A stretch of 64,000 bases of DNA from Desulfobulbaceae bacterium (GTDB lineage: Bacteria > Desulfobacterota > Desulfobulbia > Desulfobulbales > Desulfocapsaceae). Of this stretch, positions 1-64,000 are shown in pieces. Below the pieces are notes generated by a model. It was given only the letters and a program-made list of their open reading frames with translations, made no database searches and was not told where the DNA came from. Each line of letters opens with the position of its first letter. Position 1 is the stretch's first letter. The position numbers were made by a program, and so were the translations under genes. Where the stretch lies: the NCBI GenBank assembly GCA_003249645.1, contig QKIH01000090.1:1-64000 (forward strand), read 5' to 3'.

Positions 1-270
1 GTCGATTCCATCTTCCATCCATGGAAAATACCCTTCAGGATTATTTTTTTCCCCTGGTACCTGCTTCCTGAAGATGGTACCATCGCCGCCGATACAAACT
101 ATTACCCCTTCGGCACCAGAATGCATGTTCCCGGTTACGGCTGGGGTGTGGTTGAAGACCGCGGCGGGGCCATTAAAGGACCGAACCGTATAGACCTCTA
201 TTTTGATTCACACAGTGACGCACTCATCTGGGGAAGAAGAAAAGTTGCCGTCGAAATCCATTATCCATAA
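1..270 (+). CDS. 3D-domain protein, C-terminal part (truncated by window start)
   Basis: Frame 1 open from base 1 to TAA at 268-270; translation ...[56 protein letters not shown] is typical of 3D (MltA C-terminal-like) domains. Confidence 0.8.
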
Positions 271-314
271 CCGTCTGTTTAACCCTACTTTTAATCGACT
301 ACGCTAATAAATAT

Positions 315-1637
315 ATGACGCATACACCACAAATAACCGTTATCGGGGCAGGTCTCGCCGGCTGTGAAGCTGCTTTTCAGGCAGCGGAGCGCGGCGTTAA
401 GGTCACCCTTTACGATATGAAACCGCAGCAGTTCAGCCCTGCCCATTCATCCGAGAACCTTGCTGAGCTGGTCTGCTCAAATTCACTCCGCTCTGATGCG
501 CCTGATTCAGCAGTCGGTCTCTTAAAAGAAGAGATGCGCCAGCTGGGTTCACTGCTAATGCGTATTGCTGAAAAAACCCGCGTTCCTGCCGGCAAGGCTC
601 TTGCCGTTGACCGGGAATTGTTTGCTCATGAGATCACTGCTATTATCTCATCTCATCCGAATATTGATCTTATTCGTCAGGAGGTTACAGCAATCCCTGC
701 ACAAACTGATCATCCGGTCATTCTTGCCACCGGCCCACTAACCTCGGACAGCCTGGCGGAATCACTTGCCGAACTGACCGGTAAGGATCGTCTTGCTTTC
801 TATGATGCCATTGCCCCCATAGTGTATGGTGACAGTCTCAACATGGATATCGTCTTCCGCAAGTCACGCTGGGATGACGGCCCCGGAGACTACCTCAACT
901 GCCCGATGGATCAGGAGCAGTATCTGCACTTTATTGATGAGCTGAGCAAGGCGAACTATGTGCCGGCCAAGGACTTTGAAGACCCGAAATATTTTGAAGG
1001 ATGCCTGCCGATTGAAGTGATGTGCGGCCGCGGCGTGGACACCCTGCGTTACGGACCAATGAAGCCGGTCGGACTCGCCGACCCGAGAACCGGGGAAGAG
1101 GCCTACGCCGTTGTCCAGCTGAGAATGGAAAACAAGGAAGGTACGCTCTATAACCTTGTCGGCTTCCAGACCAAGCTTACCTACCCGGAGCAGAAAAGAA
1201 TTTTCACCATGATCCCTGGTCTTGAACAGTGTGAATTTGCCCGCCTCGGTTCGATTCACCGCAACACCTTTATCTGTGCACCCGAACTGCTCCAGCCGAC
1301 CCTGCAGACCATCGTACGACCTGATCTGTTCATTGCCGGCCAGCTTTCAGGTGTTGAGGGCTATGTAGAATCAATGGCCATGGGCATTTTGGCCGGTATA
1401 AATGCGGCCAGAATTGCGCTCGGAGAAACACCGACCAGAGCACCGAAACACACCGCCTTCGGCGCACTCATTCATCATTTGACTGATACAGACCCCAAGC
1501 ACTTTCAGCCGTCAAATGTCAATTTCGGACTGTTTCCGGAGTGGGAGAAAAAAGTGCGCAAAAAATTCAGAGGGGAAAAACGGGCGGAACTTTCTGCTGA
1601 AGCCATGATCGTATGGAAGAAAGAGCTGCAAATGTAA
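315..1637 (+). CDS. trmFO: Methylenetetrahydrofolate--tRNA-(uracil-5-)-methyltransferase TrmFO
   Basis: [32 protein letters not shown]-terminus; full-length family resemblance, 440 aa. Confidence 0.95.
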
Positions 1638-1654
1638 TAGCAGAAATTGCGTGG

Positions 1655-1682
1655 CGGCAGGAAATAATGCGTTCTCCTGCCG
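1655..1682 (+). terminator. Hairpin after trmFO, no strong U-tract
   Basis: CGGCAGGA-N12-TCCTGCCG inverted repeat 18 nt after stop. Confidence 0.35.
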
Positions 1683-1774
1683 TCCGTGGTATGATCTGCC
1701 GGTAATTAACCGCTGAAGTTTGCGGACACAAGGAGTATGCCCTGCGGCAATTTAACATAAGCAATTGAAGTATC

Positions 1775-2560
1775 TTGAATAAAATGAATATCCGCTGTTT
1801 GCTGGTAGATGACGAAAAACCCGCCAGGGATGAATTACGATATCTGCTCTCATCCTATAATGATATTGACATAATAGCAGATACCCACTCCGCCTCCCGG
1901 GCCTGTACACTCATCAGGGAGGAACGTCCGGATCTGGTCTTCCTTGACATCCAGATGCCGGGCAGCAACGGTTTTGATGTTATTGACAAACTTTCAGATC
2001 TGCCCAAAATGCCTCTGTTCGTCTTTGTTACCGCTTTTGACAGTCACGCGGTCAGAGCCTTTGAAAAAAGTGCTCTTGATTATATTCTCAAACCTCTTTC
2101 TTCAAAACGGCTTGACCAGACAATCGAGAGGGTAAGGAAAATTCTGGCGACAAACAACCCTGATTCAATCAACCAGAGCCTGCAAAATCTCATCAACCAG
2201 ATTCATCACCGTGACGAGAAGAAAGTGAAGATTTCCGCAGAGTGTTCGGGACGTATTCACCTGCTTTCTCCTGAAGAGATTGTCTACTGCTCACCGGAGG
2301 AAAACGAAATCATCATCCATACCCGTACGAAAAAATGTTCCTTATACGGTATCAACACCATGGAAAAGCTTGCCGCCCGCCTCAACAGCTGCTCGTTCTT
2401 CCGCATTCATCGCTCGGCACTGATCAATCTTGATCATATCAAGGAATTCAGCCCCTGGATGAACGGAAAGTACCGTCTGGTAATGAATGACAGTGACGGC
2501 ACCGAACTGACGGTAAGCAGGACACGGGTAAAGGATTTCAAACAGCAACTGGGTATCTGA
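1775..2560 (+). CDS. LytTR-family response regulator
   Basis: REC domain (LLVDDEKPARDELRYLL, DLVFLDIQMPGSNG) plus LytTR output domain (FFRIHRSALINLDHIKEF). Confidence 0.93.
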   Translation: MNKMNIRCLLVDDEKPARDELRYLLSSYNDIDIIADTHSASRACTLIREERPDLVFLDIQMPGSNGFDVIDKLSDLPKMPLFVFVTAFDSHAVRAFEKSALDYILKPLSSKRLDQTIERVRKILATNNPDSINQSLQNLINQIHHRDEKKVKISAECSGRIHLLSPEEIVYCSPEENEIIIHTRTKKCSLYGINTMEKLAARLNSCSFFRIHRSALINLDHIKEFSPWMNGKYRLVMNDSDGTELTVSRTRVKDFKQQLGI

Positions 2561-2565
2561 TCATT

Positions 2566-4311
2566 ATGTCCATTACACAACTTGCCACCCTTTTATTCCA
2601 GCATGTCGGTCTGCTTATAGCAGGAGCGTTTATTCTCCTGACTCTCTCACCTGTTCAGGAACTCAATTTCCGCCAGCAGTCCGTTATCAACCGGATATTT
2701 CTGGTTCTTTTCTTTGGTTTTTTCGGCGTTCTGGGAACGTACAGCGGCAATGCGATATTTGATTCCATCGCCAATCTGCGCGCAATGGCTGTTATTCCTG
2801 CAGGTCTGTTCGGTGGACCTATCGTCGGATTTGGTGCCGGTATTATCGCCGGCGGTCACAGATTTTTCATTGACCCATGGGGATTCAGTTCCGTTTCCTG
2901 CGCTGTTGCCACCATCATCGAAGGGGTGGGAGCCGGTTACATACACCATTATTACAAGGAAAAGAGTATGGACTGGCGCTTTGTCCTGCTCATCACCTTT
3001 ATCGGGGAATTTCTCCACATGGGACTTGTCCTGCTTTTTTCCCGGCCGTTTGATCAGGCTGCCGAGCTGGTCAAGGTCATCGCCTTCCCCATGATCGCCG
3101 GGAATATGCTTGGCGCTGCTCTTTTTATTCACATCCTCAAGACCCTCTATGAGTTCAGGGAGAGAAAAGAGAGCGTCCAGGCACAGCGTATTTTTGACAT
3201 TGCCAACAGCACAGTGCGTCATCTGCGTGACGGGCTTAATATGGAAAGCGCCCAGGCGACTGCCAGGATCATCCAGCAGCGCATGGACGTTGTTGCTGTT
3301 GCTATCACCGATACAGCCAATGTCCTTGCCCACGTCGGCCTTGGTGACGACCATCACCTGCCGGGAAAACCGCTACGCACCGAATCAACCAGGCAGGTCA
3401 TCGACAAAGGGATACCGATCTTTCACAAGAAGAAAAGCCTTATCGGCTGTAACCACCCGTCCTGCCCGTTTTATTCGGCTATTATTGTCCCGCTCAGGAA
3501 AGGGACAAAGATAGTCGGCACCCTGAAATTCTACGGCACAAAAGAGAAGGAACTGAACAACATTCAGCTCGAAATTGCCAAAGGCCTGACCGATCTGTTT
3601 TCTTTACAACTTGAGCTCGAAGACATCCAGATAAAAGACCGGCTGCTGTCCCATGCAGAAATCCGGCATCTTCAGGCCCAGATCAACCCGCATTTTCTCT
3701 TCAATTCTCTCAATACCATTGCGTCATTTTGCCGAACAGCACCGACTAAAGCCCGTGAGCTGATACTCGATCTGTCCCTGTACATGAGAAAAAACCTCGA
3801 TTCTTCGCGGGGCTTTATCCGGCTGGAAGAAGAACTTGAACAGGTCAACTCCTATCTCACCATCGAAAAGGCCCGCTTCGGAGACCGCATCAGGGTATCT
3901 CTCAATATTGAACCGGGCTGTGAAGATTGGCCTATTCCACCGCTTATTATTCAACCGCTGATTGAAAATGCCATCAGACACGGCATCAGCGTAAAGGAAG
4001 ATGGCGGAACAGTTACGCTGACAGCCAAACAAAGAGACAGTTTGCTGGAAGTCACAGTCGAAGATGACGGGGCAGGTATGCGCGGGGAAGTTCTAAAATC
4101 CCTTCTTGCCCGTAACCTCATCGAATCGCCGGTTGAGGGCATCGGTCTGAGAAACTCCAACCAGCGCCTGGTGCAGATTTACGGTCCGGAATATTTTATG
4201 AATATCGTCAGCCGTGAGAACCAGGGTACCAGAATATTTTTTCGCATTCCTCCCCTTCAAAATGTCCCCGGCCTCAACTTTCATGCTAAACCAGTAGAAC
4301 AGGTATATTAA
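2566..4311 (+). CDS. LytS-type sensor histidine kinase (5TM-LYT, GAF, His_kinase, HATPase)
   Basis: Multi-TM N-terminus, LQAQINPHFLFNSLNTIASFCR His-kinase motif, IQPLIENAIRHG and GIGLRNSNQRL ATPase motifs; 5 bp after the regulator. Confidence 0.93.
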   Translation: MSITQLATLLFQHVGLLIAGAFILLTLSPVQELNFRQQSVINRIFLVLFFGFFGVLGTYSGNAIFDSIANLRAMAVIPAGLFGGPIVGFGAGIIAGGHRFFIDPWGFSSVSCAVATIIEGVGAGYIHHYYKEKSMDWRFVLLITFIGEFLHMGLVLLFSRPFDQAAELVKVIAFPMIAGNMLGAALFIHILKTLYEFRERKESVQAQRIFDIANSTVRHLRDGLNMESAQATARIIQQRMDVVAVAITDTANVLAHVGLGDDHHLPGKPLRTESTRQVIDKGIPIFHKKKSLIGCNHPSCPFYSAIIVPLRKGTKIVGTLKFYGTKEKELNNIQLEIAKGLTDLFSLQLELEDIQIKDRLLSHAEIRHLQAQINPHFLFNSLNTIASFCRTAPTKARELILDLSLYMRKNLDSSRGFIRLEEELEQVNSYLTIEKARFGDRIRVSLNIEPGCEDWPIPPLIIQPLIENAIRHGISVKEDGGTVTLTAKQRDSLLEVTVEDDGAGMRGEVLKSLLARNLIESPVEGIGLRNSNQRLVQIYGPEYFMNIVSRENQGTRIFFRIPPLQNVPGLNFHAKPVEQVY

Positions 4312-4419
4312 TTATCATATTTTCCATTAACATGTTCCGGTGAAAACGGATGCCGCTCTGCAGTACTGGATGTAACCTGCGTTAATTCCGATAAACTTTG
4401 CTCTTTTCAGCCTCGCATA

Positions 4420-4451
4420 ACGACAGTTCAACCATAAAAAACGACGTTTCA
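4420..4451 (+). promoter_or_regulatory. Candidate LytTR direct-repeat operator upstream of cstA-like gene
   Basis: ACGACAGTTCA (4420-4430) and ACGACGTTTCA (4441-4451), period 21 bp. Confidence 0.55.
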
Positions 4452-4461
4452 TTGTCTTCCC

Positions 4462-4490
4462 TTGTCTGCTGATTCCGGCAAAGCTAGGAT
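4462..4490 (+). promoter_or_regulatory. Candidate sigma70-type promoter for cstA-like gene
   Basis: TTGTCT-N17-TAGGAT, immediately downstream of the direct repeat. Confidence 0.45.
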
Positions 4491-4546
4491 TGTGCCCGGA
4501 GTATGACTATTGCGTTACTGAAATTTTAGTAAACAGGAGGAAAATA

Positions 4547-6007
4547 ATGGGATTTTTTTTTGGCTGCGTAGCTCTCTTGCTCATCGGGTATTTTACCTAT
4601 GGCGTCTTTGTGGAAAAGGTGTTCGGCATTGAACCTGCGCGAAAAACACCTTGTCTGACCAAGCAGGATGGAGTGGATTACATCTCCATGCCAACCTGGA
4701 AGGTCTTCTTTATCCAGCTTCTTGATATTGCTGGACTCGGCCCGATCTTCGGACCAATCTTGGCGGCCCTCTACGGCCCGTCCGCCCTGCTCTGGATTGT
4801 TATCGGCTGCATTTTTGCCGGTGCTGTTCATGACTACTTCAGCGGCATGCTCTCCGTTCGAAGCGGCGGCAAATCGATTCCGGAAGTGGTCGGCGATATC
4901 ATGGGAATGCCGGCTCGCCAGATTCTTCGAATCTTTTCAGTCATTCTGCTGATGCTGGTTGGTGTCGTTTTTATTCTTGGACCTGCAAAACTTCTCAACT
5001 CACTGACCGGAATCAACCTCCAGCTGCTTATCGGCTGTATTTTTGCCTACTATTTTTTAGCCACTGTACTGCCGATTGACAAGATTATCGGTCGTCTCTA
5101 TCCGATATTCGGCGCACTGCTTCTTTTCATGACCTTCGGCGTCATGGGAGGCCTGATCTATCATGGCTATACTATTCTGCCGAACCTTGATTTCACCGTT
5201 AATACCCATCCAGGTGACAAACCGATCTGGCCACTTCTTTTCATCACCCTGTCATGTGGTGCAATTAGCGGTTTTCATTCTACCCAGTCCCCTCTTATGG
5301 CACGCTGTATCAAGTCTGAGAGCCACGGACGAAGCGTATTCTACGGCTCAATGATCATTGAAGGTATAATCGCACTTGTCTGGGCAACCGTCGGTCTGAG
5401 CTTTTATCATGGAGCAGGAGATCTGAGCGGCGTTATAACCAGCGGCTCCCCTGCAGCAGTAGTCAATCAGGCCTGTAATACTCTTCTTGGTCCTGTAGGC
5501 GGTTTCCTCGCTGTTCTCGGTGTTATCATCCTGCCTATTTCCAGTGGTGACACCGCTTTTCGTTCAACCCGCCTGATCATTGCAGAAACATTCAAACAAG
5601 ACCAGTCCGGCGTTGCCAAAAGACTGTATATTGCCATTCCGCTCTTCATCATTGCTTTTCTGATTTCACAGGTTGATTTCAATATCATCTGGAGATATTT
5701 CGGCTGGTCAAACCAGATGCTCTCCATGCTCGTCTTATGGAGTGCCGCCATCTATCTTGCGAAGAAAGGTAAACTGCACTGGATCTGTTCTATCCCTGCC
5801 GTTTTCATGACAGCAGTGGACGCGGCTTTCATCCTGCAGGCCCCGATAGGTTTCAACCTGGCGCCGTATCCATCTAATATCGCCAGTGTTGTAATCGCTC
5901 TAGTCGCTTTTGTTGTATTCTTCATTTACACAAGAAAAGGAAGCGAACCTGTTGCCTATTTCTGGCAGCCGGAACTCTGTCCGCAGGAAGTAGAGGCTGA
6001 CGACTAA
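4547..6007 (+). CDS. CstA/BtsT-family transporter (carbon starvation protein A family; pyruvate/peptide uptake)
   Basis: Poly-TM CstA-like protein (GLGPIFGPILAALYGP, GAISGFHSTQSPLMARCI, SSGDTAFRSTRLIIAE). ATG at 4547 preceded by AGGAGG; ORF-track start 4490 lies in the putative -10. Confidence 0.9.
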   Translation: MGFFFGCVALLLIGYFTYGVFVEKVFGIEPARKTPCLTKQDGVDYISMPTWKVFFIQLLDIAGLGPIFGPILAALYGPSALLWIVIGCIFAGAVHDYFSGMLSVRSGGKSIPEVVGDIMGMPARQILRIFSVILLMLVGVVFILGPAKLLNSLTGINLQLLIGCIFAYYFLATVLPIDKIIGRLYPIFGALLLFMTFGVMGGLIYHGYTILPNLDFTVNTHPGDKPIWPLLFITLSCGAISGFHSTQSPLMARCIKSESHGRSVFYGSMIIEGIIALVWATVGLSFYHGAGDLSGVITSGSPAAVVNQACNTLLGPVGGFLAVLGVIILPISSGDTAFRSTRLIIAETFKQDQSGVAKRLYIAIPLFIIAFLISQVDFNIIWRYFGWSNQMLSMLVLWSAAIYLAKKGKLHWICSIPAVFMTAVDAAFILQAPIGFNLAPYPSNIASVVIALVAFVVFFIYTRKGSEPVAYFWQPELCPQEVEADD

Positions 6008-6039
6008 ATCAACAGAGTACAGTTAAACTGCAGCTGTTT

Positions 6040-6083
6040 AATTTCCCCGGTCAGACTTGTGTCCTGACCGGGGAAATTTTTTT
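6040..6083 (+). terminator. Rho-independent terminator after cstA-like gene
   Basis: AATTTCCCCGGTCAG-N9-CTGACCGGGGAAATT followed by T-run. Confidence 0.92.
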
Positions 6084-6429
6084 ATAACCAATACTCCCGG
6101 AATAAAATCACTTTCTCCCGGTTTTTCATTGCCATCATCTGCAGCATCTCTTTTTCACTCAAGATCCTTCGTTACACTTTTGGAGAACAATCCACAATAC
6201 AGCTGAAATAAACGACCAGCTGCGTCAGCATGACGGCAAGAAGTTTGGAAAAATAAACAAGAGGAACTCCCGACAGGAGCAATAAGGACAGGGTGTTCAA
6301 ATGAGGTAAGGATGATACCAATCGGGCAATGCGCTATTCAGCAAAAGCTCTCCCCTGCCAGCCTACCTCCTGCGGATTCACCTGTAACTGTTGCAGGCAA
6401 AACTCCGCAGGGAAAAGAACCTAAACCAT

Positions 6430-7404
6430 TTATGATTCTCTGTTGCCAGCCAGCGAGAGATAGCGTTGAATCAGGATAAAACAGAATAGCAGCACGCCGA
6501 TAACAATCTTAGTCCACCATGAACTGAGTGTTCCCTGGAAAGTGATAAAGGTCTGGATTAAGCCGAGAATCAACACACCTATCAGGCTTCCCTGAACCAA
6601 TCCGGCGCCTCCGGTAAGCAGGGTGCCGCCGATAACTACCGCTGCGATTACATCAAGTTCAAGTCCGACACAGGCCAGAGGATAACCGGAACATGTATAG
6701 AGCGAGTAGACAATGCCTGCCAGAGCACTCATGGTACCGCTGAAGGTGTAAATCAGAACCTTGGTCCGGCCAATGGGAAGTCCCATAAGAATAGCCGACT
6801 GTTCACTGCTGCCGATGGCATAGGTGTTTCTGCCGAACCTGGTAAACTGCTGGAGATAGATGCCAACCATGACAATAACAAGAAATATAATGGCAATAAC
6901 CGGCAGCCAGGTTCTGAAGCCCAGCGGAATACCGAAATCGATAATTTTATCGACAAAGGGATGCTTGATCGGAATGGAGTTGAGACTGATCAGAAACGCC
7001 AGTCCACGGGCAAGAAACATCCCAACCAGAGTTACCAGAAAGGGCGGCAGCTCGAAAAAATGAATCAATGCCCCCATAACCGAACCAATCAAGGCACCCA
7101 AGGCAAGACAAAGAGCAAAGGCCAGCATCGGGTGCACCCCGTAATCCTGCATCAGTTTTGCTGACAGAACGCCCACAAGAGCAACGACCGAACCAACGGA
7201 AAGGTCGATACCGCCTGAGATAATGACGAAGGTCATGCTGACAGCCAAAACACCGATAAACGCATTATCGATGAACAGGTTGACGAAGACACGCAGCGAG
7301 AAAAAGTTGTCATACATCAGCGACCCTGCCAGATATATCAGGAAAAAGACACTGATTGTGGCAAGGAAGGGAATATTCTTCCGTTTGATCTGTAACAATT
7401 TCAT
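6430..7404 (-). CDS. yjfF: Sugar ABC transporter permease, YjfF type
   Basis: BPD_transp_2/RbsC-like; SGGIDLSVGSVVALVGVLSAKL; last gene of a ytfQRT-yjfF-ordered set. Confidence 0.85.
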   Translation of the reverse strand: MKLLQIKRKNIPFLATISVFFLIYLAGSLMYDNFFSLRVFVNLFIDNAFIGVLAVSMTFVIISGGIDLSVGSVVALVGVLSAKLMQDYGVHPMLAFALCLALGALIGSVMGALIHFFELPPFLVTLVGMFLARGLAFLISLNSIPIKHPFVDKIIDFGIPLGFRTWLPVIAIIFLVIVMVGIYLQQFTRFGRNTYAIGSSEQSAILMGLPIGRTKVLIYTFSGTMSALAGIVYSLYTCSGYPLACVGLELDVIAAVVIGGTLLTGGAGLVQGSLIGVLILGLIQTFITFQGTLSSWWTKIVIGVLLFCFILIQRYLSLAGNRES

Positions 7405-8444
7405 GCTTTAGTCCTCCTGCTTGCCACCATGACGGAGAAAACGTTTCTGAATTTTTCTGACTGGATAAGAGCCACGGCAATAATAACCACCGCCTTGAAT
7501 ACCAGCGTTACCTCAGGAGCGATCCCCCGGGTAAGGATGGTCGTTGTCAGACTCTGGATAATCAGCGTACCGATAATTGATCCCAGCAGGGTAAACCTGC
7601 CGCCCCAGAGAGTCCCGCCGATGATGACGGCGGCGATGGCATCAAGTTCAAGAAAAAGACCGGCATTATTGGCATCTGCTGCCTTGATATCGGCACAGAC
7701 AACCAAGCCTGCAATCCCTGCACATAATCCGGAAAACATGTAGACCGCAAGTTTTATCTGCTTCTCCCGTACCCCCATGAAACGGCTGGCTACGGCATTG
7801 GCACCAATGGCCTCAATAAAGAGACCGAGACCGGTTTTACGCGTCAGCAGGTAGGTAAGAATAAAGATCAGCACCACCATCACAATCGGGAACGGAAAGC
7901 CGAGAAAAAAACCGGAGCCGATATACTGAAAAGGCTCGTGAATAAAGACAACTATCTGTCCCTGGGTAATCAGCTGGGCAATACCGCGGCCTGCGACCAT
8001 CAGGATAAGAGTGGCAATAATCGGCTGAATGCCGACAAAGGCCACCAGAATACCGTTCCATAGCCCGCACAGCACGGAGAGGGCCAGAGGTATTCCTATC
8101 ACCAGATAAAGGGGCTGTATCTCGCCGTATTCAAGCACGCCTTTCACGTAATCCGGCCGGATAACAGTTGCTGCAACCGCACCAGAAATTGCCATAACCG
8201 CACCGACTGAAAGATCAATACCGCCGGTGGCAAAGACAAGGGTCATACCGATAGCCAGCAGCATAACCGGCGCAGCCCTGTTGATGATATCGATCAACGA
8301 ACCGAAAAAGTGGCCGTCTTTAATCTCTATTTCAAAGAAACCCGGCGTAAAAAACAGGTTAAAAAGCAAAATACCGGCAAGTGCAGCCAGCGGCCAGAGC
8401 AAACGCTGAAAATTCGGGTTCTGAATGTCGGGGAGTATCTTCAT
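7401..8444 (-). CDS. ytfT: Sugar ABC transporter permease, YtfT type
   Basis: ATGGIDLSVGAVMAISGAVAA, ELDAIAAVIIGGTLWGGRFTLLGSIIGTLI; overlaps yjfF by 4 bp. Confidence 0.85.
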   Translation of the reverse strand: MKILPDIQNPNFQRLLWPLAALAGILLFNLFFTPGFFEIEIKDGHFFGSLIDIINRAAPVMLLAIGMTLVFATGGIDLSVGAVMAISGAVAATVIRPDYVKGVLEYGEIQPLYLVIGIPLALSVLCGLWNGILVAFVGIQPIIATLILMVAGRGIAQLITQGQIVVFIHEPFQYIGSGFFLGFPFPIVMVVLIFILTYLLTRKTGLGLFIEAIGANAVASRFMGVREKQIKLAVYMFSGLCAGIAGLVVCADIKAADANNAGLFLELDAIAAVIIGGTLWGGRFTLLGSIIGTLIIQSLTTTILTRGIAPEVTLVFKAVVIIAVALIQSEKFRNVFSVMVASRRTKA

Positions 8445-9967
8445 TGGACAGCTTCCTTTTCTGCGATGACCCGCATGATATTTCCTACTTCCATTTCTTC
8501 TCCGTTCAATTCACCAATGATGTTGCGATCACGCAGCACTGCTATTTTGTCGCTGCAGGTAACAACCTCTTCAAGTTCGGAACTGATAAAAAGAATGGCC
8601 ATACCTTCATCACGTAATTGCAGAATCAGTTTTTCAATCTCGCTTTTTGCCCCGACATCAATACCTCTTGTCGGTTCGTCAAGAATGAGAAAGACCGGAT
8701 CTGTAGCAAGCCAGCGGGCAATAATCACCTTCTGTTGATTACCACCGCTTAAATTTTTAACACTCTGATTACGGCTCGGAGTTTTAATCTGCAGCAACTC
8801 AATGTATTTATCAGCAAGCTCTTCCTGCTGTTTCGGACTCAACGGTTTCAGAACACCTGTTCTGGCCTGCAGGGCAAGGATGATATTTTCCCTGACACTG
8901 AGTTCGGTAATAAGCCCCTCGACTTTTCTGTCTTCAGGACAGAATGCGAAGTTCTGATCTATGGCTTTTTTCGGTGAAGAGATGGCAATTTCATGACCAT
9001 CTAAAAACAGACTGCCGCCACTATGTTTATCTATACCGAATAGAAGACGTGCCGTTTCCGTTCTTCCGGAGCCGAGCAGACCGGCAAGCCCCATGACTTC
9101 GCCCCGCCGAATCTCCAGGGAAAATGGATTCATAGCTCCTTTTTTCTGAAGATTCTCGACCCTTAAAAAGTCATCGGAGTCGGAAGCTTTTTTCTTTGTT
9201 TTCAGCTCCTTCTGCTGCTCCAGAGTAAATTCGTCCAGATTTTTTCCCAGCATATGGGCAATCAGCTCAAGTCTCGGCAGTTTTGCAGTCTCATACTCAC
9301 CGATGAACTTGCCGTTTCTCAATACCGTAATCCTGTCGGTTATTTCATATACCTGATCGAGAAAGTGGGTGACAAAAAGTATCCCGATGCCGTCATTTTT
9401 CAGTTTGCGGATAACCTTGAAGAGCTGTTTGACCTCTGCCAGATCAAGGCTTGAAGTCGGCTCATCGAGAATCAGTACCCTGGCGGAAAGATTCAAGGCC
9501 CTGATTATGGCAATCAGCTGCTGAATGGCCATGGAATAGGATGAAACCGGCTCGGTCACATCAATATCCAGATCAAGCTTTCTGATATCATTTTCCGCAT
9601 CCTGGTAGATTTTTTTCCAGTCAATACGGCCGAATTTTTTCGGTTCTCTACCGATATAGATATTTTCAGCAACAGAAAGGTCAGGAATCAGATTGACTTC
9701 CTGGTAAAGAGTTGAAATACCGGCATTGTTTGCCTCCTGCGGCCGGCTAGCATGGAACGGCTTAGACTCCAGAAGGATCTCTCCACCATCACGCTGATAC
9801 AGCCCGGTGAGAACTTTGATCAGGGTGGATTTACCGGCTCCGTTCTCCCCCATCAACCCGTGAACCTCTCCTTTACGGAGGGTAAAATTAACCGAATCCA
9901 GTGCTTTGACACCCGGAAAGGTCTTGCTCAGGTTGCGAATTTCAATAAGAGCGTCTGTGTTACTCAT
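8441..9967 (-). CDS. ytfR: Sugar ABC transporter ATP-binding protein, YtfR type
   Basis: Two ABC cassettes; [54 protein letters not shown]. Confidence 0.88.
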   Translation of the reverse strand: MSNTDALIEIRNLSKTFPGVKALDSVNFTLRKGEVHGLMGENGAGKSTLIKVLTGLYQRDGGEILLESKPFHASRPQEANNAGISTLYQEVNLIPDLSVAENIYIGREPKKFGRIDWKKIYQDAENDIRKLDLDIDVTEPVSSYSMAIQQLIAIIRALNLSARVLILDEPTSSLDLAEVKQLFKVIRKLKNDGIGILFVTHFLDQVYEITDRITVLRNGKFIGEYETAKLPRLELIAHMLGKNLDEFTLEQQKELKTKKKASDSDDFLRVENLQKKGAMNPFSLEIRRGEVMGLAGLLGSGRTETARLLFGIDKHSGGSLFLDGHEIAISSPKKAIDQNFAFCPEDRKVEGLITELSVRENIILALQARTGVLKPLSPKQQEELADKYIELLQIKTPSRNQSVKNLSGGNQQKVIIARWLATDPVFLILDEPTRGIDVGAKSEIEKLILQLRDEGMAILFISSELEEVVTCSDKIAVLRDRNIIGELNGEEMEVGNIMRVIAEKEAVQ

Positions 9968-10070
9968 GCCCGTCCCCAGCAGTTATACAATATTCCTGTG
10001 AGTCAGCCAGAGGCGATTTGCGGCAGAGGCAGCTGCCTTTGCCGCTCTCCCCGTACTGACAGTGCAGTAG

Positions 10071-10100
10071 AAAAAGCAGGAGAGAAAAATCCCTCCTGCT
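10071..10100 (-). terminator. Terminator/attenuator after ytfQ
   Basis: Minus strand AGCAGGAG-N10-CTCCTGCT followed by TTTTC. Confidence 0.75.
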
Positions 10101-10108
10101 CTGTTATC

Positions 10109-11083
10109 TTAGTACTTTCTGGTTGGCAGAATCTCAGCTGCAGTTTCCGCAGGGAACACGTCTTCGTTTGTAACGATACGTTTAGGAAGTTCTTTTCCTG
10201 CAGCAAGTGCTTCAACTGCATCAAAAAGCTGTGGTCCAAGAAGCGGGCTGCACTCTACGGTACAGTTAAGTTTTCCTTCAACCATTGCCTCAAATGCGCC
10301 GCGAACTGCATCGATGGAAACGATGATGATATCTTTGCCCGGCTTCAGACCATACTCTTCGATAGCCTGGATTGCACCGAGTGCCATGTCGTCATTATGG
10401 GCATAAAGAACATCGATGTTCTTGCCTTCAGATTTCAGGAAGGCCTCCATAACTTCTTTTCCCTTGGCTCTGGTGAAGTCACCGCTCTGGCTCTTGATGA
10501 TTTTTACAGGACTGCCTTTAACAACTTCTTCAAAACCGGTTTTACGGTCAATGGCTGGTGCAGACCCTACGGTGCCCTGCAGTTCAACAACATTGATAAC
10601 GTCACTGCTCTTGCCTTCCGCTTTCAGTCTGCCATAATTTTCAAGCAGCCAGTTGCCGGCTCTTCTGCCTTCCTCGACAAAGTCTGAACCCATAAAGGTT
10701 ACCCAGAGAGTATCATCCTGAACATCAACCGCACGGTCGGTCAGAATGACAGGGATATGCGCTCTTTTGGCCTCTTTCAGAACAGGCTCCCAACCGGTTT
10801 CTACCACCGGTGAGAAAGCAATAACATCAACGCCCTGAGAGATGAATGAACGCAAGGCTTTAATCTGGTTTTCCTGCTTTTGTTGAGCATCGGAAAATTT
10901 CAGATCAATGTTCGGTCTGTTTTTAGCTTCTGACGTGATAGAATCGGTGTTGGCCACACGCCAGGCACTTTCTGCGCCAATCTGTGAAAAACCGACAACG
11001 ATCTTGTCTGCTGCCTGGGCTGACGTTACAGCCATTGAACAGACAAGCAGTGCTGATGCAAAAAGACTGGTAAACCTTTTCAT
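10109..11083 (-). CDS. ytfQ: Sugar-binding periplasmic protein, YtfQ type
   Basis: MKRFTSLFASALLVCSMAVTSAQAADKIVVGFSQIGAESAWRVANTDSI; signal peptide; ATG at 11083 preceded by AGGAGG (start refined from ORF track). Confidence 0.87.
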   Translation of the reverse strand: MKRFTSLFASALLVCSMAVTSAQAADKIVVGFSQIGAESAWRVANTDSITSEAKNRPNIDLKFSDAQQKQENQIKALRSFISQGVDVIAFSPVVETGWEPVLKEAKRAHIPVILTDRAVDVQDDTLWVTFMGSDFVEEGRRAGNWLLENYGRLKAEGKSSDVINVVELQGTVGSAPAIDRKTGFEEVVKGSPVKIIKSQSGDFTRAKGKEVMEAFLKSEGKNIDVLYAHNDDMALGAIQAIEEYGLKPGKDIIIVSIDAVRGAFEAMVEGKLNCTVECSPLLGPQLFDAVEALAAGKELPKRIVTNEDVFPAETAAEILPTRKY

Positions 11084-11232
11084 GTTTTCCTCCCTAAAGT
11101 TTTTGTTGTTTAGCCCCTGCAGCACCTGTTTTTGGGTACTGCATTTTCAATAAGAGAACAGTTCCCACTCCGTTCTCCCGTTAGAATCTCACCAGTGAGA
11201 TTTATGACTCCCTTTTTATAATTTTCAGTAAA

Positions 11233-11934
11233 TCACTGTCCGTAATAGGCATCTTTGCCGTGTTTTCTCTGATAATGCTTATCAATGAGAGCAGCTTTCA
11301 ACGGTTTGGCCTGACTGCTGACCTGTTCTGTAAACAGGGCCATTTTGGCCAGTTCTTCCAGTACCGCACTGTTATACAGTGACTTTTCGGCAGTTTTTCC
11401 CCAGGTAAACGGCCCATGACATGCAACCAGCACCATTTCCACTTCTGCATAAGAAAGTTTGCTGTCCTGAAAACATTGAACAATCTGGTAACCGGTAGAG
11501 GTTTCGTAATTTTCCCTGATCAGCTCATCGGACATTACCGCCGTACAGGGTACCGCTTCCGTCAGGTGGTCTGCATGGGTCGTTCCGTAAACCGGGATGG
11601 ATCTTCCTGCCTGCGCCCAGGCAACTGCATACGGGGAATGGGTATGGGTTATCCCTCCCAGTCCTTTGAATTCCTTGTATAATACCGAATGCGTCTTGGT
11701 GTCTGAAGAAGGATTAAGTGTTCCTTCAACGATGGTATTCTCAAGATCAACCACAACCATGCTGTCAACCGTCAGCCTCTCATAAGGGACTCCAGACGGT
11801 TTAATGGCAAAAACGGCAAGCTCAGGATCATAGGCACTGACATTGCCGAAGGTATAAATGGCAAGATTCTTTTGAGGAATCTGCATGTTGGCTTCATATG
11901 CCTCTTGCTTTATACGATCATAGCGGGATTTCAT
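11233..11934 (-). CDS. araD: L-ribulose-5-phosphate 4-epimerase
   Basis: Class II aldolase/AraD family; THTHSPYAVAWAQAGRSIPVYGTTHADH, VACHGPFTWG. Confidence 0.93.
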   Translation of the reverse strand: MKSRYDRIKQEAYEANMQIPQKNLAIYTFGNVSAYDPELAVFAIKPSGVPYERLTVDSMVVVDLENTIVEGTLNPSSDTKTHSVLYKEFKGLGGITHTHSPYAVAWAQAGRSIPVYGTTHADHLTEAVPCTAVMSDELIRENYETSTGYQIVQCFQDSKLSYAEVEMVLVACHGPFTWGKTAEKSLYNSAVLEELAKMALFTEQVSSQAKPLKAALIDKHYQRKHGKDAYYGQ

Positions 11935-11937
11935 CCT

Positions 11938-13623
11938 TTACCTCCTGGTCATTTCATTTTCGACAAAACTGCCCAGTTTCTGGTAATCGCTGTAGAGTTT
12001 CTTATACACTTCGACATTGGCAGGATCTGGAACATATTCAGACTCAAACCCTGTGCCCATTATCTTCTGTGCATGGTCAAGATCCGGATAAATGCCTCCT
12101 GCGCAGGCAGCAAACATGGCCGCACCGAGGGCAACCGTCTGCTCTGCACGGGCGACTTTGATTTTCATGTTCAGCACATCGGCACAGGTCTGCATGGCAA
12201 AAGATGACTTCTTCGCCACGCCGCCAATGGCAATAACCTCTTTAATGGGCACACCTTCGGCCAGGAATCGCTCGACAATCGCCTTGGTGCCGTAAGCAGT
12301 CGCCTCTACCAGTGCCCGGAAGATTTTCGGGGCATCACTGCCAAGGTTCAATCCGATCAGCGCCCCTTTAAGGGCCTGATCCGCATCAGGGGTTCTCCGA
12401 CCATTGAGCCAGTCGAGAGCAACAATCGAACTTTCAGTCGGCGGAACCATAACGGCCTGTTTAGAGAGTTCAGGGATGATCTTTGACTCCACCTTTTCAA
12501 GCAGGGCAAGGAGCTGAGGATCATTGCCGCCCTCTTCCCTGACCATTGCAAACGGCCAGAGCAGCATTTTTTTGAACCAGGCGTAGAGATCGCCAAAGGC
12601 GGATTGACCGGCTTCAAGACCGATCATATCGGGGATCACCGAACCGTCCACCTGACCGCAGATACCTCTAACCAGGGTGTCGCCAATCTCAGAAGGCGGA
12701 GCTATAAGCATATCGCAGGTTGAAGTGCCGATGACCTTAACCAGGGCGTACGGCTCAATCTGGCCGCCGACCGCGCCCATATGCGCATCAAAGGCACCGA
12801 CGCCTACAATAACATTCTCTTTCAAGCCTGTTTTTTCTGCCCACTCAGGGCACAAAGTACCGGCTGCCTTATCTGCTGTGTAGGTATCCCGGTAAAGTCG
12901 TTTCCGGAGCCCTGAGAGGAGTGAGTCCAGGGACTCCAGAAACGCTTCGCTGGGTAATCCGTCCCAACTTTCATGCCACATTGCCTTATGACCGGCCGAA
13001 CAGCGACCCCGTTTTATCTGCTGCGGATCGGTAACGCCGGTGAGTACTGCAGGTATCCAGTCACAGTGTTCTATCCAGCTATGAGCATATTCCCGTACTT
13101 TTTCATCAACCCGCAGAGTGCGGAGAATCTTCGCCCAGAACCACTCTGAAGAGTAGATTCCGCCGGAATATTTGGTAAAGTCCTCACCGCCCCATGTTCT
13201 GGCATGAGTGTTTATCTCCTCGGCCTCTTTCACGGCGGTGTGATCCTTCCAGAGAATGAACATGCCGTTCGGATTCTCCATGAAATCATCACGCTGAGCA
13301 AGCACCTTGCAATTTTCATCAATGGCCACCGGAGTCGATCCTGTGGTATCTACACTGATGGCAACAACCGCCTCTGCCGAACCGGCAGGTGCTTTTGCCA
13401 GGGTATTTTTAATGGTGGTCTCGAGGCCCTCAAGATGGTCAAGCGGATGCTGGCGAAACTGGTTAGCAGCCGGGTCACAATATTTCCCTTCCGCCCATCG
13501 CGGGTAATAAAAAACGTCAGAGGCAACCTCAGCGCCTGATGCCGTATCGACCAGCACAGCGCGGACAGAATCGGTTCCGTAGTCGATACCGATTACATAT
13601 TTTTTCTCTTGCGCAGATGTCAT
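11938..13623 (-). CDS. araB: Ribulokinase
   Basis: FGGY kinase, YVIGIDYGTDSVRAVLVD, VIGTSTCDM, IAIGGVAKKS; start refined to MTSAQEKK. Confidence 0.93.
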   Translation of the reverse strand: MTSAQEKKYVIGIDYGTDSVRAVLVDTASGAEVASDVFYYPRWAEGKYCDPAANQFRQHPLDHLEGLETTIKNTLAKAPAGSAEAVVAISVDTTGSTPVAIDENCKVLAQRDDFMENPNGMFILWKDHTAVKEAEEINTHARTWGGEDFTKYSGGIYSSEWFWAKILRTLRVDEKVREYAHSWIEHCDWIPAVLTGVTDPQQIKRGRCSAGHKAMWHESWDGLPSEAFLESLDSLLSGLRKRLYRDTYTADKAAGTLCPEWAEKTGLKENVIVGVGAFDAHMGAVGGQIEPYALVKVIGTSTCDMLIAPPSEIGDTLVRGICGQVDGSVIPDMIGLEAGQSAFGDLYAWFKKMLLWPFAMVREEGGNDPQLLALLEKVESKIIPELSKQAVMVPPTESSIVALDWLNGRRTPDADQALKGALIGLNLGSDAPKIFRALVEATAYGTKAIVERFLAEGVPIKEVIAIGGVAKKSSFAMQTCADVLNMKIKVARAEQTVALGAAMFAACAGGIYPDLDHAQKIMGTGFESEYVPDPANVEVYKKLYSDYQKLGSFVENEMTRR

Positions 13624-13636
13624 TGTTATTCCCGTA

Positions 13637-14797
13637 TTAATTTTTTGATTTGTTATACACGTCAAAAAATACCGCAGTGAGCAAAACCAGACCTTTAATC
13701 GCCTGCTGCCAGTCAATGCCGATACCCAGGATGGACATGCCGTTGTTCATGACACCCATGACCAGGGCACCGACCAGAGCGCCGATAACCGTTCCGATTC
13801 CACCGGTTGCTGAAGCACCACCGATGAAACAGGCGGCAATAACATCAAGCTCAAAAGCTGTTCCCGCCTTCGGAGTGGCAACATTTAATCGTGCCGCAAA
13901 GACAAGACCGGCAAGAGCTGAGAGCAGACCAAGGTTTGCAAAGGTGAGCAGCACCATTCTTCTTGTTTTTACACCGGAGAGTTTGGCTGCTTTCTCATTG
14001 CCGCCAAGGGCATAAATGCGTCTACCGGTAACGGTTCTTGTGGTCATGAAGGTGTAGGCTACGGTCAGGATAAAGAGAACGACCAATACATTCGGAAATC
14101 CTTTGTACGAAGCCAGCAGATAGGTAAAGTAGAGTGCCGCTGCAGTGATAAAGACGTTTTTGGCAAAAAAGACCCAGATCGGATTCACTTCAAAACCGTA
14201 TCGCACCCTGGCCTGCCGTTTTCTGAAATCGAGAAAGATAATGACTGCCAGGAAAATAACCGTAAGCACAATGGAAGTAATATGCAGATCCTTTCCGTTA
14301 AAGACATCCGGAATGAAACCGGAACTGATGCGCTGGAAGCTGGTAGGGAAAGGACCGATTGAAGCTCCCTGAAGAAGAACAAGGGTCAGGCCGCGAAATA
14401 CCAGCATGCCTGCAAGAGTAACGATAAAGGCCGGAATTTTCACATAGGCCACCCAGAATCCCTGCCAGGCGCCGATCGCAAAACCGAGCAGCAGACAGGT
14501 GATGATGGTGACCATGAAATTGATATGATAATTGACCATCATGACCGCTGCAGTGGCCCCGATAAAGGCAACTATGGATCCGACGGAAAGATCGATATGG
14601 CCCGCCACGATGACCAGGAGCATGCCGATTGCCATGATCAGAATATAACTGTTCTGCAGAATGAGATTTGTGATATTCAGGGGCTTGAGCAATATACCAT
14701 CGGTGAGCACCTGGAACAGGAGCATGATTGCCACAAGCGCAATCAGCATGCTGTTCTGACGAATATTCTGTTTAAAAAGCTGAAGTAAGCTAGGCAT
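13637..14797 (-). CDS. Sugar ABC transporter permease, XylH/GguB-like
   Basis: BPD_transp_2 permease; VAGHIDLSVGSIVAFIGA; ELDVIAACFIGGASATGGIGTVIGALVGALVMGVMNNGMS; start refined to MPSLLQ. Confidence 0.88.
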   Translation of the reverse strand: MPSLLQLFKQNIRQNSMLIALVAIMLLFQVLTDGILLKPLNITNLILQNSYILIMAIGMLLVIVAGHIDLSVGSIVAFIGATAAVMMVNYHINFMVTIITCLLLGFAIGAWQGFWVAYVKIPAFIVTLAGMLVFRGLTLVLLQGASIGPFPTSFQRISSGFIPDVFNGKDLHITSIVLTVIFLAVIIFLDFRKRQARVRYGFEVNPIWVFFAKNVFITAAALYFTYLLASYKGFPNVLVVLFILTVAYTFMTTRTVTGRRIYALGGNEKAAKLSGVKTRRMVLLTFANLGLLSALAGLVFAARLNVATPKAGTAFELDVIAACFIGGASATGGIGTVIGALVGALVMGVMNNGMSILGIGIDWQQAIKGLVLLTAVFFDVYNKSKN

Positions 14798-14799
14798 TG

Positions 14800-16332
14800 T
14801 TATTCCCCGTTCTGCTGCATAATGCATTTCATGATCTTTTCCTGACTCGCATCTTTGCGAAGCATTTCACCGACGATCCGCCCTTCATTCATGACGTAAA
14901 TGCGGTCACACACCCCGAGAATCTCGGGCAATTCGGAGGAAACCAGGATAATGCTCTTGCCGGCGGCGGCAAGCTCATTGATGATCGTATAAATTTCGTA
15001 CTTTGCTCCGACGTCGATACCCCTGGTGGGTTCATCGAGAATCAGGATATCAGGGTTGGCAAACAGCCATTTGCTGAGCACAACCTTCTGCTGATTACCG
15101 CCGGAGAGATTAAGCGTTTTCTGTAGTATACTTGAGCATTTGATATTGAATTTTTCTTTATAATCACGAGAATGAAGGATCTCCTGATTCTGATCAACAA
15201 CATTGGCCGATGAAACCCGCTCAAGATTGGCCAGAGTGATATTGTCTTTTATATCCTGATCAAGGATAAGCCCGTAAGTTTTGCGATCCTCGGTAACGTA
15301 GGCAAGACCGTTGGCGATAGCTTTATTTACCGAATTGATGTTGACCGGTTTGCCGTCCTTGATTACCTCGCCGTGAATATCGATACCGTAGCTGTGACCG
15401 AAGAGACTCATTGCAAGCTCTGTCCTGCCTGAGCCCATCAGCCCGGAAATCCCCAGAACTTCACCTTTATTGAGGGTGAATGATACATTATCGACAACCT
15501 TGCGCTGCGGATGAAGCGGATGATGAACCGTCCAGTTGCGGACATCAAGCACTTTCTCGCCAATCTGGCTGTGTCGTTCAGGGTAGCGATGAGTAAGATC
15601 ACGCCCGACCATGCCGAAAATGATATGATCTTCACTTATTTTCTGCGTCGTGCAATCGAGAGTTTCAATGGTTGCACCATCCCTTAAGATGGTAATGGAG
15701 TCTGCTATTTTCTCCACCTCATTGAGTTTATGAGAGATGAGGATGGAGGATATCCCCTGATTCTTGAACTGTACCAGAAGATCGAGCAGTTTATTGCTGT
15801 CTGTTTCATTCAGCGTTGCCGTCGGTTCATCCAGAATCAACAGCTTCACCTCTTTCGAGAGGGCTTTGGCAATTTCAACCAGCTGCTGTTTTCCGACACC
15901 GATATTGGTAATCAGTGTGTCAGGTGACTCGTTGAGGCCGACCAGCTTCAGCAGCTCTAAAGCCTTGACCTGTGTTTTATCCCAGTTTATTACGCCGCCT
16001 CTATGCTGCTCGTTGCCAAGAAAGATATTTTCAGCAATGGAGAGAAAAGGTATCAGCGCCAGTTCCTGATGAATAATTACAATCCCCAGATGTTCACTGT
16101 CGGAAATCTGCTTGAATTGACATTTATGATCCTGAAAGAAAATATCACCTTCATAATCTCCGGCAGGATAAATACCGCTCAACACCTTCATCAGTGTTGA
16201 CTTACCTGCCCCGTTTTCCCCGACCAGCGCGTGAATTTCACCCTCTTTTACAGTGAGATTCACATTATCAAGCGCCTTCACACCGGGAAAGGTCTTGGTG
16301 ATGTTCCGCATTTCGAGAATTGCTTTAGACAT
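14800..16332 (-). CDS. Sugar ABC transporter ATP-binding protein, XylG/GguA-like
   Basis: Two ABC cassettes, [67 protein letters not shown]. Confidence 0.9.
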
Positions 16333-16353
16333 GACAACCCCGTTTCAAAATAG

Positions 16354-16383
16354 AGGGATACGGCTTTTAGCAGCCGTATCCCT
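16354..16383 (-). terminator. Hairpin attenuator between binding-protein gene and ATPase gene
   Basis: AGGGATACGGC-N8-GCCGTATCCCT perfect 11-bp inverted repeat; weak U-tract on minus strand. Confidence 0.6.
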
Positions 16384-16396
16384 TGTGTTTCTTCTG

Positions 16397-17464
16397 TTAC
16401 TGAACGATCTGATCCTTGGTGTAGTATCCACTGTCTACGAGAATGGCTTCCCAATTGCTCTTGTCCACATTTTTAGGAACAAGAAGATAGGAAGGAACTA
16501 CTTTGAATCCGTTGTCATAGGTCTTGGTATCGTTGATTGGAGGCTGCTCGCCTTTTAACAGGGCATCCGCCATTTTAGCTGCAATCTGAGCAAGTTCACG
16601 GGTGTCTTTGAAGACCGTCTGGGTTTGCTCACCGGCAATAATTGACTTGATGGAAGGAATCTCTGCATCCTGTCCGGTTACAACCGGCATCGCCAGATCT
16701 GCAGTACCGTATCCAACACCTTTGAGAGAGGAGAGAATACCGATTGAAAGACCATCATAAGGAGAAAGAACAGCGTCAACTCTTTCAGTTGAATAGAAAG
16801 CACTCAGCAGGTTGTCCATTCTGGCCTGGGCAACAGCACCGTCCCAACGAAGAGTGGATACTTTGTCCATGCCGGTTTGTCCTGAACGGATAACAAGCTT
16901 GCCGCCGTCGATATACGGCTGCAGGATAGACATTGCGCCATTGTAGAAGAAATAGGCATTATTGTCGTCTGGGGAACCGCCGAAGAGTTCGATATTAAAA
17001 GGACCTTTTCCCTCTTTCAGTCCAAGAGCCTTCTCGATATAACTGGCCTGAAGAACACCAACCTGGAAGTTGTCGAAGGTGGCATACAGATCAACATTCG
17101 GAGACTGTTTGATCAAACGATCGTAAGCAATTACCGGAATTTTCATATCCGCTGCCTGCTGCAGTACGTTTGACAGAGTAGTGCCGTCAATGGAGGCAAT
17201 GACCAGCAGGTCTACCCCTTTCAGGATCATATTCTCAATCTGGGAAAGCTGATTTTCAATAACATCTTCAGCATACTGAAGATCGGTTTCGTATCCCAGA
17301 TCTTCAAGGGATTTTACCATGTTGTTACCGTCATCAATCCAGCGCTGGGATGACTTGGTGGGCATGGCGATACCGACCTTTTTTGCTGCCTGAGCAGTAG
17401 TCAGCATGAGAGATGCCACCATTACTGCTGCCAATAAAACCGTAAACCTTCTGAATTTCATCAC
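16397..17464 (-). CDS. Sugar-binding periplasmic protein, ChvE/XylF-like
   Basis: Signal peptide, [53 protein letters not shown]. Confidence 0.88.
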
Positions 17465-17529
17465 AAACTCCTCTTTTGTAGATGTTTTGGTTGGACAATG
17501 ATATCCGGCGGTTCAGCCGGCCGGTATCA

Positions 17530-19026
17530 TCACAACAACGAATAGAACAGATGGTTGTAGCGGAGCTTCTCTTTGAAACTCGCCACATCCGTGTTCTTAT
17601 CAATTACACAGCATTCAATACCGGCAATCTCGCAGTAATCCTGGAGATGCTCTGTGGTGACAGCCTGGCTGAAAACAGTATGGTGGGCGCCGCCGCCGTA
17701 AATCCATGAGGCGGCTGATACTTTCAGATTCGGCCGTGGAATCCAGAGTGCCTGGGCAACAGGCAGATTTGGGAGTCTCTTTTCAGGCACAACGCCATCA
17801 ACCTCATTGATCAGCATTCTGTATCTCTTGCCTAAATCGACAACTGTGGCATTGAGTGCCGCCCCCGCAGCCGCATCAAAAACCAGACGAACCGGATCCG
17901 CTTTACCACCAATGCCGAGAGGATGAATCTCAAGCTTCGGCGTCTGGGTGGAAATTGACGGACAAACTTCCAGCATATGGGCCCCAAGCACCATATCTGT
18001 TCCGTTTTCCGGTAAATGGTAGGTGTAATCTTCCATAAAGGATGTCCCGCCCTTCATGCCGCCGGACATAATTTTCATTGCTCTCACCAGGGCCGCCGTT
18101 TTCCAGTCTCCCTCGGCGCCAAAACCGTAACCGTCGTTCATCAGCCTCTGGCAGGCAAGGCCGGGAAGCTGAGTAAGACCGTTGAGATCTTCAAAGGTGG
18201 TAGTGAAGGCTGTAAATCCGCCGTCTTCGAGAAAAGTCCGCATTCCAAGTTCAATCCTGGCTGCTTCCCTGATCTGTGAGTACTCGCGGGTTTCCTTTAA
18301 ATGACCGGCAACCTTGTACTCATCCATATAGCGGCTGACCAGACTATCGACATCGCCGTCTGACATTTCGTTGACGACTTTGACAAGATCCCCAACCCCG
18401 TAACCATACACCGAGTAACCGAAAGTAATCTGGGCAGATACTTTATTTCCCTCGGTAACAGCCACATCGCGCATGTTGTCACCAAAGCGGGCAACTTTGG
18501 TGGTCTGCATCTCGTTGTGGGTCAGGGCGGCACGGCACCAGACATCAACCTGTCTCAATACTTCCGCATCCTGCCAGTGACCGACAACCACCTTCCTGCG
18601 CAGTTCAAGCCGGGTACCGATAAAGCCGAATTCCCTGTCACCATGAGCCGCCTGGTTGAGATTCATGAAATCCATGTCTATAGCATCCCACGGGATTTCA
18701 CGGTTAAACTGGGTATGGAGATGAAGAAACGGTTTCGTCAGAGTCTGCAGCCCGCCTATCCACATCTTGGCAGGTGAAAAAGTATGCATCCAGCAGATCA
18801 AACCGATGCAGTTTTCAGCATTGTTCGCCTCTCTGCAGATCTGAAGAATTTCAGACGGAGTTTTAACCACAGCTTTAAAAACAACCCGAACCGAGATGGC
18901 AGGAGAATTATCGAGCGATTGTGCAATCTGCTGACTGTTTGCCGCGACCTGTTCAAGGGTTTTCGGGCCGTAGAGATGCTGGGAACCTGTTACCAACCAC
19001 ACTTCATGAATTTTGTCTGAGTACAT
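17530..19026 (-). CDS. araA: L-arabinose isomerase
   Basis: [52 protein letters not shown]; 498 aa. Confidence 0.96.
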
Positions 19027-19148
19027 ATCATTCCTCTTGGAAAGGGTGGCTATTGTATGAGCGAATCGAGCAGCCCTGCGGACTCCCTGCCGTAACAGCT
19101 ATTCAAAATCGGTTATGCCGCGATTAAGAATGCTCATTCGTCGCTAAT

Positions 19149-19172
19149 GTTATCGTTAACGTTATCGTTAAC
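19149..19172. promoter_or_regulatory. Tandem LacI-family-like operators upstream of araA
   Basis: GTTATCGTTAAC repeated exactly twice head-to-tail; each is one mismatch from palindrome GTTAACGTTAAC. Confidence 0.7.
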
Positions 19173-19226
19173 ACCGATTTACTTAATGGGTAACTTTTTG
19201 TCAAATATAATTTTACATATGTGTTA

Positions 19227-19240
19227 TTATAGCGCTATAA
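19227..19240. promoter_or_regulatory. Palindrome in araA/LacI divergent region
   Basis: TTATAGCGCTATAA perfect 14-bp palindrome. Confidence 0.4.
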
Positions 19241-19346
19241 CTTATATTTAGATAGATTTTTATTCATTATTTTTCAGGATATCTATTTCATAAAAATATG
19301 TATAACAAAGAAATGAGTAATTATTTTGAACATTTGTACGATATTT

Positions 19347-19360
19347 CGTTAACGTTAACG
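19347..19360. promoter_or_regulatory. LacI-family-like operator near the regulator gene
   Basis: CGTTAACGTTAACG perfect palindrome. Confidence 0.7.
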
Positions 19361-19451
19361 TTTCATTAAATAACAGCAAGCCAATTCTATTTTTCTTTTT
19401 TATGGTGATATGTTATAAGCAACTAATTTTATTTTTCCTTTTAATGAAAAG

Positions 19452-20480
19452 ATGAATTCCTCACAACAATCAAAAGTTACCATTAAAGATGTAGCACGGG
19501 CCTGTAGTGTTTCTACCCAGACGATTTCCCGTGTCATCAATGACAAAAGCGACGTTTCTCCCGCAACCCGGGAAAAGGTGCTCGCAGTCATTGAACAGAT
19601 GGGATATCAACCCAACGCACTTGCTAAAAGCATGCGTCAGGGCAGCAGAACCATTGGTGTTATTGTAACTGGGCTGAAGTACAAGGGCATTTCTACAACC
19701 TTGAACGGCATTGCCCAGGCTGCACAGCGCAAAGGCTATTCGGTTATTGTGAAGGCTCTCGAATCGTTTGATTCAACCGGGATGAGACCGCTGATCCAGT
19801 CATTAATCTCACATCAGGTAAATGGAATTCTCTATGCGGCTCCGGAAGTTGGTGACAACTGGGCCTTTATCCAGAAGCGGTTCACCAGCCATAAACTGCC
19901 CATGGTGTTTCTGAAAGGCAACCCCAGCTCAGCGCCAATCACCGTCTCGATCGATAACTATAACGGTGCCTATCTCATCACCAGACACATGATCGACAGA
20001 GGATACAGGCGAATTGGTCACGTTTCCGGTCCGCTCTCCTGGTGGGAATCACGAGAAAGGGTGCGAGGCTGGCGCCAGGCTCTGGTCGATGCAGGACTGG
20101 AGATTCCGGAACAGGCCCTGCTTGAGGGTGACTGGTCATCAGAAAGGGGTGAAGAAGCTTGCTCTATCCTGCTGAAAACGTATAAAGGGATCGATGCGGT
20201 TTTTGCCGCAAATGATCAGACCGCGCTCGGAGTGCTTTCTCATGCCTGGAAATGCGGCATCTCGGTACCGCAACAGCTTGCTGTTGGAGGATACGACGAT
20301 ATTTCTGAAGCCGCCTATTTTTCACCTCCGTTGACAACCGTTCGTCAGGACTTTTACCGCCTGGGAGAAGTGGGTGTTAACAAACTCCTCTCGGCAGCAG
20401 ACAGTAAAACAGCCGACCCGATAGTGGAAGACAACACTATAATTCTCAAACCTGAACTGATTATTCGTTCTTCAACCTGA
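19452..20480 (+). CDS. LacI-family transcriptional regulator (probable arabinose regulator)
   Basis: HTH VTIKDVARACSVSTQTISRVINDKSDVSPATREKVLAVIEQMGYQPNALAKSM; periplasmic-binding-like effector domain; divergent from araA. Confidence 0.92.
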   Translation: MNSSQQSKVTIKDVARACSVSTQTISRVINDKSDVSPATREKVLAVIEQMGYQPNALAKSMRQGSRTIGVIVTGLKYKGISTTLNGIAQAAQRKGYSVIVKALESFDSTGMRPLIQSLISHQVNGILYAAPEVGDNWAFIQKRFTSHKLPMVFLKGNPSSAPITVSIDNYNGAYLITRHMIDRGYRRIGHVSGPLSWWESRERVRGWRQALVDAGLEIPEQALLEGDWSSERGEEACSILLKTYKGIDAVFAANDQTALGVLSHAWKCGISVPQQLAVGGYDDISEAAYFSPPLTTVRQDFYRLGEVGVNKLLSAADSKTADPIVEDNTIILKPELIIRSST

Positions 20481-20496
20481 GAAAGACCGGCGTCTG

Positions 20497-21141
20497 CTAA
20501 TAGCTGTTTCGTTTACCGTACCGGAGCGGGACAGCCACAGTCTTATTGAAAAAAGCAATAACAGGTCCCATAAAAAAGGCGGTGATGAGTGTTCCCACTC
20601 CGGCAGTAGCCCCAAGCATAACACCTGTTATCGTGCATATCAGGTCGGTGCTGATCCTGCAGTAGGCAAAAGGTGCCACTTTCTTATCGGCCATGATAAG
20701 AGCAACTGCATCATAGGTTGAAACACCTAAGTTGGCAGTAAAGTAGAGAGATGACCCGAAACAGAGCAAAATAATACCGACAAGAAGCAGGACAATTCTC
20801 TGAATCAACAGTGGTTCCGGTATCAATGTCGTAAACAGCCAGCTTGAGAACTGCACCATATAACCCAGCAGAAAGATGTTGATCATGGTTCCGAGGCCGA
20901 TCTTTGATCGATCAACGAAGAACACCACAATCAGCATCAACAGGTTTGTCACTGTATAGAATGTCCCATAGCCCAGCGAGGTATGCTTCCATACCCCAAA
21001 GGAAAAGACCTGAAAAGGATCCACGCCGAAATGCGAGAAATTGAACATACCAACGCTGAAACCGGTGGTGAGGACACCTACAAGAGTCATCAGAATTCGT
21101 CGCCTGTTCTCCGGGCTGAATGTAAAATATTCAAGATTCAT
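20497..21141 (-). CDS. YczE/YyaS/YitT-family membrane protein
   Basis: Multi-TM, FGVDPFQVFSFGVWKHT, NLGVSTYDAVALIM. Confidence 0.75.
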   Translation of the reverse strand: MNLEYFTFSPENRRRILMTLVGVLTTGFSVGMFNFSHFGVDPFQVFSFGVWKHTSLGYGTFYTVTNLLMLIVVFFVDRSKIGLGTMINIFLLGYMVQFSSWLFTTLIPEPLLIQRIVLLLVGIILLCFGSSLYFTANLGVSTYDAVALIMADKKVAPFAYCRISTDLICTITGVMLGATAGVGTLITAFFMGPVIAFFNKTVAVPLRYGKRNSY

Positions 21142-21254
21142 GGGAGGCCACTATACACGACGACAGGTTTCTTCTCCAGAAAGAAGAATGGGATACTGAC
21201 TTTTTACACCCTGGCAGAATTGGCCTTTCACTTGCTCAAAAAATTAAACAACAC

Positions 21255-21276
21255 AAAAAAGGTTGTCTCGCCAACC
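21255..21276 (-). terminator. Terminator after MBL-fold gene
   Basis: Minus strand GGTTG-GCGAGA-CAACC followed by TTTTTT. Confidence 0.7.
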
Positions 21277-21309
21277 CTCCGCCGCCAGCTCTTTGTCTGA
21301 TAAGCAAAC

Positions 21310-22047
21310 CTACTGCATCTGCCGAATACGTACCTCAATATCTTTGTCGTTTGCCAGTAATGCCGTGAGTTTTCCCGGATCTGTATCACCATAATGATAG
21401 GGATACAGAATTGACGGCTTGAAACTGCGGGCAGCGTCGGCGGCCATTTCGGGTGTCATCGTGTAAGGAAGATTCATCGGCAGAAAAGCGTAATCAATGT
21501 CTTTCAAATTGTTCATCTCAGCAATGTTTTCGGTATCTCCACCTATATACATCCTCTTATCCCCGAAGGAGACAATATAGCCATTACCCTCATCTTTTGG
21601 ATGATACGGCTGTCCATCATCCCGCTTATGAACAACATTGTATGCAGGCACGGCTTCGATTTTCAGACCGTCAACAGTGGTAATGTCCCCGTTTTTCAAG
21701 ACAACACCATCTTCAATTGCAGACGAACAGATTGCAGCAATGACCATGGCGGTATCAGCTGTCTTAATCAGGCTAATAGCCTCCGGATCAAGGTGATCTC
21801 TATGGGCATGGGTGAGAAGAATGAGATCTGCTTTCGGCAGTTTTGAATAGTCGGCAAGTTTACTGTAGGGATCGATATAAATTGTCCTGCCTCCATAGGC
21901 AATCAAAAGACTGCCGTGACCTATAAAGCTTACGCCAAGCTCTCCCCCGGATGTTTTGAAGACATCTTTTTCAAAAGTCTGATCAGCATAGGCAAAGGAA
22001 CCGACACCGGCAAACAATGCGCTGAACATCAAAGCCTTTATCATCAT
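21310..22047 (-). CDS. Exported metallo-beta-lactamase-fold hydrolase
   Basis: Signal peptide MMIKALMFSALFAGVGSFAYA; LLTHAHRDHLDPE; start refined from ORF track. Confidence 0.85.
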   Translation of the reverse strand: MMIKALMFSALFAGVGSFAYADQTFEKDVFKTSGGELGVSFIGHGSLLIAYGGRTIYIDPYSKLADYSKLPKADLILLTHAHRDHLDPEAISLIKTADTAMVIAAICSSAIEDGVVLKNGDITTVDGLKIEAVPAYNVVHKRDDGQPYHPKDEGNGYIVSFGDKRMYIGGDTENIAEMNNLKDIDYAFLPMNLPYTMTPEMAADAARSFKPSILYPYHYGDTDPGKLTALLANDKDIEVRIRQMQ

Positions 22048-22206
22048 GATCTGCACCTCTTTTTGAAATGAGACAGGAACGGCGGCATTCTGTTCCGGTT
22101 CGGAACTTTCTTCAACACCGCCGCATGGCAGCACGCTCATCGAGAAGAACTCGGGACATTCTGTAAAAACGAAGTTTCCCGATTACTATCTGCTGTTCGA
22201 ACACCA

Positions 22207-22752
22207 TCAAATTCTTCTGGATTGCCAGTAATGGCCTTTCCAGTATTTCTCATTCAGAGTGGAAATCATCACCCCGCTGCTGGTTGATACGTGAAGAAAT
22301 TTTCCATCCTCAATATAGATACCGACATGATATGAACGTTTCCCTGTTTTGAAAAATACCAGGTCGCCGGAAGCCAGTTCACTTCTTTTTATCTGCACAC
22401 CTTCCCCAGCCTGTTCTCTTGCGGTGCGTGGAAGGATTATGCCAAACTTTTCAAGATAGATAATGCAGGTAAGGCCGGAGCAATCTATACCTTGCTTGCT
22501 CATCCCCCCCCTCATATAGCGTATCCCTTTCCATTCCTGATATTGTGAATACACTTTATCTGTGGTCGTCTCCAGCAGTTCCGGAAAGCCATCTGTTACG
22601 GCCACATCAATAATAATTCTTGCAGGAGGTTCAGGACTTTTCTTGGAAACATTCTTTGTAATTCTAGCGTATTGGCCAACAGTCGCTTTATAACAACCGG
22701 TTAAACCTGGAAGAATCAACAACAATATTACAATAACAAGTGATAATCTCAT
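22207..22752 (-). CDS. NlpC/P60-family lipoprotein (cell-wall hydrolase)
   Basis: Lipobox LPGLTGC; GIDCSGLTCIIY and SYHVGIYIEDGKFLHVST catalytic motifs. Confidence 0.9.
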   Translation of the reverse strand: MRLSLVIVILLLILPGLTGCYKATVGQYARITKNVSKKSPEPPARIIIDVAVTDGFPELLETTTDKVYSQYQEWKGIRYMRGGMSKQGIDCSGLTCIIYLEKFGIILPRTAREQAGEGVQIKRSELASGDLVFFKTGKRSYHVGIYIEDGKFLHVSTSSGVMISTLNEKYWKGHYWQSRRI

Positions 22753-23080
22753 GCCCTACCTATCATTGAACGTTAGATATTCACAAAGTGAAAGTCCCCT
22801 ACCTTAACAACGGCACCATTGTAAAATATCTTGTTACTTAAGGGCAGAAAAAAAGAGCTCCGAAAACACGACAGATGTACTTTTTTCATCTTTCCCCGCT
22901 TATGGTCCAAGCGAGCTGTTTCCGCTGACCTGCTGTAACATGCTGTATTACATGAACAATGGTGTTTTTCTTAAACGGCACAATGGCCGTCCTGCCACGC
23001 ACCCTCCCACCCTTTTGCAAAGAAATTGCTCCATCGGGTAAAAAGGCAGTTTTTTTCCCTTCAAAGACTCCTTCCGATTT

Positions 23081-24025
23081 CTAAGACTGCTTATTCGTCA
23101 ACGCAGTTTTTTTAGTCTGATCCAGCACCGTCATTGCAGTTGCTACCATGGTTGAAATATCACTCAGATTAGAAGGAATGATCATCGTGTTATTCTCTTT
23201 TGCCAGCTTGCCGAACTGCGCGATATACTGTTCGGCAACCCGTAAATTGGCAGCTGTCTCACCTCCGGCAAGATTCAATGATTCGGCTATTTTTCTGATT
23301 CCTTCGGCTGTTGCCGTAGCGACCAGCTCAATTTCCTTTGCCTGTCCTTCAGCTTCATTGATACGTTTTTGTTTTTCACCTTCAGAAACCTCGATCGCCT
23401 CTTTTTTCAAACCTTCAGCACGGTTAATGCGTGACTGCCTGTCACCTTCCGATGTGGCAATAGCAGCCCTTTTCTCACGTTCCGCCCGCATCTGCTTTTC
23501 CATGGCATCCATGACGCTTTGCGGAGGCGTGATATCTTTTATCTCATACCGGAGTACCTTTACCCCCCAGTTCTGCGCGGCCTCGTCAATTGCCGCAACA
23601 ACCCGCTGGTTGAGACTTTCACGCTCTTCGAAGGTCCGGTCAAGCTCGATCTTGCCGATAACAGAACGCAGAGAGGTCTGGGCAAGCTGGCTTGCTGCCA
23701 GCCTGTAATTATCGATGCCATATGCCGATAATTTACTGTCAATAACCTGCAGATAGAGAACACCGTCAACTGAAACGGAAACGTTATCCGTTGTAATGCA
23801 ATCCTGTGAAGGAATATCCATGACCTCTTCCTTCAATGATCTCTTATACGCAACAGTATCGAGAAAGGGAATCAGGAGATGAAATCCGGCACCGAGGGTT
23901 TTATTGAATTTCCCGAGTCGCTCAATGATATATTCAGAACGCTGTGGAACGACAACGGCAGTTTTCAAAAACAGTACGATTATTATTGCCGCCAACACTC
24001 CGGCAACAATTAATGATTCATTCAT
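23081..24025 (-). CDS. SPFH/band-7 paraslipin, QmcA-like
   Basis: VVPQRSEYIIERLGKFNKTLGAGFHLLIPFLDTVAYKRSLKEEVMDIPSQDCITTDNVSVSVDGVLY. Confidence 0.92.
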   Translation of the reverse strand: MNESLIVAGVLAAIIIVLFLKTAVVVPQRSEYIIERLGKFNKTLGAGFHLLIPFLDTVAYKRSLKEEVMDIPSQDCITTDNVSVSVDGVLYLQVIDSKLSAYGIDNYRLAASQLAQTSLRSVIGKIELDRTFEERESLNQRVVAAIDEAAQNWGVKVLRYEIKDITPPQSVMDAMEKQMRAEREKRAAIATSEGDRQSRINRAEGLKKEAIEVSEGEKQKRINEAEGQAKEIELVATATAEGIRKIAESLNLAGGETAANLRVAEQYIAQFGKLAKENNTMIIPSNLSDISTMVATAMTVLDQTKKTALTNKQS

Positions 24026-24035
24026 GTCTGTCTTC

Positions 24036-24497
24036 CTATAATAATTTCACTTTAAAAGTAAGTCCGTCTTCAGAACTCTTCTTTTCAATAACAACAGATT
24101 CTCCCTCATCAATTGTACTGTCAGCAACAGCCCGCCAGAAACTCCCCATGACTTTAACTTCACCGGGAATGGAAGGGGTTATGGTTTTAGTGACGATTGC
24201 CGTTTTACCGATTTTTGAATCGGCATAGGCATCATCGAGATGTTCTGCAGTATCCCCCTTAAACGTTTTGATACTGTATTTTCGCAGGGCGAAAAGCAGA
24301 ATCAGAGAAACAACCAGAAAAGTGACTATCTGAGCAGCCACACTGTAATCGAGAACCAGCAGCGACAAACCAACGATCCAGCTGCCGGCAGTAAAGAAAA
24401 TTAGTATGAAACCGGGAAGCAGCATCTCTAATATGAGAAATGCCACGCCGACAAAAAACCATATCAATGGTTGTGATAAGACCATACTGTTCTCCAT
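24036..24497 (-). CDS. NfeD-family membrane protein
   Basis: TM N-terminus plus OB-fold C-terminus; 10 bp upstream of the SPFH gene. Confidence 0.85.
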   Translation of the reverse strand: MENSMVLSQPLIWFFVGVAFLILEMLLPGFILIFFTAGSWIVGLSLLVLDYSVAAQIVTFLVVSLILLFALRKYSIKTFKGDTAEHLDDAYADSKIGKTAIVTKTITPSIPGEVKVMGSFWRAVADSTIDEGESVVIEKKSSEDGLTFKVKLL

Positions 24498-24978
24498 CTC
24501 TCATAGATCAGCTATGAAATATATTTCTCTGGATAGCCATAAAGAACCATCCGTGAAAACAACCCGTCAAGTTGAGTTCTTCCCTCTGCCACTTCACTGT
24601 TTCTAATTTCGGTCAAGATAAACATCACAGATGATTGTAACATATCGAAGTCTGTTCAAAAAAGAACTTTTAATAGAATTGTTCATCTTGTAACCAGCAG
24701 AAGCAACTGCAAGTCCTTTACCGCCTCTGGTTAAACTGTATGATGTTAAATACCCTAACCGTTATAATTACCGGCACCCCTGTCTCCCTAACACAGGAGA
24801 TCACCGCTGCTTTTGCTAAAAGCTGTGACAGCAGATCGGTAACATTTTATACCGTTTCTGGCTTGTTTCTTTTCCGGAATCCTGAAAAGTTGTCTGAACA
24901 AGAGTTTTTCCACGGTAACAGTCAAATAAGGGAAATATGTTCAAGAGGCTGGCTGATCTTCCATAAATCTTATTATAA

Positions 24979-25005
24979 AGGGAGAAGTTTCAAAGCCTTC
25001 TCCCT
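24979..25005 (-). terminator. Hairpin downstream of znuA-like gene
   Basis: AGGGAGAAG-N9-CTTCTCCCT, weak U-tract (TTTATAAT) on minus strand. Confidence 0.5.
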
Positions 25006-25051
25006 GTCATTTTACTGCTTTCAGTTAGAGCACTGAAAAAACATAGAGCAT

Positions 25052-25984
25052 TTACTTCAGGGCCGCCTTGAATTTATCAGCAACATCCCGCAAATTTGTT
25101 TCCCACTGCTCAGCCAGAGGATCGGCAACCGCAACACTCCCGCCGATAGCCCCAGCAATAACCTCAGCACTTCTTTTTGAAAATTGCGGCTGAACAAACA
25201 CTACCTTTATATTGTCCTCCAATGCTTCATGAATAAGAATTTGGAGCTGTTTTGGACTTGGATCTTTTCCCTCCAGCTCAACGGGAACCTGTTTCAAGCC
25301 ATAAGCATCGGCAAAGTATCCCCATGACGGATGGAATACCATAAACTGCAGCCCCTTCCGCCCTTTAAAGAGTTCTTTGAGTTCATTATCCAATGCATCA
25401 ACTCTTTGAATGAAACTCTTAAAATTGCTTTCATAGATTGCTGCATGCTCAGGATCAGTTTTCTGCAAAGCGCTAAGAATCGAAGAGGCCTGTATTTTAA
25501 CCAGCACTGGAGACAACCATATATGAGGATCCAGCCCATGTTCATCATGCTCATCCTCTTCATGTTCATTAACGTCATGGTCATGATGCTCTTCATCATT
25601 TCCCTCTGCTTCTTCATCGTGATGATGATGTGCCGCCATTTGCAGTTTTTCGATGTTCTCCTCCGTATGGACAACCAGCATATCAGGATTGGAAGATGCG
25701 ATTTTATCCAGCCATGAACCTTCGAATGGCACACCTACGGCAAAATAAATTTTTGCCTTCGCAAGATCGGTTAACTGCTGCGGTTTAGGTTCGTAATTGT
25801 GCGGGCTTGAACCAGGTTTCACCATAACCTTCACATCCACCATATCTCCCCCGATCTGTTCAACAAAATACTTCTGTGGGACAATGCTAACAAAAACCGA
25901 GATATTCTCTGCTGCCGACACACTTTTTGCCATTAGGCCGCATACCAGGCTCAAAGAAAATAATAAATTCCAGATTGTTTTCAT
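25052..25984 (-). CDS. znuA: Zinc ABC transporter substrate-binding protein with His/Asp-rich loop
   Basis: Signal peptide; SIVPQKYFVEQIGGDMVDVKVMVKPGSSPHNYEPKPQQL; HHHHDEEAEGNDEEHHDHDVNEHEEDEHDEHGLDPHIW; start refined to MKTIWN. Confidence 0.9.
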   Translation of the reverse strand: MKTIWNLLFSLSLVCGLMAKSVSAAENISVFVSIVPQKYFVEQIGGDMVDVKVMVKPGSSPHNYEPKPQQLTDLAKAKIYFAVGVPFEGSWLDKIASSNPDMLVVHTEENIEKLQMAAHHHHDEEAEGNDEEHHDHDVNEHEEDEHDEHGLDPHIWLSPVLVKIQASSILSALQKTDPEHAAIYESNFKSFIQRVDALDNELKELFKGRKGLQFMVFHPSWGYFADAYGLKQVPVELEGKDPSPKQLQILIHEALEDNIKVVFVQPQFSKRSAEVIAGAIGGSVAVADPLAEQWETNLRDVADKFKAALK

Positions 25985-26035
25985 TGTTCTCTCCTTATGT
26001 TTTTTCTTATTTTTATCAACCTTACACATTGCTAA

Positions 26036-26051
26036 TGCAAATGCATTTGCA
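26036..26051. promoter_or_regulatory. Candidate Zur box 1
   Basis: TGCAAATGCATTTGCA perfect 16-bp palindrome. Confidence 0.6.
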
Positions 26052-26078
26052 ACAATAATATCTGAGAGAACGCTGTCA

Positions 26079-26108
26079 AGCTTAATGCAAAACAAATTGC
26101 ATTAAGCT
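26079..26108. promoter_or_regulatory. Candidate Zur box 2
   Basis: AGCTTAATGCAA-N6-TTGCATTAAGCT, perfect 12-bp arms. Confidence 0.65.
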
Positions 26109-26147
26109 GTTATCAAACTTATAGTAACAAAAACAAAAGAGACGAGT

Positions 26148-26525
26148 ATGATTAGACAAACAAAACAGCGCAAAGTACTGCAAGATATATTTCTTAAGGA
26201 AAACCGTCCTCTAGGTGTTGAGGAGATTCTCTCCTTGGGGCGTGAACAGGTGACATCTCTGAATCAGGCCACCGTCTACCGGAACCTGAAACTTATGGTG
26301 GAAGAAGGCTGGCTTGAGCGTCTGGCACATGAAGCGTTCGGAACTCTCTATGAACGAGCAGACAAAGAACATCATCATCATTTCCTCTGTCGATCCTGCA
26401 ATCGTGCTTTTGACCTTCCCGGATGCGCGTTAGATCATGACAATGCATCATTGAGCGGCTTTCAAGTTGAAAATCATGAAATATATCTCTTTGGAATCTG
26501 TCCGAGCTGCTCAACTGCTGCCTGA
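26148..26525 (+). CDS. Fur-family metalloregulator, probable Zur
   Basis: TKQRKVLQDIFLKENRPLGVEEIL; LNQATVYRNLKLMVEEGWLE; HHHHFLCRSCNRAFDLPGC; GICPSCS; divergent from znuA. Confidence 0.87.
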   Translation: MIRQTKQRKVLQDIFLKENRPLGVEEILSLGREQVTSLNQATVYRNLKLMVEEGWLERLAHEAFGTLYERADKEHHHHFLCRSCNRAFDLPGCALDHDNASLSGFQVENHEIYLFGICPSCSTAA

Positions 26526-26785
26526 TGCAGTAAAAGCCGCTTTGCAAACTCTCTTTTCACCTTTTATGCCAAATCCTGTCGAAGATTTATCTCATATCTC
26601 GATAAGGCATTAACTGTTAATTCCGGCAATGCTAAACAAAGGGAAAGCAGCATGATCCTTACATCAGGTCCCCCTGAACATGTGGTTGAAAGGCACCAGA
26701 AAGGAAAAGGAGAGAACAGTGGCCTAGGCCACCCTACCAGAACACGAATTGACAACGATCATATCACACCTGAAGACACAAGCGA

Positions 26786-28555
26786 TTATACTTCGATGAA
26801 GCCCCAATAGGGATACTGCACCTTATAGTCCGCAATTCTTCCCGGCGCCTGCTCCCGGCTTGCAACCAGCCATAACTGGTTGACCCGCTTATCCGGGTCT
26901 TCGACAAGCTGGCCTGACGGCCGGAAAATCATCGCATTGTCAGCGCTGTACTCAATATCACCGGAACCTTTGAACATCCCCATGTGAGGTTCATCCATAT
27001 AGGTATCGCCTCCACCGCGTGAAAGTTCTGAAATCACCAGGAAAGAAACCTGCAACTCATCACGAATCGACTCCATCTGTCTGAGCCATGCATCAATACC
27101 GGTGCGACGCTCGCTGAAATCTTTGAAGGGAAGTTTATGCAAGCTGTCGATCACAACCACCGGAAAATCTTTTCTTGTTTCATGGCGGATAAAATCAATA
27201 TGCCTGCGCATAATCTCAGGGCTTACCTTTCGATCATTGACCACCCTGAAATAGTAGAGCATTTTTTTCAGCTCAGCACTTTTTTCGGCAAATCGTTCTC
27301 TTTCTTCACCATTTAAATTGCCGCTTCGAAGCTGGCTGACCTTAAGGCTGCTCAATCGTGACAAGGTTCGCTGATAAATTTTCTGCCTGCCGTTTTCAAA
27401 GTCATAATACAGCACCGGAATACCACGAAGACTCATTTCAGTGGCAATCTGGATCATGAAGGCTGACTTGCCGACCTTCGGTGCTCCGCCGATAACATTT
27501 ATGCCGTGGACTCCCTCAAGGTGTTCATCCAGCTTCTTGAAACCGGTATGCATCGAGGTGTACTGCTCACCTCCTTCCTGAGTCATTCGCTGAATAAACA
27601 GGCTGTTTTCGCGCTCTGGACTGGCAAATGGTGAAAAGGCCCGCGAAGCCCCGATCATTTTCACAACTGCCTGCTGAAAGTTTTTCCCCTCATCTTTTGC
27701 CATCTGCCAGAGAGAATAATCTTTCGGTGTTGTGGCAGGCCAAGGCATCAGTCTGACTTTAAAACCTACTCTACTGGCAAATTGTCTGGCCGCGGCTTCA
27801 GATTCAGCACGGTTAATGGTAACGATGAAAATTGTTTCCACCTTCCCGAACTGCGCCGGATCAATCTTTTCAAAACCATCCAGGCTATGTACGGCAACCG
27901 CCGGAAAACCGAGTTGTTTAATGGTCAGCAGGTTATCTTCACCCTCGCAGAGAAAAATTGTCCCGTTTTCACAACGGCCAATCTCTTCAACGTTGTACAG
28001 CGGAGAATCAAGATCATAAAATTTTTCGTCACCATACCAGAAAGAATCTTCTGCACGATCAGGGAAAACACACTTTGCCGAATAGCAATTGCCATCTTCC
28101 CTGATGTACGGGTAAACAAGATACCTGCCGTTATAGCCGATCTTCATTGTATTCAGGACCGACGGAGATATTCCTCGCACGGTAAATCGCTCTGCGACAT
28201 CCGGCGTCAGTTTATCGGTGAACTGCACAAGTTCATGATTGATATTGGATGCCGGATATTTCACACCGGCAAGATACGGCGTGCTGTCCGGGTCATATCC
28301 GGGTGCTTTTTCAGGATCTATTTTGGCAAGTTTTGCAAACCAGAGAGGAAAACCGCCGGGAACACAGCGATTAGTGCACCTGAAGTAGCCATTGAAGAAG
28401 CCATCCTGATTCAGATAGATAACCAATTTACCTGCATTTTTTTTGCCACCAGACAGGCAGAACGGGCAGCCGGCTGTTAAGGTAGTATGTTCCAGTTCGC
28501 TCTTGTTCAGATAATCTGTATAAAAACGATGTGTTTTTTCACATAGTATTGCCAT
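26786..28555 (-). CDS. Zn-finger + TOPRIM-like + DnaB/RecA-like helicase protein (T7 gp4/Twinkle-like)
   Basis: CPFC...CTNRC zinc ribbon; IFLCEGEDNLLTIKQLGFPAVAV TOPRIM E motif; Walker A GGAPKVGKSAFMIQIA; Walker B VVVIDSLHKL; YYDFENGRQKIYQRTLSRLS. Confidence 0.8.
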   Translation of the reverse strand: MAILCEKTHRFYTDYLNKSELEHTTLTAGCPFCLSGGKKNAGKLVIYLNQDGFFNGYFRCTNRCVPGGFPLWFAKLAKIDPEKAPGYDPDSTPYLAGVKYPASNINHELVQFTDKLTPDVAERFTVRGISPSVLNTMKIGYNGRYLVYPYIREDGNCYSAKCVFPDRAEDSFWYGDEKFYDLDSPLYNVEEIGRCENGTIFLCEGEDNLLTIKQLGFPAVAVHSLDGFEKIDPAQFGKVETIFIVTINRAESEAAARQFASRVGFKVRLMPWPATTPKDYSLWQMAKDEGKNFQQAVVKMIGASRAFSPFASPERENSLFIQRMTQEGGEQYTSMHTGFKKLDEHLEGVHGINVIGGAPKVGKSAFMIQIATEMSLRGIPVLYYDFENGRQKIYQRTLSRLSSLKVSQLRSGNLNGEERERFAEKSAELKKMLYYFRVVNDRKVSPEIMRRHIDFIRHETRKDFPVVVIDSLHKLPFKDFSERRTGIDAWLRQMESIRDELQVSFLVISELSRGGGDTYMDEPHMGMFKGSGDIEYSADNAMIFRPSGQLVEDPDKRVNQLWLVASREQAPGRIADYKVQYPYWGFIEV

Positions 28556-28558
28556 TAT

Positions 28559-31500
28559 TTACCTTTTCGTCGACAAGCCCTGAGCTGTTTTGATAAATCT
28601 TTGTACCTGTATCGAATCCAGATTTTCTTCAAAACTTACGTGAACGGAATATTCATTCTCCATGACCAGATGGCCTCGAACAGCAACGACCATCCCGTCA
28701 AGAGGCACTACTTTGCCAGGAACGACCTCTGCCGATGACATGAAAACCCTTATCTGCTGCCCCAGGAGCACATGGGCCTGATCTTTCATGGACATCCGCA
28801 TATAAAAAGAAATCCCGCCGCGGGAAATATCAAACAGGTCCCCTTTAGCAGTGACATTTGTCGGCTGCCTTTCGGCATCAAGCACAACCGTTGCAACACG
28901 ACCTTCTATCTTCTTTCTTTCACTCTGGCGCCGGTCTTTTTTGGTGTTCTTGAAAAAGTCCTGCAGGGATTCATATTGCAGACAGAAATCGTGCAGCTTT
29001 GATTCCAGAGCCGGAAATTCCTCATTCCATTTTTTCTGCGAGTCAAGACGCAGCATGGAAACATCAGCATGGCCCATGGTTGAGGCAGTTATGGTCCAGA
29101 GTGAGGCATTGAAAAACGTGTCGACGCCAATAATATCACCCGGCCCGGCAATACGAACAAGCACTTCTGAGCTGCCTTTGTCACTGTAATGAAGCTTAAC
29201 CCTGCCTCGATTAACAAAAAACAACGCAGGCATACGGGAATGCTGCTCTATAATGACCTGACCGGCACCGTAACGGCGATGCTGCATTGAATGATAGAGT
29301 GTGCTGAACTCGTCTGAACTTAACACATCATACAGATCGCTCCACACTTCAATGTGACTGCTGTCAATGGCCTGGGATTTCTCCTCCTGAATGATCTCAG
29401 CTGCCTGAATAGCCTTAATAAGTGCCATTGGCGCGGAAGCTAGCAGCCATTCTCTTAGCTTATCAGCCTGGTCAAATTTACGCTGTCTGGCAGTCTGGGT
29501 GATAAGATCCATCACCAGATCAACCGCTTCATCATTTTTGCCCTGCGCAAACAACGCCTGAGCTTCCTTTTCTTTCGGTAAAAAGGTGATGCCAAGCGGC
29601 TGCGGTTTCGTCATGTTTTCAGCTGCAGACACTTTTTGCTCCTGTACGGGAGAATCTTCCTTCTTACCGTCTGGAGAAAGGCTAATTGATCCTAGAGTCT
29701 GCTCCGCTGCTTCTATAGCCGGTTTTGGTATTGCCTTATCGTTTTTACTTTCACTGATGAACGCTTGTAAGCAGTTACGAGCCTCCTCTGAGTGAGACTG
29801 GCTAAGCACAAGACAGATTTGGTCGAACCACGCTTTTGATGCAGCCGCCTTCAGGCCACCGTTGCGTTTGAGGAAATCAAGCAGTCTATCAACAACAGTT
29901 TCATCGCTGATCGGCCCAAGCGCTTCAAGCACCTGCACCTTCAGATCATCCGCAATATATTCAAGTACCTGCAGTAAAAGATCTTTCAGTTTGCTTCCAC
30001 CAATGAGCTTCAGACATCGAAGCGCTTCACTCTGAACCCGCAGATCGCTGTCACGCCCTATATCAGCCACTCTTTGCCCATGAGACGAATCACCTGTTGT
30101 CGCCAATAACTGCAGCAAATTTCTTTTCGCATACCAGGTCTGCTTCTGGTTAAGAATTTTCAGGATAGCAGTCGGAAGAACGGAGCCTGCTGTTTTCAGC
30201 AGATCAATCAGAGCAAAGCGGCTGTCTCTATTCTCTACATTGATCAGAACATTGAGAAGATGGACGAGCCCGTTCATGCCAAGTGCGATAAGCAGAGGAC
30301 CGGTGGGGTTCTGCTGGTTATTCTGTAGATAATCAGCAGCTAGACCATCAAGCAGATCAGGTGTTACCATCCTGTCCTGAATACGGGCTGCCATTGCTTT
30401 TACAGGAGCAGACTTCTTGATTTCACCGTTTCTGATAGCGGCAAACACATGTACAATCTTCAGCCCACTGCTGAAATCACCCTCCTGCAGGGCATAATTG
30501 GCAATTGAATGAAGCGCTTCAGCATATTTTTCAAAGAAGAAATCAGCCTGATCGCTGGTTTCAAGCCAGTTGATAAAGAAATCAACGTGATCAAAAAGCA
30601 GGGCTTCCCCCTTTCTCTTTATCAGCAGATCTGTCACCAGACAGAATGCACCATTATAGGTTTCAGCTTTTTCATCAGCGCTGTTATCGACCTTTTCCTG
30701 AATAAGCTGCAGGAGCTGACGTACCCGGTGAATTTCTCCTTCATTAAGGTACTTATCAATCTCTGCGGGCAGGAGATTTATCACCTCCTGACTGTCAAGC
30801 AACGCCAAGAGTTCTTCTCTTAGCTTATCGTCCCGTCCTGCATTCCCTGCGATATGAGAACTTCCGGCATCTTTTTTCAAGGAGCTGATCAGTTCAACAA
30901 TTCTTTCAAAGAGTTCTTTTCCTTCCTCGGTGTTCTTATCGAGTCTGTCGACCTGCTTACCAAGCATTTCAGTGAGCTCTATTCTCTGTTCCTTCGACAG
31001 CAACGCAAAAAGATTGTCCTGCAGCTGCATTCCAAAATCATTCTGCATAGGCTGCAGAAGAATGGCGCCATAAACTTCAGTCTCGCTGACCCGTTTAAAA
31101 AGCATAAGCGCAAACTGCTTAGTCATTTCCGGTTTTTTCTTGTCACTCAGGAGCTTGTCAAACCGGCTGACAGCCTCTGTCAAGGCAGGATAAAGCTCTG
31201 GCAAGGCATCTTCAAGCAAAGACGCGGAGAGGATTGATTGAAAAATCTGCAGCATCAGTGAGATTTTCTGCTCATCACGCAATTCAACAAATTCCCGGCC
31301 AGCTTTCTCGGAAAGAGAAGCATCTTCTAAAAAGGTCGGTACCAGATGTTCAGGTAAGGAAGCGAGATCGTGAAGAGCGATGAAACGGACTCTTCTTTTT
31401 TTCACAGATCTACTCTCTGTCGTTTTCTGGTCTTCAATAGATTCCGGAAAATATTGTGACATCCCCATGCTCTTGACAAAGGCGCGGCCGCCGCCTTCAC

Positions 31501-31900
31501 GTGCAATTTTTTCCTTACGGGATGTAAATATAAAAAGCAGTTTCCGAAAGACCTCTTCAGAGAAATCAAGATTCAGCTGTAAGTGCTGTAAATCAAGAAG
31601 TTCGAGTTGAAGAAAGAGAAAAAGTTCCCCGGCTGCCTTATTCATATCAGCAGGCAGCGGAATTCCCTGAACAAGCGGTTTTTTATCGACAAAACCGCAA
31701 TGGAGCTGATGATAGATACCTATGTAACTGGAAAGATCCTGTAAAGCACGTTTAAACGTAGCAGTAGCATGTGGCGCAGTTACAGGATACATCCTTGCCG
31801 CAAGTACAGCGTCGTTGAACGATTCTAAGGTTTCCAGAGCTTTTTCCAGTCGTTTTTCAGTCATGAGTCCCTGCATATAAGTAACAGAATACTCTATCAA
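28559..31900 (-). CDS. Large alpha-helical repeat (HEAT-like) protein with cyclic-nucleotide-binding and C-terminal PilZ domains
   Basis: 1113 aa; helical repeats; CNB-like RRYGAGQVIIEQHSRMPALFFVNRGRVKLHYSDKGSSEVLVRIAGPGDIIGVD; PilZ-like RRQSERK and DISRGGISF. Confidence 0.75.
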   Translation of the reverse strand: MIEYSVTYMQGLMTEKRLEKALETLESFNDAVLAARMYPVTAPHATATFKRALQDLSSYIGIYHQLHCGFVDKKPLVQGIPLPADMNKAAGELFLFLQLELLDLQHLQLNLDFSEEVFRKLLFIFTSRKEKIAREGGGRAFVKSMGMSQYFPESIEDQKTTESRSVKKRRVRFIALHDLASLPEHLVPTFLEDASLSEKAGREFVELRDEQKISLMLQIFQSILSASLLEDALPELYPALTEAVSRFDKLLSDKKKPEMTKQFALMLFKRVSETEVYGAILLQPMQNDFGMQLQDNLFALLSKEQRIELTEMLGKQVDRLDKNTEEGKELFERIVELISSLKKDAGSSHIAGNAGRDDKLREELLALLDSQEVINLLPAEIDKYLNEGEIHRVRQLLQLIQEKVDNSADEKAETYNGAFCLVTDLLIKRKGEALLFDHVDFFINWLETSDQADFFFEKYAEALHSIANYALQEGDFSSGLKIVHVFAAIRNGEIKKSAPVKAMAARIQDRMVTPDLLDGLAADYLQNNQQNPTGPLLIALGMNGLVHLLNVLINVENRDSRFALIDLLKTAGSVLPTAILKILNQKQTWYAKRNLLQLLATTGDSSHGQRVADIGRDSDLRVQSEALRCLKLIGGSKLKDLLLQVLEYIADDLKVQVLEALGPISDETVVDRLLDFLKRNGGLKAAASKAWFDQICLVLSQSHSEEARNCLQAFISESKNDKAIPKPAIEAAEQTLGSISLSPDGKKEDSPVQEQKVSAAENMTKPQPLGITFLPKEKEAQALFAQGKNDEAVDLVMDLITQTARQRKFDQADKLREWLLASAPMALIKAIQAAEIIQEEKSQAIDSSHIEVWSDLYDVLSSDEFSTLYHSMQHRRYGAGQVIIEQHSRMPALFFVNRGRVKLHYSDKGSSEVLVRIAGPGDIIGVDTFFNASLWTITASTMGHADVSMLRLDSQKKWNEEFPALESKLHDFCLQYESLQDFFKNTKKDRRQSERKKIEGRVATVVLDAERQPTNVTAKGDLFDISRGGISFYMRMSMKDQAHVLLGQQIRVFMSSAEVVPGKVVPLDGMVVAVRGHLVMENEYSVHVSFEENLDSIQVQRFIKTAQGLSTKR

Positions 31901-32037
31901 ACAATTGGCAACCAGTTTCCATCGACCCAGAAATTTGACAGAAAGAAGATAACTATCTTACATCATATTTAATTTCGGACAATAAAACAACTGCCGATAA
32001 TTTGCCTACAGTATAATTTTCGTTAATTTATTCCTAT

Positions 32038-32622
32038 TTACCCTATAATACCCAGTTCGCGCAGCAATCCAAGCAGTTCTGTCATCGGAAGGCCTACAAC
32101 GTTGGAATACGAACCGCAGATCCGTCGCACCAACAGCCCCCCAATACCCTGAATACCATAGGCGCCGGCCTTATCAAGCGGCTCTTTTGTAGCTATATAG
32201 TTCTTCGCGGTCTCTAAAGTGATGCGGTCAAAAAATACGTCGGTCGTAACAAGACGGCTTGCAACAGTATCACTTGCCATTTTTACCACACAAAACGAGG
32301 TGTGTACCTGATGCCCCCTGCCGCTGAGCATCAAAAGCATTTCTTCGGCATGCTTTTCATTTTCCGGCTTTCCGAGAATGACGCCATCACAGACAACAAT
32401 AGTATCTGCGCCTACAACCCAGCTTTCCGGACTCTTCCTCCCGACTGCCATCGCCTTTTCACCGGCAAGTCGACAAACGTATTGTTCAGGTGTCTCACCA
32501 TCGTTGACCTTTTCATCAATATCGGCTGAGCATATTGTAAATTCAAGCCCTGCCTGCTCGAAAAATTCTTTTCTTCTCGGTGAAGTTGAAGCAAGAATCA
32601 GTGGTTCTTTAGTCACAAACAT
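32038..32622 (-). CDS. maf: Maf-family nucleoside triphosphate pyrophosphatase
   Basis: LILASTSPRRKEFFEQAGLEF; VVGADTIVVCDGVILGKP. Confidence 0.93.
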   Translation of the reverse strand: MFVTKEPLILASTSPRRKEFFEQAGLEFTICSADIDEKVNDGETPEQYVCRLAGEKAMAVGRKSPESWVVGADTIVVCDGVILGKPENEKHAEEMLLMLSGRGHQVHTSFCVVKMASDTVASRLVTTDVFFDRITLETAKNYIATKEPLDKAGAYGIQGIGGLLVRRICGSYSNVVGLPMTELLGLLRELGIIG

Positions 32623-32726
32623 TAAAATGCCTTCACACTCTGCTTGAAAACTGCTGGCAAAGTTGTTTTTTTTCAGTATGCTAAAAGTATCGATCGTGTC
32701 TGTTAATGTTTCTATGGAGTTATCGT

Positions 32727-33161
32727 ATGACTACAAGTGATTATATCTGTTCCCGTATCTTTCAAGCCGGAGAAATCATCATGGAGGAGGGGCAGAAAGG
32801 CAGCCATCTCTACCTGATTATCAGTGGTTCTGTGAATCTCTATCAGCATAAAGGTGACTCCGCAACACTCATCACAACCATGACCAGCGGCGATATTCTC
32901 GGTGAAATGGGTCTTTTATCCAATGAACCTAGAAATGCTACCGCAATAGCCGCCACCGAATGCAAAACGGTCATGATTCAGGATCAAGCACTTAATCACG
33001 CGCTACTCAATGACAGATTGCCGATTATCAAACCGTTGACCAGACAACTTGTCCTTCGGTATAAAGAAGCGGAGAAAGCCAATCGAGATCTCCAGCAAAA
33101 GATTACCAAACTTGAAACACGCATCGCGGAACTTGAGGAACAGTTAAAAAAGCCATCCTGA
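32727..33161 (+). CDS. Small cyclic-nucleotide-binding-domain protein with C-terminal coiled coil
   Basis: IFQAGEIIMEEGQKGSHLYLIISGSVNLYQ...GDILGEMGLLSNEPRNATAIA; coiled-coil tail; start refined to MTTSDY. Confidence 0.8.
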   Translation: MTTSDYICSRIFQAGEIIMEEGQKGSHLYLIISGSVNLYQHKGDSATLITTMTSGDILGEMGLLSNEPRNATAIAATECKTVMIQDQALNHALLNDRLPIIKPLTRQLVLRYKEAEKANRDLQQKITKLETRIAELEEQLKKPS

Positions 33162-33202
33162 GAACCTGATGGCAAAAACACCAGATTCTCAGATTGTATC
33201 GA

Positions 33203-33955
33203 TCATCCCCTGATAGCATATCCTCCATCAACCGTAATAACCTGCCCTTGAATCATCTTTGACAGATCACTGCAGAGGAACAGAGCGATATCTGCAACAT
33301 CATCAGGAGTGGTTAAGCGTCCAAGAGGCGTTCTCTGCAAAGCACTGTCAAGGATCTGCTCTCGATTCGGGAAATGCTTTAACGCATCGGTATCAACAGC
33401 TCCGGCGCTGATTGTATTGATATTGATTCCGCTGTCGCCGAGTTCTACGGCAAGGTGTCTCACCAGTGATTCGAGAGCCGCTTTGGAGGCACCAACGGTG
33501 GTATAATTTTCAATAGCACGAACAGAACCAAGGCTTGAAACGGCCATGATTCTGCTGCCTCTTCCCATCAGCGGCTTCCCCTGCTGCACCAGAGTGAGAA
33601 GGGCTCGTGCATTAATATCCATGGCCCAGTTCCAATGACGCTCTGTCAACTCAAGAGCCGGCTTCAGAACACCGGAAGCTGCATTGGAAACAAGAACATC
33701 AAGACCGCCGAACTCTTCTTTGATGGTATCGAACATCTCTTTAACATCTTCTTCTTTTGCGACGTTTGCCTTGACAATAAGGCACTTGCCGCCTTTTTCC
33801 TTGACCAGGTCAGCCGTTTCCTGGGCATCTTTTTTGTGGCGTACATAATTGACCACGACATTCATTTTATTCTCTGCAAAACGAAGAGCTATGGCCCTTC
33901 CGATACCTCTTGAGCCACCGGTGATCAGGGCTACTTTTCCATCTAAATTGAACAT
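33203..33955 (-). CDS. SDR-family enoyl-ACP reductase, FabL-like
   Basis: ALITGGSRGIGRAIA; GAVDTDALKHFPNREQIL resembles Bacillus FabL. Confidence 0.75.
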   Translation of the reverse strand: MFNLDGKVALITGGSRGIGRAIALRFAENKMNVVVNYVRHKKDAQETADLVKEKGGKCLIVKANVAKEEDVKEMFDTIKEEFGGLDVLVSNAASGVLKPALELTERHWNWAMDINARALLTLVQQGKPLMGRGSRIMAVSSLGSVRAIENYTTVGASKAALESLVRHLAVELGDSGININTISAGAVDTDALKHFPNREQILDSALQRTPLGRLTTPDDVADIALFLCSDLSKMIQGQVITVDGGYAIRG

Positions 33956-34152
33956 TGTTCACCTGTTATTTAATATCAATATGATTTTTCTTTTAAACGT
34001 TTTGCCCGATGACCCAGTATCAGCAATAAACGGGTCTCAAGCTGCTATTCATGTGTTTATCGTTTAGACTCTGCTAAAAATAGTAAAAAAGATGTGAGAA
34101 AGCCAGCACAAAGACCTCCGTCTTTGTCGGCAAAAGCAGATTCCTTGCCGGA

Positions 34153-35079
34153 CTATGATCTGATTGCCATTACCATTCGCTTTATTCCGCTTACCATCAC
34201 CTTTGCAGGATGAAAGGAAATCGGCTTCATGAAAGAAGGCGGCTCAAAATTGTTTCCGCTGAAATCAGAAGCCTTGAGCAGAGGATATTGAAGCGCACTT
34301 CTTTCAGAGCCTGCTCTTCCCTGCTGCAGAGCAAGAAGAAGCAATGGGTTTAGCTGATGATCCAGACTGAGAACATCCATCAGCGCACAGTCCATAGCAA
34401 CCAGATTTGTTCCCGAGGCAATGAGTCCCAGTGAAAGAGATTCCCCTTTGATCGGTCCGGCCTTATGCATCACTTCAATACCGTCGACAATGGTCACGAC
34501 ACTGGACAATGAATCGATAAGCTCCAGGATCATCCGACTGAAAACCTCTCTCGACTGTCCATGGCTTATATGCAGGACAGCCTTTTTATATCCTTTGACA
34601 AGACCGAAAAGATTTTTCATCGCAAGCGTTACATACATCTGATTATGTGCCTTGAGCTTAGGAAGGTTAATCAGATGATCACACTCATATGCAGGAGCAC
34701 CGACTTTGACTTTGGTGCCATCAGAAAGAGAAAAGGTGCGTGTGCGACGGAACTCATCTATAGAGGCCCCAATCCGTGTCAGCTCATTTAAGGCCCCGAT
34801 ATGGCTGAGTACCCCGAAGGCAGTACCATAGGCAGGAGAGTCACCAACAATCACTTTCGCCCCATGATCGATAAACCACCGTGCACTTTCAATGATAAAG
34901 CAGGCATGCGTGCAGGCAAACAGAGGCGCCCTGGAAGTGATCAGATTCGGTTTTAACAGAACAGTACTGCCGTGATAGCTGGTGCTTCCAAAAGAGACAA
35001 GATGACGGTCAATCTCCTCATAAACCAGCGAGGGCTTATACTCTGCGCATCGACTCAGGTTGACAGATAATGACTGCAT
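34153..35079 (-). CDS. DUF362-family protein
   Basis: VLLKPNLI; VIVGDSPAYG; LINLPKLKAHNQMYVTLAMKNLFGLV. Confidence 0.85.
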   Translation of the reverse strand: MQSLSVNLSRCAEYKPSLVYEEIDRHLVSFGSTSYHGSTVLLKPNLITSRAPLFACTHACFIIESARWFIDHGAKVIVGDSPAYGTAFGVLSHIGALNELTRIGASIDEFRRTRTFSLSDGTKVKVGAPAYECDHLINLPKLKAHNQMYVTLAMKNLFGLVKGYKKAVLHISHGQSREVFSRMILELIDSLSSVVTIVDGIEVMHKAGPIKGESLSLGLIASGTNLVAMDCALMDVLSLDHQLNPLLLLALQQGRAGSERSALQYPLLKASDFSGNNFEPPSFMKPISFHPAKVMVSGIKRMVMAIRS

Positions 35080-35094
35080 GGTCCTTTAAAAGCG

Positions 35095-35128
35095 AAAAAC
35101 CGATTCTGAGGTGTCAGAACCGGTTTTT
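35095..35128 (-). terminator. Terminator downstream of serA-like gene
   Basis: AAAAACCGATTCTGA-ggtg-TCAGAACCGGTTTTT near-perfect hairpin with T-run. Confidence 0.7.
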
Positions 35129-35380
35129 CTGGAGATAGGAGAGAAGAGAAAAAGCATAATATCTAAAGCAACAATCATGCCACTTATTAATTTCATCTTC
35201 TTTTCACATAATTATAACGAGTTAATACGAAAAGGGAATTTTAAAGGAGCCTAAAAAAGTTCAGTTTTTTGTACGGCCCGGTTTCGCCCTGTTCGAACTA
35301 TTCCTTTTTTCATCATATTTACATACAGTTAGATAAAATTCATTTTTTTACTGTATGAATAAATTCTTGTATCGTTTCTG

Positions 35381-36559
35381 CTAGAAAACGATGGTTCTGG
35401 TTCTGATTACGTTCTCATTTTCCATGATTTCCGCAAGCAGTTCCTCAGATACGGCATCTTCCAGATCGATAATATTATATCCCACTTTACCGTTTGACTG
35501 GTTGCGGTAACTCTCGATATTGATACCGTATTTCCCGATCAGGTTGGTTGCAAAAGCAATCATTCCGGGAACATCCTTATTGATTACAATAAGCCTGGTA
35601 TGAACTTTCTGGGCAGGAATCGACTCGATGTTCGGGAAATTGACACTGTGAACCACGTTGCCATACTCAAGATAGGCAGCAAGTTCTTTTACTGCCATGG
35701 TTGCGCAGTTTTCTTCAGATTCTGAAGTCGAAGCGCCAAGATGCGGGGTGGTCAATATCTTCTCGTGACCGATTGTCTTTGCAGTCGGGAAGTCGGAAAG
35801 ATAACAGGAGAGCTGACCGCTTTCCAACGCCTCAAGTACGGCATCTTCATTGACGATCGGTTCACGCGCATAGTTAATCAGAACAGCACCTTTTTTCATC
35901 TTGCTGATGAACTCACTATCAACCATGCCCCTGGTTCTGTCATTGAGCGGCAGGTGAAGAGTCACAAAGTCGGCATCCTTTAAAACCGTGGTCAGGGTAC
36001 GGGTGATAGTTACCTCCGGAAGAAGCATATGGATATTCTGCAGGGCAGGAGATGGATCATAGCCCTTAACATTCATGTGCCGCTGCACGCCGCCATTGGA
36101 CATACGGACACCGATCTGGCCAAGACCCACAACAGCCAGATTTTTCCCGGCAATCTCAACGCCGCGAAAAGCAGCTTTTCTGGCTTCTACCTCGGTGCTC
36201 ACCTTTTCCGGCTCGATTGCAACAAGAGATTTGCAAAACTCAATACCGCTGTAGATATTTCTGTTCCAGACTCCAATCATCGGGAAGACGAGGTCAACAA
36301 CAGCATTGGCATTGGCACCCGGGGTATTGAAAATACAGATACCCTTCTCAGTCGCCTTATCGACAGTGATGTTGTTCACACCGGCTCCGGCTCTTGCAAC
36401 AGCAAGCAGTGACGGAAAATCATCGGTATTAACCTTGGTGCTTCTTACGAGAATTCCGTGGGGATCCTGCTCATCGGCAGAGACCGTAAAATTATCATCA
36501 AGCAGATTAAGCCCTTCCTGGGCAATAGCATTAATTTTTTTCAGTCTGAATTGAGACAT
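35381..36559 (-). CDS. serA: D-3-phosphoglycerate dehydrogenase with C-terminal ACT domain
   Basis: VVGLGQIGVRMSNG; ADFVTLHLPLNDRTRGMVDSEFISKMKKGAVLINYAREPIV; ACT-like tail NKDVPGMIAFATNLIGKYGINIESYRNQ. Confidence 0.85.
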   Translation of the reverse strand: MSQFRLKKINAIAQEGLNLLDDNFTVSADEQDPHGILVRSTKVNTDDFPSLLAVARAGAGVNNITVDKATEKGICIFNTPGANANAVVDLVFPMIGVWNRNIYSGIEFCKSLVAIEPEKVSTEVEARKAAFRGVEIAGKNLAVVGLGQIGVRMSNGGVQRHMNVKGYDPSPALQNIHMLLPEVTITRTLTTVLKDADFVTLHLPLNDRTRGMVDSEFISKMKKGAVLINYAREPIVNEDAVLEALESGQLSCYLSDFPTAKTIGHEKILTTPHLGASTSESEENCATMAVKELAAYLEYGNVVHSVNFPNIESIPAQKVHTRLIVINKDVPGMIAFATNLIGKYGINIESYRNQSNGKVGYNIIDLEDAVSEELLAEIMENENVIRTRTIVF

Positions 36560-36667
36560 TTTTTCTCCTCAGCAGTATCAATTATTATTCAGTAACATAG
36601 GCAAAAATCGGTTCCAATAATAAGACTAGAATCGAAAAGGTCAATCACTTTCCTTGATACAAAGAGT

Positions 36668-38383
36668 TCAGGGAGCGAGCAGAACACTTTTGCAGAAAGA
36701 ATGAACTTTGGTTTCCCGCTCATTTAAAAAGCAGAGCAAACCACCGTTTCCATTTTGTGTAGAATATCCAAGAGTTGACAGACAACGTCCGGAAAAACGC
36801 ATAAAAAGAGCCTTTTTGAAAAACTTGCTCTTCTCTGGGGCTGTATACAGACCGGGAATCTCATCAGCAAGATCATGGAAAAGCTGTTTTTTCATCTCCT
36901 GCAGGCTTGCATGATCATGTTCTATGACAAAATCCTCCTGAAGAAATGAAGGGAGATAACGATGACCGCAACGCAGCCAGTCGTAACAGAGCAGTTCTTC
37001 AATGAGTGCTGCATCATCTCTGCCCTCTGTACAATTATTGATTAGTTCCCCCATACGTTCATGAGTTGCAGCAAAATTGAAAAAACCGCTTTCAACACAT
37101 CCTGCCAGGATAGTTTCAAAATAGAGATAAATATCCTCCCCGCTTTGACGAAGATAGTGCCACAAAGAAACAAAATAGCGGTTATTGAGAAACTTCTCTA
37201 CACACTCACAGAACCAGTACCGGCTGCGCAGCGTTTTTTTGTCCATCCAGTTCGAACAGAAAATCGAGTATGGCGGAGATCCGCTTGAACGATAGCCGTA
37301 TTCAGCCTGTTTTAGGCTTAACGGCGTATCAGGAAGAATTTTCAGCAGCCCCATCTGGATATAATGTCCCTGCATGGCAAAAACATCCCTGAACGACTGG
37401 CCGAAACTTTTTTCATCCTCAAAGGGAAGCCCGAGAATCAGATCAAGGTGCAGGTGAATATTGGCTGGCGCGGCAAGCTGCTGCACCACCTCATGAGCAG
37501 CCGCCGTATCAACAAAACGATCTATAGCCTGCAATGTGGCAGGATTAGTGGACTGAATGCCTATTTCAAACTGAAAAAGCTGATCAGGAACCGTTGCAAG
37601 AAATTCAAGGCATTCAGGAGTGAACCTGTCTGGAGATATCTCAAAATGAAAAGTGGTTTCACATTTTTTACCGGCAATGTGCCGCCAGATTGCTCTGGCC
37701 CGCTTTGGAATATCATTGAATGTTCTGTCGACAAAACGGATAACAAGGGGCTTATGGACAAGGAGAAAGTCGATTTCCTCACACACCTGCTCCACCGGCT
37801 TATGGAAAACACCCCGTTCTGCCGCACTGAGACAATATGCACAGGAAAAGGGACAGCCCCTAGAACTCTCGTAATAGATATGACGATTTTTTAAATGCTG
37901 ATCAAAATCCTCATCCCGATAAGGCAGAAGAAGACGCTGATCCTTCATCCTCAGGAAATTGCCGCCGTATCTTTTTGCAGGCGTCTTGGCCGCAATATCT
38001 TTCCAGAATCCTTCTCCGACCGCCTCAATTTCACCGGTGACAATGGTAGTGTTATTGCCGCTGAAACGTTCCCCTATCACGCCCGCCTGCGGCCCGCCGA
38101 CTACACAGTGAATCTCGGGATACCCTCTTTCAATATCCTGAAGAAGACGCTCGATCAGCTCAGAATTCCAGATCAGTGCAGAGAATAATATGTAATCCGG
38201 CTCATCTTCAACCAGGCGCAGAAACAGCTCATAATACGAATCATTGATAGTACACTGCATGATCTCAGTATCAAATCCGGCACAGTACTTTTCAATCTCC
38301 TGCCTGATATAGAAGAGCGCCAGACAAGAATGGGTGAATCTGGCGTTTAAGGCAACAAGCTTGAGCTTCATGTCTCTTTCCAA
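36668..38383 (-). CDS. B12-binding-domain radical SAM protein, DUF4080-like C-terminus
   Basis: CPFSCAYCLS radical SAM cysteines; N-terminal cobalamin-binding-like fold; VVGGPQAGV. Confidence 0.85.
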   Translation of the reverse strand: MERDMKLKLVALNARFTHSCLALFYIRQEIEKYCAGFDTEIMQCTINDSYYELFLRLVEDEPDYILFSALIWNSELIERLLQDIERGYPEIHCVVGGPQAGVIGERFSGNNTTIVTGEIEAVGEGFWKDIAAKTPAKRYGGNFLRMKDQRLLLPYRDEDFDQHLKNRHIYYESSRGCPFSCAYCLSAAERGVFHKPVEQVCEEIDFLLVHKPLVIRFVDRTFNDIPKRARAIWRHIAGKKCETTFHFEISPDRFTPECLEFLATVPDQLFQFEIGIQSTNPATLQAIDRFVDTAAAHEVVQQLAAPANIHLHLDLILGLPFEDEKSFGQSFRDVFAMQGHYIQMGLLKILPDTPLSLKQAEYGYRSSGSPPYSIFCSNWMDKKTLRSRYWFCECVEKFLNNRYFVSLWHYLRQSGEDIYLYFETILAGCVESGFFNFAATHERMGELINNCTEGRDDAALIEELLCYDWLRCGHRYLPSFLQEDFVIEHDHASLQEMKKQLFHDLADEIPGLYTAPEKSKFFKKALFMRFSGRCLSTLGYSTQNGNGGLLCFLNERETKVHSFCKSVLLAP

Positions 38384-39673
38384 TCAGTTCCCGTTCAGGC
38401 TTTCCAGGATAAGTTCCGCCTGCTCTTTTGAAGCACCGTTCTGCGCCTGCGCAATGGTGCCGGCACGGTGGCAGATGAGCTCATACTCATCCTGATGCTG
38501 TTCAAAATATCGTATTTTTTCAATCAGTTCTTTCTCGTCATTCACTTTGAGCCCGGCCTGGCCGAATTCAAGCAGTGCAACGGCATCTTTGTAATCATTC
38601 ATGTACGGCCCGTAAAAAACAGCTTTATCCCAAAGTGCTGCTTCCATAATATTGTGTCCGCCCTTCTGCACCAGACTGCCGCCGCAAAAGACATAATCAG
38701 CAAGAGAGTAAAGATTGGACAGTTCGCCCATGACATCGATCAATATAATATTATGCTGACGCTGTTTACCGTGTTTCAACTCGGTATAACGTTCATAATC
38801 AAGGCCCTGTTCTATAAGAAAATTTTCTATGGCAGTTATACGTCCAAGGTGTCTCGGGGCTGTCATCCAGATAAAATTATCGACCTCTTCTCTCATCTGT
38901 TTATAGAGCTCAGCCAGCATATCCTCTTCACCAGTATGAGTGGAGCCGGAAATAAAGATCCTGGAGCTGTTCTCGATACCCAGCATCAGGCGAAAATTCT
39001 CGACCAGCTTCTCTTTGTGCTCCGGGAGCGGCAGATCATATTTCACATTACCTGAAACCCGGCACTTTGACTCTTCTGCACCAAGACTGACAAACCGTTT
39101 CATATCAGCCGTTGAGATAAATGCCATGCGATTAAAGTTGGCGAGAACCTCACTGAAAAACCGTTTGAAGGAGGTATAGGTCACAAGCGACCGAACCGAC
39201 ATCCTGCCATTAAGAAGCAGAATTTCAGCACCGTTTTTTTTCAGATTCCTTAATATCGAAGGCCATAACTCCGTTTCCAGACAGACATAAACATCAGGTT
39301 TTATTGTCTTAACAGCGCGGGCGGTAATGAAGGGAATATCGAGCGGCGAAATAACACAGCACACCCTGGAAGGAAGCCGCTCGATCGCAACGTTTCTGCC
39401 ATGACTGGTCATGGTTGAAACAACGATATCAATCTCATCGTTTTCAGCCAGAAGCTCGTTGATCAGTGCTTTCGCCGCCTGTACTTCACCAACAGAAGAG
39501 GCATGCAACCATACCCTCGGCGCAAACTTTTCAGGAACGACACGGGCAAGACCAAACCCGAGCCGCTGCGGCAGCCCTTCGCGGTACTTTTTCTTCAACA
39601 AGGCAAGAGGAAGCGCGATGGGCAAAGCCAATATAAATAAAGCTGTAATTAAAAATGAATACAGACTGTACAA
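38384..39673 (-). CDS. waaA: 3-deoxy-D-manno-octulosonic acid (Kdo) transferase
   Basis: VWLHASSVGEVQAAKALI; DIVVSTMTSHGR; GGSLVQKGGHNIMEAA. Confidence 0.92.
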   Translation of the reverse strand: MYSLYSFLITALFILALPIALPLALLKKKYREGLPQRLGFGLARVVPEKFAPRVWLHASSVGEVQAAKALINELLAENDEIDIVVSTMTSHGRNVAIERLPSRVCCVISPLDIPFITARAVKTIKPDVYVCLETELWPSILRNLKKNGAEILLLNGRMSVRSLVTYTSFKRFFSEVLANFNRMAFISTADMKRFVSLGAEESKCRVSGNVKYDLPLPEHKEKLVENFRLMLGIENSSRIFISGSTHTGEEDMLAELYKQMREEVDNFIWMTAPRHLGRITAIENFLIEQGLDYERYTELKHGKQRQHNIILIDVMGELSNLYSLADYVFCGGSLVQKGGHNIMEAALWDKAVFYGPYMNDYKDAVALLEFGQAGLKVNDEKELIEKIRYFEQHQDEYELICHRAGTIAQAQNGASKEQAELILESLNGN

Positions 39674-39890
39674 TGTTCTATAAATATGTAAAAGTTAGGG
39701 CTTAAATGCTTGAATATTCACTATACACAAAAGGGTCCCAATAAACCCGTTATAATCCTTATCGTCAACCACTAACAACGTTTTTCGTTGAATATGATAT
39801 CACATTTAATCCTGCTCAACGGTTGACAATTTCTGTCGACTTGAGTAATCAACTTTTTTCTCTATCGTTCACTTCCCAAACGGAGGCACC

Positions 39891-40916
39891 ATGTTTAGAG
39901 TAACAATCTCATTTGTGCTAACATTATTATTCTTAAATCTTTTTGGAGAAATACCAATGGCTGAAGCAAAGCTTAAAGATGGCCTGTACGCCAAAATATC
40001 CACCGATAAAGGTGATATTCTTCTCGTACTCGAATTTGAAAAGACCCCGCTCACAGTTGCCAACTTCGTTGGTCTGGCAGAGGGAACCAAGGAGCTGAGC
40101 AGCGGCGTCAGCGGTACCAGATTTTATGACGGTCTGACCTTTCACAGGGTAATTCCTGATTTCATGATTCAGGGCGGATGTCCTCTCGGAACCGGAACCG
40201 GCGGACCAGGCTACACTTTCCCTGATGAAATCGACCCAACTCTCAAGCATGACCGTCCCGGCATACTGTCCATGGCAAATGCCGGCCCGGGCACCAACGG
40301 CAGCCAGTTTTTTATCACCCACGTTCCGACCCCATGGCTTGATGGTAAACACACTGTTTTCGGACATGTTGTAGAAGGCCAGAAAGTCGTCAATGCTATT
40401 GCTCAAGGTGATAAAATCAACACCGTTGAAATCATCAGAGTAGGTCAAGCTGCTGAAAACTTTAAAGCTGATCAGCCTGCATTTGACGCACTTCTTGCTT
40501 CCCACGAAAACAGAATGCGTGAAAGAGAGCTCGCAGCACTGGAAGCAGAGAAAAAGCAGATTGAAGAAAGATGGCCGAATGCAATCACCACTCCTTCCGG
40601 TCTCAAGTATGTTGTTGTACAGGAAGGTACAGGAGATGCAACTCCAACTAAAGGAACCACTGTCACCGCCCATTACACCGGCAAACTGATGGATGGAACC
40701 AAATTCGATTCAAGCTATGACCGCGGCACCCCGATCAGCTTTCCTGTCGGGATGGGACGCGTTATCAGAGGCTGGGACGAAGCATTTCTCTCCATGAAAA
40801 AAGGAGAAAAGCGTGTGCTGATTATCCCATCTGATCTCGGTTACGGACCTCGCGGCAACGGCCCGATTCCGCCAAATGCTATAATGGTATTCGACGTAGA
40901 GCTGGTTAATTTCTAA
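39891..40916 (+). CDS. Cyclophilin-FKBP fusion peptidyl-prolyl isomerase
   Basis: Cyclophilin [13 protein letters not shown]...NGSQFFIT, then [82 protein letters not shown]-terminal signal-like segment. Confidence 0.93.
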
Positions 40917-40938
40917 AATCAAACCGACCAGTTAAATA

Positions 40939-40977
40939 AAAAAAGCCCGACAGTTCTTTTCACTGTCGGGCTTTTTT
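40939..40977. terminator. Strong bidirectional terminator
   Basis: AAAAAGCCCGACAGT-N7-ACTGTCGGGCTTTTTT. Confidence 0.93.
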
Positions 40978-41029
40978 ATTTACTCTTTCTAAACCATTAC
41001 TCACTCCCAATCTATTGATAACATCTGAG

Positions 41030-41250
41030 GATTGGACGTGTTCATTTTCTTTTCCTCAAAAGCCCCAAAAGGCAGGATAAAAAACGAACCAAAAGAAAGG
41101 AGCCCAGCCACTCCGGCCCTCCGGGCACCCTGCGCGCCTCAAAGTCGACGGGAGTTTGAGAAACTCGCTTACGCTCAAACAGCTCAAACTCTTTTCCGCC
41201 AACTTCTCCGGTGCTCAGCTACGAGAAAGCGGGGATACAACAAAACAACC
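41030..41250. repeat. Candidate dispersed intergenic repeat element
   Basis: Non-coding, GC-shifted block with internal inverted repeat GAGTTTGAG (41152-41160)/CTCAAACTC (41183-41191) and AAAAGCCCCAAAAGGCAGGATAAAAAACGAACCAAAAGAAAGG module. Confidence 0.45.
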
Positions 41251-41301
41251 TAAGCTAATTAATCCTGAACACTTAAAAATCAGTCTAGTTCTAATTTTAA
41301 A

Positions 41302-42276
41302 TCAGTACTTCAACCCTACCCTGTCTCTAACCAGATCCATGGTAACAACCGCTTTCTCTCTTGCCTTTTCAGCACCCTTTCTCAATATCTGTCTGATCAT
41401 CTCAGGATCGTTGAGCAGTTCCTTTTTCCTTTCTCTCGCTGCAGAGAACTTGTCATTTATCAGGTCAAGCAGTTCAAGCTTAAGATAGCCATAGGCCGCC
41501 CCACCGTTGACATAAAGATCACGGATTTCAGCCATTCGTTCAGGGGTGGCGAAATGCCTGAGGATATTATACAGATTACAGGTATCCGGGTCTTTTGGAT
41601 CTTCAACCGGCGTTGCATCGGTTTCTATTGCCATAACCCGCTTTTTCAGCTGCTTGCCCTCAAGAAATATCGGGATGGTGTTGTCATAGGACTTTGACAT
41701 TTTCTGCCCGTCAAGCCCCGGGATGGTGGCAGTCTTCTCACTGATTGCCGGCTCGGGAATAACAAAGGTCTCACCGTATTCATTATTGAATTTCTGGGCA
41801 ATATCTCTTGCAACCTCAAGATGCTGCTTCTGATCCTTGCCGACCGGCACCTGCTCCGACTGATAAAGAAGGATATCTGCAGCCATCAGAATCGGATACG
41901 AAAAGAGCCCGTGACTTGCAATTATCCCCTTGGCAACCTTGTCTTTGTAGCTATGGCATCTCTCCATCAGCCCCATTGGAGTGAGGGTCGAAAGAACCCA
42001 GGTCAGTTCACAAACCTCAGGAACATCTGACTGGACCCAGAAGATGCATTTATCAGGGTCAAGACCAAGCGCCAGAAAATCTGCTGCCGCTTCAAGCGTA
42101 CCGGTTGCAAGTTTTTCGCGTTCACGAACCGAAGTCAGGGCGTGCAGATCGACGATAAACACATAGAGTTCAGAGCTCTCCATGCGGGAGATCATGGTTT
42201 GCATCATACCGAAATAATTACCGATATGCAGTTTTCCAGATGGCTGGATTCCAGACAAAATTCTCATAACAGACAC
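41302..42276 (-). CDS. trpS: Tryptophanyl-tRNA synthetase
   Basis: ILSGIQPSGKLHIGNYFG; QKMSKSYDNTI (KMSKS). Confidence 0.96.
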   Translation of the reverse strand: MSVMRILSGIQPSGKLHIGNYFGMMQTMISRMESSELYVFIVDLHALTSVREREKLATGTLEAAADFLALGLDPDKCIFWVQSDVPEVCELTWVLSTLTPMGLMERCHSYKDKVAKGIIASHGLFSYPILMAADILLYQSEQVPVGKDQKQHLEVARDIAQKFNNEYGETFVIPEPAISEKTATIPGLDGQKMSKSYDNTIPIFLEGKQLKKRVMAIETDATPVEDPKDPDTCNLYNILRHFATPERMAEIRDLYVNGGAAYGYLKLELLDLINDKFSAARERKKELLNDPEMIRQILRKGAEKAREKAVVTMDLVRDRVGLKY

Positions 42277-42370
42277 TCAAAAGTTATTGTACTAGTCAAA
42301 CACAGTCTCTACTGGTTCGGCTGGTTGATTTTTTCCAAAACGTTAAAGGTGTTACCTTACCGCAAAAGAC

Positions 42371-42410
42371 AAAAAAAAGGGAGGGTGGAAATCAATTTTT
42401 CCACCCTCCC
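42371..42410 (-). terminator. Terminator after dnaK
   Basis: Minus strand GGGAGGGTGGAAA-N6-TTTCCACCCTCCC followed by TTTTTTTT. Confidence 0.93.
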
Positions 42411-42447
42411 GAGCTTTTTCAGGATCGATCTGAATCTCAGCTTCCGC

Positions 42448-44361
42448 TTACTTTACTTCTTCGTAGTCAGCATCCACTACATCATCGTCATCCTTCTTAG
42501 CCTGACCGCCGGCACTGCCGCCAGCTGCACCGCCGGCAGCATCAGGATTTTCCTTAGCGGCCTTGGCATACATCAGCTCAGCGAGTTTATGTGAAGCATT
42601 GGTAAGCGCCTCGGAAGCAGACTTGATAGCCTCGATGTCATCGCCTTCCATTGCTTTTTTAAGATTCTCAATCTCTTTCTCAACGTTTGCCTTGGTCTCA
42701 GCATCGACCTGATCAGTGAGATCCTTGAGTGATTTCTGGGTTGCATGAATAAGAGCATCAGCCTGGTTACGGATTTCGACCGCTTCCTTACGCTTCTTGT
42801 CTTCTTCCGCATGAATCTCTGCATCCTTGGTCATGCGCTCAATCTCTTCCTCAGTCAGACCGGAAGAAGCGGTGATTCTGATGGACTGCTCTTTTCCGGT
42901 TCCAAGATCCTTGGCAGATACATGCAGAATACCGTTGGCATCAAGATCGAAGGTCACCTCAATCTGTGGTACACCGCGTGGTGCAGGAGGAATATCGGAC
43001 AGCTCAAAACGACCAATAGTCTTATTGTCCTGAGCCATTTCACGTTCACCCTGAATTACATGGATGGAAACCGCCGGCTGATTATCTGCAGCTGTTGAGA
43101 AGACCTGGCTCTTCTTGGTAGGAACAGTGGTGTTTTTCTCGATCAGCTTGGTGGTTACACCGCCAAGGGTCTCGATACCAAGAGACAGCGGAGTAACATC
43201 AAGCAGGAGAACGTCTTTTACATCACCCTGAAGAACACCGCCCTGAATTGCCGCGCCGATTGCAACAACCTCATCCGGGTTAACACCCTTGTGAGGGTCT
43301 TTGCCGAAGATTTCCTTAACCTTCTCCTGAACCTTAGGCATACGGGTCATACCGCCGACAAGAATTACCTCATCGATATCACTGGCTGAAAGACCTGCAT
43401 CCTTCATAGCAATCTTACAAGGACCAACCGTACGATCGATCAGATCCTCAACAAGATTCTCAAGTTTTGCTCTTGAAAGCTTGATGTTCAGGTGCTTAGG
43501 ACCGCTCGCATCGGCTGTGATGAAAGGCAGGTTGATATCGGTTTCTTTGGTGGTTGACAGTTCCATCTTGGCTTTCTCAGCTTCTTCTTTAAGACGCTGA
43601 AGTGCCATTTTGTCATTACGAAGATCAATGCCCTGTTCGCGCTTAAACTCATCTGCAAGCCAGTTAACGATGCGCATGTCAAAGTCTTCACCACCGAGGA
43701 AGGTATCACCGTTGGTGGATTTTACTTCGAATACACCGTCACCGATCTCAAGGATGGACACGTCAAAAGTACCGCCACCAAGATCGAATACAGCGATCTT
43801 CTCTTCGTTCTTCTTGTCAAGGCCGTAAGCAAGAGATGCAGCGGTTGGTTCGTTGATAATACGCTGGACATTCAGACCTGCGATCTTACCTGCATCCTTG
43901 GTAGCCTGACGCTGGGAGTCATTAAAATAGGCAGGGACCGTAACAACAGCCTCGGTTACCTCTTCACCCAGATATTCTTCAGCGGTCTGCTTCATCTTTG
44001 CCAGAACCATGGCAGAAATCTCAGCTGGTCTGTACACTTTACCGTCAACCTTGACAGATACCGAACCGCTGGTTCCTTCCACAATGTCAAACGGGCTGAC
44101 TTCTATTGATTTCTTCACCTCAGGATCGGTGAATTTACGACCGATAAGTCGTTTAATAGCGTAGAGAGTCTTATCTGGGTTGGTTACAGCCTGACGCTTT
44201 GCCACCTGCCCAACGAGACGCTCTCCCCCGCTGCTGAAAGCTACAATTGATGGTGTGGTTCTGTTACCTTCCACGTTGGCGATAACCTTAGGCTCACCAC
44301 CCTCCATGATTGCAACACATGAGTTGGTCGTTCCTAGGTCAATTCCGATAATCTTGCTCAT
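42448..44361 (-). CDS. dnaK: Chaperone DnaK
   Basis: [21 protein letters not shown]; full-length Hsp70. Confidence 0.98.
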
Positions 44362-44517
44362 CTTCCTTCTCTCCTTAATATCATTTAATCAGACGGATCT
44401 TCCCGCCAGAGAAATTCCAGTTCTGTATAACGAGCACACTTGTTTTCAACTGTTTTCTAAGGTTGTCATTCTCACAAATTTGTCAAGTATACTTTACGCA
44501 AATTACAACACCATCAG

Positions 44518-45126
44518 TTAGCTAATCTTCCCGGAAGACACGATAACCTTGGCAACCCGCAGCAGACGATCCTTGTAGTAGTAGCCCTTTTCATATTCGG
44601 CAATAACATGGTTCTCAGGAATTTCATCACTTGGTGCCATTGAGAGTGCTTCCTGCTGATTCGGGTTAAACGGTTCTCCGATCGAGCTGAACGGCTTCAC
44701 CTCAAACTTTTCAAGGCTGTTGATCAGGCTTTTTCTGGTCAACTGAACGCCTTCAAGCAGCCCGTCAAGACTCTTCTGCGGATCAACGCCTTCGGTTACA
44801 CCCTGATCTATTGCTCTCTCCAGGTTGTCCAGCGCCGGAAGAATTTCACGAAAAATGTTCTCACCGGCATATTTCATCGCGGTCAGACGCTCTTTTTCCA
44901 GACGCTTCTTGGTATTTTCAAAGTCGGCGGCAATGCGGAGCATCTTATCCCTGAGATCGGCAGATTCCGCTAATGCCTCTTCTAACTGAACTTCAAGACT
45001 TTTTTCGTCTTCTGCGACCTGTTCAGCCTCAGCGGTTGCCTCCACTTCTTCCCCGGTGTTTATCTCTTCACGCAATTCACTATTTTCTTTACTGCTCACA
45101 CGTTCCTCCGTCGATGTTCTCTTCAT
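44518..45126 (-). CDS. grpE: Nucleotide exchange factor GrpE
   Basis: Acidic N-terminus, DFENTKKRLEKER, ILPALDNLERAI; upstream of dnaK. Confidence 0.93.
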   Translation of the reverse strand: MKRTSTEERVSSKENSELREEINTGEEVEATAEAEQVAEDEKSLEVQLEEALAESADLRDKMLRIAADFENTKKRLEKERLTAMKYAGENIFREILPALDNLERAIDQGVTEGVDPQKSLDGLLEGVQLTRKSLINSLEKFEVKPFSSIGEPFNPNQQEALSMAPSDEIPENHVIAEYEKGYYYKDRLLRVAKVIVSSGKIS

Positions 45127-45502
45127 TCTTCCAGATATATTTTACGCCTCAAGCGGCGTATTTATTGAGATGACCTTTGAACAAAGTCTGTGCGAACAAT
45201 AAGTAGCCCCATATACCTTGTCAAGGCGATAAAAACTAAAAAAAACACCCTGATATTCAAACCGCAGACCACTTTTATCCATTTGTTCTTTCATGTTTTT
45301 TGTTATAACCACTTTCGACATAGAGACAATAAACCCGTTATCAGCCGACAGACCCTGCATAAGCTTGTCAACTCCGGATTTTGCTTTGCAAAAAAAGGAC
45401 GCAATGTTATCAGTTGAAAGTATCCTAATTTTACATAACAATCTTTTGGATACGGACTACCATCAGACATGACGTTTTTTCATTAAACAGGAGAAGCATC
45501 GT

Positions 45503-47539
45503 TTGAGAATTTCGCTCCAGTCAAAATATTCCTTACAGCTGATTTTGCTGGTCGGAACAATCATCGTAGTACTGTCTGTGACAGCGCTTACTATTTTCAA
45601 ACGATCTTTTAACCAGCTTCAAGTTGCGGTCACCAATGATCTGAAAACGCAACTGACAACACAGGCCGACGCACAATCGGCAACCTTTATCACCCTCCTC
45701 CAGAAGCATCTCACACATCTCCTTTACCAGAAGAACTTCACATCGATGCATGAGATACTTTTTGATGTTCAATCGCAGCCGAATGTCCTGGAGGTAGCCG
45801 TGTTCGACACCACATGTTCGATTATCAGCAGCGGGAAAGAGCTTCCTTTGCCCGAAAACATACGGCACCTGGATAGAACACACTGTTCAAAGCGCCCTGC
45901 CGACACCATCGCCAGAACAACGCTCGATCATTCAGTTGTTGTCTCACGACCAATCTATATGGGAGAGGAGTGGCTTGGAGGAGTGGCCCTGACCCTGTCC
46001 ACTGACCATCTGCAAAGAACTTTTGCATTAACCAATCAACTCTTTATTCAACGGGAAAAAAAAGGCATTAAAGAGCTTCAGACAAGCCTTCTCATTATTA
46101 CGATCTTCGTTATTCTTCTATCACTGTTATCTGCAGTCTATATCGCCGGAAGGCTGGTAAAACCGATTGAAAGATTGAAAAACGTGGCCAAACAGATCGG
46201 CAGAGGCAACTATGACGATATGGTAAAAACGGATCGCAATGATGAGCTCGGCGACCTCACCAATTCATTTGACCAGATGCGGGTTCACCTGAAACATTCT
46301 ACGGTTTCAATTGAACGGCTTGAAAAAGAGATAATAGACAAGAATATTTCAGAACGTGAACGGGGACTGATCGAGGAACAGCTCCATAAAGCACAGCGAC
46401 TTGAAGCCATGGGACAGCTTGCTGCAGGTGTAGCCCACGACCTGAACAACATTCTCTCTGGTGTTGTCGCGATTCCACAGCTCATGCTGCTCGATCTTGA
46501 TAAAACTGATCCGACCCGTGCCAGCCTGCTCAAGATTCAGGAGGCAGGAGAACGTGCCGCAGGCATAGTACAGGATATGCTTACGCTGGCAAGAAGCGGC
46601 ATGAATGTTTCCGAACCGCTCAAGCTCTCCGATGTTATCCGCAAATATCTGGCCAGCTCTGAACATGATGAATTGCGCAAGAGGCACCCTGACATCAACT
46701 TTATTACCAGCCTGGATGAACAGACCCGGCTCATCAAAGGATCAACAGTGCAGCTCTTCTCTGTCCTGATGAATCTGGTGAATAACTCGGCAGAGGCAAT
46801 TCAGGGCCCGGGTCGGATAGAACTCAAACTTTACTCGACCTACGTTGATCAGACCTTCGGCTATTATGATACAGTAATAGAAGGCGACTATCTTTGTCTT
46901 TCTGTCAAAGACGATGGGGAAGGAATGTCGGACGAAAATCTTTCCCATATTTTCGAGCCGTTCTATTCAAATAAAAAACTCGGAAGAAGCGGAACCGGAC
47001 TCGGTATGGCCATCGTATGGAACGCCATTAAGGATCATAACGGCTATATTAACATTAAAAGCCAACCGGGTGAAGGGACGACCGTTTACCTCTACTTCCC
47101 GATAGCCGACACGCAGCCGGAGCAGGATCCGCTGTCGGCAACGGACAAGAATGCCGATCTGTCCGGCTGCGGCCAGCATGTTCTTGTGGTAGATGATATC
47201 CAAAACCAACGCGATCTGGCCTGCTCTATTCTTGAACGGCTCAATTACACCACAGGTTCGGTAGATTCGGGCCAGAAAGTACTTCCTTACCTGACTTCTC
47301 ATAAAACCGATCTGATCCTGCTTGATATGGTGATGGAACCCGGTTTTGACGGTCTTGAAACCTGCAGCCGCGTCTTTTCAAAATACCCTGAAATGCCGGT
47401 GATTCTTACCAGTGGATACGTCGAAAGTGAAAAAGTCCGGGCTTCCCTGAGACTCGGAGCAAAAAAATATCTGAAAAAACCCTATTCCGTTAAAAACCTT
47501 GGTGAAGCTGTTAAACAGGTACTTGGAAATTCTGGCTAA
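45503..47539 (+). CDS. Hybrid sensor histidine kinase (sensor, HAMP, HisKA, HATPase, REC)
   Basis: MGQLAAGVAHDLNNILSG; GTGLGMAIVW; REC DLILLDMVMEPGFDG; start is TTG with upstream AGGAG. Confidence 0.9.
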   Translation: MRISLQSKYSLQLILLVGTIIVVLSVTALTIFKRSFNQLQVAVTNDLKTQLTTQADAQSATFITLLQKHLTHLLYQKNFTSMHEILFDVQSQPNVLEVAVFDTTCSIISSGKELPLPENIRHLDRTHCSKRPADTIARTTLDHSVVVSRPIYMGEEWLGGVALTLSTDHLQRTFALTNQLFIQREKKGIKELQTSLLIITIFVILLSLLSAVYIAGRLVKPIERLKNVAKQIGRGNYDDMVKTDRNDELGDLTNSFDQMRVHLKHSTVSIERLEKEIIDKNISERERGLIEEQLHKAQRLEAMGQLAAGVAHDLNNILSGVVAIPQLMLLDLDKTDPTRASLLKIQEAGERAAGIVQDMLTLARSGMNVSEPLKLSDVIRKYLASSEHDELRKRHPDINFITSLDEQTRLIKGSTVQLFSVLMNLVNNSAEAIQGPGRIELKLYSTYVDQTFGYYDTVIEGDYLCLSVKDDGEGMSDENLSHIFEPFYSNKKLGRSGTGLGMAIVWNAIKDHNGYINIKSQPGEGTTVYLYFPIADTQPEQDPLSATDKNADLSGCGQHVLVVDDIQNQRDLACSILERLNYTTGSVDSGQKVLPYLTSHKTDLILLDMVMEPGFDGLETCSRVFSKYPEMPVILTSGYVESEKVRASLRLGAKKYLKKPYSVKNLGEAVKQVLGNSG

Positions 47540-47553
47540 CCCCTGCACCCTGA

Positions 47554-48438
47554 TTACGCTTTAGCTGTTGTAAGCGGTAAAATTTTGAGTCTTCCATCGG
47601 AAAAGATCTCTTTAAAATCATTATACATACGCCTTTCGAGATCCAAAAAGTCGCTCATTATCATCCCGGGAGAAAATTCCAACTCGATTTCGACGATACG
47701 TGTGCTTCCTTTATTGGTGCTGTAGATATTGCCGAGCATTTCATACTCGTCATAGTATTTGGTCAGCAGACTCATGATTTTCAACTGGTCAGCCTCAGAG
47801 AGCGGAAAATCAACCAGTGACCGGAAATGAATCCAAACCGAGGGGACATATTGCGTGATTGCATATATGCCTAATACAATTGTACACAGTTGATCGACCC
47901 AGAACATCAGGGTTTCGTTGCTTCTGTCAAACAATAAGAAAAATAGAATAACGGAAAACGTTATGAAGTCGCGTAGAGAAGCAACCTTGTAACATTTCAA
48001 GGACATGGCAATCATCGGGGACGCATTTTCCTTAATGGTTCTTTTAGCCAGCAAGTAGAGATAACACTGCCCCAGAACCGCAAAGAACAGAACAAGAACA
48101 GCCCAGCCTAATTGGGGGGCATGGTAGGTATGGGTGTAAAAAGCATTAAAGACTTTATGAAGCGGTATTATTATTCCGACTGTCATCAGGACTGCACTGA
48201 AGAAAGCCATGGCATCTTCCAGCCTGCCTGTTCCGTAAGGATAAAGATTGGTGTTCCCTTTTTCGGCGGTTTGTAAAATATAGAGAACAAACATAACACT
48301 GACAACAGAACTGACAGCCATCAGGGTCGGAAAGATGATCACCGTTGAACCTGATTTCAGAACAACATAGAGTGAAAACAATGCTATAATTGCTTCATAT
48401 AGCAGAACAATCTGGAAGTATTTTTTTGCAGCATTCAT
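47554..48438 (-). CDS. Cation diffusion facilitator (CDF)-family transporter-like protein
   Basis: Multi-TM, NLYPYGTGRLEDAMAFFSAVLMTVG. Confidence 0.75.
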   Translation of the reverse strand: MNAAKKYFQIVLLYEAIIALFSLYVVLKSGSTVIIFPTLMAVSSVVSVMFVLYILQTAEKGNTNLYPYGTGRLEDAMAFFSAVLMTVGIIIPLHKVFNAFYTHTYHAPQLGWAVLVLFFAVLGQCYLYLLAKRTIKENASPMIAMSLKCYKVASLRDFITFSVILFFLLFDRSNETLMFWVDQLCTIVLGIYAITQYVPSVWIHFRSLVDFPLSEADQLKIMSLLTKYYDEYEMLGNIYSTNKGSTRIVEIELEFSPGMIMSDFLDLERRMYNDFKEIFSDGRLKILPLTTAKA

Positions 48439-48576
48439 TTCCGAGCTTTTGACGCCTATCTGTATTATTGTTATATTATTGAATGTTTTTCAGAATACTG
48501 TTTTCTACTATTCTTTTTTTCCAAAAGCAAACTCCTATCAATGTCGTCCAACCTACCCTAATATATTTTACAGATT

Positions 48577-49473
48577 TTGATGTTAAAATTCAGAGAGATT
48601 GAACTGTCCGATAAACCTGGAATTGAGCAGCTTCTAAAACATGTGGATAGCAAATCCTGCCAATATAGCTTTGCAAATCTGTTTTCCTTAAGAAAGAAAT
48701 ATGGAACTGAGATATGTATTGAAGAAGACACTCTTTATATTCGGCAGAAAAACCGGAAGATCGGGACCAAAATTGCGTATTTTTTCCCAATATGCCGAGC
48801 CAACCCGGCTGAGAAGATACAAAAAGTATTAAAAACAGCAGAGGCCGAGTCACATGAACTGCATTTTTTCTGTGTTTTTGACCAACACAGGGAAGAACTG
48901 CGTGATTTCACCCTCAATCAGAGTCCCGACTGGAGTGAGTATATTTACGATTCAAATCGAATTTTTGATTTAAAAGGAAACGAGCTGTCTAAAATCAGGC
49001 GCGGCATAAATCAGTTCTGGGAACTTTATAGTGAATCAGTCAAGATAGAGGAAATCGCCCCGAGCCATATCGACGAAATCAAGGCTTTCCAGCAGCGATG
49101 GCATAACGAATCATTGCTAAGCGCCAGCAAGCCGGATTCTCTCGAAGAAGAACACGGAGCCATAGATATTGCCCTGTCGCATTTTGAGGAGCTTGATCTC
49201 AAAGGAGTCGTTTTAAAGCGCGAGGGTGTTGTGGAGGGTTATTGCTACGGCGCTGTCATCAATGGTGACACTTTTGACATTATCGCCCAGAAGGCCAACA
49301 AAGACTACAGACATATTTACAAGGTCCTGTTTCAGGAGCTTGTACGGGTTTATAAAGACGATATTCCGTGGACAAATATGGAAGAAGATATCGGCATAAA
49401 AGGTCTTCGACAGCTGAAAAGATCATATAAGCCTAACTTCCAGCTTGTAAAATACACTGCTATCCCCGTATAG
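48577..49473 (+). CDS. DUF2156 / LPG-synthetase C-terminal-domain-like protein
   Basis: YIYDSNRIFDLKGNELSKIRRGINQF; IAQKANKDYRHIYKVLFQELVR; NMEEDIGIKGLRQLKRSYKP. Confidence 0.85.
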   Translation: MMLKFREIELSDKPGIEQLLKHVDSKSCQYSFANLFSLRKKYGTEICIEEDTLYIRQKNRKIGTKIAYFFPICRANPAEKIQKVLKTAEAESHELHFFCVFDQHREELRDFTLNQSPDWSEYIYDSNRIFDLKGNELSKIRRGINQFWELYSESVKIEEIAPSHIDEIKAFQQRWHNESLLSASKPDSLEEEHGAIDIALSHFEELDLKGVVLKREGVVEGYCYGAVINGDTFDIIAQKANKDYRHIYKVLFQELVRVYKDDIPWTNMEEDIGIKGLRQLKRSYKPNFQLVKYTAIPV

Positions 49474-49607
49474 CCGGTTCAGAGGCCGTACAGGGATAAT
49501 AATGCATCTGTTGCGGTACCACTCTATGAGACAATCAATGCGGACCGCATTTCGGAACCCGCGTTGATTGTCTCCAGCTTAAAAAAACAAGTGATCTATT
49601 CCCAGCC

Positions 49608-51230
49608 TTATTCTTCAAACAGGACACCAGTGCCAAATATCGCATCCGGGTCAAAACACTTTCTAACGGCCCGCATGCTGTCAAGCATCTCTTCAGGGTA
49701 CTGAACCATCAGCATCGCCTTTTTCATCCGGCCTATACCATGCTCTGCAGCAACGGCTCCGCCCATTTGAACGACTTTTTCAGCCCAGCCCAGATAGAGT
49801 TCTTTTGCCCGGGCAAGCTCCTCCATATTCTTCGGCAGCAGATTCACATGAACGTGGTTGTCACCTATATGGCCGAAGACAACACTGTCGATACCCGACT
49901 GCTGAAGACCTTCACGATACACTGCAAAGACAGCGCTCAACTTGTCATCCGGAACCGCCATGTCTGTGCCGACTTTATGGAGTCCGGGGTACTCACGTTT
50001 TCTCTGCCCTATTATGGAATTGACCGCCTCAGGCAGTGCATGCCTGAATAAGCGCTGGGCGGCCATCTCGCTTGGCTCCATGGCAGCCCAGGTATCATCG
50101 AGGCTCAATCCGAACTCTTCCAACATCTCTTCAAGGGGGATGCAGGCTTCCTCTGTTTCTTCTTCGGTACCGGAAAACTCGAAATAGATGCCGCAACCAT
50201 CCCAGGAAGGGAGATCGGGAATATGGCTGCCCGCACCATCCAGTTCTTTTTTCTCTTTCAGCAATCGTAACGCATCGGCATCAAAGTACTCAATAGCATC
50301 AAGGCGTAAATCCTGCCTATTCCGTGCCGCATCAACCAAACGAAGTGCAGTCGGCTCTTCGGGAACAGTCACCAGGACGCCGATCACCGACGATGTTTTC
50401 TGAATTAGTCTTAATTCAACCCCGACAATGATGCCGAGGGTTCCTTCACTGCCGATAAACAGATCGATAAGGTCCATGTCGTGCTTTAACGGATAACCGA
50501 GGGTCGCCTTGGTGGTAGGCAAGCTGAAATCGGCTATCTGAATTTCAATGGTTGAACCATCTAGTTGAACAAGCTGAAAAAGACCGTTTTCAGCAGTTAT
50601 CTCCCCTCTTCTTATTTTTATCAGCCTGCCGTCGGCAAGAACAACATCGATTGCACGTACCCACTCCCTGGTAGCCCCCCAGCGATAGGTTCTCGCACCT
50701 GATGCGTTGGTTGCAACAATACCGCCAATATGGGCGGAAGTCTCTGTAGGATTTACCGGAAACCAGATCTGCAGATCAGCATCTGCCGTTATCTGCTCCA
50801 CACTTTTCTGCTCTGCATCGGTAAGATCGGTACATCTCTCAAAATCTTTTTTCATTAAGAGCCCGGTCAGTAATGCAAGAGACATCCCCGGTTCTACCCG
50901 GACATAATACTCTTCCCCATCCATGCCAACAGCAAGAAAACTGGAAATACCATCAAGAGAAATAATTGAGCCGCCGTCAACGGGAACGGCTCCTCCTGCT
51001 ATACCTGTCCGACCGGCAGAGACTACACATTTTTTATTTTTACCGTGTATATCCTGAACTGCCCAGACAACCTCTTCTATCGTGCTCGGCAAGTACAGCG
51101 CATCAATATTTGCGGCCCGCAACTTGCTCTCGTCACCCAACAGATCATTATATCTTTCAGCTATAATTGACTGATCATCAATCATCTTGCATTCTACAGC
51201 CTCGCAGATAACTGGCTGAATTACATTCAT
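49608..51230 (-). CDS. FAD-binding oxidase, GlcD/D-lactate dehydrogenase-like
   Basis: FAD_binding_4: SAGRTGIAGGAVPVDGG; GTLGIIVGVELRLI; VFGHIGDNHVHVNLLP; AAEHGIGRMKK. Confidence 0.92.
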   Translation of the reverse strand: MNVIQPVICEAVECKMIDDQSIIAERYNDLLGDESKLRAANIDALYLPSTIEEVVWAVQDIHGKNKKCVVSAGRTGIAGGAVPVDGGSIISLDGISSFLAVGMDGEEYYVRVEPGMSLALLTGLLMKKDFERCTDLTDAEQKSVEQITADADLQIWFPVNPTETSAHIGGIVATNASGARTYRWGATREWVRAIDVVLADGRLIKIRRGEITAENGLFQLVQLDGSTIEIQIADFSLPTTKATLGYPLKHDMDLIDLFIGSEGTLGIIVGVELRLIQKTSSVIGVLVTVPEEPTALRLVDAARNRQDLRLDAIEYFDADALRLLKEKKELDGAGSHIPDLPSWDGCGIYFEFSGTEEETEEACIPLEEMLEEFGLSLDDTWAAMEPSEMAAQRLFRHALPEAVNSIIGQRKREYPGLHKVGTDMAVPDDKLSAVFAVYREGLQQSGIDSVVFGHIGDNHVHVNLLPKNMEELARAKELYLGWAEKVVQMGGAVAAEHGIGRMKKAMLMVQYPEEMLDSMRAVRKCFDPDAIFGTGVLFEE

Positions 51231-51634
51231 ACAAACTCCTTATACTATTTAACTTGTCATACATTTTTCAGTCACACTTCAATAACGCCATGTCCGTTAT
51301 AGCAAATTACTGTAAGACCGATACAAAAAAAATGCATACTTGAATGGAAAAGAACCTGCTGAGACGAGAGGAAGCCTCCAAAAAGTTACACCCCAGCCTC
51401 ACCGACAAATCTTGATCAAAGCAATTTCAGGTAGATAGCAATGTAATTCCAAGCAGATTTCTGCTGATCGACATAAAAGACCGTATCAGCAAAAACAGTC
51501 GCATCCACAATCAGCCGAAAGATCACCGCGGTGATTAAATACCGCCTGACCTGTTTATTCTCTTTATTAAGTGATTATAAAAACGATATTATAGGAATAG
51601 GATAATATTGGATAAATAGAAGAAAACGACAAAA

Positions 51635-54151
51635 TTGGAAACTCGGGTGTCAGCTCAATTAAAAAAGGGAAAAGTGCGTCTTCCTGAAAATATTCGTCTG
51701 GAAATTGCAGACCGCATGGTTCGTGTCATCGTCCCGGTAATGGCTGCCATTTTAGCAGTACATGTTATCGGCAGCTTCCTGCTGCTGGAAAGCTACGAAT
51801 ATTACCGTTTAATTGCAGTCTTTATTATCCTGACAGCAGTGGTTCCAGCATGGATTCTCGTGTTGAAAGGGAAATCGCACGCAGCTCTGCTGGTTATTTT
51901 TGTTTTCATAAACGGTGCCTGGCTGGTGCAGATGATAGTCAGCGGCGGAAATACTCTTGGCGTTTTTGCAACCGTCACAATTGTGACACCGTATATAGTC
52001 TTGTACGGTTTACGGGGAGGTGTTCTGTATGCTCTTTTTGCCCTGACAGTAACGGGCCTTTTTGTCTTCTTCGACTTTCCTCCTCTAGCCCGGAATGTTG
52101 AACCGTCTTCTTCTGTATACTCCCTGTTCAACCTTGCCATCTATCTTTCCAGCCAGATTCTTGCCGTTATTATTCCAGTAAAAATAATGGCTGAGGCTCT
52201 GACAGATCTACAAGGGGTAACACAAGAAAAATCTGCAGTAGCCGCAGAACTTAACAGCATCCTCGAAAGGACACCGGACCTCATCTTTAAAACCGATAAG
52301 GATCAGAAAATAGTGTTTATTAATAAGGCGGTGGAAAGATACGGCTACCGCCCGGAAGAGGTTATCGGCACAGATATTCAGGACATTATCCATCCGGAAG
52401 ACAAAGAAAACAACGATTTCAGATCCCATGAACGGACAAGCCTCGAAAAAAGCAATCATCAATTTAAGATACGACTGCAATCCGACGGCAGGATTTTAGA
52501 TGAAAATGTTGAGTTTCCACAATATTCAAACATATTTTTCGTAAAAACAAACACGATCTTTGATGAGGAGACGAAGAACTGCATCGGCTACCAGGGGATT
52601 GCCAGAGATATCAGCGAAGAAGAGCGCAATCTTGCGAAACTGCGAAAATTTGCAGCCGTGATTGAGCAGACCGAAGATGAAGTTGTAATAACTGATGAAA
52701 ATGGAATTATACAGTATGTCAATCCGGCCTTTGAAAAGAACTCCGGTTACACCCGGGATGAACTGCTTGGCAGCAGACCTTCCATATTTAAAAGCGGCAT
52801 CCACGAGGAGTCACTCTATCGAGAACTCTGGTCAACCATTGAAAATAAACGCACCTGGAAAGGCCAGTTCTATAATAAACTGAAGGGAGGAGATATCGTT
52901 CTTCATGATGCAGCCATTACGCCGATAGTTGATGCCGAAGGGAATATCTCGGCCTATGTTTCAATCCAGCGGGATATAACAGAGAAGGTGCGAACCGAAC
53001 AGCGGCTGCAGCAGCTTCAGAAAATGGAGGCACTCGGCACTCTGGCTGGCGGTATTGCACACGATTTTAATAATATTCTCGGTGCATTGATGGGGTTTGC
53101 CGAACTGGTCAAAGAGAGCCTGCCGGAACAGAGCGAATCGTACAGAAGACAGGATCAGGTAATAAAGGCAAGTCTGAGGGCGAAAAAGCTGATCGAACAG
53201 ATCCTTCTCTTCAGCCGACAGGAGGAGAAAGAGATCAAACCGGTACAGCCGCATTTCATCATCACCGAGGCGTTAAAACTTATACGCGCCTCTATTCCGT
53301 CAACAATTGAAATAAAGCAGTCCATCCCCAATAATCTTGGTTATGTGGTTGCAGACTCCACCCATATCCATCAGATTGTGATGAATTTATGCACCAATGC
53401 CTATCACGCCATGCGCGATGCAGGCGGAATTTTGGATGTAACCTTATCCAAGCTGGATATCAGTGAGGGAGATTCTTCATTTTCCCGGATTGGACTTGCC
53501 GCCGGCAGGTATATGGTTCTTGAAGTAAGTGATACCGGACATGGTATTCCCCCGGAAATGATTGAGAAAATATTCAACCCCTATTTTACGACCAAAGAAA
53601 AGAGCGAGGGTACCGGGCTTGGTCTTTCGGTTGTCCACGGCATCGTAAAGAATTACGGCGGAGTCATAAAGGTCTATAGTGATCCGGGACTCGGCACCAA
53701 CATCCGTATCTACCTGCCTCGCGTTGAAATGGATGTTTCGTCTGAGCGAAAAAACGAGCCGGGTCCTTTGCGGGGAGGTGAAGAGCATATCATGGTGGTG
53801 GATGATGAACCGTCAATGCTGGAAATGATGGAAATCACCCTTCACAGTCTGGGCTACAGGGTCTCTTCCTTTACAGACAGTTATGAAGCAGTTGAGGCCT
53901 TTGAGAGCGAACCCGACCGGTTTGATCTGATCATCACAGACGTGACCATGCCCCACCTGACTGGACTGGATCTGACGGCAAGGATTTATACCATAAAACC
54001 CGGCATGCCGATCATCCTGTGTACCGGTTTTAGTGAACTGACAACAAAAGAAAGAGCGGAATCTCTGGGTATCAAAAATTTTCTGCTTAAACCTGTCCTT
54101 CGACGGGATCTGTCAGAAGCCATTCGTAAAGCCCTTGATATTCAAAGATAA
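51635..54151 (+). CDS. Membrane PAS-PAS hybrid sensor histidine kinase with REC domain
   Basis: N-terminal TM block, two PAS-like domains, LGTLAGGIAHDFNNILGALMGFAEL, GTGLGLSVVHGIV, REC MVVDDEPSMLEMM/DLIITDVTMP. Confidence 0.93.
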   Translation: METRVSAQLKKGKVRLPENIRLEIADRMVRVIVPVMAAILAVHVIGSFLLLESYEYYRLIAVFIILTAVVPAWILVLKGKSHAALLVIFVFINGAWLVQMIVSGGNTLGVFATVTIVTPYIVLYGLRGGVLYALFALTVTGLFVFFDFPPLARNVEPSSSVYSLFNLAIYLSSQILAVIIPVKIMAEALTDLQGVTQEKSAVAAELNSILERTPDLIFKTDKDQKIVFINKAVERYGYRPEEVIGTDIQDIIHPEDKENNDFRSHERTSLEKSNHQFKIRLQSDGRILDENVEFPQYSNIFFVKTNTIFDEETKNCIGYQGIARDISEEERNLAKLRKFAAVIEQTEDEVVITDENGIIQYVNPAFEKNSGYTRDELLGSRPSIFKSGIHEESLYRELWSTIENKRTWKGQFYNKLKGGDIVLHDAAITPIVDAEGNISAYVSIQRDITEKVRTEQRLQQLQKMEALGTLAGGIAHDFNNILGALMGFAELVKESLPEQSESYRRQDQVIKASLRAKKLIEQILLFSRQEEKEIKPVQPHFIITEALKLIRASIPSTIEIKQSIPNNLGYVVADSTHIHQIVMNLCTNAYHAMRDAGGILDVTLSKLDISEGDSSFSRIGLAAGRYMVLEVSDTGHGIPPEMIEKIFNPYFTTKEKSEGTGLGLSVVHGIVKNYGGVIKVYSDPGLGTNIRIYLPRVEMDVSSERKNEPGPLRGGEEHIMVVDDEPSMLEMMEITLHSLGYRVSSFTDSYEAVEAFESEPDRFDLIITDVTMPHLTGLDLTARIYTIKPGMPIILCTGFSELTTKERAESLGIKNFLLKPVLRRDLSEAIRKALDIQR

Positions 54152-54210
54152 TACAGATAGAATTCCACTAGAAAAATGGTAAACGAAAGAAAAATCACTC
54201 TCCAGAACTC

Positions 54211-55671
54211 TTGACGGAACAGATGGCCTATATCCTTATAATAGATGATGATCCTGAAATCAGACAATTGGTGACAGAATGTCTGGGTGATGAAGGACAT
54301 GTACTGATAGTGGCAGACTCACTGACTGAAGGAAGGTCTTTGAGGAATATCAGTGCATTCGATCTGGTTTTTCTTGATGTCAATCTCCCTGACGGTAGCG
54401 GTCTGGAGGCTATTGCCGATTTCAAAAACAGCGATTCAGAACCTGAAGTGATCATTGTTACCGCAGAAGGAAAGGCCGAAGGGGCAAAAATGGCCTTTGA
54501 TTACGGAGCCTGGGATTATATTCTTAAACCCTTTACACATCACGAAATAAAGCTTGCAACAAAACGTGCCCTCGAAATCAGGGCATCAAAAAAGGCCCTG
54601 AAAATCTCCTCTTCGACAGTTTTTGACAGAGCGGAGATTATCGGAAACAGTCCAAAGTTAAAGATGAGCCTGAATCTGGCGGCGCAATGTGCCCGCAGCG
54701 ATGCCAGCGTCCTGCTGACAGGACAGACAGGTACCGGTAAGGAGTTGATGGCTCAGACAATCCACAAAAACAGCAACCGGAAAGACGGTAACTTTGTTGT
54801 TGTGGACTGTGCGGCACTGCCGGAACAGCTGGTTGAGTCGGTCTTGTTCGGCAATATCAAGGGAGCCTTTACAGGTGCGGATACAAGTCGGGATGGGCTG
54901 GTCAAAAAGGCCGATAAAGGAACTCTTTTTCTAGACGAAATCGGCGAACTGCCCCTATCAATACAGAAAAAATTTTTACGGGTCTTGCAGGAGAGAAGTT
55001 TCAAACCAGTGGGTGGCACAAAAGATATCCAGAGTGATTTCAGACTGATTTGTGCGACCAACAGAGACCTGGATGAAATGTCAGAAAATGAACAATTTAG
55101 AAGAGATCTGCTCTTTCGCATCAGGACTTTTCATATTGAGCTTCCTCCTCTATGCGAATGCAGGGAAGATATTAGAGATCTTACCCTGTATTATATCCAC
55201 CGGTTGTGCAAACGTTACGGTTATGAAGCAAAACGATTTGTGCCTGAATTTCTTGACGCTCTTGAAGCCTACAACTGGCCTGGTAATATCAGAGAGTTTG
55301 TCAGCACCATGGAAAAGGCTATTCTCGCCAACCCGGAAGCTGCTGCTCTCTATCCTAATTATCTGCCCAATCAGATCCGGCTGGAAGCACTGAAATTTTC
55401 AATAGGAAATCAGCAGAATTCCAGCCGTCCGGGGTCGACCCTGTCTCAAACTCCAGTGTCAACATTGTCAATTCCCCTCCCCGATGAGTTGTTTTCTCCC
55501 ATCAAACCGCTTAAGCAGGTCAAAGAATACACGGCCAACGTGACAGAAGAACGCTATCTCATCGAACTCCTGAAACAGTCAGAGAACAATCTTGACACGG
55601 CAAGCAAACTTTCCTGTCTCAGCAAGAGTCATCTTTATTCCCTGCTGAAAAAATATTCAATCGACCGTTAA
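54211..55671 (+). CDS. NtrC-family sigma-54-dependent response regulator
   Basis: REC LIIDDDPEIRQLV; GQTGTGKELMAQTIH; GNIKGAFTGAD; C-terminal HTH. Starts at TTG or internal ATG. Confidence 0.93.
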   Translation: MTEQMAYILIIDDDPEIRQLVTECLGDEGHVLIVADSLTEGRSLRNISAFDLVFLDVNLPDGSGLEAIADFKNSDSEPEVIIVTAEGKAEGAKMAFDYGAWDYILKPFTHHEIKLATKRALEIRASKKALKISSSTVFDRAEIIGNSPKLKMSLNLAAQCARSDASVLLTGQTGTGKELMAQTIHKNSNRKDGNFVVVDCAALPEQLVESVLFGNIKGAFTGADTSRDGLVKKADKGTLFLDEIGELPLSIQKKFLRVLQERSFKPVGGTKDIQSDFRLICATNRDLDEMSENEQFRRDLLFRIRTFHIELPPLCECREDIRDLTLYYIHRLCKRYGYEAKRFVPEFLDALEAYNWPGNIREFVSTMEKAILANPEAAALYPNYLPNQIRLEALKFSIGNQQNSSRPGSTLSQTPVSTLSIPLPDELFSPIKPLKQVKEYTANVTEERYLIELLKQSENNLDTASKLSCLSKSHLYSLLKKYSIDR

Positions 55672-55696
55672 GTTCTGATTCCTGAAAAATCATAAA

Positions 55697-55713
55697 GTCG
55701 TATGAAATACGAC
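55697..55713. promoter_or_regulatory. Candidate enhancer (UAS) palindrome for the NtrC-type regulator
   Basis: GTCGTAT-gaa-ATACGAC, about 90-100 bp upstream of the -24/-12 element. Confidence 0.45.
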
Positions 55714-55798
55714 GAATCCATCTCCGTTTTTTAACCTATCCTCCCAGACATATACACATATCTATCCGATATTAATCATTATTTTAATAATTATGACA

Positions 55799-55815
55799 TT
55801 GGCACCCTTTTTGTA
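55799..55815 (+). promoter_or_regulatory. Candidate sigma-54 promoter
   Basis: TTGGCACCCTTTTTGTA: GG at -24, 10-nt spacing, GT (for GC) at -12. Confidence 0.6.
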
Positions 55816-55928
55816 CTATGCGAGGGTGCGATTGAAGATATCGTCCTGATGCCCGGGCAAAATAGAGATATTAGCGGCATTCCAGGAAAAGATATGAAAA
55901 TTTTCCATTAAAAGAAATTGAGGAACAC

Positions 55929-56303
55929 ATGGAAATAATTGTGAACATGGATGAAATGGATGCAACGGGAACCTCTCTGTTAAATGCCATCTCGCATAAT
56001 ATCGGTGTGAAATCTACAGAGACCTTTGGGCTGGATTGCTTCTGTAAACTTATGAGATCGAGGATTTCAAGTCAGGTAATTGTAGTCTTTCTGATAACTT
56101 CCCTCAAGGAGATCGAGAAGCTGGCGGAGCGTCGATTTTATCTCGGTAACGCAAACATCATCATTATCCTGCGAAAGGATTTCGACGCCCTTATGCCAAA
56201 AGCCTTATCGCTGCGTCCCCGCTTCATAACATCAGTGAATAACGGGTTCGACGAGGTCTGCGCAGTACTGCGAAAAATTATCCTGAACTTCCAGGATCGA
56301 TGA
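55929..56303 (+). CDS. Small protein, possibly degenerate receiver-like
   Basis: 124 aa ORF downstream of sigma-54-like promoter; alternating beta/alpha pattern, no clear Asp/Lys receiver residues. Confidence 0.55.
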   Translation: MEIIVNMDEMDATGTSLLNAISHNIGVKSTETFGLDCFCKLMRSRISSQVIVVFLITSLKEIEKLAERRFYLGNANIIIILRKDFDALMPKALSLRPRFITSVNNGFDEVCAVLRKIILNFQDR

Positions 56304-56449
56304 AGATCATTATAAAATGGCAAAGACGATCAACAAGACAAGATCCCGAAATATTTGATTAATACCATGCTTTATCAAGCATGAAAGACACATAAAACCT
56401 GTAAAAAACATTTCTGTATATTTGAGAAGTTGAAACAAAGGGGAGATAG

Positions 56450-58501
56450 ATGAGTATGTGGAATAATTTAAAATTAAAAGGAAAGTTCGGAATTGGCTTC
56501 GGCATGATTCTGGTCCTCTTGGCAGGTGTTTCAGCCTGGGCAGTATTAGGTATCAGTGAGATAGTCAGAGATGCCGAAGGGGTGATTGATGGCAATAAAC
56601 TCTATGGTATCTTTATCCAAAAGGAATTGGATCATCTAACCTCCGCTGAAAAGGTGAACAGATTCCTCAATGACAGCACTATTACAAAACTCGAAGTCGA
56701 AACAGATCACAGCCAATGCTCTTTCGGCGAATGGTTCTACAGTCCGGAAAGAAAGAAGGCAGAGGAGCTTGTACCGCAACTGGTGCCGATTCTCAAGGCA
56801 ATAGAAGCACCTCATGAGCGCTATCATGAAGCAGTCAAGGCAATTGCAGAGGCTCATTCTGAACAGGTCGATCTTGAAATGGGTGATTTTTTACGGCAAA
56901 TGAAAGCTGATATCGTCATCTGGGCTCAGCCCATTAAGGATGTGTTTGTTGACAGAAACCTGTCAACATTCAATGTCCTTACCGACCATGAACAATCCGA
57001 TTTGTACAAATGGCTCCATTCCGGCAGGATAGAAAAGCAGAAGCAGGATAGCAAAGAGTTTTCCAGCATGTGTGATGCACTTGAAAAGGCAAATACTGAG
57101 CTATTTATGAGCGCCCGGGACCTGAAAGAACGCCTCAACGTAGACACCAGGGAAAATGTTGCTCAGCAATACATGATTACGACCAAACCGCTTGCCTACA
57201 AGACCCTCAGTGCAGTCGACGAAATATTGAAATGGCATGAGCAGCATATTGCCGGTTATGAACTGGCAAAAAAAGTCTATAGAGAAGAGCTGGCTCCTTC
57301 TCTTCAGGAGGTCAAGAAACTTATCGATGATCTCAAGCGCACCACAAGAGAAAATATGATAACGGATGAGCATATGATTGGAGAAGCCAGCCAGATCCGT
57401 TCCGGTGTTATGATCTTCTCCATAATTGCAACCGTCTTGGGGGTTGGCTTTGCCTTCATTATTACCCGTGGCATAATGATCCCCATTCAGCGGGGTGTCA
57501 AGCTGGTGGAAACAGTTGCTTCAGGTGACCTGACAGCCAGAGTGGAGCTTCAGCAGAAAGATGAAGTCGGCAACATGATCGGCTCCTTAAACAAGATGAC
57601 CCAGAACCTGCAGCAAATGTTTGGCAATATTTCTGAAGGTGTCAGCACCCTCACCTCTTCCTCGACTGAGTTGTCTGCTATTTCTGAACAGATGGCCGGA
57701 AACTCGGAGCAGACATCCCAACGCTCAAACCAGGTTGCCGCCGCTTCTGAGCAGATGCGTGCAGATATGAATTCCGTTGCAGCGGCTTCCGAAGAGGCCT
57801 CCGTAAATGTCCAGATGGTTGCTGCAGCAGCAGAACAGATGACGGCAACAATCAGTGAGATTGCCGGAGGAACAGAAAAAGGCCGTGCCATTACTGAGAG
57901 TGCCGTCCGCCAGGCAGTAAACGCATCTGAAAATATAAGACAGCTCGGTATCGCCGCCGAAGATGTCGGCAAGGTCACTGAAACGATAAACGAAATTTCT
58001 GAGCAGACCAATCTGCTTGCCCTCAATGCCACCATTGAAGCAGCTCGTGCAGGTGAAGCCGGAAAAGGCTTTGCTGTGGTCGCCAACGAAATCAAGGATC
58101 TGGCAAAACAAACTGCAATCGCAACCCAGGATATTAAAAACAGAATCGGGGGAATGCAGAAATCGACATCGATTGCAGTTTCCGAAATCCACCAGATAGA
58201 ACAGGTGATCAATGAGATCAATCAGATCGTTACGTCAATAGCTTCTGCCGTCGAAGAGCAGGCCACGTCCACCCAGGAGATTGCCGGCAATGTCAGCCAG
58301 GCAGCAACCGGCATTCAGGATGTAAACGACAAGGTCTCGCAAAATTCTGCCGTAACCGGCGAGATTGTAAAAGAAATTTCAGGAGTAAACGGTTCTGCAC
58401 ATGAAATTGCTGAAGGAAGCAGGCAGGTATATGCCAGCGCCGGTGAACTCTCAAAACTTGCCGAGCAGCTCAATGTAATGATTGCACAGTTTAAAATATA
58501 A
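56450..58501 (+). CDS. Methyl-accepting chemotaxis protein with CZB-like sensor region
   Basis: HAMP and MCP signalling domain (EQTNLLALNATIEAARAGEAGKGFAVVANEIKDLAKQT); CZB-like DHSQCSFGEWFYS...APHERYH. Confidence 0.92.
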   Translation: MSMWNNLKLKGKFGIGFGMILVLLAGVSAWAVLGISEIVRDAEGVIDGNKLYGIFIQKELDHLTSAEKVNRFLNDSTITKLEVETDHSQCSFGEWFYSPERKKAEELVPQLVPILKAIEAPHERYHEAVKAIAEAHSEQVDLEMGDFLRQMKADIVIWAQPIKDVFVDRNLSTFNVLTDHEQSDLYKWLHSGRIEKQKQDSKEFSSMCDALEKANTELFMSARDLKERLNVDTRENVAQQYMITTKPLAYKTLSAVDEILKWHEQHIAGYELAKKVYREELAPSLQEVKKLIDDLKRTTRENMITDEHMIGEASQIRSGVMIFSIIATVLGVGFAFIITRGIMIPIQRGVKLVETVASGDLTARVELQQKDEVGNMIGSLNKMTQNLQQMFGNISEGVSTLTSSSTELSAISEQMAGNSEQTSQRSNQVAAASEQMRADMNSVAAASEEASVNVQMVAAAAEQMTATISEIAGGTEKGRAITESAVRQAVNASENIRQLGIAAEDVGKVTETINEISEQTNLLALNATIEAARAGEAGKGFAVVANEIKDLAKQTAIATQDIKNRIGGMQKSTSIAVSEIHQIEQVINEINQIVTSIASAVEEQATSTQEIAGNVSQAATGIQDVNDKVSQNSAVTGEIVKEISGVNGSAHEIAEGSRQVYASAGELSKLAEQLNVMIAQFKI

Positions 58502-58540
58502 CAGGATACCCGGCTGCAGGCAGACAGCTGTTTTCTTCCC

Positions 58541-58571
58541 GGTGGTTTTACCACATGCCGGTAAAACCACC
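58541..58571 (+). terminator. Hairpin after first MCP gene, no canonical U-tract
   Basis: GGTGGTTTTACC-N7-GGTAAAACCACC. Confidence 0.5.
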
Positions 58572-58900
58572 ATTTGCATTGTATCAGCAAGACCTACAAA
58601 CATAACTATTTATTAGAGTTGAAAGCCTATCTCCAGAGGAGCCCTTTCAACGGGTTATTTGATGTATTGATTGCAAGTCAGCCGACAGACTTTTTAATCC
58701 GATAATTCAACAGAATTACAGGTTGATACCATATAATTATTTATTGAGACAATTTATTGGAAAAAGCGATTTGATTACGATAGGATTGTCTAAAATAAAT
58801 ATTTTGAAGAACAAATATTTAAAAGAGAAATAATAGAAAAAGATGTTCAGCGAGTAAGCTACATTATACATTTTTAGCTATTCACTAATTGGAGAAAAAC

Positions 58901-60901
58901 ATGTCATTATCGTTAAGAACAAAATTATTGCTGTCGCTGCTTGCCTCATCGATTATTCCAATTGTTCTTATTTGTGTCGTTCTTGGAATCAAGGTCAAAA
59001 ACTCTTCCATGGACACCTTTTTTAATAATGCTGGAATCGAGCTGAGTCATATTGAAAAGGCAATCAGTATATTTATTGACGAAACAAAAGCCAATACGGC
59101 CATGATGGCGAAACACCCTGCAGTTCTTGCCGCAGACGATAGCCTCAACTCTTTCATCGATAAAACAGAACCGTCCTCCAGTGCACAGTTAACCGCAGGA
59201 CCTGTAGAGCGTGCAATCCTTGATCTGGCAAACGATTTAGCAGACACTCACCAGAGCTATGTAGCCGTATATCTCGGAACAAAATTCGGTGGTTTTGCCA
59301 TGTCGGGAACCGACACCCTGCCGCCCGGCTATGACCCCAGAAAAAGACCATGGTATAAGGAAGCTTTGGATCATCAAGGCATCCCTTTGATCTCAAAAGC
59401 CTACCCGTCAACGACAGGAAGTGTTGTTATCACCGCCACCGAATCTGTGCAGGATAACAACGGCGTCTTAGGCGTGGTCGGCGTGGATGTTACGCTCGAT
59501 GGTCTCACCCAATTTATAAACACAATCAAAGTCGGCAAAACCGGATATGTCTTACTGGTTCAGGATGACGGCGTAATTCTTGCTGATCCAAGGGTATCAG
59601 ACAATAATTTTAAAAACCTCGGTGAACTGCCTGGTGACTATAAAGAACTGGCCGGTTTAAAAGAGGGCAACAAGATCGTTGAAATCAATGACCAGAGTTA
59701 TGCCGCCAGAGTCTTGACTTCAAGCAGTCTCGGCTGGAAGCTCATCGGTCTCGAAGAAAAGAAAACGATCATGGCAGATGTCTATTCGATGCTGTTTATC
59801 ATCGCTGGTATAGGTGGACTCATAGCGGCTGCATTTATGGTATTTGGTATTTTTCTCGCCGGTTCCCTGGCAAAGCCAATAGTTACAACAACGAGAATGA
59901 TCAAGGATATCGCGGAAGGCGAAGGAGATCTGACCAAGAGGCTGGACGTTACTTCAAAAGATGAGCTAGGCCAGTTGGCACAGTGGTTTAATCAGTTTCT
60001 CGACAGCCTCCAGAAAATCATTGGCGATATCGCCTCCCATGCGGCAGTAGTAGACGGCTCATCGGGAAAACTGCTTAATATCGCATCAAAACTAGCGGTG
60101 AATGCCGGACAGACCTCTGAAAAAGCACAATCAGTCGTTAAATCCACCGCTGAAATGAATGATAATATGAGCACCATTGCCTCCACCATGGAAGAAACAA
60201 CCAACAATACCACCATGGTTGCAGCCGCTGTAGAGGAGATGGCAGCAACGATTAACGAAATTGCCCAGAATTCAGAGAAAGCCCGATCCGTTTCAGAAGG
60301 TGCTGTGACCCAGGCCACCAGTGCTTCAGTAAAGGTGAATGAACTGGGAGAAGCGGCAAATGCAATCAGCGCAGTGACAGAGACCATCACTGAAATCTCC
60401 GAACAGACCAATCTGCTGGCCTTAAACGCCACCATTGAAGCGGCCAGAGCAGGAGAGGCAGGTAAAGGCTTTGCAGTTGTCGCCAACGAGATCAAAGAAC
60501 TTGCCAAGCAGACAGCCGAGGCAACAGCAGAAATAAAGGCCAAGATAGAAGGCGTTCAGGACAACACTAATACAACCGTAAAAGAAATAGAGTCAATCGG
60601 CAGTGTTATCCACGATATCAATGATATTATTTCAACCATTGCAACGGCCATCGAAGAACAGTCAGCAGCTACAAATGAAATATCAACCAATGTCACCCAG
60701 GCTTCCCATGGTATTGAAGAGGTAAACCAGAAAATATCTGAAGGGACAGTGGTGATTGATGAGATTTCAACCGAGGTGTCAACAGTTAACAATTCAGCAA
60801 CGGAAATTTCTGAAAACAGTACAAGTATTGAACAGAACTCCAACGAATTGAAACAGCTGGCAAATGAACTGAATACAATTATCAAAAGATTTAAATTCTA
60901 G
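58901..60901 (+). CDS. Methyl-accepting chemotaxis protein with dCache sensor
   Basis: dCache-like periplasmic domain, HAMP, MCP signalling domain (EQTNLLALNATIEAARAGEAGKGFAVVANEIKELAKQT); ATG 58901 preceded by GGAG. Confidence 0.93.
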   Translation: MSLSLRTKLLLSLLASSIIPIVLICVVLGIKVKNSSMDTFFNNAGIELSHIEKAISIFIDETKANTAMMAKHPAVLAADDSLNSFIDKTEPSSSAQLTAGPVERAILDLANDLADTHQSYVAVYLGTKFGGFAMSGTDTLPPGYDPRKRPWYKEALDHQGIPLISKAYPSTTGSVVITATESVQDNNGVLGVVGVDVTLDGLTQFINTIKVGKTGYVLLVQDDGVILADPRVSDNNFKNLGELPGDYKELAGLKEGNKIVEINDQSYAARVLTSSSLGWKLIGLEEKKTIMADVYSMLFIIAGIGGLIAAAFMVFGIFLAGSLAKPIVTTTRMIKDIAEGEGDLTKRLDVTSKDELGQLAQWFNQFLDSLQKIIGDIASHAAVVDGSSGKLLNIASKLAVNAGQTSEKAQSVVKSTAEMNDNMSTIASTMEETTNNTTMVAAAVEEMAATINEIAQNSEKARSVSEGAVTQATSASVKVNELGEAANAISAVTETITEISEQTNLLALNATIEAARAGEAGKGFAVVANEIKELAKQTAEATAEIKAKIEGVQDNTNTTVKEIESIGSVIHDINDIISTIATAIEEQSAATNEISTNVTQASHGIEEVNQKISEGTVVIDEISTEVSTVNNSATEISENSTSIEQNSNELKQLANELNTIIKRFKF

Positions 60902-60910
60902 TACCACACA

Positions 60911-61093
60911 GCTCTATGCATCTGGGGAGATAGCGTAGAGAGATCACAGTGATTGCTGGGCCTTAACGGTTCAGTAATCACTGTGATTAAATGCATAAGG
61001 GATTTGGTGCGAACCAACGAAAGCGCCTTGTGAGATCACCTATCCCTTGCTTGAAAAGACTGTAAAATCAGTCTACCGAGGCAGAAGCTCCAA
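60911..61093 (+). ncRNA. Structured RNA candidate resembling HEARO / IS200-IS605-associated omegaRNA (orphan)
   Basis: Perfect 12-bp hairpin ATCACAGTGATT/AATCACTGTGAT inside ATGCAT/ATGCAT; AAGGGAT/ATCCCTT stem enclosing TTGGT-GCGA-ACCAA; GACTG-N6-CAGTC; 3' end ACCGAGGCAGAAGCTCC. Confidence 0.5.
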
Positions 61094-62359
61094 TCATCTG
61101 ACGCTTGCCTTAATTGCAAGGTTTGCCCATTTCAGGGCGTCAAGGTAGCGAGGCATCAGATCATCAGAATCTATGCCTAATTGGGCCAAAATGGCACCTA
61201 CTGCCGACCAGTTGGAATTTTCCATACTAACCGCCAACTTTAACCAGAGGGAAAGGTCTGTATCCTCACCCGTCAGCGTCATCCTGATTTCTTCATCAAG
61301 AACCGGCAGCCACCCCATAATAAAGTTCATCGGCATTTGATACAACGAATCCAGAAGGGAAAACAATCCCAGAAGAAACAGCCTGTTGGCCTCTCTTTCA
61401 ATGAGCAATGTATTGCCGATGTTCTGCAAAAATTTTGCCCGGAGCAGGGAAAGCCTCAATAATTCCTTGGTTACGTGCGACTGCGCTATATCAGAGAGGA
61501 TTATTATCTTCAGCCACTGTGTAAGATGTTCCAATCCCAGGTATACTACTGCCTGTTTCAGTGAGGTTACATTCTGGACCAGCCCGTAAACCGGGTTGTT
61601 GAGCAGTTTAAGAAGACGTACGCTGAGTGAGGCATCCTTTGACACGATGTCGGATATTACATCAAAATCGAGATCTTTTCTGCAGAGCATCTCAAGAATT
61701 TCAAACCGCACCAACTCACCCGACGGAATCTCACGTATTTTGTGAATTTTAGGTTTCTGGAAAAAGAAACCCTGAAAGAGGCCAAAGCCAAGCTCCCGGG
61801 CTTTGCCAAACTGTTCCTGAGTTTCAATCTTTTTGGCAAGACAGATAGAGCCGAGATCGGCTGCAGCAGCCAGGTTCCTTTTCAATTCTTCCTCACCCAT
61901 GACAAGCATGTTGAATGTCATCATGTCAGATCGGCGATAGATCTCAACATTAGCCGGATGAGCCTTATAATCATCGATGGATATTGAATATCCTGCCTCA
62001 ACCAGCTTTCGCACCTCATCTGCAAGATCCTGACTGAAACAATCCTTATCCGCCAGTTGAACAATGACAAATTCCGGATGCAGGGCATAGGCGAAGTTCT
62101 GGAAGATAGCTTCTTCCGTAAAGTTTATAATAACCTTGGCCTTGCCAAGATTTTGATCGGGACAACAGCTGATGCCTGAAATTACTTCCCTTGTGGCCTC
62201 AACCTCATTTCGATTGTCGAGCAAGAAGGTGTTGATCGATTCATTATCGCGAAAATAGATCTCATAACCCCAGACTTTTTGTTCTGCATTCAGCACAGGC
62301 TGATAAGCGAAAAAAGATTCCTGGTATATGCCCGAAGAGCTATCTGTCATATTGGTCAT
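61094..62359 (-). CDS. Degenerate EAL plus HDOD domain signalling protein (YuxH/CdgJ-like)
   Basis: AYQPVLNAEQKVWGYEIYFRD in place of canonical EAL; HDOD DASLSVRLLKLLNNPVYGLVQNVTSLKQAVVYLGLEHLTQWLKI. Confidence 0.88.
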   Translation of the reverse strand: MTNMTDSSSGIYQESFFAYQPVLNAEQKVWGYEIYFRDNESINTFLLDNRNEVEATREVISGISCCPDQNLGKAKVIINFTEEAIFQNFAYALHPEFVIVQLADKDCFSQDLADEVRKLVEAGYSISIDDYKAHPANVEIYRRSDMMTFNMLVMGEEELKRNLAAAADLGSICLAKKIETQEQFGKARELGFGLFQGFFFQKPKIHKIREIPSGELVRFEILEMLCRKDLDFDVISDIVSKDASLSVRLLKLLNNPVYGLVQNVTSLKQAVVYLGLEHLTQWLKIIILSDIAQSHVTKELLRLSLLRAKFLQNIGNTLLIEREANRLFLLGLFSLLDSLYQMPMNFIMGWLPVLDEEIRMTLTGEDTDLSLWLKLAVSMENSNWSAVGAILAQLGIDSDDLMPRYLDALKWANLAIKASVR

Positions 62360-62373
62360 TCCACTATAACTTA

Positions 62374-63966
62374 TCAGGAACTTGCTTGTTCACTGAAAAA
62401 GTACTGGTTTTTGCCGCTTGCTTTCGAATTGTACATCGCCTTGTCAGCCGCCTTAATGAGGGCCTCCCTTGAAGAGCCGTTATCAGGAAAAAGGGCTATT
62501 CCGACACTACCGGAGACAAGATATTTTTCTTTATTGTATGTTATTTCTTCCCGCAGGGCCGCTAATATTTTGACACCGACAGATTCAATTTCCGAAGGAG
62601 AGGAAACATCATCAAGAATAATGCCAAATTCATCACCGCCCAGTCGACATACCGTATCATACTTTCTACTGGTATCTTGCAGACGATGGGCAACTGTCTT
62701 CAATGTTAAATCCCCGGCGTGATGTCCCAGCTTGTCATTGATTTGTTTGAATCCATCAAGATCAATAAATAACACCGCCAGTTTCTCCCCTTTGCGTCTT
62801 GCTCTGGCTATTTTCTTACTCAGCTCTATATAAAAGAAGGACCGGTTGTTTAGGCCCGTCAGAGCGTCGTGATGCGCAAGATACTGAATCTGTTCCTCTC
62901 TGATTTTTCTCTCGGTTATATCCGTTATTGATCCGATAATGCCAATCGGCTCTCCGGATCCGTCAACATGACGATTCTTGTTAATGATAACGTGATGAAA
63001 GAGACCGTCACTGTACTTCACTGTCGTTTCATAATTCAGGGTCTTCCCTGACTCCAGGATCTCTCTGTCTGAGCTGACACTGAGCTTTATATCAGTGCTT
63101 TCCCTGCCGATATCTTCCACCTTTTTACCGAGAGCTTTCTCTTCCACAATGTCGAAAACCCTGCAGAACGCCGAATTAACTCGCCTGATTCGAAGATGGC
63201 GATCTTTGTAGAAAACAGGAAGAGGAAGAGTTTCAAAAAGCGTATCGAGAAAATCACTATTCATCTTCAATTCATCGGAGATTTTCTGCTGTTCCTGATA
63301 ACTTGCATCCAGCCTTTCAACCAGGGATTCGATTTCCCGTATGGCACTTACCTGCTCCCTGTTTTTTTCCTCCAGCACGAGATTGAGCGAGTTCAATGTT
63401 TCCCGCTGTTCCCGGTAGTTTTTCATGGCAATATTGACGAGCAGTCCAAATCCGATACTGAGAGCAGCTAAATCGATAAAACGATCACTGAGATGACGAA
63501 CCGTCGGACCATACTGCGGTATGGCCTCCGGAAACATAATTGCACAGAAATAAAGCAACAAAAGAAAGAAGAAAACCAGCACGAGCCCATACATAAACTG
63601 CCGCTGTTGAAGAATAATCGGCAACATTCCCGCTAAAGCGACAATTGCCGGAAACGCAATGCCGGTATAGCCACCAAGAGCGAACCAATCAACAGTAAGA
63701 GCGATCAGGATCACCAGAATATACAACCAGACAAGACCTGACCACATCTTCTCTTTCCTGCTTAAAACATACATCACAGTAAAAATAAGGAAAAACAGGA
63801 GGCTTACTGAAATGGCTATGAGCGGTAGGGTCAGCAACAGTGATGCAGCAAGAATTAACCCACTGATAACGCATGCCGCAAACGTGGAAGCACTGAAGCA
63901 CCTTCTCTCGATCGAAAAGACTTCTGAGGAGCCAAGAATGATATCACTCGAATACAATTTCATCAT
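62374..63966 (-). CDS. Membrane PAS-GGDEF diguanylate cyclase
   Basis: N-terminal TM helices, PAS domain, DALTGLNNRSFFYIEL and CRLGGDEFGIIL active-site motif. Confidence 0.92.
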   Translation of the reverse strand: MMKLYSSDIILGSSEVFSIERRCFSASTFAACVISGLILAASLLLTLPLIAISVSLLFFLIFTVMYVLSRKEKMWSGLVWLYILVILIALTVDWFALGGYTGIAFPAIVALAGMLPIILQQRQFMYGLVLVFFFLLLLYFCAIMFPEAIPQYGPTVRHLSDRFIDLAALSIGFGLLVNIAMKNYREQRETLNSLNLVLEEKNREQVSAIREIESLVERLDASYQEQQKISDELKMNSDFLDTLFETLPLPVFYKDRHLRIRRVNSAFCRVFDIVEEKALGKKVEDIGRESTDIKLSVSSDREILESGKTLNYETTVKYSDGLFHHVIINKNRHVDGSGEPIGIIGSITDITERKIREEQIQYLAHHDALTGLNNRSFFYIELSKKIARARRKGEKLAVLFIDLDGFKQINDKLGHHAGDLTLKTVAHRLQDTSRKYDTVCRLGGDEFGIILDDVSSPSEIESVGVKILAALREEITYNKEKYLVSGSVGIALFPDNGSSREALIKAADKAMYNSKASGKNQYFFSEQASS

Positions 63967-64000
63967 TGAGCATCAAAATAATAATTTGAAAGCGAAACAC

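Follow-up and report, generated by a model that had tools for sequence, protein, structure and literature searches.

Does a second-messenger receptor control a DNA helicase in the Desulfobulbales? The question is raised by two adjoining genes in a window of 64,000 nucleotides, the start of contig C141 of a genome which is 87% complete and comprises 182 contigs. Named relatives place the sequence in the class Desulfobulbia, a group of sulfur-cycling bacteria; the nearest of these relatives are Desulfocapsaceae. Both genes are on the minus strand. HEL (26786-28555) codes for a T7 gp4/Twinkle-like protein of 589 aa, PART (28559-31900) for a protein with an N-terminal domain, a HEAT α-solenoid, a CNB-like domain and a PilZ domain. 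The open reading frames, their coordinates, strand and 3-bp spacing (28556-28558) are as given in the original prediction. The 1113 aa predicted for PART correspond to the open reading frame from TTG 31900; ortholog comparison favours ATG 31864 as the true start, i.e., a protein of about 1101 aa. An AAGG-type sequence resembling a ribosome-binding site lies inside the end of PART (28556-28568 including the gap, minus strand). Together with the short gap it is consistent with co-transcription of PART and HEL.

The locus is surrounded by host genes: znuA-like, zur/fur, maf (32038-32622, minus strand), fabL-like, DUF362 and serA-like. None of them is a phage integrase or plasmid gene, in agreement with the initial description of a zur, maf and fabL-like neighbourhood. 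No structured RNA or riboswitch from Rfam scored at gathering thresholds over 15000-45000. A small CNB protein of 151 aa with a C-terminal coiled coil is encoded on the plus strand (32706-33161; cNMP_binding, 1.4e-21) and adjoins maf in several relatives.

What kind of protein is HEL? A Pfam profile search matched DnaB_C at residues 335-550 (1.5e-28, above cut-off), and the phage primase/helicase family phrog_239 was matched over the full length (residues 28-549, 4e-32). An alignment of 23 sequences, with relatives down to 37% identity, was the basis of an AlphaFold model (mean pLDDT 84, pTM 0.56). The best PDB matches are T7 gp4 (5ikn, 1q57, 6n9v), followed by human Twinkle and DnaB, which bears out the assignment as gp4/Twinkle-like; the modest TM-scores (about 0.3-0.6) presumably reflect a different domain arrangement. 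Predicted viral structures, primase/helicases, are also matched over the full length.

The order of domains is that of gp4 and Twinkle, i.e., zinc ribbon, TOPRIM and RecA motor. In the zinc-ribbon region (28364-28468, minus strand; C30xxC33 ... C60xxxC64) all four cysteines are invariant in 12 close relatives; in the 23 relatives C30, C60 and C64 are invariant and C33 is conserved in at least 90%. The RecA/DnaB-type motor (26792-27568, minus strand) displays the Walker A sequence GGAPKVGKS, E387, the Walker B sequence VVVIDS, SELSRG, KGSGDIEYSADNA and an Arg-finger-like SREQ. Walker A and B, the catalytic Glu and the arginine-finger-like residue are intact throughout the 23 relatives, residues K363, E387, D470 and R567 are invariant, and the DnaB H3/H4 motifs are conserved. 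The TOPRIM domain (27746-27961, minus strand) has kept EGEDN and has lost acidic catalytic residues. We take the key residues of the T7 gp4 primase to be E157, D207 and D209. In a profile alignment to T7 gp4 the DxD aligns with non-acidic residues; DxD is absent in all 23 aligned relatives, and in some of these the Glu of EGE is Asp or Gln. HEL thus lacks the set of TOPRIM Glu and DxD metal-binding residues found in the T7 gp4 primase. The predicted layout of Zn-finger, TOPRIM and RecA domains stands, with the correction that the TOPRIM is devoid of its catalytic residues. Given the loss of the acidic TOPRIM residues across all 23 sequences and the intact ATPase motifs, HEL should, from its sequence, be a primase-dead helicase.

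At the position of the DnaB Gln and the T7 His, HEL has an invariant Glu (SELSR), and weaker matches extend to RadA and KaiC-like families. These features would suit a switch protein of the RecA/KaiC superfamily that binds DNA or RNA and is driven by ATP, with a non-replicative role and no helicase function. We consider such a switch distinctly improbable, since the gp4 architecture is full-length, the zinc ribbon is retained, and the arginine-finger-like and H3/H4 motifs are conserved.

As a primase-dead helicase HEL differs from each of its known counterparts. It shares with T7 gp4 the domain order and the best fold match; unlike gp4 it is a chromosomal host gene, sequence identity is only about 16-22%, and primer synthesis is not expected in view of the lost DxD. 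Metazoan mitochondrial Twinkle is described as a protein built like gp4 whose N-terminal half is primase-dead (PMC3610141). On that description the predicted properties of HEL are alike, yet HEL retains the zinc-ribbon cysteines, and its bacterial host already possesses DnaB and DnaG. With bacterial DnaB it has the RecA motor motifs and Pfam DnaB_C in common, whereas its N-terminal half is zinc ribbon and TOPRIM instead of the DnaB N-domain. The separate DnaB and DnaG genes of this genome are on contigs C152 and C130, respectively; HEL is thus an addition to the standard set.

Is HEL a resident of these chromosomes or a visitor? The 93 genomes searched in the family of the window yielded 82 copies or fragments, essentially one per genome, with full-length copies 52-62% identical. 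Across the class Desulfobulbia, 164 of 258 genomes carry HEL, again essentially as a single copy; the genome searches sample species, and many of the genomes are incomplete drafts. Phylum-wide, HEL was present in 17 of 395 sampled genomes, and four families not belonging to the order are among its carriers. When 85,462 species were scanned with strict peptide patterns, which could miss remoter relatives, 207 HEL relatives were returned; for the best 80 of these 207, every lineage named in a title is Desulfobulbales. The HEL tree splits Desulfocapsaceae, Desulfobulbaceae and the out-of-order families, a pattern consistent with vertical descent. In one genome (G076:C1:645044-648332) the complete gene is closely followed by a partial second copy that spans residues 362-588 at 63% identity.

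Helicases of the gp4 type are typical of phages, as phrog_239 illustrates, and HEL has many viral fold matches. A remnant or cargo of a prophage or another mobile element would account for both. The order-wide, single-copy and vertical distribution, the exclusive presence of host neighbours and the lack of close relatives in phages, plasmids or viral contigs render such an origin extremely improbable. Phage and plasmid matches reach only about 23% identity, and matches in viral contigs are confined to the DnaB-like core (28-31% identity). A prophage or plasmid origin of the present locus was rejected on these grounds. The view of HEL as a chromosomal, non-phage gene is upheld, and the recognisable prophage remnant which would have contradicted it did not turn up. 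A role in anti-phage defence was also considered and rejected; PADLOC matches were weak and partial.

PART is composite. Pfam matches above cut-off are HEAT_2 (1.6e-6), cNMP_binding at residues 875-951 (2.7e-10) and PilZ at 989-1101 (7.5e-6); the structural model has a pLDDT of 78 and a pTM of 0.40. All features are on the minus strand: the HEAT/α-solenoid region at 29681-30790 (residues about 371-740), the CNB-like domain with a degenerate phosphate-binding cassette (G..GVDTFFNASLWT) at 29006-29278, and the PilZ domain (DRRQSER ... DISRGG) at 28598-28936. The motif of PilZ receptors, RxxxR and (D/N)xSxxG, is present. As originally predicted it is intact, being conserved to 92-100% in 65 orthologs (R990, R991, R995 and G1029 100%, D1024 98%, S1026 92%). 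This near-invariance and the 37 GGDEF matches in the genome make binding of c-di-GMP by PART likely.

The situation differs for the CNB-like domain, for which cAMP/cGMP sensing had been suggested. Compared with cAMP-bound GlxR, GEL is changed to GVD and PRTS to LWTI in the pocket; in the 65 orthologs W935 is conserved to 97% and T936 to 100%. Since both residues of the phosphate-binding cassette that contact the cyclic nucleotide, Glu and Arg, are replaced, binding of cAMP or cGMP is unlikely, and that suggestion is not supported. The host may nevertheless produce cAMP, because class III nucleotide cyclases are present in the genome. PART resembles the YcgR class of PilZ receptors in RxxxR and DxSxxG and differs in that it combines PilZ with a HEAT solenoid and a degenerate CNB. 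Bdellovibrio Bd1971, a CNB-EAL protein (PMC6717892), likewise has a CNB module in a c-di-GMP signalling protein, and the PART profile matches its CNB. Bd1971, however, keeps the pocket Arg and binds cAMP; PART has Trp at this position, and PilZ instead of EAL.

The paralogs of PART share the SxWT and RRxxxR/DxSxGG signatures. Homologs in Desulfobulbaceae (L162:4013-9055, L158, L160) range from about 480 to 1680 aa with N-terminal changes and retain CNB and PilZ. Pseudogenes were considered for some PART copies and rejected, the in-frame stops being terminal stops in the copies checked.

Do PART and HEL form a unit? In the family of the window, 74 of the 82 HEL copies or fragments have PART directly upstream in the same orientation, with gaps of 7-636 bp by match ends (median 105). 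Across the named loci, gaps between reading frames are -41 to 263 bp in 55, and six have an insertion of 2.5-3.4 kb; several of these insertions contain a HerA-like gene in convergent orientation. Both Desulfocapsaceae and Desulfobulbaceae have conserved the pair. Chance is ruled far out as PART-HEL recurs in dozens of genomes, and the gene order on which the original prediction depended is thus found in relatives. In some Desulfobulbaceae (L150:7409-9826 and similar loci) the gene between PART and HEL codes for a convergent HerA/DUF87-type ATPase, and some relatives have tandem PART-type genes of about 1130 and 620 aa before HEL (L079, L083; e.g., L079:4510-9931). Downstream of HEL no conserved third component was found; trmFO, a cytochrome, HerA/DUF87 and others vary by clade.

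The order of the genes is conserved, yet either gene occurs without the other. In genus g13 (L101, L110, L116) HEL follows straight after maf and full-length PART is gone; this genus is nested in the HEL tree among PART-bearing Desulfofustis relatives. Conversely, PART is present without HEL in three genomes, the closed G548 and the drafts G075 and G091, with another gene at the place of HEL. In out-of-order families and in cable bacteria HEL stands beside unrelated genes, and outside the order it is without PART. In Candidatus Electrothrix (cable bacteria; L141, L153) a Uma2-type putative endonuclease gene is near or directly upstream of HEL. Both genes are missing from some genomes that are small or incomplete; this does not discriminate, because one deletion or missing sequence could explain it. 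With natural separations in both directions, PART and HEL are probably not an obligate two-part machine.

Two controls point the same way. maf, the conserved neighbour upstream of PART and HEL, is in place in 42 of 43 informative PART-HEL loci and is thus equally faithful. A PART paralog, a HEAT-CNB-PilZ protein of roughly 800 aa, is equally tight before dus, the tRNA-dihydrouridine synthase gene, in conserved order in the same family (L185-L189, L193; e.g., L186:5811-9294). HEL evolves more slowly than PART (identity about 58% versus about 30%). The comparison of distance trees for co-evolution was not decisive: HEL-PART given maf correlated with 0.67 and HEL-maf given PART with 0.42, and in a subset of 22 loci the values were 0.92 for HEL-PART and 0.93 for HEL-maf.

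These data bear directly on the proposal that PART gates the helicase. PilZ would bind c-di-GMP, and the solenoid would bind HEL and switch its motor. The adjacency conserved across two families, the intact PilZ motif and a solenoid suited to protein binding speak for it; moreover c-di-GMP has been linked to chromosome organisation in Myxococcus via CdbA/CdbS (PMC10313047). Against it stand the independent losses in both directions, intact HEL without PART in other families, the equal fidelity of maf, the paralog equally tight before dus, and the faster divergence of PART. An obligate sensor-gated helicase is disfavoured for these reasons. Gating as such we regard as unlikely, and a resulting coupling of lifestyle signals to replication or repair is no likelier. 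That PART in Desulfobulbales physically controls a primase-dead Twinkle-like chromosomal helicase, so that a second messenger directly switches a DNA motor, is quite unlikely. Of the original idea, the adjacency stands and the obligate dependence is disfavoured; optional regulation of HEL by PART may exist.

On balance we rather favour a resident helicase, HEL, and a separate c-di-GMP receptor, PART, which do not form an obligate complex. The sequence data show the architecture, the retention and loss of motifs, the conservation, the pattern of vertical descent and the separability. A ring helicase of the gp4/Twinkle type would have taken up residence on the chromosome of an ancestor shared by Desulfobulbia and some related families. 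Besides the cell's DnaB and DnaG, HEL would most likely use ATP to translocate on single-stranded DNA and act as a helicase. The zinc ribbon and the TOPRIM of HEL would no longer prime and would probably help to bind or position DNA, as is the case for metazoan Twinkle. HEL is dispensable in several genomes, and we infer from this that fork rescue or repair would be its likeliest use, rather than routine replication. PART, a member of a paralogous HEAT-CNB-PilZ family, would be an α-solenoid scaffold with a ligand-degenerate CNB and a presumably working PilZ site. maf, PART and HEL appear as a conserved block in which PART and HEL are probably often co-transcribed; control of HEL by c-di-GMP via PART, if any, would be optional and clade-specific. 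As a counterpoint, the persistence of PART upstream of HEL in the family and again in Desulfobulbaceae exceeds what chance synteny might produce, and the HEL-PART distance correlation survives the control for maf, though in the 22-locus subset the HEL-PART and HEL-maf values are nearly equal.

The PART-HEL locus is genuine and conserved. Secure as novelties are a primase-dead helicase of the gp4/Twinkle type that is resident on bacterial chromosomes and the receptor family HEAT-CNB*-PilZ; second-messenger gating of HEL by PART is possible, adjacency being its sole support. In the open-access literature no paper was found on either family, which is not proof of absence, and nothing on point was found for the PART-HEL pair or for control of a helicase by c-di-GMP. 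The HEAT-CNB*-PilZ family is the second finding accessible to biochemical tests: its c-di-GMP site is intact, and SxWT, which is almost invariant, replaces the cNMP Arg. Primase-dead gp4-type helicases are already known from animal mitochondria as Twinkle. A chromosomal HEL family beside DnaB and DnaG across most of the class would exemplify a bacterial route to this primase loss, and would offer a tractable relative for asking about non-replicative roles of primase-dead Twinkle.
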